A stretch of 64,000 bases of DNA from Clostridiales bacterium (GTDB lineage Bacteria > Bacillota > Clostridia > Oscillospirales > UBA644): NCBI GenBank assembly GCA_016281915.1, contig JAEEJO010000074.1, positions 1 to 64,000 of the forward strand. The letters are read 5' to 3'. Each line of letters starts with the position of its first letter. Position 1 is the stretch's first letter. Both the position numbers and the translations under genes were made by a program. Shown piece after piece: positions 1 through 64,000 of the stretch. Under the pieces are notes generated by a model. That model was not told the origin of the DNA. It did no database searches and saw only the letters and a program-made list of their open reading frames with translations.

Positions 1-25
1 CGAATCCCTCTTCCTGCGCCAATAC

Positions 26-54
26 AAAAGAGACAGTTTTCTGTCTCTTTTTTT
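26..54. terminator. Bidirectional intrinsic terminator-like hairpin, repeat copy 1
   Basis: The stem AAAAGAGACAG / CTGTCTCTTTT with a TTTT loop is followed by a T-tract. The reverse strand also ends in Ts, so it could stop transcription both ways. It directly follows the tRNA-like CCA end. Confidence 0.6.
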
Positions 55-194
55 GTTATTCGGGATTCGAACCCGAGAGGGTTTCGGCGAAAGCAAACAA
101 TTCAGAGAATAGTTTGCCGCCGAAGACCCGAAGAGCCTGCTCTGAGGGGACAGTATGCGCAGCATACGGCGAATCCCTCTTCCTGCGCCAATAC

Positions 195-223
195 AAAAGA
201 GACAGTTTTCTGTCTCTTTTTTT
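195..223. terminator. Bidirectional intrinsic terminator-like hairpin, repeat copy 2
   Basis: This is the exact second copy of the hairpin at 26-54, 169 bp downstream. Confidence 0.6.
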
Positions 224-384
224 GTTATTCGGGATTCGAACCCGAGAGGGTTTCGGCGAAAGCAAACAATTCAGAGAATAGTTTGCCGCCGAAGACCCGA
301 AGAGCCTGCCCTGAGGGGACAGTATGCGCAGCATACGGCGAATCCCTCTTCCTGCGCCAATCAAGGCGGGCAGAATACAAATGC

Positions 385-413
385 TTGATTTTTCGCTGTT
401 TATATGCTATAAT
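385..413 (+). promoter_or_regulatory. Sigma-A type promoter
   Basis: TTGATT at 385-390 and a perfect TATAAT at 408-413 are spaced by 17 bp. The site lies just after the repeat array and upstream of the membrane protein at 453. Confidence 0.7.
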
Positions 414-452
414 CAGAATATAAGACATATCCGCAGAAGGAGGTGCAGAAAA

Positions 453-1694
453 ATGCCATATTATCCTTATTTTCCGAAAGATAACGAGTCAAATAAAGAC
501 TCACAGGACAGTGAGCTTTTCAGCGAAGTATCATCCGACGAAAAGGAAGCCGAAGACGGCAAGCGTGCAGAGCAGGAAAAGGAGCATATTTCGCTCGATG
601 AATATTTATCACGTAAACACATATTTTTCGCAGACATGATAATTGATCTACTTATCGTTGCATTTTTCCTTGCCATCCTCTGCGTGTTTGGCTGGGCAAC
701 GCTGTCAACTATCGGAGAAAGCGTAGATGGAGGAGTTATTCTTTTCGGCCTCTTTTTTTTCTTTGCACTGATCGTCGGCGCATTGTATGTTGTTTACAAA
801 ATCGGTTCCCTGATAGCAAAGCATGTGCGGGGATATATGGCAGTCAAAAACGACTACGTGAAAAATGCACCCGCAGAAGAGCTCGCTTTGCAAAAAAAGA
901 GAGCAAAAAAGCGCGCGATCACGTTCGTTTCAGTTTCAGGCGTGCTTCTTTTTATCCTGATTGCCGCTTTCTCTGTAAAGCCTTTGATGACGGCAATACA
1001 ATACAACAAAGCAGAAAAGCTTATCGAGAAAGAAGAATACAGTCAGGCGATCAATCTTCTTTCATCTATCAAGGATACGGGCTATAAGGATACAGAAGCC
1101 CTTTTGCAACTTTGCGATGCACACAAACTGTATGATGCGGGCAACATTCTCGATGCATATTATTCTCTTAACCGGACACAATTCAAATATCAGTCGGAAT
1201 CTCAGCAGGCAAAAATCGAATCGTTTCGTGAAATACTCAAAAAAGATTATGAACCCATTGCCGATGCCAATAGAGCACAAGTAGAGAAATGGAACCGTGA
1301 ATATTTAAATAAAATCAAAAACGGAGTCCCATTTGTGGGAATGCCAGACGAATATATAAATGACACTTCTCTGGGCGAAGGAACCTATGACGGAGAAGAA
1401 CGATACCTTAACAAGAACGGTAAATTAAAAAAGGCATGGCGTTATAAGTTCTATAATAACGGTAAATGCGTGTTTATTGCCTTGTGTGACGGCGGTTATG
1501 TGGTTGAAGTGAGAGATTACAGGGTCTCAGAATCGTCTTCATACGTTCCCAAAAACAACTCAGGCAGCAGATACGATAACAGCCCGAGCGTGGAAGGGTT
1601 CTCGAACCCTGAAGATTTTTACGACTGGTACTATGACGACTTTTTCGATTACGAAGAGGCGGAGGACTATTATTACAGCCACGGCGGGTGGTAA
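453..1694 (+). CDS. Hypothetical multi-pass membrane protein with TPR-like segment
   Basis: The function is not recognised. The start is ATG 453 because AGAAGGAGG lies just upstream; earlier in-frame codons run into the repeat. The 413-residue product has an acidic Ser/Glu-rich N-terminus, two hydrophobic segments at roughly residues 60-85 and 93-118, and a third after a lysine-rich linker at about 155-175. After that comes a helical stretch rich in KAEKLIEKEEYSQAINLL-like text, which resembles a tetratricopeptide unit. The C-terminus is very rich in Tyr, Asp and Glu (DWYYDDFFDYEE). It has its own promoter and terminator, so it is monocistronic. The segment after the third membrane span resembles that of the DUF6273 protein at 60156. 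Confidence 0.8.
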   Translation: MPYYPYFPKDNESNKDSQDSELFSEVSSDEKEAEDGKRAEQEKEHISLDEYLSRKHIFFADMIIDLLIVAFFLAILCVFGWATLSTIGESVDGGVILFGLFFFFALIVGALYVVYKIGSLIAKHVRGYMAVKNDYVKNAPAEELALQKKRAKKRAITFVSVSGVLLFILIAAFSVKPLMTAIQYNKAEKLIEKEEYSQAINLLSSIKDTGYKDTEALLQLCDAHKLYDAGNILDAYYSLNRTQFKYQSESQQAKIESFREILKKDYEPIADANRAQVEKWNREYLNKIKNGVPFVGMPDEYINDTSLGEGTYDGEERYLNKNGKLKKAWRYKFYNNGKCVFIALCDGGYVVEVRDYRVSESSSYVPKNNSGSRYDNSPSVEGFSNPEDFYDWYYDDFFDYEEAEDYYYSHGGW

Positions 1695-1726
1695 ACCCGT
1701 CAATTATGCCGAGTTAATTCAGCAAC

Positions 1727-1757
1727 AAAAAAGACAGTCATATGACTGTCTTTTTCT
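1727..1757. terminator. Intrinsic terminator
   Basis: AAAAAGACAGTCATATGACTGTCTTTTT is a palindromic hairpin with A/T tails. It can serve the membrane protein gene on plus and the convergent methyltransferase gene on minus. Confidence 0.8.
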
Positions 1758-1775
1758 GTTTTTCATGATCTCTGC

Positions 1776-2621
1776 TCACAGCAGCTTTTTCAGTTCCTTC
1801 ACGTAAGTCGCGTCCGCGCCGCAACAGCCGCCTACGTACGAAACATATTCAAGGGCGGGCGCAACGTCTTTTGCGAACTGTTCCGCGGTATATGCTGCCG
1901 AGGAAGAGCCGTCAGCGCTTAGTATCGGTTTGCCGGCATTCGGTTTGAAAACGATGGGAAGAGTTGTTTTTTCGGAAAATTCTTTGATTATAGGCAGGGC
2001 AAGGTCGGGGCCGAGCGAACAGTTGAGTCCGACAGCGTCGATACCGAGCGGGACAAGGGTGTCTATCGTATCCTGAACGGAGTTGCCGAACATTGTTTTG
2101 CCGGATTTCTCAAAAGTCATGGTGCAGAATACAGGAACACCGAATCTTTTTGCAACAGTGGCGGCAATGCGCATCATGGCAAGGTCCATAAAAGTCTGGA
2201 CCATTATCATTTCACATCCCGCTTTCATGCCTGAAGATATCATCTCCTCATAGATCGAGAAGCATTCATCCTCTTCAAGATCGCCGTAGGGTTCAAGGAT
2301 CTGAGTAAGAGGGCCAACCGCCATGCAAAGCTTTGCGGAAGAGCCGCGAAGGACATCTTTTGCGATATTCACACCTGCAGTGATAACGTCGTCGGGAGAA
2401 TACGGCGAAGAATATTTTACCGCAGGTCCGTTTGCGCCGAACGTATTGGCAAGGATTATTTCGCTGCCCGCTTCAAGATATTTTTCCGTAAGCTCCTTTA
2501 CAAATTCGGGATGTTCGATGTTATATTTCCATACCGGCTCCTTTTTGGCGCCGTGCGCTTCGGCGATAGCCCACAGGGTCGTGCCTACCGCGCCGTCAAG
2601 AAGAGTTATCTTTTTATCCAT
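1776..2621 (-). CDS. Homocysteine S-methyltransferase family protein
   Basis: The 281-residue TIM-barrel protein belongs to the Hcy-binding family (MetH N-terminal module, BHMT, MmuM), which moves a methyl group onto homocysteine. The three zinc cysteines are visible: C201 in GLNCS and C266-C267 in GGCCG. The N-terminus LLDGAVGTTL is also typical. ATG 2621 is chosen because AAAGGAGG precedes it; an upstream in-frame ATG at 2675 overlaps the promoter. It is a stand-alone domain without the cobalamin or folate modules of MetH, so the methyl donor cannot be read from sequence. It is transcribed alone, divergently from gpx. Confidence 0.9.
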   Translation of the reverse strand: MDKKITLLDGAVGTTLWAIAEAHGAKKEPVWKYNIEHPEFVKELTEKYLEAGSEIILANTFGANGPAVKYSSPYSPDDVITAGVNIAKDVLRGSSAKLCMAVGPLTQILEPYGDLEEDECFSIYEEMISSGMKAGCEMIMVQTFMDLAMMRIAATVAKRFGVPVFCTMTFEKSGKTMFGNSVQDTIDTLVPLGIDAVGLNCSLGPDLALPIIKEFSEKTTLPIVFKPNAGKPILSADGSSSAAYTAEQFAKDVAPALEYVSYVGGCCGADATYVKELKKLL

Positions 2622-2642
2622 AATACGCCTCCTTTTTTTTAG

Positions 2643-2671
2643 ACTATACCACATTTTCAGGATTTTTTCAA
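2643..2671 (-). promoter_or_regulatory. Promoter of the homocysteine methyltransferase gene
   Basis: On the minus strand, TTGAAA (2666-2671) and TATAGT (2643-2648) are separated by 17 bp, about 22 bp from the start codon. Confidence 0.7.
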
Positions 2672-2731
2672 GCATTTTCGTTTTATGCTACTATTTTATC
2701 GTTTTTTCACAATTTCGTACCACATCTGCCG

Positions 2732-2760
2732 TTGACAAAACCGAAATAATACGCTAAAAT
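2732..2760 (+). promoter_or_regulatory. Promoter of the gpx-ohrR operon
   Basis: TTGACA (2732-2737) and TAAAAT (2755-2760) are separated by 17 bp. Transcription would start near 2767, inside the inverted repeat that follows. Confidence 0.75.
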
Positions 2761-2769
2761 AAATTGAAC

Positions 2770-2782
2770 TCAATTAAATTGA
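2770..2782. promoter_or_regulatory. Probable OhrR operator
   Basis: TCAATTAAATTGA is a perfect 13-bp palindrome placed at about +4 to +16 of the gpx transcript, with further ATTG/CAAT half-sites around it. It closely resembles the AATT-core inverted repeat bound by Bacillus OhrR. The cognate regulator is encoded by the second gene of this operon. Confidence 0.7.
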
Positions 2783-2806
2783 AACAAATTAAACGGAGGC
2801 ATAAAT

Positions 2807-3349
2807 ATGAATCTTTACGATTTTACGGTAAAAACAAGAAAAGGCGAGGATCATCCCCTTTCACAGTATAAAGGAAAAGTCGTTCTTGTAGTCAACACGG
2901 CAACCGGATGCGGTTTTACCCCGCAATACGAGGAGCTTCAGAAAATATACGAAGAATACAAAGACAGAGGCTTCGAGATCCTTGATTTTCCGTGCAACCA
3001 GTTCGGCGAGCAGGCTCCCGGCGACAATGAAGAGATACACACGTTCTGCAAAGGCCGTTTCGGAATAACTTTTCCCCAGTTCGCAAAAATCGACGTCAAC
3101 GGCGAAAACGCAATTCCTCTTTACAAATGGCTTACCGAAAACTCGAAATTCGAAGGCTTCGGCAAATCTCCTATGAGCCTTATTCTTTCGGGCGTAGTTA
3201 AGAAAAACGACAAAGACTATAAAAACAACGGCAACATCAAGTGGAATTTCACAAAATTCGTTATAGACCGCGACGGAAACATCGCAGCCCGTCTTGAACC
3301 GACCGACATGAAAACACTCACCGCCAAGATAGAAGAGTGCCTCGGCTGA
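2807..3349 (+). CDS. gpx: Glutathione peroxidase-family thiol peroxidase
   Basis: The 180-residue protein has the complete GPx-fold signature: peroxidatic Cys35 in TATGCGFTPQY, FPCNQFG with Gln65, and WNFTKF near residue 146 supplying the Trp-Asn pair. Bacterial members of this kind reduce hydrogen and organic peroxides, usually with thioredoxin rather than glutathione; that preference is family knowledge. The residue is Cys, not selenocysteine. The ribosome site ACGGAGGC sits ahead of ATG 2807. The gene is followed one base later by ohrR, and the promoter carries an OhrR-like palindrome, so peroxide induction is expected. Confidence 0.93.
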   Translation: MNLYDFTVKTRKGEDHPLSQYKGKVVLVVNTATGCGFTPQYEELQKIYEEYKDRGFEILDFPCNQFGEQAPGDNEEIHTFCKGRFGITFPQFAKIDVNGENAIPLYKWLTENSKFEGFGKSPMSLILSGVVKKNDKDYKNNGNIKWNFTKFVIDRDGNIAARLEPTDMKTLTAKIEECLG

Positions 3350-3350
3350 G

Positions 3351-3794
3351 ATGGATACCGAAAAGAAATACGACGCGCTGAAGATTGAAAACCAGATCTG
3401 TTTTCCGCTTTATGCGGCGTCGAGAGAAATAATAAAAAAATACAGACCGTTTCTTGACGAAATCGACCTGACCTATACGCAGTATATAACCATGATGGTG
3501 CTGTGGCAGGAAAAGTGCGTGTCGGTAAAATCACTCGGAGAAAAGCTGTTTCTTGATTCGGGAACGCTTTCGCCCGTGCTGAAAAGTCTTGAATCGAAAA
3601 AGCTGATCTTAAAATCAAGAGATGACAGCGATGAGCGATCGGTCAACGTTTCTTTGACGGAAACGGGCGAAAAGCTTAAGGACAAAGCTTTGCAGATCCC
3701 GCTGAAAATGGCGGAATGCGCACCGATAGACGGAGAAGACGCCGCGCAGCTCTATAAACTGCTTTACAAGATTCTCGGAGCAGCAAGAAACTGA
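3351..3794 (+). CDS. ohrR: MarR-family organic-peroxide sensing repressor OhrR
   Basis: The 147-residue winged-helix protein closely matches B. subtilis OhrR in layout: NQICFPLYAASRE at the N-terminus with the redox-sensing Cys17, the YRPFL and TYTQY tyrosine motifs, the DNA-recognition segment FLDSGTLSPVLK, and the wing SRDDSDERSV. Oxidation of the lone N-terminal Cys releases one-Cys OhrR proteins from DNA. A second Cys (CVSVK) lies in mid-protein. It starts one base after the gpx stop, so the genes are probably translationally coupled. OhrR normally sits beside ohr; here gpx takes that place. Confidence 0.9.
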   Translation: MDTEKKYDALKIENQICFPLYAASREIIKKYRPFLDEIDLTYTQYITMMVLWQEKCVSVKSLGEKLFLDSGTLSPVLKSLESKKLILKSRDDSDERSVNVSLTETGEKLKDKALQIPLKMAECAPIDGEDAAQLYKLLYKILGAARN

Positions 3795-3798
3795 AACT

Positions 3799-3837
3799 TA
3801 AAGAGGAAATTCCTTAGCTGGATTTCCTCTTTTTTTT
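3799..3837 (+). terminator. Intrinsic terminator of gpx-ohrR
   Basis: An AAAGAGGAAAT...ATTTCCTCTTT hairpin is followed by a run of eight Ts. Confidence 0.85.
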
Positions 3838-3856
3838 AAAAGTCCTTCTTTTTTGC

Positions 3857-3885
3857 TTGACTGCTTTGATTTTTTATGATATTAT
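3857..3885 (+). promoter_or_regulatory. Promoter of the araM operon
   Basis: TTGACT (3857-3862), a 17-bp spacer and TATTAT (3880-3885) lie 33 bp before the chosen start of araM. Confidence 0.7.
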
Positions 3886-3918
3886 TTGTTAAAGATCAGA
3901 TTTAATAAAGGAAAAGCA

Positions 3919-5253
3919 ATGACGATTGACGGAATAAAGCCACACGGCTGCGCCTGCGGCAAAGATCATAACTGCGATGTTTTTCAGGTCGTGACGGGGA
4001 AAGGAGCATTGTCCCTTCTGCCCGAAAAAATAAAGCTTCTCGGAGGCAAAAAACCGTTTATTATAGCAGATAAAAACACGTTTGCCGCCTGCGGCGCCGC
4101 TGCGGTAAAAATACTTGAAAATGCCGGAATACCGTATTCGCTTTACGTTTATCCATCGGGAGACGTCAAACCTGACGAAAAAGCCGTCGGGGCTGCTGTC
4201 ATGCACTTTGACGGAACGTGTGACACGATAATCGGAACAGGCTCGGGCGTTATAAACGATATCTCAAAGATACTTGCCTGCATATCGGGCAGGAAATATA
4301 TCATAGCGGCAACCGCGCCTTCAATGGACGGCTACGCTTCGGCAACGTCCTCAATGGACAGAGACGGATTGAAAATATCGATCGCGTCAAAATGTCCCGA
4401 TATAATCATAGGAGATACGGACATACTGAAAAATGCGCCTGAAAGATCTCTTATTTCGGGACTCGGAGACGTGCTGGCAAAATATATAAGCATAGCTGAA
4501 TGGCGTATATCCAACCTTATAAACGGCGAATACTACTGCGAGCAGATAGCCTCACTCGTCCGCAATTCCGTAAAGCTCTGCGTAGAAAACGCCGACGGTC
4601 TGAAACGCAGAGACGATGCGGCGATAGAGGCCGTTTTCAGAGGACTTGTTTACTCGGGAGCAGCGATGAGCTTTGCAGGCTGTTCACGTCCGGCTTCAGG
4701 CAACGAGCATTATTTTTCGCATATATGGGATATGCGCGCTCTTGAATTCGGAGACAGCTCTTCCACTCACGGCATACAGTGCGCAATAGGCACTCTGATA
4801 TGCGCAAAGCTGTATCAGAAGCTCTGCGAGGTAAAGCCCGACAAAGAAAAAGCACTGCAAGCCGCAAAAAGCTTTGATCTTGCAGCACATCAGAAAGAGC
4901 TTTCGCGGTTTCTGGGCAAAGGCGCGATAGCAATGATCGAGCTTGAAAAAACAGAAAACAAATATTCCCTCGAAGAGCACGCAAAAAGAACGGAAGCTAT
5001 AATTTCGCATTTTGACGAGATCAAAAATATTATCCGCGAAGAAATACCTTCTGCCGAAGAGATAGAAAGTCTTCTTGACCGCGTATCATGCTCGAAATCG
5101 CCGGCGGAAATAGGCGTAGACCCCGCAATTGTTTCCGAAACCTTTGCAGCTACAAAAGATATACGAAATAAATATATTCTTTCAAAACTTGTTTTCGATC
5201 TCGGTCTGACAGATGAATTCTGCAAATACCTTGACGAAATATACGGGAGGTAA
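3919..5253 (+). CDS. araM: sn-Glycerol-1-phosphate dehydrogenase (AraM/EgsA-like)
   Basis: The 444-residue protein belongs to the iron-containing alcohol dehydrogenase superfamily, AraM branch, which reduces dihydroxyacetone phosphate to sn-glycerol-1-phosphate with NAD(P)H and a divalent metal. Visible landmarks are the nucleotide-binding GTGSGVINDI, the AATAPSMDGYAS active-site loop, and metal-ligand regions GLGDVLAKY and NEHYFSHIW. A short Cys/His-rich N-terminal extension (GCACGKDHNC) precedes the fold. ATG 3919 is preferred over 3886 because AAAGGA sits 7 bases upstream and 3886 would fall on the transcription start. It is followed 5 bp later by a GDSL hydrolase. Confidence 0.88.
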   Translation: MTIDGIKPHGCACGKDHNCDVFQVVTGKGALSLLPEKIKLLGGKKPFIIADKNTFAACGAAAVKILENAGIPYSLYVYPSGDVKPDEKAVGAAVMHFDGTCDTIIGTGSGVINDISKILACISGRKYIIAATAPSMDGYASATSSMDRDGLKISIASKCPDIIIGDTDILKNAPERSLISGLGDVLAKYISIAEWRISNLINGEYYCEQIASLVRNSVKLCVENADGLKRRDDAAIEAVFRGLVYSGAAMSFAGCSRPASGNEHYFSHIWDMRALEFGDSSSTHGIQCAIGTLICAKLYQKLCEVKPDKEKALQAAKSFDLAAHQKELSRFLGKGAIAMIELEKTENKYSLEEHAKRTEAIISHFDEIKNIIREEIPSAEEIESLLDRVSCSKSPAEIGVDPAIVSETFAATKDIRNKYILSKLVFDLGLTDEFCKYLDEIYGR

Positions 5254-5258
5254 CAAAA

Positions 5259-5984
5259 ATGATAAAACTTGATAACGGCGGAACGGTGCTTTTCACAGGC
5301 GACTCAATAACACACGGCGGCAGAGGACTTTGCATGGACGGTAATCATATTCTCGGCCACGGCTATCAGGAGATAGTATGCGGACGCATTGCCCTTGACA
5401 ACCTTGAAAAGATGCCGAAATTTATGAATAAGGGCGTTTCGGGCAGATCGATGAGGGAAAACTGCGAGCAGTGGGAAACCGATGTGCTGCCATACCGTCC
5501 GGTTCTTATCAGCCTTCTTGCGGGCATAAACGACACCGCAAAGGCGCTCGACGAAGATACCGACGCTTTTGTTAAAAGATTTATTTCATACGTCGATTCC
5601 ATACTCAAAAGGACCTTCGATGCTCTGCCGGACGTGAAGTTTTTTGTCTGCGAGCCGTTTTATCTCGATGCGAAGAACAGAGACGATCAGTATAAATACT
5701 TTCCTCACCCCGTCTGCGAAAGCGACTTTGTTTTCGGCAACAAGAACCATGACGAAAAAACGGTAGCAAAATACAGAGAAAAGCTTTCTGCGATCTCCTC
5801 CCCTCTTTGTGCGAAAGCAAAGGAGTACGGCGCATTTTTCGTTCCGTTTCAGGATCTTTTCGATAAAATGTCTCAAACCGTTCACCCGTCATACCTTGTC
5901 TGGGACAACATCCATCCTACATTCGTCGGTCACAGGCTGATGGCGGAAAGATGGATCGAAACTGCGGAAAAAGCTTTGGGATAA
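5259..5984 (+). CDS. SGNH/GDSL-family hydrolase
   Basis: The 241-residue protein carries the SGNH blocks in order: block I FTGDSITHG with the nucleophilic Ser, block II Gly in the NKGVSGRS region, block III AGINDT, and block V DNIHPTFVGH with the catalytic Asp-His. These enzymes hydrolyse esters, commonly acyl or acetyl groups on lipids or carbohydrates; the substrate is unknown. There is no signal peptide, so it is probably cytoplasmic. GGGAGG precedes ATG 5259. Co-transcription with araM hints at a lipid or glycerophosphate link, but that is inference. Confidence 0.87.
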   Translation: MIKLDNGGTVLFTGDSITHGGRGLCMDGNHILGHGYQEIVCGRIALDNLEKMPKFMNKGVSGRSMRENCEQWETDVLPYRPVLISLLAGINDTAKALDEDTDAFVKRFISYVDSILKRTFDALPDVKFFVCEPFYLDAKNRDDQYKYFPHPVCESDFVFGNKNHDEKTVAKYREKLSAISSPLCAKAKEYGAFFVPFQDLFDKMSQTVHPSYLVWDNIHPTFVGHRLMAERWIETAEKALG

Positions 5985-5990
5985 TTGTGC

Positions 5991-6014
5991 CAACTTTTCA
6001 AAGTTGTTTCTTCT
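5991..6014 (+). terminator. Weak intrinsic terminator after the araM operon
   Basis: A short CAACTT/AAGTTG hairpin is followed by TTTCTTCT. The stem is only six or seven base pairs. Confidence 0.4.
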
Positions 6015-6018
6015 CCCC

Positions 6019-6047
6019 TTGACAATAATTAAAAATACAGATATAAT
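6019..6047 (+). promoter_or_regulatory. Consensus sigma-A promoter
   Basis: TTGACA (6019-6024), a 17-bp spacer and TATAAT (6042-6047) match the consensus exactly. It drives the small membrane protein at 6091. Confidence 0.85.
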
Positions 6048-6090
6048 TGAACTGTAATCAAACAACGACAGACATGAAAAGGAGTATGCT

Positions 6091-6357
6091 ATGATAAACG
6101 GTAAAATCGACGAGCTGCTTGTTAATTTCGGCGACAACACTAAAGCTAAGATCAAGGACGCCATAAAATCATCCGTTGAAGAAAAAGTTCAGAAAGAGCT
6201 GAAAAAACGCCGCAGAAAAATGATCCGCAATATCGTCTGCATAGGCGCGGCGGCAGTCTGCGGATACCTTATATACAAAAATTCGGACAAGATCAAAGAG
6301 TTTTTCGAAGAAAAAGCAGCTGAGCTGCCAAAGATAAGACTGACACTCGAAAAATAA
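6091..6357 (+). CDS. Small single-pass membrane protein, unknown function
   Basis: The 88-residue product is not recognised. An amphipathic charged N-terminal half with many Lys and Glu is followed by a very basic KKRRRKM cluster, one hydrophobic segment at residues 46-63, and a charged C-terminal tail. The positive cluster before the span suggests the N-terminus faces the cytoplasm. AAAAGGAG precedes the ATG. A perfect consensus promoter and a strong terminator flank it, so it is probably monocistronic and well expressed. Confidence 0.75.
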   Translation: MINGKIDELLVNFGDNTKAKIKDAIKSSVEEKVQKELKKRRRKMIRNIVCIGAAAVCGYLIYKNSDKIKEFFEEKAAELPKIRLTLEK

Positions 6358-6359
6358 TC

Positions 6360-6408
6360 AAAAAGCCCGAAGACCTGCCGTTTTTACGTCACCGTTTCCG
6401 GGCTTTTT
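6360..6408 (+). terminator. Intrinsic terminator
   Basis: AAAAAGCCCG pairs with CGGGCTTTTT around a 28-base loop, ending in a T-tract. A weak CTGACA-17-TCATAA promoter-like pair at 6409-6437 may serve the next gene. Confidence 0.6.
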
Positions 6409-6459
6409 CTGACAGTATATTTCATCCGCAATCATAAAAACACATCGGAGGTAATCTGC

Positions 6460-8253
6460 TTGACAATTTCAAACGATATAAAATACGTCGGAGTAAACGA
6501 CAGAAAAATCGACCTCTTTGAAGGACATTATTCCGTTCCAAACGGCATTTCGTATAACTCATACGTCATTACCGACGAGAAAATAGCCGTTATGGATACC
6601 GTGGACGCCGCATTCACACACGAATGGCTCGATAAGATCCAGGCAGCGCTTGACGGAAGAAAGCCCGACTACCTAATAATCCAGCATATGGAGCCCGATC
6701 ACTCGGCAAATATCGTCAACTTTCTGAAAGTCTATCCCGAAACAACAGTTGTTGCAACGGCAAAGGCTCTGGCGATGATGAAAAACTTTTTCCCGAAAAG
6801 CGCTCCGGAAAACGTGCTTGCGGTCGGGGATATGTCAACGCTTTCTCTCGGCAGACATAATCTTACTTTCATAACCGCGCCGATGGTCCACTGGCCCGAA
6901 GTTATGCTTACATACGATGCTGCGGACAAGGTCCTTTTTTCCGCGGACGCATTCGGCAAATTCGGCGATCTTGACGCCGACGAGCCCTGGGAAGACGAGG
7001 CGTGCAGATATTATATAGGTATCGTAGGCAAATACGGGGCTCAGGTGCAGGCATTGCTGAAAAAAGCCGCAGGACTTGAAACGGAAAAGATCTGTCCTCT
7101 TCACGGTCCCGTTCTTTCCGAAAATCTCGGTAAATATATCGGTCTTTACTCTGTATGGTCGTCGTATCAGCCCGAAAAAGAAGGCGTGATGATAGCGTAT
7201 ACGTCCGTATACGGCAACACAAAAAAAGTAGTTTTGCGCCTGGCGGAAAAGCTGCGTGAAAACGGATGTCCGTCTGTTTCGGTCTATGATCTTGCAAGAT
7301 GCGATATGTCAAAAGCGGTTGCCGAAGCTTTCAGATACGGAAAACTCGTTCTTGCCACAACCACATACAACGCCGAGATATTCCCGTATATGCGCGAATT
7401 TATTTCCGGGCTGACGGAACGCGGATTCAAAAACAGGACCGTTGCGCTCATTGAGAACGGTTCGTGGGCGCCGATGGCATGCAAAGTGATGAAAGCACTG
7501 CTTGAACCGTGCAAAAATCTGACTTTTGCGGAAAACAGCATTACCGTTCTTTCGGCTCCCAACGAAGAAACCGATAAAAAGACAGACGCTCTTGCCGAAG
7601 AACTCTGTATGGAATATCTTGCAAGACAGGATTCCACAGCTAACAAAAACGACCTTACCGCTCTTTTCAGGATCGGCTACGGTCTTTACGTTGTTACCTC
7701 AAACGACGGCAAAAAGGATAACGGACTTATAGTAAACACCGTATCTCAGGTCACGAACACTCCGAACAGGATCGCCGTAACGATAAATAAGCAGAATTAC
7801 TCTCATCACGTAATTATGCAGACGGGTATAATGAACGTAAACTGTCTTTCAACAGACGCTCCGTTTTCCGTTTTTGAAAAATTCGGATTTGCAAGCGGAA
7901 GGAATGTTGATAAGTTTGCCGGCGAAGAATCTCTCAGATCGGATAACGGACTGATATTCCTTGATAAATATATAAATGCGTTCATGTCGCTCAAAGTTGA
8001 AAAATACGTCGATCTTGACACGCACGGAATGTTTATATGCTCTGTTACCGAAGCAAGAGTTATTTCGGACGGAGAAACTATGACGTATACATACTATCAG
8101 AACAACGTAAAGCCGAAGCCTGACGTTGACGGCAAAAAAGGCTTTGTATGCAAGGTTTGCGGCTATGTTTACGAAGGCGACGAGCTGCCCGCGGATTTTG
8201 TTTGTCCCCTTTGCAAGCACGGCGCTGCCGACTTTGAAGAAATAAAACAGTAA
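6460..8253 (+). CDS. Flavodiiron protein fused to flavin reductase-like domain and rubredoxin
   Basis: The 597-residue protein reduces O2 and/or NO to protect an anaerobe. Four modules are visible. The metallo-beta-lactamase diiron core (about 1-240) has ligands H76, E78, D80, H81, H144, D163 and H215. A flavodoxin module (about 243-390) begins IAYTSVYGNTKK. A flavin reductase-like FMN-binding module spans about 400-545. A C-terminal rubredoxin has Cys564, 567, 582 and 585. TTG 6460 is the start: GGAGGT lies 7 bases before it and the first in-frame ATG is at codon 45, inside the diiron fold. The fusion supplies its own electron chain, and a free rubredoxin follows 23 bp later. Confidence 0.93.
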   Translation: MTISNDIKYVGVNDRKIDLFEGHYSVPNGISYNSYVITDEKIAVMDTVDAAFTHEWLDKIQAALDGRKPDYLIIQHMEPDHSANIVNFLKVYPETTVVATAKALAMMKNFFPKSAPENVLAVGDMSTLSLGRHNLTFITAPMVHWPEVMLTYDAADKVLFSADAFGKFGDLDADEPWEDEACRYYIGIVGKYGAQVQALLKKAAGLETEKICPLHGPVLSENLGKYIGLYSVWSSYQPEKEGVMIAYTSVYGNTKKVVLRLAEKLRENGCPSVSVYDLARCDMSKAVAEAFRYGKLVLATTTYNAEIFPYMREFISGLTERGFKNRTVALIENGSWAPMACKVMKALLEPCKNLTFAENSITVLSAPNEETDKKTDALAEELCMEYLARQDSTANKNDLTALFRIGYGLYVVTSNDGKKDNGLIVNTVSQVTNTPNRIAVTINKQNYSHHVIMQTGIMNVNCLSTDAPFSVFEKFGFASGRNVDKFAGEESLRSDNGLIFLDKYINAFMSLKVEKYVDLDTHGMFICSVTEARVISDGETMTYTYYQNNVKPKPDVDGKKGFVCKVCGYVYEGDELPADFVCPLCKHGAADFEEIKQ

Positions 8254-8276
8254 AATAAAAAACGGAGGTAAATAAA

Positions 8277-8438
8277 ATGAAAAAATACGTATGCGATGTC
8301 TGCGGCTGGGAATATGACGAGGAGCTCGGCGATCCCGAAAACGGAATTGCTCCGGGAACGAAATTTGAAGATCTTCCCGACGACTTTGAATGTCCCACAT
8401 GCGGCGTAGGAAAAGACAGCTTCAGCGAAAAAGAGTAA
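8277..8438 (+). CDS. Rubredoxin
   Basis: The 53-residue protein is a typical stand-alone rubredoxin. CDVCGWEYD and CPTCGVGKD hold the four cysteine iron ligands (6, 9, 39, 42), with the usual Gly, Pro and aromatic spacing ([15 protein letters not shown]). It carries single electrons at low potential. The ribosome site ACGGAGG precedes ATG 8277. Its position directly behind the flavodiiron fusion indicates one operon and a role as its soluble electron donor, or a link between NAD(P)H:rubredoxin oxidoreductase and that enzyme. Confidence 0.93.
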
Positions 8439-8449
8439 TACGAAAAAAT

Positions 8450-8486
8450 ACTGGGAAAAACGTGAGTGTTTTTCCCGGTTTTCTTT
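8450..8486. terminator. Convergent intrinsic terminator
   Basis: CTGGGAAAAAC pairs with GTTTTTCCCGG, followed by TTTTCTTT. It lies between the rubredoxin gene and the oppositely oriented gene ending at 8500. Confidence 0.75.
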
Positions 8487-8499
8487 ATATGATTTGATT

Positions 8500-8928
8500 T
8501 TATCGGTCTTTTTCGAGAACAAAATATTTTCGTTCGCTTTCTTCAAGCGCTTTGAGAGCCGCACCTGTTCTGTATTTTTCAAGCTCACCGTCGATAAGAT
8601 CGTTGCCGCATATTATCTCCCTGCGTCTGAAAATAACGGTAAGGGGGATAAACACCGCGGCGATAAGCGGACAGACGATAAGCGCGGGAATACGAACGAT
8701 ATCAAATATCAGAGCGGGCAGAATAAGCGCCGCAAGTCCGTATCCGAGTATGTTTGCGCAGATTATTCTTAAGGACCTGTATTTTTCGCGAAGTGCGGCA
8801 AGAAATACGGCAGTACACGGGTCGCAAACGGCAATGATCTCTCTGACGCGATCCCCATTCTCGTTTTCATATCCGAGCGTGACGTATTTATCCGTTTCTT
8901 TTCGGCAGTTAGAAAAGACGCATTTCAT
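8500..8928 (-). CDS. Hypothetical membrane protein with N-terminal Cys pairs
   Basis: The 142-residue product is not recognised. The first 40 residues carry cysteines at 3, 8, 35 and 38 (CVFSNC and CDPC), a spacing that could bind zinc. Two hydrophobic segments follow at about 54-76 and 81-100, then a charged helical C-terminus. It starts one base after the stop of the kinase-like gene upstream, so it is the last gene of the minus-strand operon that begins at 13254. Confidence 0.75.
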   Translation of the reverse strand: MKCVFSNCRKETDKYVTLGYENENGDRVREIIAVCDPCTAVFLAALREKYRSLRIICANILGYGLAALILPALIFDIVRIPALIVCPLIAAVFIPLTVIFRRREIICGNDLIDGELEKYRTGAALKALEESERKYFVLEKDR

Positions 8929-8929
8929 T

Positions 8930-9571
8930 TCAGGTCAGTTTGCCCAGCTTCTTTTCCGCAAAATCGATGATCATATCGGCAGTGCCTTCAATGCCCAGAA
9001 CGCTTGTGCGAACGCAAAGATCGAAGCTGTCCGCGCTGTTCCAGCTTTTATTTGTATGAAAACTGTAGTAGTTTGCGCGCTTTTTATCGATCTTTGTTAC
9101 CTCATCCTCAGCCTTTTTTCTGTCGGAAATATCATTTTCTATCATATAGCTGTCAATTCGGTTCTGCAAAATGTCGGTGACCATCACGTGAACGGATCTG
9201 TATGTGTCTCTCAGCGCATAGTCGGCGCATCTGCCGAGAAAAACACACGATTTTTCCGCCGCGATACTGCGTATGAGGTCTGACTGGATATTGTAGACCT
9301 TATCCGAAAGAGGAACGGCGGAATTGCCCCAGTAAACATACTGGCCGTCCATAGCGTATGCGCCCATTGCAAGGGAATAAAGAAGCGAGTTTGTGGGCTT
9401 CTCGTCAAGATCTTCGAAAATCTTCTGGTTCATTCCGCTTTTCTTCGCCGCAAGCGAGATAAGCTCCCTGTCGTAATAATCAATGCCGAGTTTTTCGGCT
9501 ATTTTTTTTGCAACCGATCTGCCGTGGCTGCCGCACTGTCTGGCAATCGTTATTGAGAATAATTCCGCCAT
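8930..9571 (-). CDS. Cytidylate kinase-like family protein
   Basis: The 213-residue P-loop protein belongs to the cytidylate-kinase-like family found in many Clostridia. The N-terminus SITIARQCGSHGRSVAKK is the modified phosphate-binding loop, followed by LGIDYYDRELI and, further on, the FLGRCADYAL segment. It is distinct from true Cmk, so a nucleoside monophosphate kinase role is plausible but unproven. AGGAGG precedes ATG 9571. It lies 30 bp after the transglutaminase-domain gene and 1 bp before a membrane protein gene in one operon. Confidence 0.85.
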   Translation of the reverse strand: MAELFSITIARQCGSHGRSVAKKIAEKLGIDYYDRELISLAAKKSGMNQKIFEDLDEKPTNSLLYSLAMGAYAMDGQYVYWGNSAVPLSDKVYNIQSDLIRSIAAEKSCVFLGRCADYALRDTYRSVHVMVTDILQNRIDSYMIENDISDRKKAEDEVTKIDKKRANYYSFHTNKSWNSADSFDLCVRTSVLGIEGTADMIIDFAEKKLGKLT

Positions 9572-9601
9572 TTTATACCTCCTGTATTATTTTTATTGTT
9601 T

Positions 9602-12175
9602 TTATTTCTCCGTCAGAGCGGCAAGAAGCTGCTCTGCGCTGCCTATATTATATCCGGTTGAGATCACGGATACGCTGAGGTCTTTATCCGCAGCTACTGC
9701 GAGAGGCAGACGTTTATCCTTGTTGGCAAGGGAAGTATAGACCTCTTCGGGAATGCCGTCAAAGAAGTATACGTTGATATCCGGAAGAATACCGAGCAGT
9801 TTTTTGAGGGTGACGTGAGTAAGATCGCCTTCGTTTTTTACCATAAAATATACTCTGTCCGAAACAGGTTTATAGGCTTCGGCAACTGAAAGCATTTCGT
9901 TGAAAAGGTGCTCAGTAGGTTCTTCACGAACGCCGAGCCATGCAAAAACGGTAGTTCCTTCTTTTACAAGAGAGGAAAGCTTATGTGCGTTTCCGTTCTT
10001 ATCCCTGATCTCGGCATCAAAGATCTTTTTCTTCTCGCTCTTTTCAGCCGGTTCTGTTCCGCGAACGACGAACTCTTTTGCAAGCGTTTCGCCTTCTGCA
10101 AGGGTAAAGTGATACATCTTTGCCTGAATGCCTCCGTTTTTGATGCGGAAGTTAGTCATAAGTCTGTATCTGCCCGGAATGAGAGGCACGCCCTCTTCGG
10201 AAACGCCGTCATCGCTGTTTCTTCTGCGTCTGTAAAGAGGAACGGAAATAAATTCACCGTTTTCATAGCGTTCGAGGTTTGCGTTTCTGTATGCGTTCTC
10301 CGTCCCCGTAAACGTGGGAACGAGAGTAGCGGAGCGTTCTTCGCTGAGAGCCACGCCGCGCATGCTGAACCACTCGCCGTCTTTCCAGTATTCGACCTCG
10401 CCGGTATACGTCGTTCTTGCCGGGATGCCGAGAGAACGGCAGATAGCGGTTTCAAGGACTGATTTTGAGAACTGTGAACCGCGTTTCGTAAGAAGAAGAT
10501 TGTAGGGTAGAGCGACAAGAGAGTCGTAATCATAATCTCTGCTGTCTTCTATCTCGTTTTCGACGTATTTATGAACAGAAGAAGGATCAGCCCTGAAAGC
10601 CGCTTTCTTTTCATCGTCAAAAAATGCTTCTATCGGTGCGCCCCACGCGGAGAGCCACTCGTTTGCGATACGTATGGGAAGGACGTATCTTTCGAAAGTG
10701 AGTCTGTTATCGGTAAAGCACGGGGCATATTTTATCTGATGCGCAAACTGTTTTTCAAGAATGATATTGTCCGCGTCGCCGAAGTCCTTGCGGCTTAGAC
10801 CTTTGAGGAACGCGCATTTGTCGGCGATATTTGCGGGATCATCTATAAACGCTTCTATCTTTGCCGCATTGCCCTGAGCGTCTATAAGGAACTGCTTTAT
10901 ATCGGAAGCGTGATCGGGATATTTTGCGAAAAGCGGAGAATCGCTGTTTTCGTTGAAGAAAGTGTTTTTATAGTCTATGCGGATCTTTTCGGCGTTTTTC
11001 TGACGGACGGAGAATGCCGCGACGATTTCTTTGGCGTTGTCCGGTCTCTTTATCTCGGGAAGCTCTTTTTGTGCGGGCGGGATAACGTCAAAATCGAATT
11101 CTGCGGGAAGGTTTTCAAAATCGGATGCGTTTTCCCAGTTTAGAGTGACGTTATCGGTTTCTCTGACGTCTATTTTGCCGTAAAGGATCTTGTCGTCTTT
11201 CGTGGCGGTGATAAAAAGATCTCCGTATCCGGTGCGGAAGTAAGTTTTGCCCTTCTCATCGGTAAGACTGTCTGAAAAGTCGAAGAGTTCGCCGAAGTTT
11301 ATAAGCGCCATTTCAACTCTGACATCTTTTTTCGGGGTTCCGTTTTCAAGCACGGTGCAGGTCACGTCTCGGGTATCGGCGTAAATATCAAGGGTATTGA
11401 GTTCCTTGATTTTTTCGGACGTTGAAACGAATTTCGCGCCGGCAGGCATAAATCCCGAGAAAACTCTGGTATTTGTGAGCATGGCTCTAGACGCGGGCAT
11501 ACGGAACCAGCCGCTGTTAAGGAAGGCATCGGGTTCGCAGGCGCCGATATAGCACCATTTACCGTCGACAAGCACTTCTACCCATGCATGGTTGCTTTCT
11601 GATGCCGCCCAGCGCGGAGTATAGCACTGTCTTGCTGGAATGCAGCATGAACGAAGCGCGGAAGTAAGGAACGTGGATTCTTCGCCGCATCTGCCGTTTG
11701 TGTTGCGCATCATTGTGAGCGGAGAGACCGTTCTTATATCGGTAGAGGCATACGTTGCTTTTTCAAAGCACCAGAGGTTTATTTCGAGAGCCGCATCGCC
11801 TATTGAAAGATCTTTTATTCTCGGCCAGACCTCGTTGAAGATAACGGCGTTGTAATGCTCGAGATTTTCATTGTTTACACGTATCATAAGCACGAAGTTG
11901 AGGAATGTTTCGGTATCTATCTTATCGCTCCACGATACTTTTTCGAAATTCTGCAGACACGTGTGGACGTGATTGTAAAAAAGCTCGCCCGTCCAGTTTG
12001 TGATATCGGTCATGGGAAGATACGCGACAAGGAACTTAAAACAGTATTCTTCCGTTTCGTTTTCACATCTGCCGAGATCTTCGCATATATCGTATCTTCT
12101 GCCGCCGGCGTATTTTTCCGCAACGGCGTACGCATCGTTTATACGTTTTTTCTGTTCATCGGTAAAAGTAATCAT
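9602..12175 (-). CDS. Large transglutaminase-domain protein with thioredoxin-like C-terminus
   Basis: The 857-residue protein has a papain-like transglutaminase core with the catalytic triad visible: Cys163 in NGRCGEES, His196 in SNHAWVEV and Asp216 in GACEPD. A second, degenerate transglutaminase-like segment around residues 540-615 (SLGIPARTTYTGEVEYW) lacks the full triad. The last 140 residues resemble a TlpA or thioredoxin fold without the CxxC pair. No signal peptide or membrane span is evident, so it appears cytoplasmic. GGAAGGA precedes the ATG. It probably acts as a peptidase or amidase on a peptide or glycan-linked substrate. Confidence 0.85.
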   Translation of the reverse strand: MITFTDEQKKRINDAYAVAEKYAGGRRYDICEDLGRCENETEEYCFKFLVAYLPMTDITNWTGELFYNHVHTCLQNFEKVSWSDKIDTETFLNFVLMIRVNNENLEHYNAVIFNEVWPRIKDLSIGDAALEINLWCFEKATYASTDIRTVSPLTMMRNTNGRCGEESTFLTSALRSCCIPARQCYTPRWAASESNHAWVEVLVDGKWCYIGACEPDAFLNSGWFRMPASRAMLTNTRVFSGFMPAGAKFVSTSEKIKELNTLDIYADTRDVTCTVLENGTPKKDVRVEMALINFGELFDFSDSLTDEKGKTYFRTGYGDLFITATKDDKILYGKIDVRETDNVTLNWENASDFENLPAEFDFDVIPPAQKELPEIKRPDNAKEIVAAFSVRQKNAEKIRIDYKNTFFNENSDSPLFAKYPDHASDIKQFLIDAQGNAAKIEAFIDDPANIADKCAFLKGLSRKDFGDADNIILEKQFAHQIKYAPCFTDNRLTFERYVLPIRIANEWLSAWGAPIEAFFDDEKKAAFRADPSSVHKYVENEIEDSRDYDYDSLVALPYNLLLTKRGSQFSKSVLETAICRSLGIPARTTYTGEVEYWKDGEWFSMRGVALSEERSATLVPTFTGTENAYRNANLERYENGEFISVPLYRRRRNSDDGVSEEGVPLIPGRYRLMTNFRIKNGGIQAKMYHFTLAEGETLAKEFVVRGTEPAEKSEKKKIFDAEIRDKNGNAHKLSSLVKEGTTVFAWLGVREEPTEHLFNEMLSVAEAYKPVSDRVYFMVKNEGDLTHVTLKKLLGILPDINVYFFDGIPEEVYTSLANKDKRLPLAVAADKDLSVSVISTGYNIGSAEQLLAALTEK

Positions 12176-12210
12176 TTTTTTATTCCTTCCGTTTCAGTAT
12201 TAAAGCCGGA

Positions 12211-13254
12211 TCAGTCGTCTGAGACGTATACAAGACCGTCGTGACGGATATAAACTCTTCCGCCTTCAGCCGCGGGGATATAAGCCTCGTATGTATGGCT
12301 CGTTGTTTCTATTACAGGGTCTATCGCAGGCCTTTCGTCGCCGCAGAGCTCTTTGAAATCGGCGCAGAATCTGCCGTGTTTTTTGTAGTAGTTTCTTTCC
12401 ATATAGTATAGCTTGCGAAGCTCCCATTTGAGATATTCGTTTTTCGGAATGACGAAATTCTTCTCGTCTACCGTGCCGTCGGTAAACCACAAAAAGCCCC
12501 AGAGCTCGGGCATATGCATATTTACAAGACCGATCGGAGACCATATCCAGTTATCTTCGGGATATCTGATACCTGTTTCCGGGTTTATAACTTTGGAATA
12601 TTTTCCGTCTTTTACCTCCGTGCGCCACTCGACACGCGAAAAGTCTATGCGCCAGAAATCTCCCGGAACGGGAATTTTATTGCCGTTGCCCTCTTTGAGC
12701 GTGGTCCAGGGCATCATTACCTCAACAGACCATCCCTTGTTTTCGGGTATCGCGGAAGGATCGTTGATAACGCCGTCTATATGGACCGCCGTTTTGATTC
12801 CGTTTATGTCAAGACCGTTGAAGACCTTGTTTCTCTCGTCTCTGTAAGGTTTTACGAGAAGAAGATCCCATATGGTGTTGAGCGCATTCATCTCAAACTC
12901 AAAATATGCGTGAGTATCGCTGTCGGGGTCTATGAAGATCTCAAAATCGTTGTCGTTGAAGATAACGCAGTCACGCTCGGTGAGCGTTCCCCAGATCTTA
13001 TCCTCTTCAAGGTATGCGCCGATATAAAGAGCATTGTCGTCCCACAGCATTTTCATGCGCGTTCTGTGGTACGGAGCGGGACGGACAGAGTTCCACTCGA
13101 TATCTTCAAAATCTTCGCTCCACTCTGCTGCGTCCCAGAAAGGCTTGTCAAGTCTGCCGTCTATCTGAGGAGGAAGCTTCGCGCGGTTGCATACGTATGA
13201 TCTCGGTTTGAATTCAAGGCATTTTTCGGGGATATCGGACATATATTTGTACAT
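12211..13254 (-). CDS. CBM9-like carbohydrate-binding family protein
   Basis: The 347-residue protein matches the CBM9-like beta-sandwich family: an early PPQIDGRLDKPFWDAAEW motif, then LWDDNALYIGAYLEE and DNDFEIFIDPD with the calcium or sugar-binding acidic residues. There is no signal peptide, although relatives are often secreted or attached to glycosidases. A C-terminal region of about 100 residues is not assigned. AGGAG lies 8 bases before ATG 13254. It is the first gene of the operon that continues with the transglutaminase-domain protein 35 bp later, suggesting joint handling of a glycan or glycopeptide. Confidence 0.8.
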   Translation of the reverse strand: MYKYMSDIPEKCLEFKPRSYVCNRAKLPPQIDGRLDKPFWDAAEWSEDFEDIEWNSVRPAPYHRTRMKMLWDDNALYIGAYLEEDKIWGTLTERDCVIFNDNDFEIFIDPDSDTHAYFEFEMNALNTIWDLLLVKPYRDERNKVFNGLDINGIKTAVHIDGVINDPSAIPENKGWSVEVMMPWTTLKEGNGNKIPVPGDFWRIDFSRVEWRTEVKDGKYSKVINPETGIRYPEDNWIWSPIGLVNMHMPELWGFLWFTDGTVDEKNFVIPKNEYLKWELRKLYYMERNYYKKHGRFCADFKELCGDERPAIDPVIETTSHTYEAYIPAAEGGRVYIRHDGLVYVSDD

Positions 13255-13294
13255 GGTCTTTTCTCCTGTCTGATGTTTTATTATTTATATTTAT

Positions 13295-13323
13295 ATTATA
13301 AACCAAAGTTGCCCGCATGTCAA
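13295..13323 (-). promoter_or_regulatory. Consensus promoter of the CBM9/transglutaminase operon
   Basis: On the minus strand, TTGACA (13318-13323), a 17-bp spacer and TATAAT (13295-13300) match the consensus exactly. The -35 box is part of the upstream gene's terminator stem. Confidence 0.85.
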
Positions 13324-13344
13324 CCTTTTTTTGACGCGGGCAAC
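13308..13344 (-). terminator. Terminator hairpin of the GNAT gene, overlapping the next promoter
   Basis: GTTGCCCGC-GTCAA pairs with TTGAC-A-TGCGGGCAAC around an A-rich loop. On minus the tail is only TTTGGTTT, so termination may be partial. The downstream arm contains the -35 box of the following operon. Confidence 0.65.
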
Positions 13345-13350
13345 CATTTT

Positions 13351-13857
13351 TCAATTCAGAATTTTTTCATAAGCTCTTCTCGGCGAACCGTCGGAAAGTA
13401 TTATTCCGCCGCAATAAACAAAACCGTTTTTATCGAGCATGTTCCTCATGGGAACGTTGTTTTCATGAGTGTCGGCACGAAGGGACGTAAAACCCGCCGA
13501 AAGCGTTATTTTTTCGGCTTGTTTTATCATAAAAGACGCAAGTCCGCTTTTTTTCGATCCGGGGGCAACGGCAACGCGGTGAATCACGCCGTAGCTTCCG
13601 TCCGACAGCCATTTTCCGTTATATATCTTGCCGTAAGTCGGCTCTCCGCGCAGTGAGATCATGCACGTAGCAAGAACCTTATCGCCGTCCGCGACAACGT
13701 AGCTCTCGCCGTTTTTTATATCGTTTTCCACCATCTTTTCGTCCGGCGTGCCTTTTTGCCACTGGTCTATGCCGTTTTCACGGAAAAACGATTTTGCGGC
13801 GTTGATTATCGCCATTATGCCCGGAACGTCTTTCTTTTCGCCTTTACGAATCTCCAT
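13351..13857 (-). CDS. GNAT-family N-acetyltransferase
   Basis: The 168-residue protein has the GNAT acetyl-CoA binding core: VIHRVAVAPGSKKSGLASFM corresponds to motif A, with the pyrophosphate loop partly modified (GSKKSG), and MRNMLDKNGFVYCG is the usual C-terminal motif. The start MEIRKGEKKD and the FFRENGIDQWQKGTPD segment resemble GNATs common in gut Clostridia. The substrate is unknown. It overlaps the upstream VanY-type gene by 14 bases, so the two are translationally linked. Confidence 0.85.
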   Translation of the reverse strand: MEIRKGEKKDVPGIMAIINAAKSFFRENGIDQWQKGTPDEKMVENDIKNGESYVVADGDKVLATCMISLRGEPTYGKIYNGKWLSDGSYGVIHRVAVAPGSKKSGLASFMIKQAEKITLSAGFTSLRADTHENNVPMRNMLDKNGFVYCGGIILSDGSPRRAYEKILN

Positions 13858-14938
13858 TGAGTGTCACCGTAACTATAAATCCGTCAACATTGTTGCCTGA
13901 AATAAAATATTCGCAGTCTTTCGGCAGCTCGATTTTCGTTTCCTTTCCCTCTGAAGGAACATAGAATATCTCATACCGCTCTCCCGTATACGACGTGAAG
14001 AAAAGATGCTGTCCGCTTTGCGGGAAGGACTTGAGATAGTCTATATATTCCTCATAACAATATGTTGTGGAAGCGATTATTTCGGCGTGAGGCAGACCCA
14101 GATACCTGAAATGCCACGGCTCGTAAGCGATACCCGTAAGATCGGTTTTTGCGGAATCGTAACGGACTATAAACCCGTATTTCCAGCAGTTTTCGTTGAT
14201 CCAGGCGTATTCTCCCTTACCGTCGTAATCATAGCTTTCACCGTTGTCGTCATATAATCCGAGGTCAACGGCAAGTCCGGTATGATGCTCGCTCGAACCG
14301 GGAACAGCGACCCACTTTTCCGTAGTTTCAACGTCGCCGTTATAATATTTCAGCTTAGAGTCGTATATCCTCTGCTGAGTGTCGATATCGCGGTATGCGC
14401 TGATTATGTTTATGATATGATTTCCCGTCCGGTTGTGAAAATCCACGAGCATTTCGTTGAGCTTTTCGCCCGCAAAAGGCGCAAACATCATACCAGTATC
14501 ACGGAATTTATATGAAGACGACTTGAACGTGAAAAGGTCTATAAGCTCGTAATCGGAGGTAAAAGAGTAAGGATGCTGCCTGTTGACAAGAATAAGTATG
14601 CCCTTGCCTATATCCGCCTCGGTAACGGTTACGGTCTGCATTTCTTCGGGAGGGGATGCGGGCGGCGCCTCGGGATCAGTCTGCGTGACCTCTTCGGTTA
14701 CGGGTTGCTGCTCTTCCGCCTGAGCGGTTTCGCCGCTTTGTTCCGCAATCGGGGGATTGTCGGGTTCGTCTTTTCTGTTTTTATTCACCGCCGCGGTTAT
14801 TAGCCAGACAACGGCGGCTGCTATAAAAGCGATCAAAAGAAGACCTGTCAGGGTCGTGACCACTCTGCGTATCATTCTTTTTCTTCTTCTTTTTTTTCTG
14901 GCGATCGCGTTTGTTCGCTGTGTGTATCGGTTATACAT
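13844..14938 (-). CDS. Membrane-anchored D,D-carboxypeptidase, VanY family
   Basis: The 364-residue protein trims the terminal D-Ala of peptidoglycan stem peptides outside the membrane. A very basic N-terminus leads into one membrane span (about 27-50) and a Pro/Glu/Gln-rich linker (about 55-100). The M15B/VanY domain follows with ISAYRDIDTQ (Arg183, Gln188) and zinc ligands His218 and Asp225 in SEHHTGLAVD and His276 in EPWHFRYLG. An extra C-terminal domain of about 75 residues is unassigned. No vanR/S genes adjoin it, so resistance is not implied. It has its own promoter. Confidence 0.9.
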   Translation of the reverse strand: MYNRYTQRTNAIARKKRRRKRMIRRVVTTLTGLLLIAFIAAAVVWLITAAVNKNRKDEPDNPPIAEQSGETAQAEEQQPVTEEVTQTDPEAPPASPPEEMQTVTVTEADIGKGILILVNRQHPYSFTSDYELIDLFTFKSSSYKFRDTGMMFAPFAGEKLNEMLVDFHNRTGNHIINIISAYRDIDTQQRIYDSKLKYYNGDVETTEKWVAVPGSSEHHTGLAVDLGLYDDNGESYDYDGKGEYAWINENCWKYGFIVRYDSAKTDLTGIAYEPWHFRYLGLPHAEIIASTTYCYEEYIDYLKSFPQSGQHLFFTSYTGERYEIFYVPSEGKETKIELPKDCEYFISGNNVDGFIVTVTLNGDS

Positions 14939-14975
14939 AAATGCCTCTGTATGGTGTGTTTGTTGTGATTAACTG

Positions 14976-15004
14976 ATTATAACATACAAATTCCGAAAAA
15001 ACAA
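14976..15004 (-). promoter_or_regulatory. Extended -10 promoter of the VanY-type gene
   Basis: On minus, TTGTTT (14999-15004), a 17-bp spacer ending TGT, then TATAAT (14976-14981) form an extended -10 promoter. Confidence 0.7.
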
Positions 15005-15035
15005 TATCTTTTTTGAATAAAATCTCTGTCAGGTA

Positions 15036-15064
15036 TTGTAATTAAAAAAAAACTGTGCTATAAT
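15036..15064 (+). promoter_or_regulatory. Promoter directly abutting the AEC transporter start
   Basis: TTGTAA (15036-15041), a 17-bp spacer and TATAAT (15059-15064) place the transcript start at about 15071, only a few bases before the ATG at 15074. Confidence 0.75.
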
Positions 15065-15073
15065 CTACATACT

Positions 15074-16039
15074 ATGGATGAGATTATTACGGTTATTCAG
15101 TGCGTTCTTGTTCTCGCACTTTTTATGGCAGGCGGCTTTATTTCCGTTAAAACGGGATATATATCAAAAGACGCAGCGGCTTCGGTATCGAAGATCGTCA
15201 CAAGACTTATGTTTCCCGCGTGGCTTGCCGCGAAACTTCTTTCGGAAAACATAACGAAACAGCAGATCATTTCACAGCTTCCGCTCTTTGCCGCGGGCGC
15301 TCTTATCACTCTTGCACTTCTCGGGGCAGGAATGCTCTTTGCGAAGATCACAAAAGCTGACAATAAAAGAAAATACGTTTTTTATGCGCTTTTCTCCGCG
15401 CCTAACGCGATATTTCTCGGGCTGCCTATCTGCCAGGGACTTTTCGGCGACGAGGGAGCTCTGACATGCACGATCGTTGCGCTCGGTTCAGACCTTATAT
15501 CGTGGACGCTTACTGTGTCTGTGCTTGCGGCGGGAGGAGAAAAGCTTTCGGGAGAAAAAAAGAAAAAGGGCATTCACATAAACCCCGTAACGGTGGTTTT
15601 CATAATATCGTTCATTCTTAAAATGCTCGGCTTCAATCTGCCGGCGGTCATTCAGGAGCCGCTTTACAAATTCGGTTCCGCCCTTTCGTATCTTGCAATG
15701 GTATATCTCGGCATGATGCTGGTCGGAGCAGATATAAAAGGCGTTTTCAAAGACAAAATGACATATATATTCGTTCCTATCAAGTGTCTTGTCATTCCTC
15801 TTGCCGTTGCTGTTGCCGCCGCGCTTACCGGTCTTTTTACTTATGTTCAGATCGGTGTTATGACGGTCATATTTGCGGCTTCACCGATGATTTCAATGAC
15901 TGTTTTTTATAAAGAATACGGGCTTGACCATGTTTTCGGCAATGCGGTAACGTTTATCTGCGTTCTTCTGAACATCGTATCCATTCCGGCAGTATACTGG
16001 GCATCGGGCACGTTAGTTAAGCTTATGGGGTTGATCTGA
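15074..16039 (+). CDS. AEC-family (auxin efflux carrier-like) transporter
   Basis: The 321-residue, highly hydrophobic protein has about ten membrane spans in two halves, the AEC layout. Family marks include TGYISKDAAASVSKIVTRLMFPAWL near the start, the FSAPNAIFLGLPICQGLFG segment, and GAALT-like repeats late in the protein. Bacterial AEC proteins export or import small carboxylates or malate-like anions; the substrate is unknown here. No Shine-Dalgarno precedes ATG 15074, and the promoter spacing implies a leaderless mRNA. tsaE starts on the base after its stop. Confidence 0.88.
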   Translation: MDEIITVIQCVLVLALFMAGGFISVKTGYISKDAAASVSKIVTRLMFPAWLAAKLLSENITKQQIISQLPLFAAGALITLALLGAGMLFAKITKADNKRKYVFYALFSAPNAIFLGLPICQGLFGDEGALTCTIVALGSDLISWTLTVSVLAAGGEKLSGEKKKKGIHINPVTVVFIISFILKMLGFNLPAVIQEPLYKFGSALSYLAMVYLGMMLVGADIKGVFKDKMTYIFVPIKCLVIPLAVAVAAALTGLFTYVQIGVMTVIFAASPMISMTVFYKEYGLDHVFGNAVTFICVLLNIVSIPAVYWASGTLVKLMGLI

Positions 16040-16447
16040 ATGAAATATATATCATGTTCTGCGGATCAGACGCGCGAAATTGCCGCAAGGCTTGTGAAAA
16101 CCTTTCCCGAAGGCGCAGTAATATGCCTTGACGGAGAGATGGGCGCGGGAAAGACGGTTTTTGTTCAGGGATGCATGAAGGCGCTCGGTTACGATGGTCG
16201 CGTGACAAGCCCTACGTTCGCGCTCTGCAACGAATATTCCGTTGCAGATAAAACCGTTCTGCATTACGATCTTTGCAGAATTACCGATAAGGACGACCTG
16301 TATTCCACCGGATTTTACGACAGCGAAGCAGACCTGACGTTTGTTGAATGGGCGGGAAAAGAATGCGACGGATTTGAAAACGCCGTAAAGATCGTTATTT
16401 CATACGGCGAGAAAGAAAACGAAAGAGTGATCGAGCTTGATGAGTAA
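16040..16447 (+). CDS. tsaE: tRNA threonylcarbamoyladenosine biosynthesis ATPase TsaE
   Basis: The 135-residue P-loop protein is TsaE. It has Walker A GEMGAGKTVFVQG, the switch TSPTFALCNEY, HYDLCRI, and FVEWAGK with the family Trp. TsaE drives turnover of the TsaB-TsaD complex that installs t6A at position 37 of ANN-decoding tRNAs. It starts immediately after the transporter stop and overlaps tsaB by eight bases. tsaD is not in the window. Confidence 0.95.
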   Translation: MKYISCSADQTREIAARLVKTFPEGAVICLDGEMGAGKTVFVQGCMKALGYDGRVTSPTFALCNEYSVADKTVLHYDLCRITDKDDLYSTGFYDSEADLTFVEWAGKECDGFENAVKIVISYGEKENERVIELDE

Positions 16448-17192
16448 TTACGTTGTCCCGAACGGCGTTATCCTTGCCATAGATTCTTCGGGACTTACAT
16501 GTTCCGCAGCGGTGATAAAAGACGGAAAAGTCCTTTCGTCCGTTTTTCTCAACAACGGGCTTACGCATTCGCGGACTCTTCTTCCGTCCGCAAAAAAAGC
16601 GCTTGAAGACGCTCTTTTATCGGTAAACGACGTTGACGCCGTTGCCGTAACCGTCGGTCCGGGCTCATTTACCGGAGTAAAGATCGGCGTAGCCACGGCA
16701 AAAGGGATCGCATTCACTAAAGACGTGCCGTGTCTTGCGGTATCTTCCGAAGCGGCGCTTGCCTGCGGTGCAAGGGGCTTTGACGGAATGATATGTCCTG
16801 TTTCCGACGCGAGAAGAGGAATGCTTTACAACGCAATGTTTTTATCCGGACAGACCGGAGTTGCACGCCTTTGCGAGGACAGACAGATCGCAGCGGACGA
16901 ACTTGCGAAAGAGATCGAAAAATCAGGAAAAAAAACGCTCGTCTTAGGAGACGGCACAGATATCCTCGCCGCGGAATGCCGAAAAAATGACGTATCTTTT
17001 TTCACTGCCGCCCAGAACGTATCTTTCATACATCCTGAAGGCATACTTGAAGCGATAAGCAACGGACTTTACGAAGAAAAAACACATGAAAGCCTATGCG
17101 CGGTATACCTTCGTCCGCCTCAGGCGGAAAGGGAGCGCTTAGAGCGGCTCGAAGCTGAAAAGAATCAGAAAATACAGGGGGAAACAAAATGA
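16440..17192 (+). CDS. tsaB: tRNA threonylcarbamoyladenosine biosynthesis protein TsaB
   Basis: The 250-residue ASKHA-fold protein is TsaB, the inactive partner that scaffolds TsaD. Diagnostic motifs are ILAIDSSGLTCSAAV, the HSRTLLP segment, VTVGPGSFTGVKIG and KGIAF. ATG 16440, overlapping the end of tsaE, is preferred; a TTG codon just upstream is less likely. The final ATGA overlaps the rpiB start. A basic and acidic C-terminal tail (RLERLEAEKNQ) extends past the usual end. Confidence 0.94.
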   Translation: MSNYVVPNGVILAIDSSGLTCSAAVIKDGKVLSSVFLNNGLTHSRTLLPSAKKALEDALLSVNDVDAVAVTVGPGSFTGVKIGVATAKGIAFTKDVPCLAVSSEAALACGARGFDGMICPVSDARRGMLYNAMFLSGQTGVARLCEDRQIAADELAKEIEKSGKKTLVLGDGTDILAAECRKNDVSFFTAAQNVSFIHPEGILEAISNGLYEEKTHESLCAVYLRPPQAERERLERLEAEKNQKIQGETK

Positions 17193-17611
17193 TTGCCATT
17201 GCATCTGATCACGCGGGATTCGCGCTTAAGGAAAAGCTGAAAAAGCATCTTGAAGAAAACGGTATCGAATATAAGGATTACGGCACGTACAGCGAAGAAA
17301 GCTGCGACTACCCGGTATACGCAAAAAAAGCGTGCGCTGCGATAATTGAGGGAGAGTGCGAAAAGGCGATACTCATATGCGGCACAGGCATCGGCGTAAG
17401 TATGGCGGCAAATAAAATAAAAGGCATACGCGCCGCAGTTTGTTCCGAAACGTATTCTGCAAAGTATACCAGGCTTCACAACAACGCAAACGTTCTTTGC
17501 ATCGGCGCAAGGGTATTGGGAGACGGACTTGCCTCGCAGATAGCTGACGTTTTTCTGTCCACTCCGTTTGAGGGCGGAAAACATCAGCGCAGGATAGATA
17601 TGTTTGAATAA
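17189..17611 (+). CDS. rpiB: Ribose-5-phosphate isomerase B
   Basis: The 140-residue protein is an RpiB/LacAB-type isomerase that interconverts ribose 5-phosphate and ribulose 5-phosphate. The motifs are clear: IAIASDHAGFALK at the N-terminus, YPVYAK, the active-site Cys loop LICGTGIGVSMAANK, and NANVLCIGARV. It overlaps tsaB by four bases (ATGA). Allose-6-phosphate activity is possible for some members. Confidence 0.95.
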   Translation: MIAIASDHAGFALKEKLKKHLEENGIEYKDYGTYSEESCDYPVYAKKACAAIIEGECEKAILICGTGIGVSMAANKIKGIRAAVCSETYSAKYTRLHNNANVLCIGARVLGDGLASQIADVFLSTPFEGGKHQRRIDMFE

Positions 17612-17621
17612 AGGAATAACG

Positions 17622-18107
17622 ATGAAAAAAAATCTTTACGGCATACTCTTTGCCCTTTCCGCATGCGCGGTCGCGGCAGGAACGTATTTTCTGGTGATCC
17701 GTTCTCAGTCGGGATATCCCGAAAAACTTATCTTTTCAGGCGTTCTGCTTTTGCTTGCGCTCATAGTTGGGATATACGCTTCGTCAAAAACCAAGGACGC
17801 AAAAGCAAGAGCCGTTGTGAAAGGACTTGACTGTTCCCGCTCCTGCGGCATCGCTGTATATTATGACGGAGAATTTGCTTTTGCAAACCGCAGATACCTT
17901 GAGATCGAACAGAAAGAAAACGTCAATCTTTTCAAAGCGGTAAACGACTCAAAGTCGCTTGACGGCTACGACGTTTCTTCCGAAACGCACAAAGACGGAA
18001 AAAACGAATATACCGTGATTTTCATAACCGAAAAACCATCCCCCGCCCCGGCAGAAGAACAGCAGGAAGCATCTGCGGAAAAAGCGGATGAAGAGCCTGC
18101 GGAATAG
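17622..18107 (+). CDS. Hypothetical two-span membrane protein
   Basis: The 161-residue product is not recognised. Two hydrophobic segments occupy about residues 5-26 and 34-54. A soluble domain of about 75 residues includes CSRSCGIAVYYDGEFAFANRRYL, and a low-complexity Ala/Glu/Pro tail ends the protein. ATG 17622 follows AAAGGA; an upstream TTG at 17604 lies inside rpiB and is less likely. It closes the tsaE-tsaB-rpiB operon ahead of a strong terminator. Confidence 0.75.
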   Translation: MKKNLYGILFALSACAVAAGTYFLVIRSQSGYPEKLIFSGVLLLLALIVGIYASSKTKDAKARAVVKGLDCSRSCGIAVYYDGEFAFANRRYLEIEQKENVNLFKAVNDSKSLDGYDVSSETHKDGKNEYTVIFITEKPSPAPAEEQQEASAEKADEEPAE

Positions 18108-18144
18108 CAGAAAATAACAGTCTGAAAAAACAGACGAAAAAAAA

Positions 18145-18186
18145 GACGGCATATATGCGATGATATATGCCGTCCTGTTTTATTTT
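18145..18186. terminator. Bidirectional intrinsic terminator
   Basis: GACGGCATATAT pairs with ATATATGCCGTC over 12 bp with a GCGATG loop and T-rich flanks on both strands. It separates the tsaE operon from the convergent dut operon. Confidence 0.85.
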
Positions 18187-18189
18187 TTA

Positions 18190-18630
18190 TTATTTTCCGG
18201 TCGAGCCGAATCTTCCCGCGCCTCTCTGCGTTTCGTCAAGAGAGTCTGCCTCTTCAAGGTCGAAATGCGGACACGGAACGATCACAAGCTGCGCGATCCT
18301 TTCACCTTCAGAAAGAATGACGTCCTCTTTTTTCGTGTTGAAAAGAGATACGAGCAGTTCGCCGCGGTAGTCGCTGTCTATCACGCCTACGCTGTTTGAA
18401 AGCATAAGCCCTCTTTTGACGCCGACGGAAGATCTGACGAAGATAAGTCCGACATGTCCTTTCGGCACAGCCACGCAGATACCGGTGCTCACAATGGCGT
18501 GACATCCCGCGGGCACGGTAACGTCCTGACCGAAAACGGTAAGATCGAGCCCCGCAGCGCCGGCAGACGCATAAAACGGCTCCGGAGGTTTTTTACCGTT
18601 TCGTTCTATTCTTGAATATTCAAGCTTCAT
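18190..18630 (-). CDS. dut: Deoxyuridine 5'-triphosphate nucleotidohydrolase (dUTPase)
   Basis: The 146-residue trimeric dUTPase keeps all five motifs: AGLDL, RSSVG, NSVGVIDSDYRGE, GERIAQLV and the C-terminal RGAGRFGSTG arm. It hydrolyses dUTP to dUMP and pyrophosphate, keeping uracil out of DNA and feeding dTMP synthesis. Its ATG overlaps the stop of the phosphoesterase gene by four bases. It is the last gene of the zapA-led operon. Confidence 0.96.
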   Translation of the reverse strand: MKLEYSRIERNGKKPPEPFYASAGAAGLDLTVFGQDVTVPAGCHAIVSTGICVAVPKGHVGLIFVRSSVGVKRGLMLSNSVGVIDSDYRGELLVSLFNTKKEDVILSEGERIAQLVIVPCPHFDLEEADSLDETQRGAGRFGSTGK

Positions 18631-19406
18631 ATTTCCTCTTTTTCAATTGTGAATCCGTCGGAGGATGCCGTTAAAACGGAGTATGAAAGATTTTTGAAAA
18701 ACGCCTTCTGCGTATAGTATCGAATTCCGTTTTGCACGGTATCGTCTCCGCTGTGGTAGTGCGCCTGCAAAACGAGCGCAACCTTTCCCGATTGCTCTAA
18801 AATATGTCTTATCTCCTCTGCGTTTGAAACGACGTGAGGATTGACGTGCTCAAGACCGTCCATAAACAGATCGAGACGCTGGTGGCAGAGTATAACGGCT
18901 TTTTCAAAATCCGTTCTTTCAAGCTGGTTTTTAAGGAATTCGATCTGAGCGGCAGGAATCAAGCTGTCAGTCCAGTCCGAAAAGCCGGTCTCATACGATT
19001 TACCGTCACACGAATAGTTTGCGTCAAGCGCGATAAACAGAACGCCATCTTTCAGAAAGCTGTATGCTCCGCCGAGGTTTTTATTGCAGTGAAGAAGAAG
19101 GTCTTTCGGCAGGCACATTGCGTCACGGTTACCAAGAACGTAATAAGTGTTTACCGTTGAGCTTATCATGGAACGGGAAAACATCATTGCCGTCATATAA
19201 TCGTCGTCTTCGTTGTCCGTGCCGTTAATAAGATCGCCGAGATTGATGACGAAATCGTATTTTTCCTGTTTTGCCTTTTCATAAAACGCCTTTACGCCTG
19301 CCGTAACGGGATCGTCGGGCAGCGGTTCGGGCTTTTTGCCGGGCTCGGGGCGCGGCGGAAATTCTTTTTTCGGCAGATGCAGATCTGCGATTATTCCGAT
19401 TTTCAT
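18627..19406 (-). CDS. Metallophosphoesterase family protein with altered GNHD motif
   Basis: The 259-residue calcineurin-like phosphoesterase has Asp8 and His10 in IADLHL, Asp58 in NLGDLI, a His in LCHQR, and the AHYHSGDD block. The usual GNH[DE] motif reads GNRD (residues 92-95), so the catalytic His is replaced by Arg94; activity may be altered. A proline-rich insertion lies at 16-32. ATG 19406 is chosen because GGAG precedes it; an ATG four codons upstream (19418) is the alternative. It overlaps dut by four bases. Confidence 0.82.
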   Translation of the reverse strand: MKIGIIADLHLPKKEFPPRPEPGKKPEPLPDDPVTAGVKAFYEKAKQEKYDFVINLGDLINGTDNEDDDYMTAMMFSRSMISSTVNTYYVLGNRDAMCLPKDLLLHCNKNLGGAYSFLKDGVLFIALDANYSCDGKSYETGFSDWTDSLIPAAQIEFLKNQLERTDFEKAVILCHQRLDLFMDGLEHVNPHVVSNAEEIRHILEQSGKVALVLQAHYHSGDDTVQNGIRYYTQKAFFKNLSYSVLTASSDGFTIEKEEI

Positions 19407-19446
19407 ACTGTTCTCCATTCTGCCGCCTTCGGGCGGTCTTTTTATT

Positions 19447-21453
19447 TTATGAATAATAACGCCCTCTCGTCATATTGACGGGCGGCGGGGATGATATACC
19501 CGAATATGCTTCTATTACGCGCTGCGCCTGCTGCGGCGTTTCGTCCGTGAATATCAGACGTATAAAGCCGAACGGCGGAAGCTGTTTATCGGCAAGCCAG
19601 AGGATATCCGAGTTCCAGAGTCTGTTCCGGCAGCCGAAATCGCACGTAAGAAGAAAATCTTTTTTCATTCTGTCTGTAAGCACGGCGGTTTTTCCTTTGC
19701 GCGCGCATATGCTGCCGCTGCCGCCCTTAAGACAGTTTTTCATTATCATGAAGGGAAGTCTGCCGTATGCTATGATTCCCGTATCTTTTCCGCAAAGGTC
19801 GCCTGCGCGCCGCATTGAAAGCTCAAAAGAAAGCGTTTTGTATTCTGCGCCTAGGGCGGAGTATTCTTTTACGGACTCAGAATTGACTATATTCAGGCCG
19901 TAATCTCCGTGAACGGTAAAACCGTATTGCGCGGCAAGGCGTATGTGTCCGATATTTCCGCAAAGAGCATGCTTTACACCCGCGTTTTTTGCGGCTTCAA
20001 GCTGTTTCAGCACCGTTGCCCTTTCACTGTCATGAAAAACAGATGGCAGGGCAATGCCCGTTTTATCGCCGTATTTAAGAACGAGTTTTTCGGAGTTTTT
20101 GCGGGTAAAAAACTCGGACGGCAGCCATATCAGCAAAAGATCGTCAGTATTTTCGGGGACCGACGCAGGATCAAGGAAAAACGCCTCTATCATGGTCTTT
20201 TCGGCGGGAGAAAAAACATACCGATCCGTTTTTTTGAACGTGAACGACTGATTTTTCGTTATGCGCATTTCCGTAAGATTTTTGATAAGCTCGCGTCTGG
20301 CAGCGTTAAGCGAAGCGACGGAAATAAAATCGTTTTCGCCCGTTTCGCATGAAAAGTTTCCTGCAAAATACGGCGTTCCGCCGAGCTTTGAAAGCGCGGA
20401 AAAAATATCCTCGGCCGTCGTCGGTCGTTTTTCCGCTTTTGATACTTCTGTTTGAACGGAGCAGGAATATCCGTCACGGCACGTTGCGCTGACAGTTGCC
20501 GTTTTCCCGTTGCTCACAAAAGAAAAATCAACGGGAAAGCGCTTGAACTCGTCTTTCGGCAGCTCTACTTTTATCTGTTCGGCGTTTTCGGGACGGACTC
20601 CGAACATTTTTTCTCCCGTTTTATTCGTATAGTAGCCGTCCGTGAAGCCCTGGCGGCTGAAAACGTCTGCAAGATACTCTTTTTTCTTTTCGGTATATTC
20701 TTCGCCGTTTTTCGCGCGGACGTACATATCCGTTACGGCGGAGACGTATTCGGGGCCCTTCATGCGTCCCTCTATTTTCAGAGACGTCACGCCGGCTTTT
20801 CTGAGTTCGGGAACATATTCAAGCAGACAGTTGTCTTTAAGGCTCAGAGCGTATCCGTTTCTGTAAGGCAGTCTGCATGGCTGGGCGCACATTCCTCTGT
20901 TGCCGCTCCTGCCACCGATTATCGAACTCATATAGCACTGCCCGCTGTATGACATGCAAAACGCGCCGTGAACGAAAAACTCTGTTTCTATCGGGCTTCT
21001 TGCCGCTATATACGCTATATCCGCGGCAGAAAGCTCCCTTGCGAGAACAACGCGCGAAAAGCCGAGATCGGCAAGCGTTTCAACTCCGTCAAGAGAACAT
21101 ACCGACATCTGCGTGCTGGCGTGAAGACGGACGGACGGCGAGCATTTTTTCAGCAGAGACGCCAGCCCTAAGTCCTGAACGATAAAGGCATCTACGCCGA
21201 TTTCGGTTAAAAATTCGGCAAGCTTAAGCGCCTCGGGGATCTCCCTGTCGTAAACGAGGGTATTGAGTGTGATATACACCGATACGCCCCGTTCATGGCA
21301 AAACAGAACCGATCGCCGAAGTTCGTCATCCGAAAAATTTTTGGCGTTTCTACGCGCATTAAATCCGGAAGCCCCCATATACACTGCGTCCGCCCCGGAA
21401 AGAACGGCTGCGCGAAGCGCTTCGGGGGAGCCTGCCGGAGAGAGAATTTCCAT
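19447..21453 (-). CDS. Peptidase U32 family protein (tRNA/rRNA hydroxylation type)
   Basis: The 668-residue protein has the U32 core in its first half: MEILSPAGSPEALRAAV, GADAVYMGASGFNAR, and the signature EFFVHGAFCMSYSGQCYMS with Cys-rich GNRGMCAQPC that can hold an iron-sulfur centre. Characterised relatives (RlhA, TrhP/TrhO systems) hydroxylate RNA rather than degrade protein. The C-terminal half is divergent, with a Cys-containing CLKGG...LTCDFGCRN segment. The start has no obvious Shine-Dalgarno; it lies 21 bp after zapA, so coupling or read-through is likely. Confidence 0.88.
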   Translation of the reverse strand: MEILSPAGSPEALRAAVLSGADAVYMGASGFNARRNAKNFSDDELRRSVLFCHERGVSVYITLNTLVYDREIPEALKLAEFLTEIGVDAFIVQDLGLASLLKKCSPSVRLHASTQMSVCSLDGVETLADLGFSRVVLARELSAADIAYIAARSPIETEFFVHGAFCMSYSGQCYMSSIIGGRSGNRGMCAQPCRLPYRNGYALSLKDNCLLEYVPELRKAGVTSLKIEGRMKGPEYVSAVTDMYVRAKNGEEYTEKKKEYLADVFSRQGFTDGYYTNKTGEKMFGVRPENAEQIKVELPKDEFKRFPVDFSFVSNGKTATVSATCRDGYSCSVQTEVSKAEKRPTTAEDIFSALSKLGGTPYFAGNFSCETGENDFISVASLNAARRELIKNLTEMRITKNQSFTFKKTDRYVFSPAEKTMIEAFFLDPASVPENTDDLLLIWLPSEFFTRKNSEKLVLKYGDKTGIALPSVFHDSERATVLKQLEAAKNAGVKHALCGNIGHIRLAAQYGFTVHGDYGLNIVNSESVKEYSALGAEYKTLSFELSMRRAGDLCGKDTGIIAYGRLPFMIMKNCLKGGSGSICARKGKTAVLTDRMKKDFLLTCDFGCRNRLWNSDILWLADKQLPPFGFIRLIFTDETPQQAQRVIEAYSGISSPPPVNMTRGRYYS

Positions 21454-21474
21454 AAGGTTTAAGAATACTTGTGA

Positions 21475-21822
21475 TTATTTGTTGGTAAGGTCTATTTTCA
21501 GGGCGAGAAGCTCGTCTCTGAGTTTTTCGGCTGTTCTGCGCGCTTCGTCTCTTTCCGCGATCGCCTTTGTTGTGTCGTCAAGATAATCTTTCAGCTGCAG
21601 ACGCATATTGTCGGCGCCGACCTGAAGCTTGATAAGCTGATCGTAAAGATCCATAAGAGCAAGGATGCTTGCTTTTGCGAGGGACGCGCTGGGGTTTGCC
21701 TCGGTCTGTTCTTTTATTTTTTCTTCGACCGCAGCCGCGATCTTTCTTGTATATTCTTCGGTTTCGGTAGAATAAAGCGTGATCTCATAGCCGTATATTT
21801 TTACAGTGTAAACGTTTTCCAT
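21475..21822 (-). CDS. zapA: Cell division protein ZapA
   Basis: The 115-residue protein matches ZapA: a short N-terminal beta region (YTVKIYGYEITLYST), a central helix, and a long C-terminal coiled coil (IKLQVGADNMRLQLKDYLDD). ZapA tetramers bundle FtsZ filaments and stabilise the Z ring. It leads the minus-strand operon zapA-U32-phosphoesterase-dut and is divergent from ftsK. It lies beside the U32 gene, an arrangement common in Bacillota. Confidence 0.9.
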   Translation of the reverse strand: MENVYTVKIYGYEITLYSTETEEYTRKIAAAVEEKIKEQTEANPSASLAKASILALMDLYDQLIKLQVGADNMRLQLKDYLDDTTKAIAERDEARRTAEKLRDELLALKIDLTNK

Positions 21823-21857
21823 AAACCTTTCCGCTCCTTTAGTGTTTATTTATCTAT

Positions 21858-21886
21858 ATAATAGCATAAAAAGAGAAAAAAAGCAA
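21858..21886 (-). promoter_or_regulatory. Promoter of the zapA operon
   Basis: On minus, TTGCTT (21881-21886), a 17-bp spacer and TATTAT (21858-21863) are seen. Confidence 0.65.
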
Positions 21887-21917
21887 TATTTTTTTGCGGA
21901 AAATCGAGCAAAAAATA

Positions 21918-21946
21918 TTTACTTTTCGTCATTTCTGTGTTATAAT
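21918..21946 (+). promoter_or_regulatory. Promoter of ftsK
   Basis: TTTACT (21918-21923), a 17-bp spacer and TATAAT (21941-21946) lie about 100 bp before the start. The intervening leader shows no obvious gene. Confidence 0.6.
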
Positions 21947-22043
21947 AAAATGACCGGATTGTGCGCATGTGATGGATGCGTTCAAACGGTCGGTTTACGG
22001 AAACAACAAAACACACATAAAACACAGCAAGGGAGTTTTTTAA

Positions 22044-24650
22044 TTGGCAGAAAAAAAGACAGCTAAAAAGCTGACAGACAAAAAAGCCGCGAAAAAAGCT
22101 TACATACAGGACACCGTAGCGGGGCTTATCCTCGTGCTTGCGGCAGTCATAGTATCGGTAAGCCTTGTTTCGGATCTTTTCGGTCCGCTCGGCAGCGTAT
22201 TGAGAGCAGGTTTTCTCGGACTTTTCGGCGCGGGAGCGATACTGTGTCCCGTTCTCTTCGTTTACTCCGCCGTCATGCTGTTTCTTAAAGACAACAGGGT
22301 GATCTCAAAATCAGTGTTCTCTTTCGCGTTCATTCTTTCTTTCTCAACTTTTTTCAACATTGTCGCATACACTGCAAAAGAGCAGGGAGAAGAGGCTTTT
22401 CGCGATTATTTTGCCGCTTACACGGCAGAACTGTGGGAAAAAGGCAATTCTCTTGCCTCCGGCGGCGTTATAGGTGGATGGCTTTCGGCTCCGTTTGAAG
22501 CGTTATGTTCAAAAATAGGCGCGGGAATAATAGTTGCCGTTATAATGATCGCTCTTTTAATCATCGCAACAGGCATCAACCCGCTTTCACTCTTTACGCG
22601 TCACGGCGAATACCCCGAAAAAAAGCCCGTTGCCAAGCCCGACAAAGCGTTGAGCAAGGATATTAAGGGAATGAAAAAAGATATCAGCGATCTCAAAAAG
22701 AATATCGCTTCCGAACCCATTCCCACGTCGAAAGAAAAGCGTAAACAGCCCGAGCTGCTGCTTGAAAAAGACTCCGCTCCCAACAGAACGGACGACGTTG
22801 ACAGCATTCTCAACGAAATAACGAGAAGCTATTCTTCAAAGGGCAAGAAATCCGCGAAGAAAAAGCAGTCCGTCAAAAGCAACAACACCGCTTCGCTTTC
22901 CGAAAAAGATATAGACGATCTGCTGCTCAATTTCGGCAGCAATCCTAAACCGGTAAGGCAGAGGCCCGAAAAACCGATCCCGCAGCCGGAAAAACCGCCC
23001 GTCGTTCCGGCAGTGACCGAACAGCCGGTCGAAGAACCGCCGAAACCGGAGCCGAAAAAAGAAGAACCGCCGAAGACGGAAACGATCGAAGAACCTCAGA
23101 AAAATACCGACGTTTCGGAGGCTCTCGCGGGAGCTACGGTGGAAATATCATCGCAGAAAACGCCTGAAAAACTTCTTGAAACCGAATCTGACGGATACGA
23201 ATTCCCATCGCTCGATCTTCTCTCGTTCGTTCCTGACAACAACGCCGCGCTTTATCGCGACGAGCTGAAGCAGAACGCCGCCCGCCTGATAGAAACGCTT
23301 TCAGACTTCAAGATAGACGCGAAGGTGCTTGACGCAAAGCGCGGTCCTACGGTAACGAGATACGAGCTTCAGCCCGGAACCGGCGTAAAGACGAGCAAGA
23401 TAGCAAATCTTTCTGACGATATCGCCCTTCACCTTGCGGCGCCCGCAGTAAGAATCGAAGCGCCTATACCCGGAAAATCGGCGATAGGAATAGAAATACC
23501 TAACAAGACCACAAGCATAGTATATCTCAAAGAAATAATCGGCAGCGAGGAATTTGCCGCAAGCAAGAGCAAGATCGCCGTTGCGCTCGGCAAGAGCATC
23601 AGCGGACAGCCCGTGGTAATAGACCTTGCAAAGATGCCGCATCTTCTCATCGCGGGCGTTACGGGCTCAGGTAAATCGGTCTGCATAAACTCGATCCTTA
23701 TCAGCCTTCTTTACAAAGCAACTCCCGATGAGGTAAAGCTTATCCTTGTTGACCCGAAGGTCGTTGAGCTCAACGTTTACAACGGCATTCCGCATCTTCT
23801 CATACCGGTCGTAACAGACCCGAACAAGGCTGCAGGAGCTCTCAGCTGGGCAGTTGGCGAAATGCTGCAAAGATATAAGCTTTTTGCCGACAAAGGCGTT
23901 CGCGACTTCAACGGTTACAACAAAACTCTGCCTCCGGGTGAAAAGAAGTTGCCGCAGGTAGTTATAGTTATAGACGAGCTTGCCGACCTTATGATGGCAG
24001 CGAAAGGCGATGTTGAAGACTCTATATGCCGTCTTGCTCAGATGGCAAGAGCTGCGGGCATGCACCTTGTAATAGCAACGCAGCGTCCTTCCGCAGACGT
24101 TATAACGGGACTTATCAAGGCAAATATCCCGTCAAGAATCGCTTTTGCGGTATCATCGCAGATAAACTCGCATATCATCCTTGACGCTTCGGGCGCAGAA
24201 AAGCTCATAGGAAAAGGCGATATGCTTTATGCACCTCTCGGTGAGGTCAAGCCGATACGCGTTCAGGGCTGCTTCGTTTCAGACCAGGAGGTCGAAAAGG
24301 CGGTTAAAGCCGTTAAACACGGCAGGGAAAACGTTTACGACGACAATATTATCAAACAGATCGAACAGAACGCCGCAATGCAGAAGTCCGGTGCGAAAGC
24401 CGGAGCAGACGACGATGATGAGATCGACGATCCCAAGCTTGACGAGGCTATACAGTGCGTTGTCGAAAAAGGTCAGGCTTCGACCACGATGCTTCAGAAA
24501 TTCGTCGGACTCGGCTACGTCAGAGCATCCAAGCTCATAGACGTTATGGAGGCGCGCGGAATAGTCGGTCCCTATCAGGGTTCAACGCCGCGTGAAGTGC
24601 TTATTACAAAATCTCAGTGGCTTGAAATGAAAGCAAGAAAACAGCAGTAA
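22044..24650 (+). CDS. ftsK: DNA translocase FtsK/SpoIIIE
   Basis: The 868-residue septal DNA pump segregates chromosomes at division or sporulation. Four N-terminal membrane spans (about 25-175) are followed by a Pro/Lys/Glu-rich linker (about 190-370). The RecA-like motor has Walker A GVTGSGKS at 538-545, VDPKVVELN, Walker [11 protein letters not shown] and IATQRPS. A C-terminal winged-helix gamma domain (from about 805) ends [15 protein letters not shown]. The start is TTG 22044, preceded by AAGGGAG; no ATG lies near. It is divergent from zapA and followed by ygiQ. Confidence 0.95.
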
Positions 24651-24663
24651 AGAAAGATTTAGT

Positions 24664-26421
24664 ATGAACAGTGTTTTTATGCCCGTTTCCCGCGAGGATA
24701 TGGACGAAAGAGGAATAGACAGGCTTGATTTTATACTCGTAACGGGCGACGCTTACGTCGATCACCCGTCTTTCGGCACTGCTATAATTTCAAGAGTCCT
24801 CGAATCGCAGGGACACACCGTGGGTATAATATCCCAGCCTGACTGGAAGGATATTAACTCGTTTCGCAGGCTCGGCGAACCGAAATACGGTTTTCTTGTT
24901 AATTCCGGCAATATCGATTCAATGGTCGCGCATTATACCGTTGCGAAAAACAGACGGGAGATCGACGCATACTCTCCGGGAGGAAAACCCGGGCTGAGAC
25001 CAGACAGAGCAGTGATAGTTTACTGCAACAAGATACGCGAGGCGTTCGGCAGCGTTCCGATTGTTATCGGCGGCCTTGAAGCGTCCCTTCGCAGGTTTGC
25101 CCATTACGATTACTGGCAAAACGAGGTCCGCAGATCGATACTCGTTGATTCGTCGGCGGACATCCTATCTTTCGGTATGGGAGAACACTCCATGAAGGAA
25201 ATATGCCGCCGTCTTGCCGACGGTGAGGACGTAAAAACGATAACGGATATCCCGGGAACGTGCGTGATAACAGATAAAATACCCGAAAACGCCGTTTTCT
25301 GCCCGTCGTTTGAAGAGGTAAAGAAAGACAAAAGGAAGTTTGCAGAAGCGACGGTGATTCAGTATAACGAGCAGGACGCTTTCGAAGGGCGACCGCTTGT
25401 GCAGAAGCACTCTCTCAGATACGTTTTGCAGAACGTTCCGTCAAAACCGCTCACTCAGCAGGAGATGGACGAGGTATACGCCCTTCCGTATACGCGCACG
25501 TATCATCCGATGTATGAAAAAGACGGGGGCGTGCCCGGACTTCAGGAAGTTGAGTTTTCCATCACGCACAACAGAGGATGTTTCGGGGGCTGCAACTTCT
25601 GCTCTATAGTATTTCATCAGGGCAGAAACATTACGGCAAGATCGAAGGACTCCGTCGTTAAGGAAGCAAAGCTTCTCACGACGCTGAAAAACTTCAAGGG
25701 ATACATCCATGACGTAGGCGGACCGACCGCGAATTTCAGAAAAAACGCCTGTGCGAAAAAATCGCTGTGCAAAGACAGAAAGTGTCTCGCGCCTGAACCG
25801 TGTCCAGCAGCCAAGGCGGACCACTCGGAATACCTCGACATTCTGCGCACGTTGCGCGCTCTGCCGAAAGTGAAAAAGGTATTCATTCGCTCGGGAATAC
25901 GTTTTGACTACCTTATGCTCGATAAAAAGGACGACTTTTTCAACGAGCTCGTCAGATACCATATCAGCGGACAGCTGAAAGTGGCACCCGAGCATTCTTC
26001 AGACAAAGTTCTCGAAAAAATGGGTAAGCCGTATTTTTCGTATTACAGAGCTTTTTACAAAAAATATTTCGCCCTCAACAAAAAGTTCGGCTGCAACCAG
26101 TTCCTCGTTCCGTATCTTATGTCCTCCCACCCAGGCTGCACGCTGAACGACGCTGTAAACCTTGCTCTTTACATAAAAAGCATAGGTTATCAGCCTGAGC
26201 AGGTCCAGGACTTCTATCCAACGCCCGGCACCGTTTCTACCTGCATGTTCTATACGGGACTCGATCCTTTCACCATGCAGCCGGTATACGTGCCGAGAAC
26301 GGCAAAGGAAAAAGCGTATCAGCGCGCTCTTTTGCAGTACCGAAACCCGAAAAACCGCGCTCTCGTAAAAGAAGCGCTCCTCAAATGCGGTCGCGGAGAC
26401 CTTATAAACGTGCTAAGATAG
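24664..26421 (+). CDS. YgiQ-family radical SAM protein
   Basis: The 585-residue protein belongs to the YgiQ (UPF0313) family. The early [16 protein letters not shown] and [16 protein letters not shown], and the radical SAM cluster motif Cys306-x3-Cys310-x2-Cys313 in [12 protein letters not shown], identify it. A second Cys-rich patch ([18 protein letters not shown]) is also typical. The reaction is not established. It ends right after [10 protein letters not shown], so it lacks the extended C-terminus of proteobacterial members of over 700 residues. The Shine-Dalgarno is weak; it follows ftsK by 13 bp. Confidence 0.92.
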
Positions 26422-26501
26422 CCCTGCAGGCAGAAATTTAACCTGATTTTCGGAAATTCTAATTTTTTTCCGTGGAATTCAAACATATTTGAAAAAAATT
26501 A

Positions 26502-26530
26502 TTGACAATCGTGACTTTTTATGATATAAT
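26502..26530 (+). promoter_or_regulatory. Perfect consensus promoter of the two-component operon
   Basis: TTGACA (26502-26507), a 17-bp spacer and TATAAT (26525-26530) match the consensus exactly. Confidence 0.88.
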
Positions 26531-26571
26531 CTTTAATATATTGGTGAAATTTTTTTTACGGAGGTCGCTGT

Positions 26572-27261
26572 ATGGATAAAATCATACTTATCGCGGACGA
26601 CAATAAGGATATAGTGGATATCCTTAAGGCGTATGCGCAAAAAGAGGGTTACAAATGCATTTGCGCCTATGACGGCGAGCAGACCCTCAAAATGTTCAAG
26701 GAATTCAACCCCATTCTTATACTTCTCGACGTTATGATGCCGAAAATGAACGGTTTTGACGTTTGCCGTCAGATCAGACAGACATCAAGCGTTCCCATCA
26801 TAATCGTTTCTGCGAAAAATGAGGAAGCAGAGCGCATAATGGGTCTTGATCTCGGCGCGGACGACTATATACCCAAGCCGTTCTCACCCAGAGAAGTAAT
26901 GACGAGGATCAAGGCAGTTCTGCGCCGCGTTACGGACGATATTTCCGACGAACGCTCAAAGCGCATCGAGATCGCAGGTCTGGTTGTTGACATGAACAGC
27001 TATGAGGCGTATGTAAACGGAAATCCCGTAGTATTAACGAAGAAGGAAATCGAGATAATCTGGCTTTTCGCTTCAAATCCGGGCAGAGTATTCACAAGAG
27101 ATCATCTTCTCGAGAATATCTGGGGCTATGAGTATTTCGGAGACACAAGAACCGTTGATACGCACATCAAGCGCATCAGAACGAAGCTCAATCTCAATCA
27201 GTCCGTCAATTTCGACATAAAAACGGTTTGGGGCGTCGGATATAAATTCGAGGTCAAATAA
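26572..27261 (+). CDS. OmpR/PhoB-family response regulator
   Basis: The 229-residue protein has a receiver domain (1-120) with the acidic pair Asp9-Asp10, phospho-acceptor Asp53 in LLDVMMPKMNG, the SAK switch and KPF lysine. The C-terminal winged helix (about 130-229) ends in the typical RTVDTHIKRIRTKL...VWGVGYKFE. ACGGAGG precedes ATG 26572. Its last base is the first base of the sensor kinase ATG. The layout resembles PhoP/PhoR or WalR/WalK pairs, but the regulon cannot be read from here. Confidence 0.95.
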   Translation: MDKIILIADDNKDIVDILKAYAQKEGYKCICAYDGEQTLKMFKEFNPILILLDVMMPKMNGFDVCRQIRQTSSVPIIIVSAKNEEAERIMGLDLGADDYIPKPFSPREVMTRIKAVLRRVTDDISDERSKRIEIAGLVVDMNSYEAYVNGNPVVLTKKEIEIIWLFASNPGRVFTRDHLLENIWGYEYFGDTRTVDTHIKRIRTKLNLNQSVNFDIKTVWGVGYKFEVK

Positions 27262-29051
27262 TGTTTAAAAGCCTTTCTTCAAAGGTCATTGCCGTATTCA
27301 TATCAGTTACTGTGCTGGTGGTTTTAATCACCAGCGCGGTTTTTATGACGCTTTTTTCAAGATATGCATACCGTGAAAAGAGCGACGCACTGCTCAGCTG
27401 CGCAAACGGCATAGCCAACTTCATTTCAAGTGAAAACACTCTTGAAGAGCCTACCCTGAAAGCAAAAAACTTTCCGGATTACGCAACGCTTGTTTCAAGC
27501 ATAGTAAATGCAAATCTCTGGATATGCAAGCCCGACGGATTTTTTATTCCTCTCAAATATGCGTCCTGGCCCGTCTCGGTGAGCCAGCTGACAAAAAAGG
27601 AAAGCGATATAATAACCGAATGTCTTGCGGGAAAAAAGAGCGTTACAACGGAGTTTTCATCCAATTTCGGTGAAAGGACCATGACCGTTGCCGTGCCGAT
27701 TTATGAAAAAGACGCGATCGACAGCAAAAACCCGAAGGTTATAGGCGCGGTTCTCATGCATTCTCCGTTCAAATACATAAACGAAACATTTTCCGCATCG
27801 GCAGGCATCCTTGCGCTGACGTTTGCTGTTTCCGTTGTGGTTACCGTTATCTTCGCAGTCCTTCTCGGCATACATCTGACAAAGCCCATAAACGAAATGT
27901 GCCGCGCTTCGACCGAGATCGCAAACGGTGACTTTTCAATACGGGTGAGAACGAAGGACAAAACGGAGCTTCAGGACCTCGCTCACGCGCTCAATCATCT
28001 TGCATACAATCTCGGCGGCACGTTCACAAGGCTGAAAAACGAGAAAGACAAGATCGCGAACATAATCGAAAACGTATCGGACGGTCTTGCCTCATACGAT
28101 ACGAATATGCATCTGCAAAGCTACAATACCGCGCTTTTGCAGCTGTGCAGCCAGAATCAGCTTGAGGACCCTGCGGTTGTTGAGATGATAATGCGCGCCA
28201 TGCAGACGGGGCAGAAGCAAACCGTTGTTCTTAACGGAAAGGATATTCTCAAATTCACCGCCACAAGGATCCAGAACAACGATATTACCGAAGGCGTTGT
28301 GGTTATCGTGCGCGACATAAGTCAGTCAGAGAGGCTTGAACAGCTGCGGACAGATTTCGTTGCAAACGTATCTCACGAATTCAGAACGCCCCTGACGGTA
28401 ATAAAAGGCTCTGCGGAAGCGCTGATAGACGGCGCGGCAGAAACCGAAGAGGAAAAACAGGCGTATTATTCAAGAATAGAAACGGAAACGCTCGCTCTTG
28501 AAAGGCTTGTGCGAGATCTTCTCGATACATCCAAATACAAGGCGGGGCATATCGTAATGGAGATAAAACCCGTTGACGCAATGTCCCTGACAGCCGATAT
28601 CACCTCCAAGCTGCGTCCCGTTGCCGAAGAAAAAGGCATAACGCTTGAATTTGAGCCGCATGAGATGGAATTTGTGCTTGCCGATTATGACAGACTCCGC
28701 CAGATGATAATCATCCTGCTTGACAATTCCATCAAATTCACTCCGCAGGGCGGCAAGGTAACGGTAACGGCGGAAGAAAAAGACGACGGCTACGCATATA
28801 TCACGGTAAAGGACACCGGCGTTGGAATCGCAGAAGAGGATCTGCCGTATATTTTCGACAGATTTTACAAGGCCGACAAGGCGCGGGGCGGTTCGGAAAC
28901 GGGTTCAGGTCTCGGTCTTTCGATAGCGTGGGAGCTTGCCGACCTTATGAAGGGCACGATACTCGTTGAAAGCGAAGTGGGAAAAGGCACGGCATTTACC
29001 GTTGTCATTCCGCTTGCTCCGCCCTACGAAGAGGAAGAAGACGAGGAATAG
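27261..29051 (+). CDS. Sensor histidine kinase, PhoR/WalK-like
   Basis: The 596-residue kinase has a membrane span at about 8-30, an extracytoplasmic sensor region of about 140 residues, a second span at about 175-198, then HAMP (THLTKPINEM onward), a PAS-like segment at about 255-360, HisKA with His372 in VSHEFRTPLTV, and the HATPase_c domain with N (LLDNSIKFT), G1 (VKDTGVGIAEEDL) and G2 (SGLGLSI) boxes. An acidic tail (YEEEEDEE) ends the protein. It shares one base with the regulator stop, so the pair is translationally coupled. Confidence 0.94.
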   Translation: MFKSLSSKVIAVFISVTVLVVLITSAVFMTLFSRYAYREKSDALLSCANGIANFISSENTLEEPTLKAKNFPDYATLVSSIVNANLWICKPDGFFIPLKYASWPVSVSQLTKKESDIITECLAGKKSVTTEFSSNFGERTMTVAVPIYEKDAIDSKNPKVIGAVLMHSPFKYINETFSASAGILALTFAVSVVVTVIFAVLLGIHLTKPINEMCRASTEIANGDFSIRVRTKDKTELQDLAHALNHLAYNLGGTFTRLKNEKDKIANIIENVSDGLASYDTNMHLQSYNTALLQLCSQNQLEDPAVVEMIMRAMQTGQKQTVVLNGKDILKFTATRIQNNDITEGVVVIVRDISQSERLEQLRTDFVANVSHEFRTPLTVIKGSAEALIDGAAETEEEKQAYYSRIETETLALERLVRDLLDTSKYKAGHIVMEIKPVDAMSLTADITSKLRPVAEEKGITLEFEPHEMEFVLADYDRLRQMIIILLDNSIKFTPQGGKVTVTAEEKDDGYAYITVKDTGVGIAEEDLPYIFDRFYKADKARGGSETGSGLGLSIAWELADLMKGTILVESEVGKGTAFTVVIPLAPPYEEEEDEE

Positions 29052-29095
29052 CGCTCCGTCTTACCAATAATTCACAATTAATTCAAAAAACGCTA

Positions 29096-29124
29096 TTGAA
29101 ATAAGAGACTTTTTGTGATATAAT
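29096..29124 (+). promoter_or_regulatory. Promoter of rplS
   Basis: TTGAAA (29096-29101), a 17-bp spacer and TATAAT (29119-29124) are seen. Confidence 0.8.
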
Positions 29125-29134
29125 TAATTGCTTA

Positions 29135-29173
29135 TGAAGCGGTCCTCTGCCCTCTCTGCAAGAACGCTTCGCG
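29135..29173 (+). promoter_or_regulatory. Candidate L19 mRNA leader hairpin
   Basis: GAAGCG near 29136 can pair with CGCTTC near 29165 in the short 5' leader of rplS, leaving a pyrimidine-rich loop. Autoregulatory leaders are known for L19 mRNAs in Firmicutes, but no motif match could be checked, so the role is inference. Confidence 0.4.
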
Positions 29174-29201
29174 CACTGAATAATATCAGGAGGAAGAGAA
29201 G

Positions 29202-29546
29202 ATGTCCAACAAACTTGATCTTTTCACCAAGGACCAGATCAGAGAAGAAGCTTTGCCCTTCGACATCGGCAGCACTGTAAAAGTCCATGTGAAAATCAAA
29301 GAAGGTTCCCGTGAAAGAATCCAGGTATTCGAAGGAACCGTAATTGCCAAGAAGCACGGAGGCGTATCCGAAACTGTTACAGTTCGCCGCGTTGCATACG
29401 GTGTAGGCGTAGAAAAGACTTTCCCGATCAACTCCCCCAACATCGCAAAGGTTGAGGTAGTCCGTAACGGTAACGTCCGTCGCGCCAAACTGTACTATCT
29501 TCGTGACAGAGTTGGTAAGGCTGCCAAAGTCAAAGAGAAAATCTGA
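29202..29546 (+). CDS. rplS: 50S ribosomal protein L19
   Basis: The 114-residue protein is L19, at the interface of the 30S and 50S subunits. Family motifs include [48 protein letters not shown] and [24 protein letters not shown] precedes the ATG. It has its own promoter, leader and downstream terminator. The lepB-rbgA-rnhB-yraN neighbourhood is the usual Bacillota arrangement. Confidence 0.98.
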
Positions 29547-29643
29547 TTGCGGTCACACGACCTGTATCCGGGGAATAAGACGTCCGGATCCGATTTTCCA
29601 CGCCGTAACGGTGAATAACGATCATTGTCCGGCAGCGTAAATT

Positions 29644-29692
29644 ATGCGGTGTTCACTCTCTGTTGACGGTTGAATACCGCATTATTTTTATA
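29644..29692 (+). terminator. Intrinsic terminator between rplS and lepB
   Basis: ATGCGGTGTTCA pairs with TGAATACCGCAT (12 bp with one G-U) around a 15-base loop, followed by TATTTTTAT. No clear promoter for lepB is visible downstream, so partial read-through is likely. Confidence 0.7.
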
Positions 29693-29705
29693 TCAGGAGA
29701 ATAAA

Positions 29706-30338
29706 ATGGACGAAAACGAAGTAATGCCCGCAGGCGCACCCGAAACGAACGAACCGTCCGATCCGAAGTTCGGCAAAGAACACACTGTCGTTCAGGGCTT
29801 TTTTGATTACGTAGCAGATATAATAGTAACATCCGTTGTTGCCGCCGTATTTCTTCTTACCCTCGTTGTAAGAACGGGGTACGTTGACGGAACGTCTATG
29901 GTTCCTACGATGCAGGACGGCGACAGATATCTTGTTTCCGAGCTTTTTTACACTCCTAAACAGGGCGACATAGTTGTTTTTCAGCCCGTCAGCAACGAAC
30001 TGACGCGAAAATACATCCATGGCGAAAACAAACTTCTTGTAAAGCGCGTTATCGCAACGGAAGGTCAGGTAGTTGATATAAACGAAGAAACAAGACAGGT
30101 CATCGTTGACGGGGTTGTGCTCAACGAACCGTATCTTACGGGCAATATAACCACGAAACGCGCAGGTTCGCCGATAGAATATCCGTTTGAAGTCCCTGCG
30201 GGACATATTTTTGTTATGGGCGACAACCGGACCGACTCGGTAGACAGCCGCTCGATAGGAAGCGTTGACGTAAGGACCCTGCTCGGCAAGATATTCGTAA
30301 GATTTTTCCCCTTCAATAAGATAGGAGCCGTAGATTGA
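29706..30338 (+). CDS. lepB: Signal peptidase I
   Basis: The 210-residue type I leader peptidase cleaves signal peptides on the outer face of the membrane. An acidic cytoplasmic N-terminus leads to one membrane span (about 33-56). The catalytic dyad is Ser64 in DGTSMVPTM and Lys113 in LLVKRVIATEG, and box E GDNRTDSVDSRSIG is present. ATG 29706 follows AGGAG; a TTG at 29670 lies inside the terminator stem. Its stop overlaps the TTG start of rbgA. Confidence 0.95.
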   Translation: MDENEVMPAGAPETNEPSDPKFGKEHTVVQGFFDYVADIIVTSVVAAVFLLTLVVRTGYVDGTSMVPTMQDGDRYLVSELFYTPKQGDIVVFQPVSNELTRKYIHGENKLLVKRVIATEGQVVDINEETRQVIVDGVVLNEPYLTGNITTKRAGSPIEYPFEVPAGHIFVMGDNRTDSVDSRSIGSVDVRTLLGKIFVRFFPFNKIGAVD

Positions 30339-31228
30339 ATATAAACTGGTATCCCGGACATATGACGAAAGCCCGCAGAATGATCGAAGACAGTCTGAAG
30401 CAGGTAGATATGGCGGTGGAGATTCTCGATGCGAGAATACCGCTTTCGTCAAGGAACCCCGATATTGCGCCGATGCTCGCAAAAGCGAACCGCCCGGGAA
30501 TGATAATTCTGAATAAAAGCGATCTTGCAGATCCCGCCGAAAATGAAAAGTGGCTTTCGCAATACAAAAAAAGCGGAATTCCAGCTATTCTTTTCAATGC
30601 AAGAGCAACCGGCGCGAAGGCTACTGCGGAATTTACCGCGGCGGTCAAAACCGCTTATGCGGAAAAGGCGGAAAAGAACGCTGCTCGCGGAATGGTCGGC
30701 AGGGCGATAAAAATAATGGTCCTGGGCATTCCGAACGTGGGAAAATCAACCGTTATAAACTGTCTTTGCGGCAGCAAACGGGCTAAGGCGGAAGACAGAC
30801 CGGGCGTCACACGCGGAAAACAGTGGATAAGCGCTCAGGGGCTCGATATCCTTGACACTCCCGGCATACTCTGGCCTAAGATAGACGATAAATCGGCCGC
30901 TGAAAAGCTTGCGGTAACGGGAGCGATACGCGACGAAATACTCGACTGCGAAGAGCTTGCCGTCAGCCTTCTTGACATTCTGAAAAACTGCGGATATATG
31001 CCGCTTGTTGTTTCAAGATATAAAATCACAGAAAAACTTCCGGAAAGCAGCCTCGATCTGCTTTCCCTTATAGGAAAAAAACGCGGTTTTGTCGTTTCCG
31101 GCGGACATATAGATACCGAACGCGCCGCATCCGTTCTGCTTGACGAATTCCGGGGCGGAAAGATCGGCCGAATAACGCTCGACAGATCCGGCGACAATGA
31201 CGAAAATCAGAATATTACCGGAGCCTGA
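30335..31228 (+). CDS. rbgA: Ribosome biogenesis GTPase RbgA (YlqF)
   Basis: The 297-residue circularly permuted GTPase matures the 50S subunit. The G motifs run in permuted order: G4 LNKSDL, then G1 GIPNVGKSTVIN, then G3 DTPGILWPK, after the N-terminal WYPGHMTKARRMI signature. The start is TTG 30335, overlapping the lepB stop (TTGA), with AGGAG seven bases upstream; no ATG is close. The C-terminal ANTAR-like RNA-binding segment is present. Confidence 0.94.
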   Translation: MNINWYPGHMTKARRMIEDSLKQVDMAVEILDARIPLSSRNPDIAPMLAKANRPGMIILNKSDLADPAENEKWLSQYKKSGIPAILFNARATGAKATAEFTAAVKTAYAEKAEKNAARGMVGRAIKIMVLGIPNVGKSTVINCLCGSKRAKAEDRPGVTRGKQWISAQGLDILDTPGILWPKIDDKSAAEKLAVTGAIRDEILDCEELAVSLLDILKNCGYMPLVVSRYKITEKLPESSLDLLSLIGKKRGFVVSGGHIDTERAASVLLDEFRGGKIGRITLDRSGDNDENQNITGA

Positions 31229-31229
31229 G

Positions 31230-31823
31230 ATGACGGAAATCGGATTTGACGATAAATACCGAAATGTTTATTCCGTATTCTGCGGGATAGACGAAGCGGG
31301 AAGAGGATGTCTTTGCGGACCTGTGTGCGCCGCGGCGGTCATTCTGCCGAAAGATGCCATGATAGAAGGTGCTGACGATTCAAAAAAGCTTTCTCCGAAA
31401 AAAAGAGAAGAGCTTTACGGAACAATTACCTCGTCCGCGGTCAGCTGGTGCGCCGCTTTTGCCACTCCCGAAGAGATAGACTCTCTGAATATTCTCAACG
31501 CAACTTTTCTTGCGATGAAAAGAGCGGTTGACGGACTTGAAACAAAGCCGCAGTTCGCGCTTGTTGACGGAAACAGGTGCCGCGGTCTTGATATTCCGTT
31601 TGAATGCGTTGTAAAAGGCGACTCAAAAAGTCTTTCGATAGCATGCGCGTCGATAATCGCAAAGGTAACAAGAGACAGATTCATGCAGCAGCTTGCGGAA
31701 AAATACCCGATGTATTGTCTTGACGAGCATAAAGGCTACCCTACCGAAAAGCATTATGAAAAGATTCGGGAATACGGGGTATGCGATATATACAGAAAAA
31801 CTTTTCTCAAAAAAATGCACTGA
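31230..31823 (+). CDS. rnhB: Ribonuclease HII
   Basis: The 197-residue enzyme cleaves the RNA strand of RNA-DNA hybrids and single ribonucleotides in DNA. It has GIDEAGRG with the catalytic Asp-Glu, DDSKKLSPKKRE, LVDGN, VKGDSKSLSIACASIIAKVTRD and HKGYPT. ATG 31230 is chosen because GGAG lies 7 bases upstream and it starts one base after the rbgA stop; an in-frame ATG at 31197 lies inside rbgA. The yraN start follows one base after its stop. Confidence 0.95.
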   Translation: MTEIGFDDKYRNVYSVFCGIDEAGRGCLCGPVCAAAVILPKDAMIEGADDSKKLSPKKREELYGTITSSAVSWCAAFATPEEIDSLNILNATFLAMKRAVDGLETKPQFALVDGNRCRGLDIPFECVVKGDSKSLSIACASIIAKVTRDRFMQQLAEKYPMYCLDEHKGYPTEKHYEKIREYGVCDIYRKTFLKKMH

Positions 31824-31824
31824 T

Positions 31825-32286
31825 ATGAAAAAGACGGAAAAACGCCTTACCGGCGATTATTTTGAAGAAATAACCGCAGAATGGATGAAGAAAAACGGTT
31901 ACCGTATCGTGGCGAGAAACTGGGAAAAGCATCCGCATGAGCTTGATATAGTTGCGCTTCACGGAAACACGCTCGTTTTTACCGAGGTAAAATCCGCAAA
32001 CGTTTCAAACTATGAACCGCCCGAGAAAAACATAGATAAAGACAAAATGCTTTCGCTCACGAAGGCAGCGATCGAGTTTCTTCGAGAACTTGAAGACCGC
32101 GGCATAGACACCGCGCGGCTGAATAAAAGATTCGACGCGGCAGCGATAACGTTTTCTTCGGAGCGGGAAATTGTTGAATTCAGATATTACGAAAATTATT
32201 TTATATGCAGCGACGACCGTTTTGCCGGTCCCGATACAGAGGATAACGAAACGGAAAAAAGCCTGCGCGGGAAGGTAAACGAATGA
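31825..32286 (+). CDS. YraN family protein (UPF0102), endonuclease-fold
   Basis: The 153-residue protein has the YraN signature: GDYFEEITAEWMKKNGYRIVARNW, then the nuclease-like ELDIVALHGNTLVFTEVKS with the restriction-endonuclease core (E...D...ExK). It resembles archaeal Holliday junction resolvase folds, but its cellular role is unsettled. ATG 31825 lies one base after the rnhB stop. The acidic C-terminal extension of about 25 residues is longer than usual. It overlaps the next gene by four bases. Confidence 0.9.
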   Translation: MKKTEKRLTGDYFEEITAEWMKKNGYRIVARNWEKHPHELDIVALHGNTLVFTEVKSANVSNYEPPEKNIDKDKMLSLTKAAIEFLRELEDRGIDTARLNKRFDAAAITFSSEREIVEFRYYENYFICSDDRFAGPDTEDNETEKSLRGKVNE

Positions 32287-33149
32287 AATTTTTTGATCTG
32301 CACTGCGACACGCCTACCGTTATGTTCGCAAAGAAAAACGGATTTGACGACAGCACGATGCACATAAACGCGGAAGGGCTGAAAAAATTTGAAAAAGCAT
32401 ATCAGCTCTGCGCCGTTTTCACTGCAGACGAATACAAAGAGAGCGGATTTGAATATTTCCGTTCCGTAATGGATTATTTTCTGCCCGTGGCAAAAAAAGC
32501 TGATAATTTTGTTCCCATCGTCTCTTCGGAAGGCGGAAGATGCATAGACGGAAATCCGGAAAATCTTATAAAGCTCAAAAAAGATTACGGTCTTCGCGTA
32601 TTCGGTCTTGTTCATAACGGAGAAAACCAGCTTGCCTGCGGCGGAATAAGAGACAACAAAAAAGGGCTTACGCAAACAGGCGAAGAAGCCGTTAAAATGT
32701 GCGAAGAGCTCGGCATCGTTCCCGATTGCTCGCACCTTTCTGACGCAGGATTCAACGATCTTGTAAGGATCTGCAAAAAGCCGTTTATCGCCACGCATTC
32801 AAACTGCAGATCGGTTTACGGTAAACAAAGAAATCTTGAAGACGATCAGCTTCGTGAGATATTCCGCAGAGGCGGACTTTGCGGTCTCAATCTTTTCCCG
32901 GACATTATATGTGACGACCCGAGCCTTGAAGACCTTATGAAGCACGCCGAAAAAATGCTTTCGCTCGGCGGAGAGGACTGCATCGCCATCGGCGGAGATC
33001 TTGACGGCATAGTATCGGTGCCGAAAGGGTTCAAAGACGTTGGCAGTTATACCGATATTTATTCTCTTCTTGCCTCTGAGTTTTCCGAATCGACGGCAGA
33101 AAAGATAATGTATAAAAACGCGGCGAAGTTTTTCGGCATCGGAGAATAA
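32283..33149 (+). CDS. Membrane dipeptidase, peptidase M19 family
   Basis: The 288-residue metal-dependent TIM-barrel enzyme hydrolyses dipeptides, in some members D-amino-acid containing ones. The zinc-site motifs are FDLHCDT near the N-terminus, the SSEGG segment with the bridging Glu, PDCSHLS, IATHSNCRSVYG and AIGGDLDG. There is no signal peptide, so it is probably cytoplasmic despite the family name. The ATGA start overlap with yraN shows tight coupling. A metallophosphoesterase gene follows after 3 bp. Confidence 0.92.
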   Translation: MKFFDLHCDTPTVMFAKKNGFDDSTMHINAEGLKKFEKAYQLCAVFTADEYKESGFEYFRSVMDYFLPVAKKADNFVPIVSSEGGRCIDGNPENLIKLKKDYGLRVFGLVHNGENQLACGGIRDNKKGLTQTGEEAVKMCEELGIVPDCSHLSDAGFNDLVRICKKPFIATHSNCRSVYGKQRNLEDDQLREIFRRGGLCGLNLFPDIICDDPSLEDLMKHAEKMLSLGGEDCIAIGGDLDGIVSVPKGFKDVGSYTDIYSLLASEFSESTAEKIMYKNAAKFFGIGE

Positions 33150-33152
33150 AAG

Positions 33153-33842
33153 ATGGCGTTATACGTTATCGGGGATCTTCACCTCTCGCTTTCCGATAAA
33201 ATAAACAAGCCGATGGATATTTTCGGCGATAACTGGACGAAGCATGACAGTCAGCTGAAAAGCAACTGGCAGGCGACCGAAAACGATACGACCGTTATTG
33301 CGGGAGACGTTTCATGGGCGATGGATTTTGCAGAGCTTGAACCGGATTTCTCCTTTATCGACTCACTTCCCGGCAAAAAAATCATTCTCAAAGGCAACCA
33401 CGACTACTGGTGGACGACAATGAGAAAAATGAACGCTTTCGCAGCGAATTTCAGCACGATATCGTTTCTTCACAACAACAGTTTTCTTGTAGACGGCGTT
33501 TCTGTCTGCGGAACGAGAGGCTGGATAACGGACCCTGACGAGCCGCAGGATGAGAAGATACTTATGCGCGAGGTGGGAAGACTTGAAGAGTCGCTGAAAA
33601 ATGCGGAATCTGAAAACAGGATCGTTTTTCTGCACTATCCGCCGATAACCGCCGCGGCAAAATGCGGCGAGATACTATCCGTTCTTTCCGAATACGGAAT
33701 AAAACGATGCTATTACGGTCACCTTCACGGAAAAGCTATAAAAGGCGCTTACAACGGAGATTATGCCGGCACGGATTTCAGGCTTGTCTCGGCAGATTAT
33801 CTCGGGTTTAAGCCGTTAAAAATAGATACTAATATGATATAA
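33153..33842 (+). CDS. Metallophosphoesterase, calcineurin-like
   Basis: The 229-residue enzyme has the full dimetal site: IGDLHLS, AGDVSWAMD, KGNHDYWW, FLHYPPI and YYGHLHG. This is the YkuE/YmdB-adjacent class common in Clostridia; the substrate is unknown. Unlike the phosphoesterase at 18627 it keeps the GNHD motif intact. It lies 3 bp after the dipeptidase gene and 20 bp before tig. Confidence 0.92.
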   Translation: MALYVIGDLHLSLSDKINKPMDIFGDNWTKHDSQLKSNWQATENDTTVIAGDVSWAMDFAELEPDFSFIDSLPGKKIILKGNHDYWWTTMRKMNAFAANFSTISFLHNNSFLVDGVSVCGTRGWITDPDEPQDEKILMREVGRLEESLKNAESENRIVFLHYPPITAAAKCGEILSVLSEYGIKRCYYGHLHGKAIKGAYNGDYAGTDFRLVSADYLGFKPLKIDTNMI

Positions 33843-33862
33843 CTGTAACAGGAGTGTTCAAA

Positions 33863-35185
33863 ATGATCTTAGAAAAGGTAACAAAAGAAGAAAAAAACGT
33901 TGTTGAAATGGAAATTTCCGTTCCTGCAGACGAATTTGAAAAAGCAGTAGACAACGCTTACAGAAAAAACGTAGGCAAAATTTCCGTTCCCGGCTTCCGC
34001 AAGGGAAAAGCTCCCCGCAGAATGATCGAAAAAATGTACGGCAAAGAAGTTTTTTATGATGATGCCTTCGAAGCATTGTTCCCCGCAGCATATGAAGACG
34101 CCGTAAAGGAAGCGGGTATCGAGCCTGTAGACAGACCCAACGCAGAACCGGTACTCGACGATGAAAAGGGTCTTGTTTTCAAAGTTAAAGTTACTGTAAA
34201 GCCCGAAGTATCAGTGAAAGAATATAAGGGACTCAAAGTTGAAAGACCTGCCGCAAACGTTACTCCCGAAGACGTTGAAAACGAGCTCAAAGCTTATCAG
34301 AAACGCCAGGCAAGAGTGATCGACGTTGATGATGACGACGTTACAAAAGACGGCGACAAGGTAGTTTTCGATTTTGAAGGATTTGTTGACGGCGTGCCTT
34401 TCGAAGGCGGCAAGGCAGAAAAATATACTCTGACTCTCGGCTCCGGTCAGTTTATCCCCGGCTTTGAAGATCAGATGATCGGCAAAAAAGCAGGCGATGA
34501 ATTCTCCGTAAACGTTACTTTCCCCGAAGATTACCATGCAGAAGACCTTAAGGGCAAGGCAGCGGAATTCAAGTGCAAGCTTCATGACATCAAGCGCGAA
34601 GAGCTCCCCGAAATAGACGACGAGCTTGCAAAAGACGTAAGCGATTTTGATACTCTTGACGAGCTTAAAGCCGATATCGAAAAGAAAGTTGCAGAGCGCA
34701 AGCAGAAAGCAGCAGACAACGAGGTATCAAACAAGCTCTATGAAATGATAGCAGACCTTTGCGAAGCTGACATCCCCGAATGCATGTTCGAAAGTGAAAC
34801 AGACACCGCATTCAATCAGTTTGCATCCCGCATGGCTTCCCAGGGCATCACCATGGAACAGTATATGCAGATCACCGGACAGACTGTTGAATCAATGAGA
34901 AAAGCTTTCAGAGCAAACGCAGACAGAGACGTAAAGATCCGTCTTGCTCTCGAAAAGATCGCAGAGCTTGAAGGGATAGTTATCAGCCAGGAAGAAATAG
35001 ACGAAGAATATAAGAAATTTGCCGATGAGATGAAGGTTGAGATGAAGGATATCGTCAGCGATTACGCTACCCTCAACATTTCCAAAGACCTCACCATCCA
35101 GAAAGCTTTCGAACTCGTCAAGGCAAACGCAGATATTACCGAAAAAGTAGAAAAAGCAGAGGAACCCGCAGAGAAAGCGGAATAA
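33863..35185 (+). CDS. tig: Trigger factor, ribosome-associated chaperone and PPIase
   Basis: The 440-residue protein has the ribosome-binding tail domain with the signature GFRKGKAPRRMIEKMYG (about 40-60), a central FKBP-type prolyl isomerase domain (about 150-250, GDKVVFDFEGFVDG and LGSGQFIPGFEDQMIG), and a helical C-terminal chaperone domain ending in an acidic and basic tail. ATG 33863 follows ACAGGAG; a GTG three codons earlier is less likely. It sits upstream of clpP-clpX-lon, the standard proteostasis cluster. Confidence 0.97.
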   Translation: MILEKVTKEEKNVVEMEISVPADEFEKAVDNAYRKNVGKISVPGFRKGKAPRRMIEKMYGKEVFYDDAFEALFPAAYEDAVKEAGIEPVDRPNAEPVLDDEKGLVFKVKVTVKPEVSVKEYKGLKVERPAANVTPEDVENELKAYQKRQARVIDVDDDDVTKDGDKVVFDFEGFVDGVPFEGGKAEKYTLTLGSGQFIPGFEDQMIGKKAGDEFSVNVTFPEDYHAEDLKGKAAEFKCKLHDIKREELPEIDDELAKDVSDFDTLDELKADIEKKVAERKQKAADNEVSNKLYEMIADLCEADIPECMFESETDTAFNQFASRMASQGITMEQYMQITGQTVESMRKAFRANADRDVKIRLALEKIAELEGIVISQEEIDEEYKKFADEMKVEMKDIVSDYATLNISKDLTIQKAFELVKANADITEKVEKAEEPAEKAE

Positions 35186-35215
35186 AAAACGGGTTCTCAG
35201 AACAGGAGTGATTTT

Positions 35216-35797
35216 ATGAGTCTCGTTCCATACGTTGTAAAACAAACAGGACACAGCGAAAGAACATACGATATTTTTTCCCGTCTTCTTGAAGACAGAA
35301 TTATTTTCCTTGGCGAAGAGGTAAACGACGTATCGGCAAACCTCGTAGTCGCGCAGCTTCTCTTTCTTGAAAACGAAGATCCCGAAAAGGACATCAGCCT
35401 TTATATCAACAGCCCCGGCGGTTCTATCACTGCAGGTATGGCGATCTACGACACCATGCAGTATATAAAATGCGACGTTTCAACGATCTGCATAGGCATG
35501 GCTGCGTCTATGGGCGCATTCCTTCTTTCTTCCGGAACAAAGGGTAAGAGATTTGCTCTTCCCAACAGCGAGATAATGATCCATCAGCCTCTCGGCGGTT
35601 TTCAGGGTCAGGCTACCGATATAAAGATCCATGCGGACAGAATAATCAAGATCAAGAGTGATCTTAACCGCATACTTGCCGAAAATACCGGAAAGCCCCT
35701 TGAAACTATAGAAAAAGACACCGAAAGAGACAACTTCATGACCGCTCAGCAGGCTCTTGAATACGGTCTTGTTGACAAGGTTATAGCAAAGAGATAA
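35216..35797 (+). CDS. clpP: ATP-dependent Clp protease proteolytic subunit
   Basis: The 193-residue serine protease has Ser98 in GMAASMGAF, His123 in IMIHQPLGG and Asp172 in KDTERD. A short N-terminal propeptide-like stretch precedes the fold. It forms the tetradecameric barrel that ClpX feeds. An AACAGGAGTG ribosome site lies ahead of the ATG, and clpX begins one base after its stop. No CtsR or CIRCE operator was recognised upstream. Confidence 0.98.
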
Positions 35798-35798
35798 T

Positions 35799-37043
35799 AT
35801 GCCTAAAAAAAACCCGACAGATATAAAACAGTGTTCATTCTGCGGACAGACAAATCTTGACGGAGAGAAGGTATTTCTTTCCGGCATAAACAGCGATGTG
35901 TTTATCTGCAGCGACTGCATAGAAACATGCGTGCAGTATCTTGACGCGCTCAAAAAGCAGAGCGCAGAAGAGAAAAAGCAGAGCATGCGCGTTGACATAA
36001 AAACGCCGGCAGAGATCAAAAAGGCGCTCGATGAATACGTTATCGGGCAGGATGAAGCGAAGATAACGCTTTCCGTTGCCGTATACAACCATTACAAGAG
36101 AATACTCGATAAAAGCGACGACGACGTTGAGATAATAAAATCAAACGTCCTTCTGCTCGGTCCCACCGGTTCGGGCAAAACGCTTATGGCGCAGATACTC
36201 GCAAAGGTTCTCAACGTTCCGTTCGCCATTGCGGACGCCACAACGCTTACCGAAGCGGGCTATGTAGGCGAAGACGTTGAAAACATTCTTTTGCGGCTCA
36301 TACAGGCGGCGGATTTCGATATCGAAGCTGCGCAGAACGGCATCATATACGTTGACGAGATAGACAAGATCTCAAGACGGTCCGAAAACCCGTCCATCAC
36401 AAGAGACGTTTCGGGCGAAGGCGTTCAGCAGGCGCTTCTGAAAATACTTGAAGGAACCGTTGCAAACGTGCCTCCTCAGGGCGGCAGAAAGCACCCGAAT
36501 CAGGAGTTTATAAAGATTGATACGAAAAATATCCTGTTTATTTGCGGCGGTGCGTTTGCGGGACTTGAAAACATCATCAAAAAGAGGACCGCAGGTTCCG
36601 TGATCGGATTCAATTCAGACGTGAAAACGAAGAAAGAAGTGGATCCGAGCGTATTTCTTAAGCAGGCAGAATCCCACGATCTTGTAAAGTTCGGTCTTAT
36701 ACCCGAGCTTGTCGGCAGACTTCCCGTGATCGTTTCGGTTGACAATCTTGACAGAGATCAGCTTCTCAGAATACTCAAAGAGCCGAAAAACTCGCTTGTA
36801 AAGCAGTATAAAAAGCTTCTTGAAATAGACGGAGTCGACCTTGAATTTACCGACGCGGCGCTTGAAAAAATAGCCGACGAGGCAGTAAAAAGAGGCACTG
36901 GCGCGCGCGGACTGAGAACGATCGTGGAAAAATTCATGACAAAGCTCATGTTTGACGCTCCATCCGACAAATCCATAAAGAAAATTGTTATTACGGAAGA
37001 ATGCGTGGACGGCACACAGCCGGCGCAGATAATCCGAGAATAA
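35799..37043 (+). CDS. clpX: ATP-dependent Clp protease ATP-binding subunit ClpX
   Basis: The 414-residue AAA+ unfoldase has an N-terminal zinc-binding domain (CSFCGQ and CSDCIETC), Walker [13 protein letters not shown], Walker [11 protein letters not shown], sensor regions, the GYVGEDVE pore loop, and the IGF loop reading VIGFNSDV that docks into ClpP. It follows clpP after one base. Length and motifs are standard. Confidence 0.98.
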
Positions 37044-37062
37044 AAGATACGGAAGTGATTTT

Positions 37063-38400
37063 ATGCCGGAATATTATACCGCAGTAAAAAGTTCCATAAA
37101 AAAATCTCTGTCTCATTACAAAATAATACCCAAAATAGTCCGCTCCGACGCGAGAGCGGACTTCCGCATAATACCGCTGTATGAAAAGCTCAGATTCGGC
37201 GCGGGGGACTATACCGTAACTCTTCATCCCGTCATGCAGGCAAATCAGGGCAAAGAGCAGACGATATCCGTCAGCCCCGAAAGCGACGGAACGCTGAGAT
37301 TTTCGGCGGATATAGGCGCAGAGCAGGAATACAACGTATACCTCAGAAAATCGGACGGTGACAAATACGTTGATATAGAGATCTTCAACATATATGCGCT
37401 GAACGACGATCTATACTCGCTCCGCCCCTACAAGGGCGATATGCACGTTCACACCTACTGCTCTGACGGAAGAGACGATCCCCTTTACGTTGTTTCGTCA
37501 TACAGAAGAGTCGGCTTTGATTTTCTTGCGTTGACAGACCACAGAAATTATGCGCCGTCGGTATACGCAAAAGATTTCTACGACAAATACAACGTTGATA
37601 TGGCTCTTTATCACGGCGAAGAGGTGCATCCGCCCGAAAACTATGTGCATATGGTCAATTTCGGCGGCTCTTTTTCGGTAAACCAGCTTATCGCGGACAA
37701 TAAAGAAAAATATTACGCCGAAGTAAGAGAAATAATGAAAACCGTTACCGATTACCCTGACCCGACAGCGGAAAACGAGATATATATGTATGCCTCGTGC
37801 AAATGGGTTTTCGAAAAAATACGCGAAGGCGGCGGCATAAGCATATTCTGCCATCCCTACTGGCGTGTCTGGAACGGATACTATATCAGCGACAGACTTA
37901 CTGACTACATTCTCAAAAAAAAGGATTTTACCGCATACGAGCTTATAGGCGGATACAGAAAGCATGAGCTTGACTCAAACGAGCTTCAGCTTGCAAAATA
38001 CGGCGATATCAGAGCGCAGGGGTATAAACTGCCGATAGTAGGCGTTTCGGACTCACACGGATGCGACACAAACGATCTTATGAACTGGTTCGGAACGATC
38101 GTTTTTGCAAAATCTCCGGCTCTTGACGATATCAGGCAGGCAATCACAGAGCAAAAAAGCGTTGCTTTTGAAACGGTCAAAGACGAAACTCCCCGTATTC
38201 ACGGCGAATTCCGTTACGTTGCCTACGCTTATTATCTGCTTCGCGAGGTATTTCCAATTCATGATATGTATTGCAGCGCAGAAGGCGCGCTTATGTACAG
38301 ACTTTCGATCGGAGACAAGACTGCAGTTCCCGCTCTTGACGCGGTAAAGGGCACTTGCGGCAGATATCTTGACGAAATATTCGGAAAAACCGGTTTTTAA
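37063..38400 (+). CDS. PHP-domain metal-dependent phosphoesterase-like protein
   Basis: The 445-residue protein has an N-terminal beta-rich domain (about 1-120) and a PHP domain with motifs DMHVHTYCSDGRDDP, LTDHRNYAPS, HGEEVHPP, SIFCHPYWR and GVSDSHG. These residues normally bind two or three metals for phosphoester hydrolysis; the substrate is unknown. There is no signal peptide. The location between clpX and lon in one co-directional run is unusual, but the spacing (19 bp before, 9 bp after) suggests co-transcription. Confidence 0.85.
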   Translation: MPEYYTAVKSSIKKSLSHYKIIPKIVRSDARADFRIIPLYEKLRFGAGDYTVTLHPVMQANQGKEQTISVSPESDGTLRFSADIGAEQEYNVYLRKSDGDKYVDIEIFNIYALNDDLYSLRPYKGDMHVHTYCSDGRDDPLYVVSSYRRVGFDFLALTDHRNYAPSVYAKDFYDKYNVDMALYHGEEVHPPENYVHMVNFGGSFSVNQLIADNKEKYYAEVREIMKTVTDYPDPTAENEIYMYASCKWVFEKIREGGGISIFCHPYWRVWNGYYISDRLTDYILKKKDFTAYELIGGYRKHELDSNELQLAKYGDIRAQGYKLPIVGVSDSHGCDTNDLMNWFGTIVFAKSPALDDIRQAITEQKSVAFETVKDETPRIHGEFRYVAYAYYLLREVFPIHDMYCSAEGALMYRLSIGDKTAVPALDAVKGTCGRYLDEIFGKTGF

Positions 38401-38409
38401 AGGATAAAA

Positions 38410-40794
38410 ATGGATAATTACGAAAAAATCAATGAGCTTCTGGACGGAACCGCATTTTTACCCATCGTTCCGATGCGCGGTATTGTTGCGTTCCCTAAAA
38501 CGATGCTCCATCTTGAGATAGGAAGAAAAAAGACCGCAAGCGGATTGAATTTTGCAATGAAATCAAACCGCTGCGTGTTCCTTACGCTCCAAAAGGATTT
38601 TACCGCGCAGGATGTTGACGACACGAATATCTGCGCAATAGGCACGATTGCAAAAGTAAAACAGATACTGAAGCTTCACGGCGACACAACAAGAGCGGCT
38701 TTTGAAGTAATATGCAGAGCCGAGATATCCGGAACAATCCGTGACGTAGGTTACGAAGGCGCAGATATCACCATTCTGCCCGAAAAAGAGATCTTTGCCG
38801 ATGACAGCACCGAAGCCGATGCACTTATAAGAAAAACAAGAGATACTTTTGACGAGATGACTGCCGTAATGGAAAGGATCTCTCCCGACGTTCCCGCCAA
38901 CGTAATGATGAAAAACGAGGCAGGCGAACTTGCGGACTATATCGCGCAGAATATCCGTATCAGTTTTGACGATAAACAGCGTCTGCTTGAACAGCTCGAT
39001 CCCATCGAACGCCTTTATGATATCATTACCGTCATGAAAAGAGAGACGGAAATGATACTTCTCGAAAAGAAGATCGATACTAAGGTGGGAATGCGGCTCA
39101 ACAAAAATCAGCACGACTTCGTTATCCGCGAGCAGATACGCGCTCTTCAGGAAGAGCTTGGCGATCAGGGCGGAGAAGGGGCGCCTTACGATGACGAAGA
39201 CGACGAATATTACGATAAAATAGATGCGCTCCCACTTCCCGAAGAAAACAAGGAAAAGCTGCTCAAAGAAGTGGCAAGGCTGATGAAAATGCCTTCCGCT
39301 TCTCAGGAAGCCGCAGTTATCAGGCTTTATCTTGACGAATGCCTCGAACTTCCGTGGGGGAAATATACGCAGGATACGCTTTCCGTGTCCCGCGCGGAAA
39401 AAGTGCTCAACGAAGACCATTACGGACTCACGAAAGTTAAAGAAAGAATACTTGAGGTCCTTGCCGTAAAGCAGATGACTGCAGGTATACAGCAGCCGGA
39501 AGGAACACGGGCGCAGATACTTTGTCTTGTAGGCCCTCCGGGCACAGGCAAAACCTCCATTGCGATGTCTGTTGCAAGAGCGCTCAACAGAAACTTTGCG
39601 CGCATTTCGCTTGGCGGTATTCATGACGAGGCAGAGATACGCGGACACAGAAAAACGTATATCGGTTCAATGCCTGGCAGAATAATCAGCGCGATAAAAG
39701 AAGCAAAGAGCTGCAATCCCGTAATTCTGCTTGACGAGGTAGACAAACTCGGCTCTGATTACAAAGGCGATCCTTCCGCGGCGCTTCTTGAAGTTCTCGA
39801 CCCCGAACAGAACAAAACTTTCAGAGATAACTTCATAGATATGCCGTTTGATCTGAGCAGCGTATTTTTTATCACTACCGCTAACATTGCCGACACTATT
39901 CCCGCTCCCCTTCTTGACAGAATGGATATAATAGAGCTTTCTTCATATACGTCGGAAGAAAAATTCCATATAGCCAAAAAGCATCTTCTGCCAAAAACGC
40001 TTAAAAAGCACGGCTTTACGCCGAAAATGCTGAAAATTTCCGATAAAGCACTTCGCGAGATAATAGACTTCTACACCCGCGAGGCAGGCGTAAGAAACCT
40101 TGAAAGAGAAATAGCCTCGGTTTGCAGAAAAGCGGCAAAAGAATGGCTCTCTATGCCTGATGACAGCAAGGTGCCGATCTCGGTAACAAATAAAAATATA
40201 GATAAATACCTAGGTCCGAGAAAATTCAAGCCAGAACTTCCGGCTAAAAAACCGCAGGTAGGCGTTGTTACCGGACTTGCGTATACCACTGTCGGCGGCG
40301 AAACGATGCCGATAGAAGTAAACGCGATGGACGGTGCAGGAAAGATAGAGCTTACGGGACTTCTGGGCGACGTTATGAAAGAGAGCGCTCACGCCGCAGT
40401 AAGCTATATCCGCTCAAAAGCCGCAGAATACGGTATAGCGGAAGATTTTTATAAAACAAAAGATATACACATACACGTTCCCGAAGGGGCGGTTCCCAAG
40501 GACGGTCCTTCCGCCGGTGTGACGATGGCAACTGCGCTTATTTCCGAGCTTTCGGGAAAAGCGGTAAGAAACGACGTTGCAATGACGGGCGAGATAACGC
40601 TGAGGGGCAGAGTTCTTCCCATAGGCGGTCTTAAAGAAAAATCCATGGCTGCTTATAAGGCGGGAATAAAAACAGTTATTATTCCGAAGGACAATCTGCC
40701 TGATCTTTACGAAGTGGACAGCGTTGTGAAGGAAAACATAACATTTATACCCGTTGAAACAATAGACGAAGTAATAAAAAACGCAATGGCGTAA
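38410..40794 (+). CDS. lon: ATP-dependent protease Lon
   Basis: The 794-residue protease has an N-terminal substrate-binding LAN domain ([15 protein letters not shown]), a coiled-coil region, an AAA+ module with Walker [12 protein letters not shown] and Walker [11 protein letters not shown], and the peptidase domain with dyad Ser701 in KDGPSAGVT and Lys744 in GGLKEKSM. It degrades misfolded and regulatory proteins. It ends the long plus-strand run at a strong terminator. Confidence 0.97.
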
Positions 40795-40805
40795 ATAAGT
40801 TAAAA

Positions 40806-40838
40806 AAATACAGACCGGAAAATTCCGGTCTGTTTCTT
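40806..40838. terminator. Bidirectional intrinsic terminator
   Basis: ACAGACCGGAA pairs with TTCCGGTCTGT around a two-base loop, with A-rich and T-rich flanks. It separates lon from the convergent sugar isomerase operon. Confidence 0.85.
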
Positions 40839-40848
40839 TTTATAAATT

Positions 40849-41709
40849 TCAGTCGGGGAAATATGAATTGAGATTTGCAAGGCCTGCTTTAAGAGCAAAG
40901 ATATTTTCTTCGCAGCCTTCAAATTCGATAGAATAATTACCCTTATATCCGCTGTTTCTGAGAAGTCTTATGCACTGGCTTACGGGAACGTCGCCGTGTC
41001 CTACGATAGTGCCGCGGAGGTAGTTGCCCGAACGCGAGCAGAACCATCCCATTCCGGGGGAAGGGAGATTGCCGTTTTTAACAAAAAAGTCTTTTACGTG
41101 AACGTGGAGAGCATACGGAGCAAGCTTACCCACTGCTTTTGCCGGATCATCGTCTGCGCAAAGGAAATTGCCCATATCGAGAAGAAGTCCGAAATTATCA
41201 GACGCTACGGCGTTGAGAAGCTTTTCTACGCGGTCGCTGTCCTGGCAGAAAAAGCCGTGGTTTTCAAACATTGTTTTTATACCGAGACTTTCGGCATATT
41301 CGGTAACTCTGCGTGCGCGCGGAGCAACGATCTTTACGCAGTCGTCAAAACCGCGTTCCGTTTTTTTTGTAGCGGGGAATCCGCCCGTTATATCGTGTCT
41401 CATGCGTGGAGCGCCGAGAGCCTGAGCGATCGCGAGCTGTTTTTTCAGAGCTTCAAACTGCTCTTCGGGGTCGTTGTTGAGAAGATCTGCGCCGATAGTG
41501 TATGCCGAGATATCAAGACCCTTGTCTTTTGCATATTCGCGGATCTCTTTTGCCTGCTCTATCCTGTCCTTGCCTTCGGGCGCGTAAACGTCGATAAACT
41601 CTATCGAAGCAAAGCCGAGTTCCTTGGCCTTGTCTATTACCTGAAAAATATTCGCTCCGGTATTGCCCATATACTGCCCGAAGCTGTAAGAGCTTACGCC
41701 AACTTTCAT
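40849..41709 (-). CDS. Sugar phosphate isomerase/epimerase family protein (TIM barrel)
   Basis: The 286-residue protein belongs to the xylose isomerase-like TIM-barrel family (AP_endonuc_2). Recognisable parts are the start KVGVSSYSFGQY, GFASIEFIDVYAPEG, FENHGFF, LLLDMGNFL, and the late YSIEFEGCEE metal-site glutamate. Such enzymes isomerise or epimerise sugars or inositol derivatives. AGGAG precedes the ATG. It is the third gene of an operon with a Gfo/Idh/MocA oxidoreductase and a second isomerase. Confidence 0.88.
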   Translation of the reverse strand: MKVGVSSYSFGQYMGNTGANIFQVIDKAKELGFASIEFIDVYAPEGKDRIEQAKEIREYAKDKGLDISAYTIGADLLNNDPEEQFEALKKQLAIAQALGAPRMRHDITGGFPATKKTERGFDDCVKIVAPRARRVTEYAESLGIKTMFENHGFFCQDSDRVEKLLNAVASDNFGLLLDMGNFLCADDDPAKAVGKLAPYALHVHVKDFFVKNGNLPSPGMGWFCSRSGNYLRGTIVGHGDVPVSQCIRLLRNSGYKGNYSIEFEGCEENIFALKAGLANLNSYFPD

Positions 41710-41722
41710 TCAGAACACACTC

Positions 41723-42787
41723 CTATCTTACTATATCAACAGATTTGCCTGTTGCTGCAGATTCGTATATCGCGTCAAGAATTCTCATAAGCTCAACACC
41801 ATCTTCAGCCGGGGCCTTGCAGACTGCCTTGCCTTCGATGGAATCGAGGAAGTTTTCGTTTTCAACGTAGAAGAAATCGCCTGTTCCTGTCGGTCCGCTG
41901 ATCTTGATATCTGCTATCATATCGTTGACTTCGGTATGAAGTTCGAACGGATCGAGTGTAAGACCTGCCTTGCTTCCGTAAAAAACAAGTCCGCCGGGAG
42001 TATTAGGTGACATATTAAGGCTGAAGCTTGCCTCAACGTAGAGAACTGCGCCGTTATCGAAACGGATCATTGCGGTAGCGAGGTCTTCAACGGTAAAGAT
42101 AGGATCCTTGACCTCATCAGCCATTGCAGACCATGCTTTGCCGTTCGTTTTAAGGTTCGTTCTTGCGCCGAGCTTGTTAAATGTTGCGCCGAAAACCGAT
42201 ACGGGCTTGGGATTGCCTATAACGTATCTTGAAAGGTCTATTACATGAACGCCGAGATCGATAAGAGGTCCGCCGCCTGAGCGGGATTTATCGCCGAACC
42301 ATCCGCCGGGGAATCCTGCGCGGCGAAGATAAGACGCTTTTACGAAATAAACGTCGCCAAGATAGCCTTTGTTGATAAAATCAAGAGCAGCGGCGGCATC
42401 GTTGCCGTGACGGCGAACAAAGCCTACCATAAGAAGCTTGCCGTTTCTTTCAGCAGTTTCTTTCATGGCAAGCGCTTCCTGAGTATTCATCGCCATTGGC
42501 TTTTCGCATTTTACGTTTGCGCCAGCATTGAGAGCTGCGATCGTGCATTCGGCGTGCGCGCTGTTCCATGTGCAGACTTCAACCGCGTCAAACTTGTTTT
42601 CCGCAAGCATCTGCTTATAATCGGTATAATACTTTTTGAAGCCGTATTTTTCCGCAAAGTTTTTTGCGCGTTCCTCGTTAAGGTCGCAGCATGCGACGAA
42701 TTCAACGCGGTCGCCCATTCTTTTATATACGTCGCCGTGAACGTTGGCTATACTGCCTGTTCCGATAAAACCGAGTTTAATAGACAT
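41723..42787 (-). CDS. Gfo/Idh/MocA family NAD(P)-dependent oxidoreductase
   Basis: The 354-residue protein has an N-terminal Rossmann fold (LGFIGTGSIANVHG), the family CEKPMAMN segment that carries the catalytic Lys, and the substrate-site motif DLGVHVIDLSRYV with the His. The C-terminal beta-sheet domain follows. Family members oxidise or epimerise sugars and inositols. Its neighbours on both sides are isomerases, so the operon probably handles a cyclitol or unusual sugar by an oxidation, isomerisation, reduction route. Confidence 0.92.
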   Translation of the reverse strand: MSIKLGFIGTGSIANVHGDVYKRMGDRVEFVACCDLNEERAKNFAEKYGFKKYYTDYKQMLAENKFDAVEVCTWNSAHAECTIAALNAGANVKCEKPMAMNTQEALAMKETAERNGKLLMVGFVRRHGNDAAAALDFINKGYLGDVYFVKASYLRRAGFPGGWFGDKSRSGGGPLIDLGVHVIDLSRYVIGNPKPVSVFGATFNKLGARTNLKTNGKAWSAMADEVKDPIFTVEDLATAMIRFDNGAVLYVEASFSLNMSPNTPGGLVFYGSKAGLTLDPFELHTEVNDMIADIKISGPTGTGDFFYVENENFLDSIEGKAVCKAPAEDGVELMRILDAIYESAATGKSVDIVR

Positions 42788-42805
42788 TTTTATTCCCTTC
42801 CTGAA

Positions 42806-43600
42806 TCAATAAAGTTTTTTCAGAGCGTCCGTAAGAAAATCATATGCGAGTCTGATGTCTTTTTCGGGAGTGTCGCCGCATTCGCGCTCGATAGTAAGGA
42901 AGCCGTCGTAGCCCTCGTCTCTGAGTGCGGCGAGATATTCGATATACGGAACACCGCCCGTGCCGAGAGGAAGTTCCTGATAAGTTGTTTCGCCTGTTTT
43001 TATACCGTCTTTTGCATGAGTGTGAACTATATAATCTTTAAGAACGTGGACCGCTTCCACGGGGTCTTGTCCGCAAAGCATAACAAAGTTTGCGGGGTCA
43101 AGATTTACTTTTGCGGATCTTGTATCTACTTTTTCGAGTATTCCGCGAAGCTTGACAGCGCGCTCGGGACCTGTTTCGGTAGCGAAAGAAACGCCTATGG
43201 AGTCGCCGTATTTGCCGAGAGCTTCAATTGATCTGCACACGTTTTTATACTGTTCGCTGTTTTCGTCTTCGGGAACGTGACCGATATGTGTGGTGATAAC
43301 GGAGGTGCCAAGATCGACTGCAAGATCCATCATGGACATCGTGCGTTTTATCTCTGCTTCGTTTTCGCCGTATGCACCGAAATTCATTCCGAAATCGGCA
43401 CAAAGCGCAGAAAAAACAAGACCGTTATCGCGAACGAACTTCACTATCGCCTTGCGATCGTCTGCGGTGAGGTTTTCAGGGGCAAGTTCGCCGTGTGTAA
43501 CATACGGCTGAAGGCCCTTTGCACCCATATCGCGAGCCTTAATAACGGCTTCTTTAAAAGGAATTCTGAATGATTCGGGCATGACCCCTATTTTCATCAT
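42806..43600 (-). CDS. Sugar phosphate isomerase/epimerase family protein (TIM barrel)
   Basis: The 264-residue protein is a second AP_endonuc_2/xylose isomerase-like TIM barrel: [47 protein letters not shown] and [10 protein letters not shown] mark the conserved metal and substrate strands. ATG 43600 is preferred since GAGGAG lies 9 bases before it; ATGs at 43609 and 43597 are alternatives. It leads the operon. It is not a close duplicate of the isomerase at 40849, so the two probably act on different intermediates. Confidence 0.88.
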
Positions 43601-43635
43601 AAAAAACATCTCCTCGCCTGATATAACTATGTTTA

Positions 43636-43664
43636 AGTATATATCAAACGGGGAGAAAAGTCAA
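43636..43664 (-). promoter_or_regulatory. Promoter of the isomerase/oxidoreductase operon
   Basis: On minus, TTGACT (43659-43664), a 17-bp spacer and TATACT (43636-43641) are seen. Confidence 0.75.
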
Positions 43665-43682
43665 GCATTTTATGATTTTTAT

Positions 43683-44573
43683 TTAATTTGTTCGTTTTTT
43701 GCCCCAGAAGAAAAGCGCTACCGTGCCCGGACCCGTATGGGCGCCGATAACGGGGCCTATCGAGCCTATATGAACTTTTCCGTTGAGCTTTTTATAGTGA
43801 TCTTCAACGTATTCTGCGATCTCTTTTGCCTCCTGCGCGCGCTCGGCGTTGCAGATAAAGCATTTTTCGGAATAGTCGTCGCCGTTTTCGGCATACTCTG
43901 CCATCATGTCAAGCATCGCCTTCATAACAGCCTTTTTGCCTCTGCATTTCTTTACGGGAATAAGATGTCCTTCGAAATCTACGTGAAGAAGCGGGCATAT
44001 ATTCAGAATAGAGCCTACCCAGCCCGACGCCTTCGATACACGGCCGCCGCGGACAAAATAAGTGAGGTCTGTTGTATAAAACCAGTGGTGGAGATTGAGT
44101 TTATGCTCTTCCGCCCATTTATAAAGCTCCTCTGCGCTCTTTCCCTCGTCCCTCATATCGGCAAGCTTATCCGCAAAAAGACCAAGACCTCTCGACGCTG
44201 CAAGGGAATCTACGACGTATATTTTTCTGTCGCGATATTTTTCCGCGCAAAGCTCTTTTGCAACGTTTGCGGAAATTATTCCTCCCGAAAGCCCCGATGA
44301 CAGGCAAAGATGAACTATGTCCGTTCCTTTTTCAAGAAAAGGCTCCCAGAATTTAACGTAGTCTTCCGAATTAGGCTGTGACGTGCGTGTCATTGCGCCT
44401 TCTTCCATGGTTTTGAAGAAACGTTCAGGCGTTATCGAAACAAGATCGTCGAATAAATCCTTATCTCCCAGAGTGTATTTATAGGGAATTGTTATTATAT
44501 TGCGCGCTTTGCATTCTTCAAGCGAAAGGTCGCCTGCGGAGTCACAGCACACAACATAGTTTAGATCCGGCAT
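43683..44573 (-). CDS. DegV family fatty-acid-binding protein
   Basis: The 296-residue protein has the DegV two-domain fold: VVCCDSAGDLS at the start, MTRTSQPNSEDY, LSSGLSGG with the ligand-contacting Ser, VVDSLAASRGLGL, and YFVRGGRVSKASG. FakB relatives bind a fatty acid for phosphorylation by FakA, but no fakA lies nearby, so the role is inferred. ATG 44573 follows AAAGGAGG; an upstream in-frame start at 44660 overlaps the promoter. It is transcribed alone. Confidence 0.9.
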   Translation of the reverse strand: MPDLNYVVCCDSAGDLSLEECKARNIITIPYKYTLGDKDLFDDLVSITPERFFKTMEEGAMTRTSQPNSEDYVKFWEPFLEKGTDIVHLCLSSGLSGGIISANVAKELCAEKYRDRKIYVVDSLAASRGLGLFADKLADMRDEGKSAEELYKWAEEHKLNLHHWFYTTDLTYFVRGGRVSKASGWVGSILNICPLLHVDFEGHLIPVKKCRGKKAVMKAMLDMMAEYAENGDDYSEKCFICNAERAQEAKEIAEYVEDHYKKLNGKVHIGSIGPVIGAHTGPGTVALFFWGKKRTN

Positions 44574-44631
44574 AATCTGCCCCTCCTTTGTTTTGTGAAT
44601 GGTTATTAAAGAAGATTTATTATCCGTATTA

Positions 44632-44660
44632 ATAATATCACAATATAGTTTTAATGTCAA
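44632..44660 (-). promoter_or_regulatory. Promoter of the degV gene
   Basis: On minus, TTGACA (44655-44660), a 17-bp spacer and TATTAT (44632-44637) are seen. Confidence 0.8.
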
Positions 44661-44703
44661 GATAAAATCGTTTTAAATATCATAACTTTTTGTAAGAAAA
44701 AAA

Positions 44704-44741
44704 GGATATGTCCTTTTCAGCGGACATATCCCGTTTTTTTT
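44704..44741. terminator. Intrinsic terminator after the ABC exporter operon
   Basis: GGATATGTCC pairs with GGACATATCC, with a T-tract on both strands. On minus it directly follows the stop of the first ABC exporter gene. Confidence 0.85.
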
Positions 44742-44748
44742 GTGCTTA

Positions 44749-46983
44749 TTACTGTTTAACTTCAGCCATTTTGGTCGTCTGGCGCTGTGCCATAACAAGA
44801 TTATAATAAATTCCCTTGTTTTTAAGGAGCTGTTCGTGAGTTCCCTGTTCGGCAACCTTGCCCTTTTCAAGCACTATCAGCCTGTCTGCATGGCGCAGAG
44901 TTGAAAGTCTGTGCGCGATGGCGATAGTTGTTCTGCCTTTTATCAGGCGCTGCAGCGCTTCCTGAATCTTGCTTTCGGTTTCGGTATCAAGAGAGGCTGT
45001 CGCCTCATCGAGGATAAGTATCTTTGGATCTCTGAGTATCGCTCTTGCAATCGCTATCCTCTGACGTTCGCCGCCCGAGAGAGAGTATCCGTTTTCACCG
45101 ACCACCGTGTTGTATGCGTCGGGAAGTCGAACTATAAACTCATGCGCATTCGCTATTTTAGCTGCAGAGAAAACTTCCTCGGGAGTAGCGTCGGGTTTTG
45201 CGTATATGATATTGTCATATATGGAACCGGCAAAAAGGAACGTTTCCTGAAAAACGGTGCCTATATTCATGCAAAGCGTTTCTTTTGAGATATCCTTTAT
45301 ATCGGTGCCGTCGATAAGAAGTTTGCCGCTGTTGAGATCGTAAAGACGCATTATCAGATTTATCAGCGTCGACTTTCCTACGCCGGAATGCCCGACAAGT
45401 CCGACCATTTCGCCTTTTTTGATATCAAGAGATATGTTTTTGAGAACAGGCTCATAGCTTTTGTAGCCGAACGTGGCGTTGACGAACGAAATATTGCCTT
45501 CTATTTCGGGTTCAACGGCGTTTTCTTTATCCTTTATCTCGGGATCCTCGTAAAGTATCTCGTTTATCTTTGCCATGCTCGTTACCGCGTTTGCTATCGA
45601 TCTGGGCAATGACGTGAGCCAGCGGAGCGGTCCGTAAATAAAACCGATATAGCTCATGATCTGTGTAAATTCGCCGAGTGTGAGCGGTTTGCCGATGATG
45701 GAATGACCGAGCTCGGGATTTATGCCGTTAAGAACCGATTCTGCGCCGAAATAAAGGACAAGGAATTCGCCTATACCAACTATAAATCCGAGCAGGGGGA
45801 ACAAAACCGCCCATAGCTGTTCGTTTTTCTGAGACGTTTCGGCAAGTTTTCTGTTTGCTTCGGAAAACTTTGCTATCTCGCTTTTCTCCGTGCCGAAAAC
45901 CTTTACAACTCTTATGCCCTTGATTATATCGTGAAGGATCCCGTTTGCCGCAGAAGAAAGACGCCACTGCTTTTCATACCTTCTGTGAATGAAATTCCAG
46001 AATTTTGCCGCAGCAAAAATAACGATGGGAACGGGAATGAAAACAAAAAGGGTAAGAAGAGGTCTTGTTGCGATAAAATAAACAAGAACGCCTATAAAAA
46101 CAACGCCTACTTCTATTATCCACACCGTTTCCGACTTTATGAATTCCGTGATGACGGATGTATCCTCTGTCAGACGTTTTATAAGATCGCCGGTCGTCCT
46201 TCTTGAAATCGAGGACATTGAAAGGACCTGGATCTTGTTGTAAAGCTGGATCCTTATGCTGTTGACGAAATTTGCCGAGGTCTTGTTTCTCAGCCGCGCA
46301 GCAACAATGTTTATGACCCGCATTGCAACGTAGCAAAGAAGCATCAGAAGGATCAGAATAAGTATCATAAGCACGGGATTTTTATCTCCCCACGGCTCAA
46401 CGCCTTCGGATGCGGGGAAAAGATAATCGTCCACAAGCACTCTGTTTATCTGCGGAATTATAAGATTTATAATGTTTGTTATAAGAACGAGAAGTCCGGA
46501 AAAAGCAAAGGCGGGAATATATTTTTTGCCGAGAGCGAAAAATTTGCCTACGATGGAAACCTTGTTTGAGCAGTGCGGGCAAATCTGGGTGTTGACTATA
46601 TAATGCTTGCCGCATTTAGGGCAGACGGTGCTTTCGGTATGTATCTGCGTAAGCTCGCCGGTTTCTATATAGTAGTTTGCCGCCTTGATAAACTCAGATA
46701 CCTGATTGAGACAGCTCTGGGTAAATCGGCATATGCGGACGCTGTCCCCGTTTTTCATTTCCGCTTCAAGGCTTGCGCAGCCTATGTGCGAAGATATCGA
46801 CAACTCTTTTATCTCATTGAAATCGCAGCGGAATTCTTCTCTCTGCATGTTTTTTCCGTCAGCGTAAATAACGAGGGAAAAATCTTTTGTGAGAATTATC
46901 CTGCCCGAGCAAAGAAGATCGGAAGAATCTATATCGTATTCAACACTGTATATCGCATCCGCTTTATTGATATCCGGGTCCAA
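44749..46983 (-). CDS. ABC exporter (fused TM and ATPase) with N-terminal zinc ribbon
   Basis: The 744-residue half-transporter carries an unusual N-terminus: a beta-rich segment of about 115 residues, then a zinc ribbon (CPKCGKHYIV...CPHC). Six membrane spans and a nucleotide-binding domain follow, with Walker A GHSGVGKST, signature LSGGERQR, Walker B ILILDEATAS and H-loop AHRLS. TTG 46983 fits best with AAAGGGG upstream; GTG 46992 is the alternative. It probably dimerises with the exporter at 47557. The DUF1854 gene lies between them. Confidence 0.9.
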   Translation of the reverse strand: MDPDINKADAIYSVEYDIDSSDLLCSGRIILTKDFSLVIYADGKNMQREEFRCDFNEIKELSISSHIGCASLEAEMKNGDSVRICRFTQSCLNQVSEFIKAANYYIETGELTQIHTESTVCPKCGKHYIVNTQICPHCSNKVSIVGKFFALGKKYIPAFAFSGLLVLITNIINLIIPQINRVLVDDYLFPASEGVEPWGDKNPVLMILILILLMLLCYVAMRVINIVAARLRNKTSANFVNSIRIQLYNKIQVLSMSSISRRTTGDLIKRLTEDTSVITEFIKSETVWIIEVGVVFIGVLVYFIATRPLLTLFVFIPVPIVIFAAAKFWNFIHRRYEKQWRLSSAANGILHDIIKGIRVVKVFGTEKSEIAKFSEANRKLAETSQKNEQLWAVLFPLLGFIVGIGEFLVLYFGAESVLNGINPELGHSIIGKPLTLGEFTQIMSYIGFIYGPLRWLTSLPRSIANAVTSMAKINEILYEDPEIKDKENAVEPEIEGNISFVNATFGYKSYEPVLKNISLDIKKGEMVGLVGHSGVGKSTLINLIMRLYDLNSGKLLIDGTDIKDISKETLCMNIGTVFQETFLFAGSIYDNIIYAKPDATPEEVFSAAKIANAHEFIVRLPDAYNTVVGENGYSLSGGERQRIAIARAILRDPKILILDEATASLDTETESKIQEALQRLIKGRTTIAIAHRLSTLRHADRLIVLEKGKVAEQGTHEQLLKNKGIYYNLVMAQRQTTKMAEVKQ

Positions 46984-47014
46984 TTCATTCACCCCTTTCG
47001 GTAACTGCGTATTG

Positions 47015-47539
47015 TCAGATCAAAAACGCCTCTATCTTTTTTGCGCTTGAAGGGTCAAGCTTCATAAAATCGTCTATGATATATCTGTTTCCGTCAACGT
47101 CGCGTATCTGAACGGATGTTTTTCTGTCCGGATCAATGAATTTGATGTTTCTTGAAGCGTCTCTGACGGCGAATTCGCGTTTGCCTGCCGTGGTTTCAAC
47201 CTCAAAATACATAAATCCCATTCTGTCTTTCGCAGAAACTATCCGGGTGACGGAAGGGCTGTAATAAAGCTTGTCAAGCTCTTGCGAAACCGTTTTTTTC
47301 TGTTCTTCCGAAAGGCTGTTGAGATCACGGAGTATCCCTATCTCCTTGCCTTCCTTATCCGAAACGCAGATATACTCGTTGGGCGAACGGTACGGAAGCG
47401 CTCTGTTGAGCTTAACTTTGCCGTATTCCTTGCCCTTGTATGTCAAAGAAAGATATCCGCCTTTTTCCGGGGCGAACTTCGCTTCGTTCACGTCGATCAT
47501 TTCAAGATCGGCAAGCTCCACGATTTTGTTTTCTTCCAT
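47015..47539 (-). CDS. DUF1854 domain protein
   Basis: The 174-residue soluble protein matches the DUF1854 family: an N-terminal beta-rich part with LALPYRSPNEYI-type text (here RALPYRSPNEYICV), GILRDLNSLS, and the closing RDVDGNRYIIDDFMKLD. In other bacteria the family is found beside ABC exporters and has been annotated as associated with cyanophycin metabolism; no cyanophycin gene is present here. AAAGGAA precedes the ATG. Sitting between two exporter genes, it may be a cytoplasmic partner or regulator of the transporter. Confidence 0.85.
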   Translation of the reverse strand: MEENKIVELADLEMIDVNEAKFAPEKGGYLSLTYKGKEYGKVKLNRALPYRSPNEYICVSDKEGKEIGILRDLNSLSEEQKKTVSQELDKLYYSPSVTRIVSAKDRMGFMYFEVETTAGKREFAVRDASRNIKFIDPDRKTSVQIRDVDGNRYIIDDFMKLDPSSAKKIEAFLI

Positions 47540-47556
47540 ATATCTGTTCCTTTCTT

Positions 47557-49854
47557 CTATTCCGCTATACCTATATGCTTTATCGCGTCAAACTGCAGCA
47601 TATAAAGCTTGTAGTATTCGCCCTGCTTCTTTATAAGCTCTTCGTGCGTTCCGTATTCCACCATTTCGCCTTTGTCTATTACGGCAAGCACGTCAGCGTC
47701 ACGCAGAGTGGAAAGTCTGTGAGCTATCGCAACGGTCGTTCTGCCCTGCTGCAGATTGAAAAGCGCCTGCTGGATATTTCTTTCGGTTTCCGTATCCATA
47801 GCCGCGGTAGCTTCGTCAAGTATAAGTATTTTAGGATTCTGTATGATCGTTCTCGCTATCGAGATACGCTGCTTTTCACCGCCCGAAAGATCCTGACCGC
47901 CCGCGCCGATCCTTGTTTCGTAACCGTCGGGAAGGCGCATGATAAAGTCGTGCGCAGAAGCGGTCTTGGCCGCTCTTATAACCTCTTCCATCGATGCGCC
48001 GGGGTTTGCGTAACGGATATTATCCGCGATCGTGCCTATAAAAAGATATATTTCCTGCGAAACGATGCCGATATTTTTTCTCATATCCACGCTCGCAATA
48101 TCTTTTACGTTTACGCCGTCTATCGTTATAGAGCCGTCGGCAACGTCGTAAAGACGCGCCATAAGATTTACTATCGTGCTTTTTCCTGCGCCGGTCTTGC
48201 CGACGATTCCGACCATATGTCCCGCTTTTACGGAAAGGCTGAGGTTTTTGATTATGGGATGGCCCGGTTCATATTCGAAACGTACGTTTTTCATTTCGAT
48301 ATCGCCCTTCATATTGGGCATGCGGACCGGATTTTCAGGCTCTTCAACGTCCGGAACGGCATCCATTACCTCAAATATCCTCTGCGCAGAGTCTACGCAT
48401 CTTGCCCACCAGTTGGATACCCACGCAAGAAAATCGAGCGGGCTGTAAAGCATATTCATATATGCGGTGAAAGTCATCAGTTTGCCGAGAGTCATTCCGT
48501 TTGTGTGCGAAATGATCATTGTGCCGCCTACAAACAAAACGACAAGGTTTGTAAGCATCATTATAAGACCGAGAAGAGGGAAGATCGTGGATTCCGCATT
48601 CGATACACGCTTATCCGCAGCGGCGCTTTTTCCCGAGTAGCCCGAAAACCGCTCGCCCTCCTCTTTTTCTTTGGCAAACGCTTTTATGATCCTCTGTCCG
48701 CTCATAGAGTCGCTTATATAAGAGGACATATTCGCTTCGTTTATCCAGCGGACGTGGTGGAGTTTGCGGAATGCGCGCTGTATTATCCTGTAAAGGAACA
48801 GAAGCAGCGGTATCATAACAAGCACTATGAGAGAAAGCTGCCAGTTCATATAAAACATGATAATGAGTATGCCCACAAACATCAGCGCATTCACAACAAC
48901 GCTCGGCGCGCCGTCAACAAAGAACCAGTAAATGTTGTTTGAGTCGCGGTTTACCCTCGTCATAAGCGAACCTGTCTGTTTTGACGTGTAAAAACCGACG
49001 GACAGACGCTGCATTGCGGAAAAGATGCGAACTTTAAGATCGTATACCACCCACGGGATTATACCGCCCACGACGTATGACTGACCGATGTTTATCAGCA
49101 GCGAAAGCACCCTTGCGGCGATGATTATCAGCAAAACAAGGCCAACTTCGCCGAAAAGATTATCGTCAACTCCCGGCGTGAGAACGTTATCGTATAAAAG
49201 TTTTGTGCCCACGTAAGGTGAAAGAACGGAAAAAACGGTGCTGATTATAAGCATCGCAAAATATGCGATGAGCCTTTTCTTATAGAATTTGAAAAATCCG
49301 AGAAGACGTTTGAATATCGAACCTTTGTCCATGCATCTCGGGCATACTTTATGCTCGGGATCAGGGTATCTCGCTCCGCATTTAGGGCAGAAAAGCTCCT
49401 CGTCGCGCTTCTCGCTGTATTCAACGGGTTTGCCCTCTTTGAAATCATTGAAATGGCGAACGAAGGCTTCAAGCTTGTTAGCAATGCCGAGAGAGAATTT
49501 CATCAGCTCTCTCACAGGCTCGTTATCGTCTTTATTTGCCGCAACAAGACGAGCGGTGGAAACATACCGCTCGATTGAAAGCGATTTTATATCTTCGTGC
49601 GGGATGATATCGAAAGAAACAAAATCAAAAACTGTTTTCAGTTTTTTTCTTCCGCCTATCTTTTCAACCCTGTCATATCCCGTTAAAAAATAAATATTCT
49701 CTTTATCAAAAAATATCCAGCAGTCTGCGAAATTGCCGTCTTTATCCATATCGGTATAGGCGTAGGAAATGATCCCGGCTATATCCGTTCCCCTTGCTTT
49801 TACCGTTTCGGCTATATGCGCAGGGATCTTTGAAAGGTAAGTTTCCGCAGTCAT
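47557..49854 (-). CDS. ABC exporter (fused TM and ATPase) with N-terminal zinc ribbon
   Basis: The 765-residue half-transporter parallels the one at 44749: an N-terminal beta-rich domain (about 1-150), a zinc ribbon (CPKCGARYPD...CPRC), six membrane spans, then Walker A GKTGAGKST, signature LSGGEKQR, Walker B ILILDEATAA and H-loop AHRLS. ATG 49854 is chosen because upstream in-frame sequence is AT-rich and holds the promoter; the site GGGTGG is moderate. It is the first gene of the three-gene operon. The substrate is unknown. Confidence 0.9.
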   Translation of the reverse strand: MTAETYLSKIPAHIAETVKARGTDIAGIISYAYTDMDKDGNFADCWIFFDKENIYFLTGYDRVEKIGGRKKLKTVFDFVSFDIIPHEDIKSLSIERYVSTARLVAANKDDNEPVRELMKFSLGIANKLEAFVRHFNDFKEGKPVEYSEKRDEELFCPKCGARYPDPEHKVCPRCMDKGSIFKRLLGFFKFYKKRLIAYFAMLIISTVFSVLSPYVGTKLLYDNVLTPGVDDNLFGEVGLVLLIIIAARVLSLLINIGQSYVVGGIIPWVVYDLKVRIFSAMQRLSVGFYTSKQTGSLMTRVNRDSNNIYWFFVDGAPSVVVNALMFVGILIIMFYMNWQLSLIVLVMIPLLLFLYRIIQRAFRKLHHVRWINEANMSSYISDSMSGQRIIKAFAKEKEEGERFSGYSGKSAAADKRVSNAESTIFPLLGLIMMLTNLVVLFVGGTMIISHTNGMTLGKLMTFTAYMNMLYSPLDFLAWVSNWWARCVDSAQRIFEVMDAVPDVEEPENPVRMPNMKGDIEMKNVRFEYEPGHPIIKNLSLSVKAGHMVGIVGKTGAGKSTIVNLMARLYDVADGSITIDGVNVKDIASVDMRKNIGIVSQEIYLFIGTIADNIRYANPGASMEEVIRAAKTASAHDFIMRLPDGYETRIGAGGQDLSGGEKQRISIARTIIQNPKILILDEATAAMDTETERNIQQALFNLQQGRTTVAIAHRLSTLRDADVLAVIDKGEMVEYGTHEELIKKQGEYYKLYMLQFDAIKHIGIAE

Positions 49855-49888
49855 GGCTTCACCACCCGGGTAAAAATTTAACAAAAGA

Positions 49889-49917
49889 ACTTTATCATAA
49901 AATGAAAAAAAAGTCAA
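49889..49917 (-). promoter_or_regulatory. Promoter of the ABC exporter operon
   Basis: On minus, TTGACT (49912-49917), a 17-bp spacer and a weak TAAAGT (49889-49894) are seen. The rest of 49920-50083 is AT-rich and shows no gene or clear promoter for the divergent gene. Confidence 0.5.
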
Positions 49918-50083
49918 GCAATTATCAGTTTTGTATAATCTTGTTCGTATTATATTCACAGCAAAGACATATTTGAACGTCCGGAAAACACATGAAGATA
50001 TTATAGTATTATTATATAAGAATTTTTGTTCATTTACTGTATAATTACAGTATATATTCACATATGAAATCGGAGAGCCGAAA

Positions 50084-51325
50084 ATGGATAAAAAAGAGAT
50101 CAGCGTTGTGAGAGAGCTTGCAAAAAAAGTTGCGGAGCTTGCTGCTTTGCCGATACAGAAAGAAAGGATCCGTCTCTGGAAGAAGCATAACGGACTTCAT
50201 CCCGAAAGACCGATGTTTATGATAGATCAGGTCTGCTGGCACGAGATGAACTATGAAGACGAGCTTACTCTCGTTTGTCAGGATCCCCTTCTGAGAAATA
50301 TAGAGTGGCAGCTCAGAGAAACACTTTACAGAAACAAGCACATGGCGGACGACAGACCGATAAGAGATTATATCGTTGCGGGAAAAAGCTTCACCGTTGA
50401 AAACATAAGTCTTCCCGCGATCACCCTTGACGGAGGAAGAAACGGAGCGCAGACTCACGTTTTCGTAGACCAGCTTCCGGACGACGAAGCTCTTGAAACG
50501 AAGCTGAAAATGCCCGTTGTAAAGCATGACGTTGAGGCAACGAAAAAAACAGAGGAAACCTGCAACGAGATACTTGACGGCATTTTAGGCGTTAAAATGA
50601 CCGCTTATGACGGCTATTTCCATTATTGGGACAGAATATCAATGTGGCGCGGCGTTGAGGCGATAATGTATGATATTGCGGATAATCCCGATTTCATCCA
50701 CAGACTGCTCAAAAAAACGATAGCAATGCATATGTGCATGCTTGATCAGCTTGAAGAGCAGGGCCTTATGACCACAGGTATGGACACTGTCCACTGCACC
50801 GGCGCATACAATGACGTTATGGAAGGATACAGTGACGACCCGGAAGAAAACAAAAAGGCAGACTGCCACACAGCGAAAAACAGCTGGACGTACAGCGCAG
50901 CGCAGCTTTTCTCTATGGTTTCACCGGAAATGCACGACGAATTCGACGTTCAGTATATCATCCCGTGGTTCGAGCGTTTCGGACTGGGTTATTACGGCTG
51001 CTGCGAACCTGATGACATAAAAGTAGACGTTCTTCGCAAGCTGCCGAATCTGCGCAAGATATCCATGAGCCCGTGGGTAAACGTAGAGCTGGGCGCGGAG
51101 AAAATAGGCAAGGACTTTGTTTTTTCAAGAAAACCCAATCCCTCAAATCTTGCGTGGGATATATATCCCGAAGAAAACGTAATAAAAGAGTTCAAGGAAA
51201 CGCTGAATGCTACTCAGAAAAACGGATGCCCGGTAGAATTCATCCTGAAAGACATAACTACCGTAAGAAACGACCCGACAAGGCTCTGGAGATGGGCTGA
51301 GACCGCGCGCAGCATGTGCAACTGA
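50084..51325 (+). CDS. Uroporphyrinogen decarboxylase-like (URO-D/MtaA superfamily) protein
   Basis: The 413-residue protein resembles the URO-D/MtaA/CmuA TIM-barrel superfamily, whose corrinoid-linked members transfer methyl groups using a zinc site. Parts seen are RIRLWKKHNGLHPERPM at the start, TVHCTGAYND, LGYYGCCEPDD and the closing RNDPTRLWRWAETAR. Cys and His residues in HCTG and GCCEP could bind zinc. No corrinoid protein gene is adjacent. GGAGA precedes the ATG. The GH18 gene follows after 11 bp, so they probably form one operon. The exact reaction is unknown. Confidence 0.75.
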   Translation: MDKKEISVVRELAKKVAELAALPIQKERIRLWKKHNGLHPERPMFMIDQVCWHEMNYEDELTLVCQDPLLRNIEWQLRETLYRNKHMADDRPIRDYIVAGKSFTVENISLPAITLDGGRNGAQTHVFVDQLPDDEALETKLKMPVVKHDVEATKKTEETCNEILDGILGVKMTAYDGYFHYWDRISMWRGVEAIMYDIADNPDFIHRLLKKTIAMHMCMLDQLEEQGLMTTGMDTVHCTGAYNDVMEGYSDDPEENKKADCHTAKNSWTYSAAQLFSMVSPEMHDEFDVQYIIPWFERFGLGYYGCCEPDDIKVDVLRKLPNLRKISMSPWVNVELGAEKIGKDFVFSRKPNPSNLAWDIYPEENVIKEFKETLNATQKNGCPVEFILKDITTVRNDPTRLWRWAETARSMCN

Positions 51326-51336
51326 CGGAGACGCAA

Positions 51337-52362
51337 ATGACTGATCTGAATTATTATTTTTCCGGCTACTGCACCGGAAGATCGCTTTATGATGTAACGC
51401 CCGATCAGGCAAAAAAGCTCTCTCATCTCAACGTTGCGTTCGGAGTAGTTGAAAACGGCAGGATAAGCATCGAAAGACAGCGTCCGTATCTTGGCGAGCT
51501 TGAAAGGATCAGGGCATACAACCCCGATCTGAATATTCTTCTTTCAACGGGCGGAGGCGATCAGCACGGTCACGGTCCCGCGACGGACAGCGAAGAGCAT
51601 ATGAAAACGTTTGTCGATTCAACCATGACGATAGTGGAGGAGTTCGGGTTTGACGGTATAGACTGCGATTGGGAATTCCCCGGAGACGACGGCATACTTG
51701 AAGAAAAATATCAGCATACGCGTCTTTTTGCGGAATACAGAAAAGCGCTTGACGAATATGCGTCAAGGCGCGGCAGAAAATGCTGGCTTACGACCGCGGC
51801 GGCGTGCGGACAGTGGTATATAGACAGAACGGAGATAGATATATCGCATAAATATCTCGATTTCATCAATCTTATGACTTACGATCTGCGAGGGTGGGAT
51901 CAGCCTTCCGGACATCACACATGTCTTTACGACCCGAAGGACGCTCCCGTTGTTTTCAGCGCGGACAGATCGGTAAAAATGCTTGCGGATATCGGCGTTC
52001 CGAAAGAAAAACTGCTTCTCGGAGCTGCATTTTATTCAAGAATATGGAAAAACGTTAAAGGAACGGAAAACGGGCTAAACGCATTTTCGCCCACCGGCGG
52101 AGGCTTCGGTCCGTCATACACCGAAATACGTCTTATTCACGAAAAGAGCGGCAGATTCAGAAAGTATTACGACAGCGATGCGAAAGCCCCGTGGCTTTTT
52201 GACGGTAAAGACTTTATTTCATACGACGATCCCGAATCGGTAAAAGCAAAGTGCGAATACGTCATTCGCGAAAAGCTTGGCGGAATGATGTATTGGGAGC
52301 ACGGCAGCGACAAAACGGGAACGCTTTTTGAGACCGTATATGAAAATCTGAAAAACAACTGA
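51337..52362 (+). CDS. Glycoside hydrolase family 18 (chitinase-like), cytoplasmic
   Basis: The 341-residue TIM barrel carries the GH18 catalytic motif FDGIDCDWEF with Asp109, Asp111 and general acid Glu113, preceded by the ILLSTGGG strand and followed by INLMTYDLRGWD and MYWEHGSD. It should cleave beta-1,4-GlcNAc type links. No signal peptide or binding module is present, so it is likely intracellular and acts on imported oligosaccharides. ATG 51337 follows ACGGAGAC; a GTG seven codons upstream overlaps the previous gene. Confidence 0.92.
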   Translation: MTDLNYYFSGYCTGRSLYDVTPDQAKKLSHLNVAFGVVENGRISIERQRPYLGELERIRAYNPDLNILLSTGGGDQHGHGPATDSEEHMKTFVDSTMTIVEEFGFDGIDCDWEFPGDDGILEEKYQHTRLFAEYRKALDEYASRRGRKCWLTTAAACGQWYIDRTEIDISHKYLDFINLMTYDLRGWDQPSGHHTCLYDPKDAPVVFSADRSVKMLADIGVPKEKLLLGAAFYSRIWKNVKGTENGLNAFSPTGGGFGPSYTEIRLIHEKSGRFRKYYDSDAKAPWLFDGKDFISYDDPESVKAKCEYVIREKLGGMMYWEHGSDKTGTLFETVYENLKNN

Positions 52363-52377
52363 ATATCAAAAAATATC

Positions 52378-52415
52378 ACCGTTATGGCACAATAAAACGC
52401 CATAACGGTTTTTTT
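52378..52415 (+). terminator. Strong intrinsic terminator before the phage cassette
   Basis: ACCGTTATGGC pairs with GCCATAACGGT around a ten-base loop and is followed by seven Ts. It isolates the GH18 operon from the packaging cassette. Confidence 0.88.
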
Positions 52416-52434
52416 GTTGATAACTTTGATAATT

Positions 52435-52463
52435 TTGCGGGTAAAATCGTGGTATTATATATA
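52435..52463 (+). promoter_or_regulatory. Possible promoter of the phage packaging cassette
   Basis: TTGCGG (52435-52440), a 17-bp spacer and TATATA (52458-52463) form the best pair between the terminator and the small terminase. The -35 box is poor. Confidence 0.3.
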
Positions 52464-52521
52464 TGCGGATATGCGAAAGGTACCGCGCAGTCCGCAAAGC
52501 GTATGAAAGAGGGAATTAAAA

Positions 52522-52836
52522 ATCAGAAAGAAAAAAGAAAAGATCACGGAAGAAAGGATCATTCAGGAACTTGCGAAGATAGCTTTCGACGATATCACGA
52601 ATTATCTTTCGTTTTTTTGCGACGAAAACGGTGAAACGAAGATAGAGATAAAGCAAAGCGACGGTCTTGACACGCGCGCGGTGGCAGAGATAACAAACTC
52701 AAGGTCCGGATTCCGCTTTAAGCTTTACAACAAGCAGCAGGCGCTTCTGAAGCTTGGCGACTATCTCGGGCTCTGGAAGCGGACGCCTGAAGAAGAGACG
52801 GAAGATCTTGACGAGCTGGAAATACTCTGTCCGTGA
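52522..52836 (+). CDS. Phage terminase small subunit, N-terminally truncated, non-standard start
   Basis: The frame from 52507 to the TGA at 52834 has no ATG, GTG or TTG near its start. A good site AGAGGGA lies 7 bases before an ATC codon at 52522, taken as the provisional start; this gives 104 residues. The sequence KITEERIIQELAKIAF... and KLYNKQQALLKLGDYLGLW is the C-terminal half of PBSX-type small terminases. The usual N-terminal DNA-binding helix-turn-helix is absent in this frame. A neighbouring frame around 52413-52530 reads GYAKGTAQSAKR, like that lost helix, suggesting a past frameshift. It overlaps the large terminase start (GTGA). Confidence 0.65.
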   Translation: MRKKKEKITEERIIQELAKIAFDDITNYLSFFCDENGETKIEIKQSDGLDTRAVAEITNSRSGFRFKLYNKQQALLKLGDYLGLWKRTPEEETEDLDELEILCP

Positions 52837-54134
52837 AAAAAAGAAAAACCATACCGTGGCAGCCGCTTTCGCCAAAGCATAAAAATTATATCCGCAATTG
52901 CATGAGCCACACTTTCAATTTTGCCGAAGGCGCCGTCCGTTCGGGCAAAACAATAGCAAACGTGCTCGCATTTTCGTTTCTTCTCGAAAAATCGCCTGAC
53001 AGGCTTCATCTTGCAACGGGAACTACGCTTTCCGCCGCGCTTACTAATATCGGAGACTGCAACGGTTTCGGGCTTGAGCATATTTTCCGCGGAAGATGCC
53101 GATGGGGAAGATATAAAGGCAATACGGCGCTGTTTGTCAAAACACGGTCAGGAGAAAAAACGGTTGTTTTCGCGGGAGGCGGAAAGGCGGACAGCTACAA
53201 GCGGATACGCGGCAATTCTTACGGGATATGGATCGCTACGGAGGTAAACAAGCACTTCATATCGGGGGATGACAGGTGCTTTATCGACGAAGCTTTCAAC
53301 CGTCAGCTTGCAGCGAAAATGCGGCGCGTGCTGTGGGATTTCAATCCCGATTACCCAACGCATCCGATCTATTCCGGCTACGTTGACAGGTATATTGCTT
53401 CCGGTCTTGACGTGAATCACGAAAAATTCCGTATCAGCGATAATCTTTCCGTTTCCGCCGAAAGGCGCGCGGAGATCGAGGCTCAGTATGAACCGGGAAG
53501 TTTTCTTTATAAACGCGCTATCCTGGGTGAGCGCGCCGCTGCGCAGGGTCTTATATTTCCCCTGTTCGCTGCCGATCCGGATAAATGGATCGTCTCTTCT
53601 GTGCCAGACGACGTTTCGCAGATTATCATAGGGGCAGATTACGGCGGAAACAACTCCGCCTCAGCCTTTGTAGCGGTCGGACTGAGAAAAGGCGAAAACG
53701 GCGTTGTTATTCTGAAAGACAGAAGAATAAAAGGACGGAAGGGCGAAATTTCGCCGGATATGATAGAAAACGAGTTTATTGCGTTTGTCAAAAGCCTCGT
53801 CAGCGAATTTGATTTTCCCGTTACATACGCTTTTATGGACAGCGAAGCGCAGTATCTTACGGCAGGCGTCGTTAAAGCCGCGAGAAAAGCGGGCTTGAAA
53901 ATTGCGATAGCAGACAGTCTGAAAAAGCCGATCGCAGAGCGTATTTCGATAAAGTCAAGACTGATTTCCCAGCACAGGTGGTCGGTTTATAAAGACTGCG
54001 CAAACGTTATCGCAAGCACCGCAACACAGATGTGGGATATGCACGAGCCTGACAGAAGGCTTGACAACGGCACGTGCGACATAGATACTGCGGACGCTGA
54101 AGAATATGCATGGGAACGGTTTATCAGATGGTAG
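52833..54134 (+). CDS. Phage terminase large subunit (PBSX-type)
   Basis: The 433-residue DNA-packaging motor has an ATPase half with the Walker A-like GAVRSGKTIAN and a nuclease half with IIIGADYGGNNSAS, YAFMDSEAQ and DIDTADAEEYAWERF acidic residues. Length and order match terminases of tailed phages and PBSX-like elements. The GTG start overlaps the small terminase stop by four bases. No frame damage is seen. The portal TTG follows 26 bp after its stop. Confidence 0.93.
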   Translation: MKKRKTIPWQPLSPKHKNYIRNCMSHTFNFAEGAVRSGKTIANVLAFSFLLEKSPDRLHLATGTTLSAALTNIGDCNGFGLEHIFRGRCRWGRYKGNTALFVKTRSGEKTVVFAGGGKADSYKRIRGNSYGIWIATEVNKHFISGDDRCFIDEAFNRQLAAKMRRVLWDFNPDYPTHPIYSGYVDRYIASGLDVNHEKFRISDNLSVSAERRAEIEAQYEPGSFLYKRAILGERAAAQGLIFPLFAADPDKWIVSSVPDDVSQIIIGADYGGNNSASAFVAVGLRKGENGVVILKDRRIKGRKGEISPDMIENEFIAFVKSLVSEFDFPVTYAFMDSEAQYLTAGVVKAARKAGLKIAIADSLKKPIAERISIKSRLISQHRWSVYKDCANVIASTATQMWDMHEPDRRLDNGTCDIDTADAEEYAWERFIRW

Positions 54135-54160
54135 CCGTTCCCGCAAACCGGGAGGAAAAC

Positions 54161-55576
54161 TTGAACTACTCAACAATTTTAAAATGCCTGCAAGAATATT
54201 TCGGCGCAGAAGCCCGCGACGACGGCATGGCTGCGCTTATCGACAGATGGCGTGAATGGTATTCCGGCAATTCGGAAGGATTTCACAAAGTTTTTATCAA
54301 TAACGGGCTTTCCACGGTGTCAAGAAAGATGTTCTCTCTGCATATGGCAAAGCGCGTCTGCGAAGACTGGGCGAACCTTCTTCTTAACGAGAAGACCCTG
54401 ATTTCGGTGTCGGACGAAAAGGCGGCGGAATTTATCAACGGAAAAAACGGCTCTTCGGGGCTTTTACGCAGCGTTGATTTTGCCTCGCAGATGAACCGTC
54501 TTGTCGAAAAAGCGTTTGCTCTCGGCACAGGCGCAGTCGTTTGCGGCATAGACGGTATTTTTACAGACAGGAGCGGGAATGCGGAAAAGTCACAAAACGC
54601 GTCGGTAAGGTTTGACTATGCAGAAGCGGGAGAAATATTCCCGATTTCATGGTCCGGTGACGACATAACGGAAGCGGCTTTTACTCGTCTTTCGGTCGAA
54701 AACGGTGAAACGCTCCTTTATATCCAGGCACATCTTATCGAAAACGGCGAATACGTTATCTACAACCGCTGCTTTTCCGAAAGGGACGGGCTGCGTGAAG
54801 AGCCGCTGCCGGAAGGAATGGCCGGCGTTCTCAGAACGGGCTCTGTTGTGCCGTGGTTTTCTGTTATAAAGCCCAACACCGTCAACCATCTCGTTCCGTC
54901 CTCCCCTATGGGGATCTCTGTTTTTGCAGACGCAACGGACGTAATAAAAGGCATAGATCTTTGTTATGACAGCTTGAATATGGAGTTTGTGCTCGGCAAA
55001 AAAATGGTCTTTCTGCGGAGAGATCTTCTTGATAAAGACGATGACGGAAACTTTTATGCGCCGCAGGATACAAACAGACAGCTTTTTATGTATCTTGGCG
55101 ATAAAGCGCTTGACGGAGATATGCTGCCTCAGGAATTCAATCCCACTCTTCGTGTGGAGGACCATGTGAAATGCATACAGGAGCAGATGAATTATCTCTC
55201 GTCAAAATGCGGCTTCGGCGAAAGGTATTACAGGTTCGATTCGTCAAACGTTGTTACGGCTACGCAGATAAACAGTGAAAACTCCACGCTTTTCCGTTCA
55301 GTAAAAAAACATGAGATAATTCTCGAAAAGGCGATCCGCGAGGCGGTGAACGCAGCCCTTTATATCGGCAGAGCTTTTCTCGGGAAAGATTACGGCGAAA
55401 ATTCAGGCGTTAACGTTATATTCGACGACAGCGTTATAGAAGATAAGGCGTCAGCTCAGGCAAGAGATCTTGAGCTTGTCAGAGCCGGAATAATGGCGCC
55501 GTATGAATTTCGCGTTAAATACTTCGGAGAGGACGAAAAGACGGCAAAATTGATCATTTCGGAGGAATGCAGATGA
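54161..55576 (+). CDS. Phage portal protein (SPP1 gp6-like)
   Basis: The 471-residue protein matches SPP1-type portals, the dodecameric ring through which DNA enters the head. Features include the N-terminal LIDRWREWYSGN segment, KRVCEDWANLLLNEK, a central ISWSGDDITEA, and the C-terminal stem and crown region with TATQINSENSTLFRSVKKHE. TTG 54161 is chosen because GGGAGG lies 5 bases before it; in-frame codons upstream overlap the terminase. It ends in the ATGA overlap with the scaffold gene. Confidence 0.9.
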   Translation: MNYSTILKCLQEYFGAEARDDGMAALIDRWREWYSGNSEGFHKVFINNGLSTVSRKMFSLHMAKRVCEDWANLLLNEKTLISVSDEKAAEFINGKNGSSGLLRSVDFASQMNRLVEKAFALGTGAVVCGIDGIFTDRSGNAEKSQNASVRFDYAEAGEIFPISWSGDDITEAAFTRLSVENGETLLYIQAHLIENGEYVIYNRCFSERDGLREEPLPEGMAGVLRTGSVVPWFSVIKPNTVNHLVPSSPMGISVFADATDVIKGIDLCYDSLNMEFVLGKKMVFLRRDLLDKDDDGNFYAPQDTNRQLFMYLGDKALDGDMLPQEFNPTLRVEDHVKCIQEQMNYLSSKCGFGERYYRFDSSNVVTATQINSENSTLFRSVKKHEIILEKAIREAVNAALYIGRAFLGKDYGENSGVNVIFDDSVIEDKASAQARDLELVRAGIMAPYEFRVKYFGEDEKTAKLIISEECR

Positions 55577-56016
55577 AAACTGACATTATCAGATCGGTAT
55601 TTTCAGGAGAAAGCATCGATTATGAAACGTTTGAAAAAAGACTGGGCGAAGAAGGCTTCGGTATAGAGGAGATCAACGCCGAGGAAAGGTCCGCGCTCGA
55701 AAAAGAGCTTGAATATACCAGAAACGAGTGGAAAATCGAGCTGTCTCTTGCAAGAAACAGAGCAAAAAACATAAAAGCCGCACGAGCTATGCTTGATGAA
55801 AGCGAGCTTTTCGACGAAAAAGGGCTCAGCGACGAACGTCTGAGCGAGCAGACGCAGCGCCTCAGAGAGGAAAACCCGTGGCTATTTGAAGAGGACGCGC
55901 CAAAGGCAAAAAGCGTTTCAACTTTTCTGCCGCAGTCACGCGCCGTTCTTCGCGATCCGTCGCAGATGAGTGACGATGAATATTATAAAAACATAATGAA
56001 AGGTGAAAACAAATAA
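55573..56016 (+). CDS. Phage scaffolding-like protein
   Basis: The 147-residue, highly charged helical protein sits between portal and coat, the standard place for a scaffold. It has long Glu/Lys/Arg-rich helices (LEKELEYTRNEWKIEL, ARNRAKNIKAAR), a Pro-rich linker and a C-terminal DPSQMSDDEYYKNIMKG motif typical of Gp20/DUF4355-type scaffolds. ATG 55573 follows GGAGGA and overlaps the portal stop. Its last base is the first base of the coat ATG. Scaffolds guide coat assembly and leave the procapsid. Confidence 0.75.
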   Translation: MKTDIIRSVFSGESIDYETFEKRLGEEGFGIEEINAEERSALEKELEYTRNEWKIELSLARNRAKNIKAARAMLDESELFDEKGLSDERLSEQTQRLREENPWLFEEDAPKAKSVSTFLPQSRAVLRDPSQMSDDEYYKNIMKGENK

Positions 56017-57110
56017 TGGCAAACACATTTCTTACCGTTCAGCAGATCGCCCGCGCGGCGCTGCCGATACTTCACGACAATCTTGTATTCCCCGCGCTTT
56101 CCTATAAGGAATTCTGCGGCGGAATGGGCAAAAAGGGAGACGTTGTGCAGATAAAAAAGCCGGCGGTATATTCCGCAGACGAGTTTACAAACGAAATATC
56201 CGTTCAGGATATAAAGGAAAACAGCGTTCTTGTCACGCTTGACAAAATAGCGGACGTTTCCGTAGAGCTTACCGCGAAGGAAATGGCGCTTGATCTTGAG
56301 GATTTTACAAAGCAGGTCATAGCTCCAGCAGCCGCGGCTATTGCGGAAAAGATAAACGCCGACGGTCTTGCGCTTTATAAAGACATTCCCTACACCTGCG
56401 GCACCGCCGGCACTACCCCTTCCGGGATAGAAACTTTCGCTGCCGTATCAAAGGCTCTCAACGATGCAAAAGCGCCTCTTTCAGACCGTTTTTGCGTATG
56501 GAACAGCGCAGCCCTTGCGTCTTTTCAGAGTGATGCCGCTATAATTTCCGCCGAAAAATGCGGAACGACAAGGGCTCTTCGAAACGGTTCGATAGGCAGA
56601 CTTATCGGGCTTGAAAATTATATGTCCCAGCAGGTCTGCACACATACAAAGGGAACTCTTTCAGGTACTCTTAAAATCGCGGAAGCCGCAGAGGCAGGTT
56701 CGGACGCTATAAAGATATCGTGCACTTCGGGAACGCTCGTAAAGGGAGATATCCTTGTGATAAATGATTCAGAATACGTCGTTTTGCAGGACGCGGCAGC
56801 AGCATCGTCGTCTGTAACGGCAAAAATATATCCGTGCGTTCCCGAATCGGGATTTGCGGCGCAGTCCCCCGTATCACTTATGGGAGACCATGCGGCGAAC
56901 CTCGCGTTTCACAAAAACGCTTTCGGCTTTGTTTCACGTCCGCTCGAAAAAGCGCGCGGCGCAGAAAGCTACGTGACCTCTTTTGACGGAATATCTCTGC
57001 GAGTTACTTTCGCCTACGATATTTCCACAAAAAAGCAGACCATGTCAGTAGACACTCTTTACGGCTTTAAAACGCTTTATCCCGAGCTTGCTGTCCGCGT
57101 TCTGGGCTGA
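56016..57110 (+). CDS. P22-type phage major coat protein
   Basis: The 364-residue protein begins MANTFLTVQQIARAALPIL and continues GDVVQIKKPAVYSA, the signature of P22 gp5-like HK97-fold coat proteins. VELTAKEMALDLEDFTKQVIAP is the spine-helix region, and an Ig-like or insertion-type beta domain (KIAEAAEAGSDAIKISC...) is seen near residues 210-285. There is no prohead protease gene, consistent with P22-type capsids that mature without cleavage. The frame is intact. It overlaps the scaffold by one base. Confidence 0.9.
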   Translation: MANTFLTVQQIARAALPILHDNLVFPALSYKEFCGGMGKKGDVVQIKKPAVYSADEFTNEISVQDIKENSVLVTLDKIADVSVELTAKEMALDLEDFTKQVIAPAAAAIAEKINADGLALYKDIPYTCGTAGTTPSGIETFAAVSKALNDAKAPLSDRFCVWNSAALASFQSDAAIISAEKCGTTRALRNGSIGRLIGLENYMSQQVCTHTKGTLSGTLKIAEAAEAGSDAIKISCTSGTLVKGDILVINDSEYVVLQDAAAASSSVTAKIYPCVPESGFAAQSPVSLMGDHAANLAFHKNAFGFVSRPLEKARGAESYVTSFDGISLRVTFAYDISTKKQTMSVDTLYGFKTLYPELAVRVLG

Positions 57111-57112
57111 TC

Positions 57113-57496
57113 ATGGCATTTATAGATTATGAATACTATATCGGCGAATATATCGGCACTCCGATCCCTCCCGAAGATTTTGCGCTTCTTGCCGAAAGGG
57201 CGTGCGATATCATAGACTGTATAACGTCGGGACGCGCCGGAAAAGCAGCGGAAAAAGGCTGCAAAAAAATGATTTCCGCAGCAAAGAAGGCGGCGTGCGC
57301 TCAGACGGAATATCTTTATTCTCTTGGCGGGACGGAATATCTCGGCATAACGGGAAAAGAGCTTTCGAGAGAGGAAATAGGCAACGCGGCGATATCCTAC
57401 AAGCACGAAAAAGGCGTTTCTTATCTCGGCGTTCCCGTTTCGGGTCTTGCGCTGATGTATCTTGCCTGCGGCGGACTTACCGCAAAGGGGTTATGA
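57113..57496 (+). CDS. Phage head-tail connector (adaptor)-like protein
   Basis: The 127-residue helical protein follows the coat gene, where gp15/gp6-type adaptors are found. It begins MAFIDYEYYIGEY, has two central helices around LLAERACDIIDCI and MISAAKKAACAQTEYLY, and ends in LALMYLACGGLTAKGL, a pattern seen in head-tail connector proteins. No clear Shine-Dalgarno precedes the ATG, which lies 2 bp after the coat stop. Its stop overlaps the next ATG. Confidence 0.65.
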   Translation: MAFIDYEYYIGEYIGTPIPPEDFALLAERACDIIDCITSGRAGKAAEKGCKKMISAAKKAACAQTEYLYSLGGTEYLGITGKELSREEIGNAAISYKHEKGVSYLGVPVSGLALMYLACGGLTAKGL

Positions 57497-57648
57497 TGGA
57501 AGATTTTGATAAAATAATCAGAGGTCTTATTTCCGGTCCGGCGGAAACCGGATCGGAATATAAAGACAGGATACGCGATCTTGCCGAAGAAATAGGCAGA
57601 CAAATAGTAAAAATACTGATAGAATCCGGTCTTATCGACCAAAGATAA
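57493..57648 (+). CDS. Small phage-cassette protein, unknown
   Basis: The 51-residue charged helical protein (MMEDFDKIIRGLIS...IVKILIESGLIDQR) is not recognised. AAAGGGG lies before the ATG, and the ATGA overlap with the preceding connector gene supports translation. Short helical proteins often occur in phage head-tail joining regions, but no role can be assigned. A long hairpin follows its stop. Confidence 0.6.
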   Translation: MMEDFDKIIRGLISGPAETGSEYKDRIRDLAEEIGRQIVKILIESGLIDQR

Positions 57649-57654
57649 AATCAC

Positions 57655-57686
57655 GCGAACGGGAAAACTGTGCTTTTTCCGTTCGC
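57655..57686 (+). other. Long perfect hairpin inside the packaging operon
   Basis: GCGAACGGGAAAA pairs with TTTTTCCGTTCGC (13 bp with one G-U) around the loop CTGTGC. No T-tract follows on plus, so it is not a normal terminator. It sits in the only sizeable gap of the cassette and may be a processing or stability element. Confidence 0.6.
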
Positions 57687-57706
57687 AGTCTGTAAAGGAT
57701 GGTAAA

Positions 57707-58147
57707 ATGTTTGATAAAATAATGAAAAGCCCGGTCACGGTATACCATAAAACAGGAGAGAACGCAGACGGACGGGGCGAATACGAAAGATTTTTCATAA
57801 GATCCGCAAGATTTGAGCGAAAAGAGGGAGTGAGACCCACAGCCGCGGGACTTTTGCCTTATAACAGCTTCAAGCTTTTTGTCAGGGCGGGCAGAAAAGA
57901 AAGACCTGTTTATGCAAATAAAGCCGATTACGAGGCTTTGACCCCTCCCGCAAGAAAGCTTTGCTGGACAGTTGCGGAGGGCGACGTGATAACGCTGGGA
58001 AACACGTCTTTTTCTTTCGGTGAAGACAGCGCTGACGATATAAAGAGCGAATGCGAGATCTTTACCGTAAATTCCGTGCTTGAAGACGCTCTTTCGTCTG
58101 AAAAGATAGTGGAAATAAGCGGAAGAGGAAGGGTGTTTTATACATGA
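57707..58147 (+). CDS. Phage head-closure-like protein
   Basis: The 146-residue beta-rich protein lies where stopper or head-closure proteins are encoded. It begins MFDKIMKSPVTVYHKTGEN and includes NSFKLFVRAG and WTVAEGDVITLGN, a layout seen in small minor capsid proteins of Clostridia phages. No domain is firmly recognised. AAAGGATGG precedes ATG 57707. Its ATGA stop overlaps the next gene. Confidence 0.55.
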   Translation: MFDKIMKSPVTVYHKTGENADGRGEYERFFIRSARFERKEGVRPTAAGLLPYNSFKLFVRAGRKERPVYANKADYEALTPPARKLCWTVAEGDVITLGNTSFSFGEDSADDIKSECEIFTVNSVLEDALSSEKIVEISGRGRVFYT

Positions 58148-58548
58148 CGGAATCAATTGAAAAAAAGCTTTCCGCGTGGCTTTCTTCTTTTTCCGCTCTT
58201 CCCAGGGTGAATTCGGAATTCCTGCCAAAAAGAAACGGAGAGCTTTCGCTGAGAATAAAGAAAGGGCCTGAAACTGTCAGAAGATACGTTTTCGGCGGCG
58301 CCGTGCTCAGATGCGAATTTGCTCTTCGCGTACGCGTTTCGGATTACGACGCAAACACGAGAGGAAGAGGACCGGAAATCCTTTACACCGCGGGACAGAT
58401 CATAGAAAGCTCGCTTTCGGCTCTTGACGGAATATGCGGCTGCTTTTCGGGAATAACGGAATATCCTTCTATGGTTCAGAGAACGGATAACGGCGACTGC
58501 GAATATGAAGGCGTGTTTTACATGGTATATACGGAGGGCTGCAAATGA
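58144..58548 (+). CDS. Phage tail terminator/minor capsid-like protein
   Basis: The 134-residue protein resembles minor capsid or tail-terminator proteins: an N-terminal amphipathic helix (SIEKKLSAWLSSFSAL), the central RYVFGGAVLRCEFALRVRV beta strands, a helix with GQIIESSLSALD, and a closing YEGVFYMVYTEG strand. These proteins cap the tail tube and join it to the head. ATGA overlaps occur at both ends. Confidence 0.55.
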   Translation: MTESIEKKLSAWLSSFSALPRVNSEFLPKRNGELSLRIKKGPETVRRYVFGGAVLRCEFALRVRVSDYDANTRGRGPEILYTAGQIIESSLSALDGICGCFSGITEYPSMVQRTDNGDCEYEGVFYMVYTEGCK

Positions 58549-59003
58549 ATACGGCAAAAGCTGGCGATATGAAGATCGCCATTAGGGTGGCATACGAAAC
58601 CTTCGCCCCTCTTGAAGCGGGAGTAAAATCGTTTGTAAGAATAATAAGACCCGAAACAAAAACATACCGTCTCATTTTTTCGTCTTCAAGCGAAACGGAA
58701 GTTACAGGATATTCTGAAACGGTAAAAATATCCGCAGACCTTGTTTTCGGCGACGCGGCGTGCGAGTATCTTTATTCTCTTGCGGAATCTGCGGGTCGGG
58801 GATGCAAAACCGAGATATTTCTTTATCGCATAGATGATGCAGGGTCGATCCCCGGCAGTTTTTTCGGGAAAAGGTATCCTGTAACGGCGGCGGTAACAAA
58901 AATATCGGGAGAGACCGAAAATTCGGCGCCTTTTTACGGATTTGAGGCTGATCTTTACATTAACGGAGACGGAATAACGGAAGAAAGGGTGATAACGGGT
59001 TGA
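58545..59003 (+). CDS. Probable phage tail tube protein
   Basis: The 152-residue beta-rich protein fits a small tail tube subunit: a strand-rich N-terminal half with TGYSETVKISADLVFGDAA, a short helix YLYSLAES, then EIFLYRID, KRYPVTAAVTKISGE and FYGFEADLYINGDG, the alternating pattern of tube proteins. GGAGGG lies before ATG 58545. It overlaps both neighbours by four bases. No tape-measure gene follows, which is unusual. Confidence 0.5.
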   Translation: MNTAKAGDMKIAIRVAYETFAPLEAGVKSFVRIIRPETKTYRLIFSSSSETEVTGYSETVKISADLVFGDAACEYLYSLAESAGRGCKTEIFLYRIDDAGSIPGSFFGKRYPVTAAVTKISGETENSAPFYGFEADLYINGDGITEERVITG

Positions 59004-60079
59004 GGATATATCTGAATAATTCCGATATTACCGACAGGATCGCTCAAAACTCCGTTCGATGGCGAAGATACGGCGCTTTTCGCTCAGATCTTTCTTTTCG
59101 ACTCGAACCGCTGTTCACAGACGGACTTTCGGCAGAGCACGGCATGCGCGCATACATGATAAACGATTTTTCGCAGACGGTGTGGAGCGGGGTAGTAACG
59201 AGCGTTACCCGGGAATACAGAAGCGACACGGGGTTTACGGCGTCAGTCAGATGCGGCGGACCTGAGGCGATACTGTCGCGCCGGGCAGTCGGTTCGTTTT
59301 CGACCGACGCTCGGACTACGGGTGACGCGGCAAAAACAGTTTTTTTACTTTATCTGTCGAACGCCTCAGACGAAGGGTTTCTCTATAATCCCGCTCTTTT
59401 TACGACGGGAGCGGCGATACAGGGGTATTCAGCTTACGGTAAATCTCTTGCCAGGGTATTTGACGAGCTTGGGGCCGCAGACGGAAGCAGATGGTGGATC
59501 CTGCCTGACGGAACCTTCTTTTTTATGAGCGGAATACCTGTCACCCAGTCGTCTTTCTGCGTTGATTTTACCGAAACTCAAAGCGGAAGGCTTACCGATA
59601 TAACGTCCTTTGAAACGGTAACTTCCGCAGACGGTTACAGAAACGTTCAGTTCGTTGCCGGAAACGGCGTTACAGGCGAAGCGACAAACAGCGCAGAGAT
59701 AAGCAGGATGTCGCGCTTCGGCGGAACCGGAAGATATGAAAACGCGGTCTCCGTGCCGCTTGTTTCTACGGTGGCGGAAGCGAACGCGGCAGCTGCCAAT
59801 ATATTACGCTCATATGAGGAAAACTCTTTCAGGGCGGTTTTTACGACCAATACTGACGGAATTGAGCTTTTTGACCGCATAAGTATAAACGCGCCGCAGT
59901 TCGGGCTTTACGGACTCACGCCGTTTACTGTGACCGAAATCGCGGCGACGGACAGACCGACGGGAGAGAAAAAACTCGCCTTCACCTATTCTGTCACGGC
60001 AAAAATGTCTGATGCGGCAGAGCAGTATGTCCGCCCTGCGGAATATTGGACCGAATCACTGTCAAGAATTTCTCGATGA
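59000..60079 (+). CDS. Phage tail hub/baseplate-like protein
   Basis: The 359-residue protein resembles tail hub proteins of the gp27 or XkdQ type: it begins RIYLNNSDITDRI, has VWSGVVTSVTREY and a sandwich with SVRCGGPEAIL, a central SRWWILPDGTFFF and a C-terminal domain with ANILRSYEENSFRAVFTT and FDRISINAP. The start is TTG 59000, overlapping the previous stop (TTGA). It is the last gene of the cassette; no terminator is visible before the next promoter. Confidence 0.55.
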   Translation: MRIYLNNSDITDRIAQNSVRWRRYGAFRSDLSFRLEPLFTDGLSAEHGMRAYMINDFSQTVWSGVVTSVTREYRSDTGFTASVRCGGPEAILSRRAVGSFSTDARTTGDAAKTVFLLYLSNASDEGFLYNPALFTTGAAIQGYSAYGKSLARVFDELGAADGSRWWILPDGTFFFMSGIPVTQSSFCVDFTETQSGRLTDITSFETVTSADGYRNVQFVAGNGVTGEATNSAEISRMSRFGGTGRYENAVSVPLVSTVAEANAAAANILRSYEENSFRAVFTTNTDGIELFDRISINAPQFGLYGLTPFTVTEIAATDRPTGEKKLAFTYSVTAKMSDAAEQYVRPAEYWTESLSRISR

Positions 60080-60092
60080 CAGGTAAAACGTC

Positions 60093-60121
60093 TTGCAAAA
60101 TCGACTGTTTTGATGTATAAT
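60093..60121 (+). promoter_or_regulatory. Promoter of the DUF6273 protein gene
   Basis: TTGCAA (60093-60098), a 17-bp spacer and TATAAT (60116-60121) start a new transcript right after the phage cassette. Confidence 0.75.
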
Positions 60122-60155
60122 AGGAAGGAAGAAACCGTAAAGGAGCGGTCCCGAT

Positions 60156-61016
60156 ATGAAAAAATCCGTAAAGATCGCGCTTGCAGCAGTTGCCGCCATT
60201 GCTCTGGCGGGTATAATAATCGCGGTTGCGCTTTCCGGAAAGAACAGGGAAGAAACATATAATAACGCCGTTTCGATGTATGAAAGCGGCGATCTTAAAG
60301 GCGCATATAAAATGTTTACCGAAATATACGATTATTCTGACAGCGCCGTGTATGCCAAACGGATATACGATGAAACTTTTCTTGAAAACATCCGCGCTCT
60401 CAATAAAGGACAGACGTTATTTTTCGGCAGATATGAGCAGGACGGGAACACTTCAAACGGTCCGGAAGAAATAGAATGGCTCGTTCTTGACGTGCGGGGA
60501 GAAGACGTGCTTGTTATCAGCAAATACGCGCTTGAAGCGCAGCCCTTCGATACCCCTTCGGGAACCTCGGACTGGGAGTCGAGCGCGATACGCCGCTGGC
60601 TCAACAAATCGTTTTTGTTTTTTTCTTTCGACCCTGTTGAGCAGTCAAGGGTCATTGAAACTTTTCTTGAAGACGACTCCGGCAAAACATATGCGACCGC
60701 TGACCGCGTATTTCTTCTGAGCGCAAAGGAAGCGGAAGAATACATGAAGGAAAGAACAGACAGGATATGCGAGGCTACCGACCAGGCAGTTGTTTCCGGC
60801 GTAAGTAAAAAAATCGCGAAAGTGTATGATAAATACGGACGCACGGTAGAAGCCCCCGCAACGTGCAACTGGTGGCTGAGAAGCTGCGGCACAGGTGAAA
60901 ACACAGCGATCAGCGTATATCCCGACGGACAGATAAACAATTCCGGAAACGTTATTTCGGACGATTACCGCGCGGCGCGCCCGGCAATGTGGATATATAC
61001 GGGAACGGATGAATAA
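60156..61016 (+). CDS. DUF6273 protein with N-terminal membrane anchor
   Basis: The 286-residue protein has a hydrophobic N-terminal anchor (about 7-28), a TPR-like helical stretch (YNNAVSMYESGDLKGAYKMF), and a DUF6273 domain: LFFGRYEQD, EEIEWLVLDV, ESSAIRRWLN, VFLLSAKEAEEYM, and the closing WWLRSCG...RPAMWI. This last pattern resembles C-type-lectin-like folds. It probably faces outward. It has its own promoter and AAAGGAG site, so it may be independent of the phage cassette before it. Confidence 0.85.
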   Translation: MKKSVKIALAAVAAIALAGIIIAVALSGKNREETYNNAVSMYESGDLKGAYKMFTEIYDYSDSAVYAKRIYDETFLENIRALNKGQTLFFGRYEQDGNTSNGPEEIEWLVLDVRGEDVLVISKYALEAQPFDTPSGTSDWESSAIRRWLNKSFLFFSFDPVEQSRVIETFLEDDSGKTYATADRVFLLSAKEAEEYMKERTDRICEATDQAVVSGVSKKIAKVYDKYGRTVEAPATCNWWLRSCGTGENTAISVYPDGQINNSGNVISDDYRAARPAMWIYTGTDE

Positions 61017-61047
61017 TCGACTTTTTTCCAAACAATGACGAAAAAAC

Positions 61048-61076
61048 TTGAAAAACCCGAGCAGTTGGTATATAAT
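61048..61076 (+). promoter_or_regulatory. Promoter of ackA
   Basis: TTGAAA (61048-61053), a 17-bp spacer and TATAAT (61071-61076) are seen. Confidence 0.8.
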
Positions 61077-61109
61077 ACTGTAAAAGTTATTATTAAAAGG
61101 TGAGATCTC

Positions 61110-62306
61110 ATGAAAATTCTTGTAATCAACGCGGGCAGTTCATCCGTAAAATATCAGCTTTTTGATATGACAGACGAAAGCGTGCTCGCAAAAGGCATCT
61201 GTGAAAGAATAGGTATCGAAGGCGGAACTTTCAAGCATAAGGTTCCGGGCCGTCCCGACCTTAAAGTTGCCGTTCAGATGAAAAACCACAGCGAAGCGAT
61301 CCAGCTTATAGTTGATACTCTTGTTTCAAAAGAACACGGCGTTCTTTCTTCTATGAAGGAAATCGACGCGGTAGGACACAGAGTTCTTCACGGCGGCGAG
61401 AAATTCTCGGGCTCGGTTCTTATTAACGACGACGTTATAAAAGCGATAGAAGACTGCTGCGTTCTCGGTCCGCTTCACAATCCGCACAACCTCACGGGTA
61501 TCCACGCGTGTGAAGAGATCATAGGCAACGTTCCCCAGGTAGCCGTTTTTGACACGGGTTTTCATCAGACGATGCCTGCATACGCATATATGTATCCCCT
61601 TCCCTACGAGCTTTACGAAAAATACAGAATACGCCGTTACGGTTTTCACGGCACTTCTCACAGATACGTCAGCATGAGAGCCGCCGCAATGCTTGGCAAA
61701 GACCCGAAGGACCTCAGAATAGTAACGTGCCATCTGGGCAACGGTTCTTCCGTAGCCGCAATACAGGGCGGAAAGTGCATAGATACCTCTATGGGCCTCA
61801 CTCCTCTTGAAGGTCTTATGATGGGAACCCGCTGCGGTTCGATAGACCCTGCTATCGTTCCCTTCCTTATGGAAAAAGAGGGACTTTCCATCCGCGAGAT
61901 CGATAATCTTATGAATAAAAAATCCGGTATTCTCGGTCTTCACGGCAAAACGAGCGATAACCGCGAAATCGAAGACGCCGCAAAGGCTGGCGACGAACGC
62001 TGCATGCTTATCGAAGATATAATCGTTCATCAGCTCGTTAAATACATAGGCGCTTACGCCGCAGAAATGAACGGTGTTGACGCTGTCGTATTCACTGGCG
62101 GTATCGGCGAAAACAATGCTGGCTACCGTATCCGCTGCGCTGAAAAGTTCGCCTTCCTCGGCGCTGCCGTAGACCCCGAGAAAAACAGCAAGCGCGGCAT
62201 AGAGATAGATATCTCAAAGGACGACGCAAAGCTCAGATTCCTCGTTATTCCCACAAACGAAGAACTTATGATCGCAAGAGATACTCTTGAGCTCTGCGGA
62301 AAATAA
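61110..62306 (+). CDS. ackA: Acetate kinase
   Basis: The 398-residue ASKHA-fold kinase interconverts acetyl phosphate plus ADP and acetate plus ATP, the energy-yielding end of acetate fermentation. Motifs are VINAGSSSVKYQLF, HRVLHGG, VFDTGFHQTMP, YGFHGTSHRYVS, CHLGNGSS, TPLEGLMMGTRCG and VFTGGIGENN. AGGTGAG precedes the ATG. No pta gene is adjacent, so phosphotransacetylase must be encoded elsewhere. Confidence 0.98.
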   Translation: MKILVINAGSSSVKYQLFDMTDESVLAKGICERIGIEGGTFKHKVPGRPDLKVAVQMKNHSEAIQLIVDTLVSKEHGVLSSMKEIDAVGHRVLHGGEKFSGSVLINDDVIKAIEDCCVLGPLHNPHNLTGIHACEEIIGNVPQVAVFDTGFHQTMPAYAYMYPLPYELYEKYRIRRYGFHGTSHRYVSMRAAAMLGKDPKDLRIVTCHLGNGSSVAAIQGGKCIDTSMGLTPLEGLMMGTRCGSIDPAIVPFLMEKEGLSIREIDNLMNKKSGILGLHGKTSDNREIEDAAKAGDERCMLIEDIIVHQLVKYIGAYAAEMNGVDAVVFTGGIGENNAGYRIRCAEKFAFLGAAVDPEKNSKRGIEIDISKDDAKLRFLVIPTNEELMIARDTLELCGK

Positions 62307-62319
62307 ATAAAAATGATAT

Positions 62320-62350
62320 AAGCTCCCGCTGATCGGCGGGAGCTTTTTAT
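62320..62350. terminator. Intrinsic terminator of ackA
   Basis: AAGCTCCCGC pairs with GGCGGGAGCTT around the loop TGATC, followed by TTTTAT. Confidence 0.87.
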
Positions 62351-62378
62351 GCCTGAAAATATATAGAATTTGCCTTTT

Positions 62379-63134
62379 TCAATCAAGTTTTGCGTAATCT
62401 TCCGCCGAAACTTCCTCGCACCATTCCGTTGAAGCATCTTGTCCGGCAACCTCTATTGCAAGATGAGAAAACCATTCGTCCGGCGCCGCGCCGTGCCAGT
62501 GCTTAACGTTTGCGGGGATATTTACGACAGTTCCGGGCGTCATTTCAACAGGGTCTTTGCCCCATTCACGGTAATATCCTCTGCCTCCGACGCAAATCAG
62601 CATCTGTCCGCCTCCGCTTTTTGCATGATGGATATGCCAGTTGTTGCGGCAGCCCGGCTCGAAAGTTACATTGAAGACCGATATCTGCTCTGTTGATACC
62701 GGCGCAAGATAGCTTTGACCGACAAAATATTTTCCGTACGGATTTTTTTCGCCGATCGGGAAGAACAGAGTATTCTGATATCTGTCTTTTTCGGTGAGCG
62801 CAGGCGTCTCCTCGTTCCAGACCTCTTTTGCGAGACGGAAAACAGCCCATCCTTTCGGCCAGCCGACGTACATGGTCGCATGAGTTATCAGCGCGGCTAT
62901 CTCTTCTTTTGTTACGCCGTGAGCCTTTGCGTTTTGCAGATGATATAAAAGAGATGAATCGGTGATCCCCGATGCCATAAGCGATACGACGGTAACGATG
63001 CATTTCGTTTTAACGTCTATCGCCTCTTCGTTCCAGACCTCTCCGAAAAGTATATCGTCGTTGAGGCGTGCAAATGTCGGAGCAAAGGAACCGAGCTGCT
63101 CCCTGCCCGCCGTTTGTGTTATTTTTTTATTCAT
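62379..63134 (-). CDS. Carboxymuconolactone decarboxylase-like/cupin fusion protein
   Basis: The 251-residue protein has an AhpD-like all-helical carboxymuconolactone decarboxylase domain (about 1-110, with the EVWNEEAIDVKTKCIVTV motif and a single Cys at the usual site) and a C-terminal cupin (about 145-240) with metal ligands in NNWHIHHAKSGGGQ and VKHWHGAAP. Such fusions are often linked to quinone or aldehyde stress; the substrate is unknown. AAAGGAG precedes the ATG. A near-palindrome CCGTGTTTAAAACGG (minus, near 63162) upstream could be an operator. Confidence 0.88.
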   Translation of the reverse strand: MNKKITQTAGREQLGSFAPTFARLNDDILFGEVWNEEAIDVKTKCIVTVVSLMASGITDSSLLYHLQNAKAHGVTKEEIAALITHATMYVGWPKGWAVFRLAKEVWNEETPALTEKDRYQNTLFFPIGEKNPYGKYFVGQSYLAPVSTEQISVFNVTFEPGCRNNWHIHHAKSGGGQMLICVGGRGYYREWGKDPVEMTPGTVVNIPANVKHWHGAAPDEWFSHLAIEVAGQDASTEWCEEVSAEDYAKLD

Positions 63135-63199
63135 TATGAGCTCCTTTGACTTTTATACACTGTAATACCGTTTTAAACACGGGTTGTCGTAATTATAAA

Positions 63200-64000
63200 T
63201 CAGTCCGTTGCCCTGTCAAGTATCTCGCGGACCGTTTCGTCCGGACTTTCGAGGTCTTTCGAGCCTATACCGATAAGCGTTGGCAGAAATCCCCTCGCGC
63301 AGTCAAGATCAAAAGTAAGCTTCATGGCTTCTCTGTCATTTACGTGTGAGTGATATCCTATCAGCTTGCAAACGTCCTTGTAAAGCGTCGCGTTTACCGG
63401 ACAGAGTTTGTTTGCATCTACTGTCGTTTTGGGAGCGCCGTTTTGCGGGCTGAATGCATGCCCCTGCGCAAAATACTGACCCTGAACCGTCACCTCGTTC
63501 AGTCCCTCGCCGCCTACGCACTCAACTTTCTTTATTTCCGCAATGTTTCTGAGCAGTTTTACAACGCCCTCACCGCACGTCAGATTATTGACGTATTCTG
63601 TTTCAAGGTTGAATATGCCGTGCGTAACGTCTATAAAGACGATATCCGTATCGAGCATTTGAACCGCCTTGCTTATGTTTTTTGTCAGCAGATAACGCCA
63701 CATGGCGTGGCCGGGATGTATTTTCGTCATAACGTTATATCGCTGAGACGAACGAAGTATCAGATTGTCTTCGGGAACGGGATACCATGATTTATCCCAC
63801 GCCCATCCCTTCGCTACGCCTGTATCCGCTTCGCGGTATCTGAAGTCTCGCACAAGTTCGAATTCCGGCCTTGTCGGATCTATTTCAAACGCGTTGAAAT
63901 GCGGCGAAACATGATATCCCATTTCGGAAGCCTCTTTAAAGAAAGCTATCGCCTCTGCGGAAGGTGTATAGTCGGGATAATTCTGATCGTATCCGTCGTT
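63200..64000 (-). CDS. Partial glycosidase-like protein (DUF6259-like), C-terminal portion
   Basis: The frame is open across the right edge, so only the last 266 residues are seen; an internal Met at 63922 is not taken as the start. It looks like the end of a TIM-barrel glycosidase-type protein: FFKEASEMGYHVSPHFNAFEID, VFIDVTHGIFN and CVGGEGLNE, the last resembling a catalytic strand with an acidic residue. DUF6259 is the best guess from memory and is uncertain. It ends without a beta-sandwich domain. No terminator is clear before the divergent neighbourhood. Confidence 0.65.
   Translation of the reverse strand, partial: NDGYDQNYPDYTPSAEAIAFFKEASEMGYHVSPHFNAFEIDPTRPEFELVRDFRYREADTGVAKGWAWDKSWYPVPEDNLILRSSQRYNVMTKIHPGHAMWRYLLTKNISKAVQMLDTDIVFIDVTHGIFNLETEYVNNLTCGEGVVKLLRNIAEIKKVECVGGEGLNEVTVQGQYFAQGHAFSPQNGAPKTTVDANKLCPVNATLYKDVCKLIGYHSHVNDREAMKLTFDLDCARGFLPTLIGIGSKDLESPDETVREILDRATD

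Follow-up and report, generated by a model that had tools for sequence, protein, structure and literature searches.

What keeps a set of phage packaging, head and tail genes intact in a bacterial chromosome when no integrase lies with them? The window analysed here, which comprises 64,000 nucleotides (bases 1-64000 of contig C13) of a 2.18 Mb draft genome, G000, from family f1 of the Clostridia, contains such a cassette, and a preliminary description had proposed that it is a retained particle-forming module, possibly a gene transfer agent (GTA), with its other parts elsewhere in the genome. A GTA is a tamed virus whose particles take up random host DNA, in amounts insufficient to specify the entire element, and hand it on to recipient cells. 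The evidence set out below makes it almost certain that the cassette is a domesticated, vertically inherited and selected phage-packaging module and, as far as sequence can tell, it probably functions as a GTA.

The cassette and its boundaries

The cassette consists of eleven consecutive genes at 52522-60079, all on the forward strand and with zero internal stops (Table 1), and its GC and GC3 are the same as those of the neighbouring genes, that is, host-like. All of the packaging, head and tail genes named in the preliminary description are present and unbroken on the one strand, with the correction that the first of them does not begin at 52416, since an alignment of six species puts its start at an ATC codon at 52522. 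The coupling of genes by overlaps of 1-4 bases holds for six of the ten junctions and not for the other four, which are -25, -10, +2 and +58. The true start of the portal gene is probably the TTG at 54161, because the alignment of its relatives begins at residue 18. The label of hub-like gene was well chosen, as the predicted fold (pLDDT 86) has its best PDB matches in the hubs of phages Mu and T4, contractile systems and VgrG, the Foldseek matches to phage and VgrG hubs having an E of about 1e-16 and a TM of up to 0.7; a sequence search of solved structures with TerS and the hub gave zero matches.

In the same six-species alignment the cassette promoter has an extended -10 element, TGRTATTAT, and is accompanied by a conserved GCGAARGGKACC leader, a motif which among the loci examined is found in the cassette leader only. 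The leader was considered as a riboswitch and rejected, an Rfam search giving no match at the gathering score.

The integrase, repressor, lysis genes and att sites by which a temperate prophage is recognised are all lacking at the locus, as are a replication gene and a tape measure, much as the preliminary description had stated; no direct repeats were found flanking the cassette and there is no tRNA within the window. What is present is a phage-derived head-tail cluster in the chromosome, free of integration and replication genes, and both features are expected of a GTA.

Table 1. Features of the cassette, its flanks and the second lysis locus; positions are those of the window unless a locus is given
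Feature	Position	Strand	Evidence
GH18 terminator, then cassette leader and promoter	52363..52521	+	alignment of six species
TerS, 104 aa, ATC start	52522..52836	+	Terminase_2 E=1.5e-10; start alignment; 16-member alignment
TerL, 433 aa, Walker A AVRSGKT intact	52833..54134	+	phrog_2 E=6e-22
Portal, SPP1/phrog_533 type	54110..55576	+	SPP1_portal E=1e-9
Scaffold	55567..56016	+	Phage_scaffold E=3.6e-10
P22-type coat (major capsid), 364 aa	56016..57110	+	P22_CoatProtein PF11651 E=9e-48; phrog_283 E=5.5e-83
Head-tail adaptor	57113..57496	+	phrog_541 E=1.4e-19
Conserved 51-aa protein	57493..57648	+	relatives 52-68% identical
Head closure/stopper-like (weak label)	57707..58147	+	phrog_3366 (unannotated family) E=5.7e-12; position
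Tail completion/terminator-like (weak label)	58144..58548	+	phrog_3266, weak, E=0.009
Tail tube	58545..59003	+	phrog_820 major tail protein E=3.6e-6
Tail hub (Mu gp44/T4 gp27/VgrG fold)	59000..60079	+	predicted structure, Foldseek
DUF6273 protein, membrane-anchored	60156..61016	+	PF19789 E=1e-22
XRE and HExxH genes beside amidase/endolysin	L207:2216-3985 (G000:C54)		equivalent site in L205, L206, L208, L245, L246

Distribution, inheritance and selection

When whole genomes were searched for the coat protein there was a single match in each carrier, with 9 of the 10 genomes of the genus and 16 of the 20 of the family being carriers, and in all 16 the coat gene is an open frame whose product is 57-86% identical; the sole genome of the genus with no match is 61% complete. 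The coat gene is absent from three of the seven genera of the family, and since two of the three genomes that represent them are more than 90% complete, losses of the cassette probably occur. Among 394 genomes of the order strong coat matches were restricted to f1, plus one genome each in f20 (48%) and f9 (34%). The carriers are metagenome-assembled Clostridia, and where a source is stated it is the gut of goats, water deer or dairy cattle. Six species have complete flanks, and in these the genes run in the order ABC transporter, methyltransferase-like gene, GH18, cassette, DUF6273 and ackA; in a seventh, G003, the end running from the hub through DUF6273 to ackA sits on a separate contig. Apparent internal stops in the portals of G017 and G018 probably come from the alignment running upstream of the start, the portal ORF of G018 being full-length at 468 aa. 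A scaffold-like gene lies after the hub, and not before the coat, in G012 and G013 (L040:2285-2617; L041:7671-8000).

Trees were built for TerL, portal and coat and for RpoB from the same 14 genomes, and they have 10 of 11 splits in common, the single conflict having a support of 0.23. None of 10,000 label shuffles matched this agreement, the maximum being 4 splits in common, and the cassette and RpoB distances are correlated with a Mantel r of 0.983. The cassette is thus inherited vertically with its host, as a GTA would be. Pairwise dN/dS is 0.02-0.34 across the cassette genes; the values of TerL, portal and coat fall within 0.04-0.11, and those of TerL within 0.04-0.08. Some dS values approach saturation, and the closest pairs, G003-G008 and G009-G004, therefore weigh most; these agree. 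Purifying selection on the structural genes is a further feature that GTAs would be expected to have.

The preliminary description had argued for a retained rather than a decaying module, to be checked by looking for vertical inheritance as opposed to att sites, and the argument has held up, with gene order and frames conserved and the tree following the host. A defective prophage remnant that has stayed intact by chance would account for the missing integrase, repressor, replication genes and tape measure, yet the identical set of functions is missing family-wide, the genes are intact across species with dN/dS far below 1 and their tree is congruent with that of the host; of the explanations considered we find this the least probable.

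The position of the cassette is not constant. Within the genus, G001 and G006 have it at other chromosomal sites, as do the remaining genera, and the surroundings of these cassettes are again common to close relatives; in G001 and G005 other genes precede ackA, and cassette and DUF6273 are both absent beside it. Because the cassette tree still follows the host tree, we read the differing sites as relocation of a resident locus and not as infection. Three findings had been named in advance as speaking against a retained module, namely different loci in close relatives, placement inside longer complete prophages and dN/dS near 1. The first was found in part, in G001 and G006 and in other genera, and is read as relocation; neither of the others was, as none of the f1 cassettes lies within a complete prophage and the dN/dS values are those given above.

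The variation of the locus among genera would also be explained by a satellite or mobile element that is repeatedly acquired and uses a helper phage for its missing parts, and contig C68 of the same genome does contain a siphovirus prophage, unrelated and with a tape measure of 725 aa. Against this, the cassette has its own coat, portal and terminase yet lacks genes for integration or regulation, its tree follows that of the host, and there are neither att repeats nor a tRNA, so that such an element would seem very improbable.

Packaging, lysis and tail genes

The TerS of the window covers positions 56-138 of the 141 in the Terminase_2 profile, positions 1-55 being absent, and TerS is short in all 16 of the cassette members aligned. 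As the match starts only at position 56, the protein is without its N-terminal DNA-binding part. A TerS that lacks the DNA-binding domain is a hallmark common to known GTAs (PMC11841831), and the profile match of the window protein conforms to it. A structure search with the predicted fold of TerS, which is a weak model (pLDDT 67), gave zero matches. The start codon of TerS is ATC or ATA in six species, with a good ribosome site upstream, and ATG in G001; it is possible that this rare and conserved initiator limits TerS.

Lysis genes had been described as absent, which is correct for the cassette locus and not for the genome. In G001, G006 and G013 a holin (Phage_holin_4_1) and an amidase come directly after the hub, and the cassette of genus g7 contains a degenerate amidase, a BppU-like gene, a fibre gene with a DUF6273 tip, a holin-like gene and an NlpC/P60 endolysin. 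In the subclade of the window lysis genes are absent from the cassette, and an endolysin (37-39% to the g7 endolysin) and an amidase-like gene are found together at a second locus, which has an oxidoreductase on one side and a ferredoxin oxidoreductase operon on the other. This second locus is present in G000, G002, G003, G004, G007 and G008, six of the seven species of the subclade, with none detected in G009, and in G007 and G002 a holin-like gene lies between the two lysis genes. It is absent from the draft genomes G001 and G006, which keep their lysis genes in the cassette. The placing of lysis and accessory genes away from the structural cluster, seen here in those six of seven species, is also characteristic of GTAs. 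The proposal that other parts lie elsewhere in the genome is therefore borne out for the lysis genes, which have a conserved locus of their own, and not for a tape measure of the cassette, which was not found.

The second locus also encodes an XRE repressor (HTH_3 E=1e-15) and a 70-aa HExxH protein that has no solid Pfam match. In six of six species the XRE promoter reads TTGACA, then TCAC-N5-GTGA, then TATAAT, and at the equivalent position of the lysis promoter TCAC-N5-GTGA is present in degenerate form. An operator common to the cassette and lysis promoters was rejected, the palindrome not being convincing at the cassette promoter, and the link between regulator and cassette is one of adjacency and similar promoter palindromes only.

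There is no long tail gene in any of the 16 cassettes of the family and, as neither a tape measure nor a fibre gene was found for the cassette in the genome of the window, it is uncertain whether it has a working tail. Genes of the Gp15-like type are normally tail chaperones found beside a tape measure, and genus g7 keeps one with no tape measure adjoining it (L043:12133-12618). The siphovirus prophage on C68 (L220) also carries fibres and a lysin and adjoins a Cas9-like ORF; a weak Terminase_6N match in the genome, tried as a part of the cassette, belongs to this prophage and was rejected.

The gene downstream of the cassette had been taken for a cellular one. It encodes a DUF6273 protein that adjoins the cassette in the GH18/ackA subclade only and is missing beside ackA in sister lineages, and the same domain is found at the tip of the g7 fibre gene (L044:2631-3737). 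DUF6273 was rejected as a marker of the cassette, since the genome has four copies; of these, the one adjoining the cassette is alone in being a possible accessory of it. It is also possible that DUF6273 is a receptor-binding domain.

The failure to identify a fibre or tape measure gene for the genome of the window would suit a capsid module exapted for a role other than transfer, for example the export or storage of DNA. Conservation extends, however, to TerL, portal and hub alike, and sister lineages retain BppU-like, fibre, holin-like and endolysin genes, and we regard exaptation of this kind as improbable.

Known systems and wider occurrence

GTAs with known genes are few beyond the Alphaproteobacteria and Brachyspira, and for Gram-positives only FpGTA and PBSX are cited (PMC12946183). 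Of the systems described so far, FpGTA (I and II) of Faecalibacterium, reported in 2026, comes closest. It has an operon of ~10 kb with TerS, TerL, portal, scaffold and coat, in which TerS has no DNA-binding domain; lysis genes are in a separate second operon and replication genes are lacking. FpGTA is near-ubiquitous in its genus and is described as podovirus-like, with particles that are 40 nm and contain 8-9 kb of host DNA (PMC12946183). The f1 cassette, set beside FpGTA (proteins RCH50849.1 and RCH50851.1) by published description, resembles it in the Clostridia host, the packaging-head operon, the truncated TerS and the two-locus layout of lysis genes. It differs in having tube and hub genes, in spanning a family and in being known from its genes alone. 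With RcGTA and RcGTA-like elements (Rhodogtaviriformidae) it has in common vertical inheritance, purifying selection, a TerS without the DNA-binding domain and lysis and accessory genes that lie outside the main cluster, whereas RcGTA is alphaproteobacterial and has a capsid of another type, a longer cluster and a tape measure.

Another phage domesticated by a Gram-positive is PBSX of Bacillus subtilis, which packages host DNA and is encoded by a larger cluster with a full tail, a regulator and lysis genes; it kills instead of transferring. This precedent, together with FpGTA, where packaging is without proven delivery (PMC12946183), raises the alternative of a similar killing particle, retained for killing competitors of the same kind, with DNA packaged and not delivered; moreover, the subclade of the window has kept the hub but neither fibres nor a tape measure. 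The cassette proteins that evolve most slowly, however, are TerS, TerL, portal and coat, which counts against a killing tail, as this needs no selected DNA-packaging motor, and no sheath set or immunity gene was seen. We therefore consider a killing particle unlikely.

Among 50,697 phage records, homologous coats reach no more than about 40% identity to that of the cassette, the coat of Gordonia phage Morgana being at 39%. The coat of the prophage-like contig L070, which has a similar order of head genes, is at 46%. True phages with a P22-type coat differ in carrying a tape measure, fibres and further phage genes, and prophage-like contigs of IMG/VR that have tape measures match the coat at 46% and below. 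Three "viral" contigs of IMG/VR, L066-L068 (8-13 kb), are pieces of bacterial chromosome with the f1 cassette; L066 and L067 extend into the chromosomal DUF6273 gene and L067 also includes GH18 and the methyltransferase-like gene. The literature searched gave no published description of the f1 cassette lineage.

Under the GTA explanation the cassette would be a structural operon that originated from a tailed phage with a P22-type coat and has been vertically inherited in one family of Clostridia. Switched on in a few cells, it would build a procapsid on the portal with scaffold and coat, TerL with a TerS blind to a pac site would fill the head with any host DNA available, and adaptor, closure, tube and hub would form a very short tail. 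The amidase and endolysin, with a holin in some species, encoded at the second locus beside the XRE-type regulator, would then open the cell and release the particles. We infer host-DNA packaging, the very short tail, regulation and delivery to recipients.

Other compact cassettes are found in the order. Family f19 has a second, unrelated cassette, single-copy in 42 of 63 genomes and 8 of 13 genera (loci L049, L050, L213-L217, L252 and L253), which contains a GP3-type TerS, TerL, a P22-type portal, scaffold, coat and two holin-like genes and has a constant site near lepA in three genera; it is a candidate podovirus-like GTA. In f20 (L047, L211, L212) and in IMG/VR (L071-L073) there are compact elements of 10-13 kb with TerL, portal, coat, hub-like and amidase-like genes, where no integrase was seen and the flanks are cellular (yidC-like, nrdR-like); some of them carry a tape-measure-like gene of 290-320 aa. 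The chances seem evenly balanced that GTAs arose several times in the order, as the f1 cassette, the unrelated f19 cassette and the f20 elements, with that of f1 working without a tape measure.

The f1 lineage would add a family-wide example of a GTA in uncultured gut and rumen Clostridia, and it supplies exact genes for testing. Host-tree congruence, a truncated TerS and lysis genes at a second locus together form a set of criteria that detects GTAs with no similarity to RcGTA and, as several pieces of the cassette are listed as viruses in IMG/VR, counts of viruses include some of them. If GTAs did arise several times in the order, host-run DNA packaging would be a lasting trait of entire families among gut bacteria.
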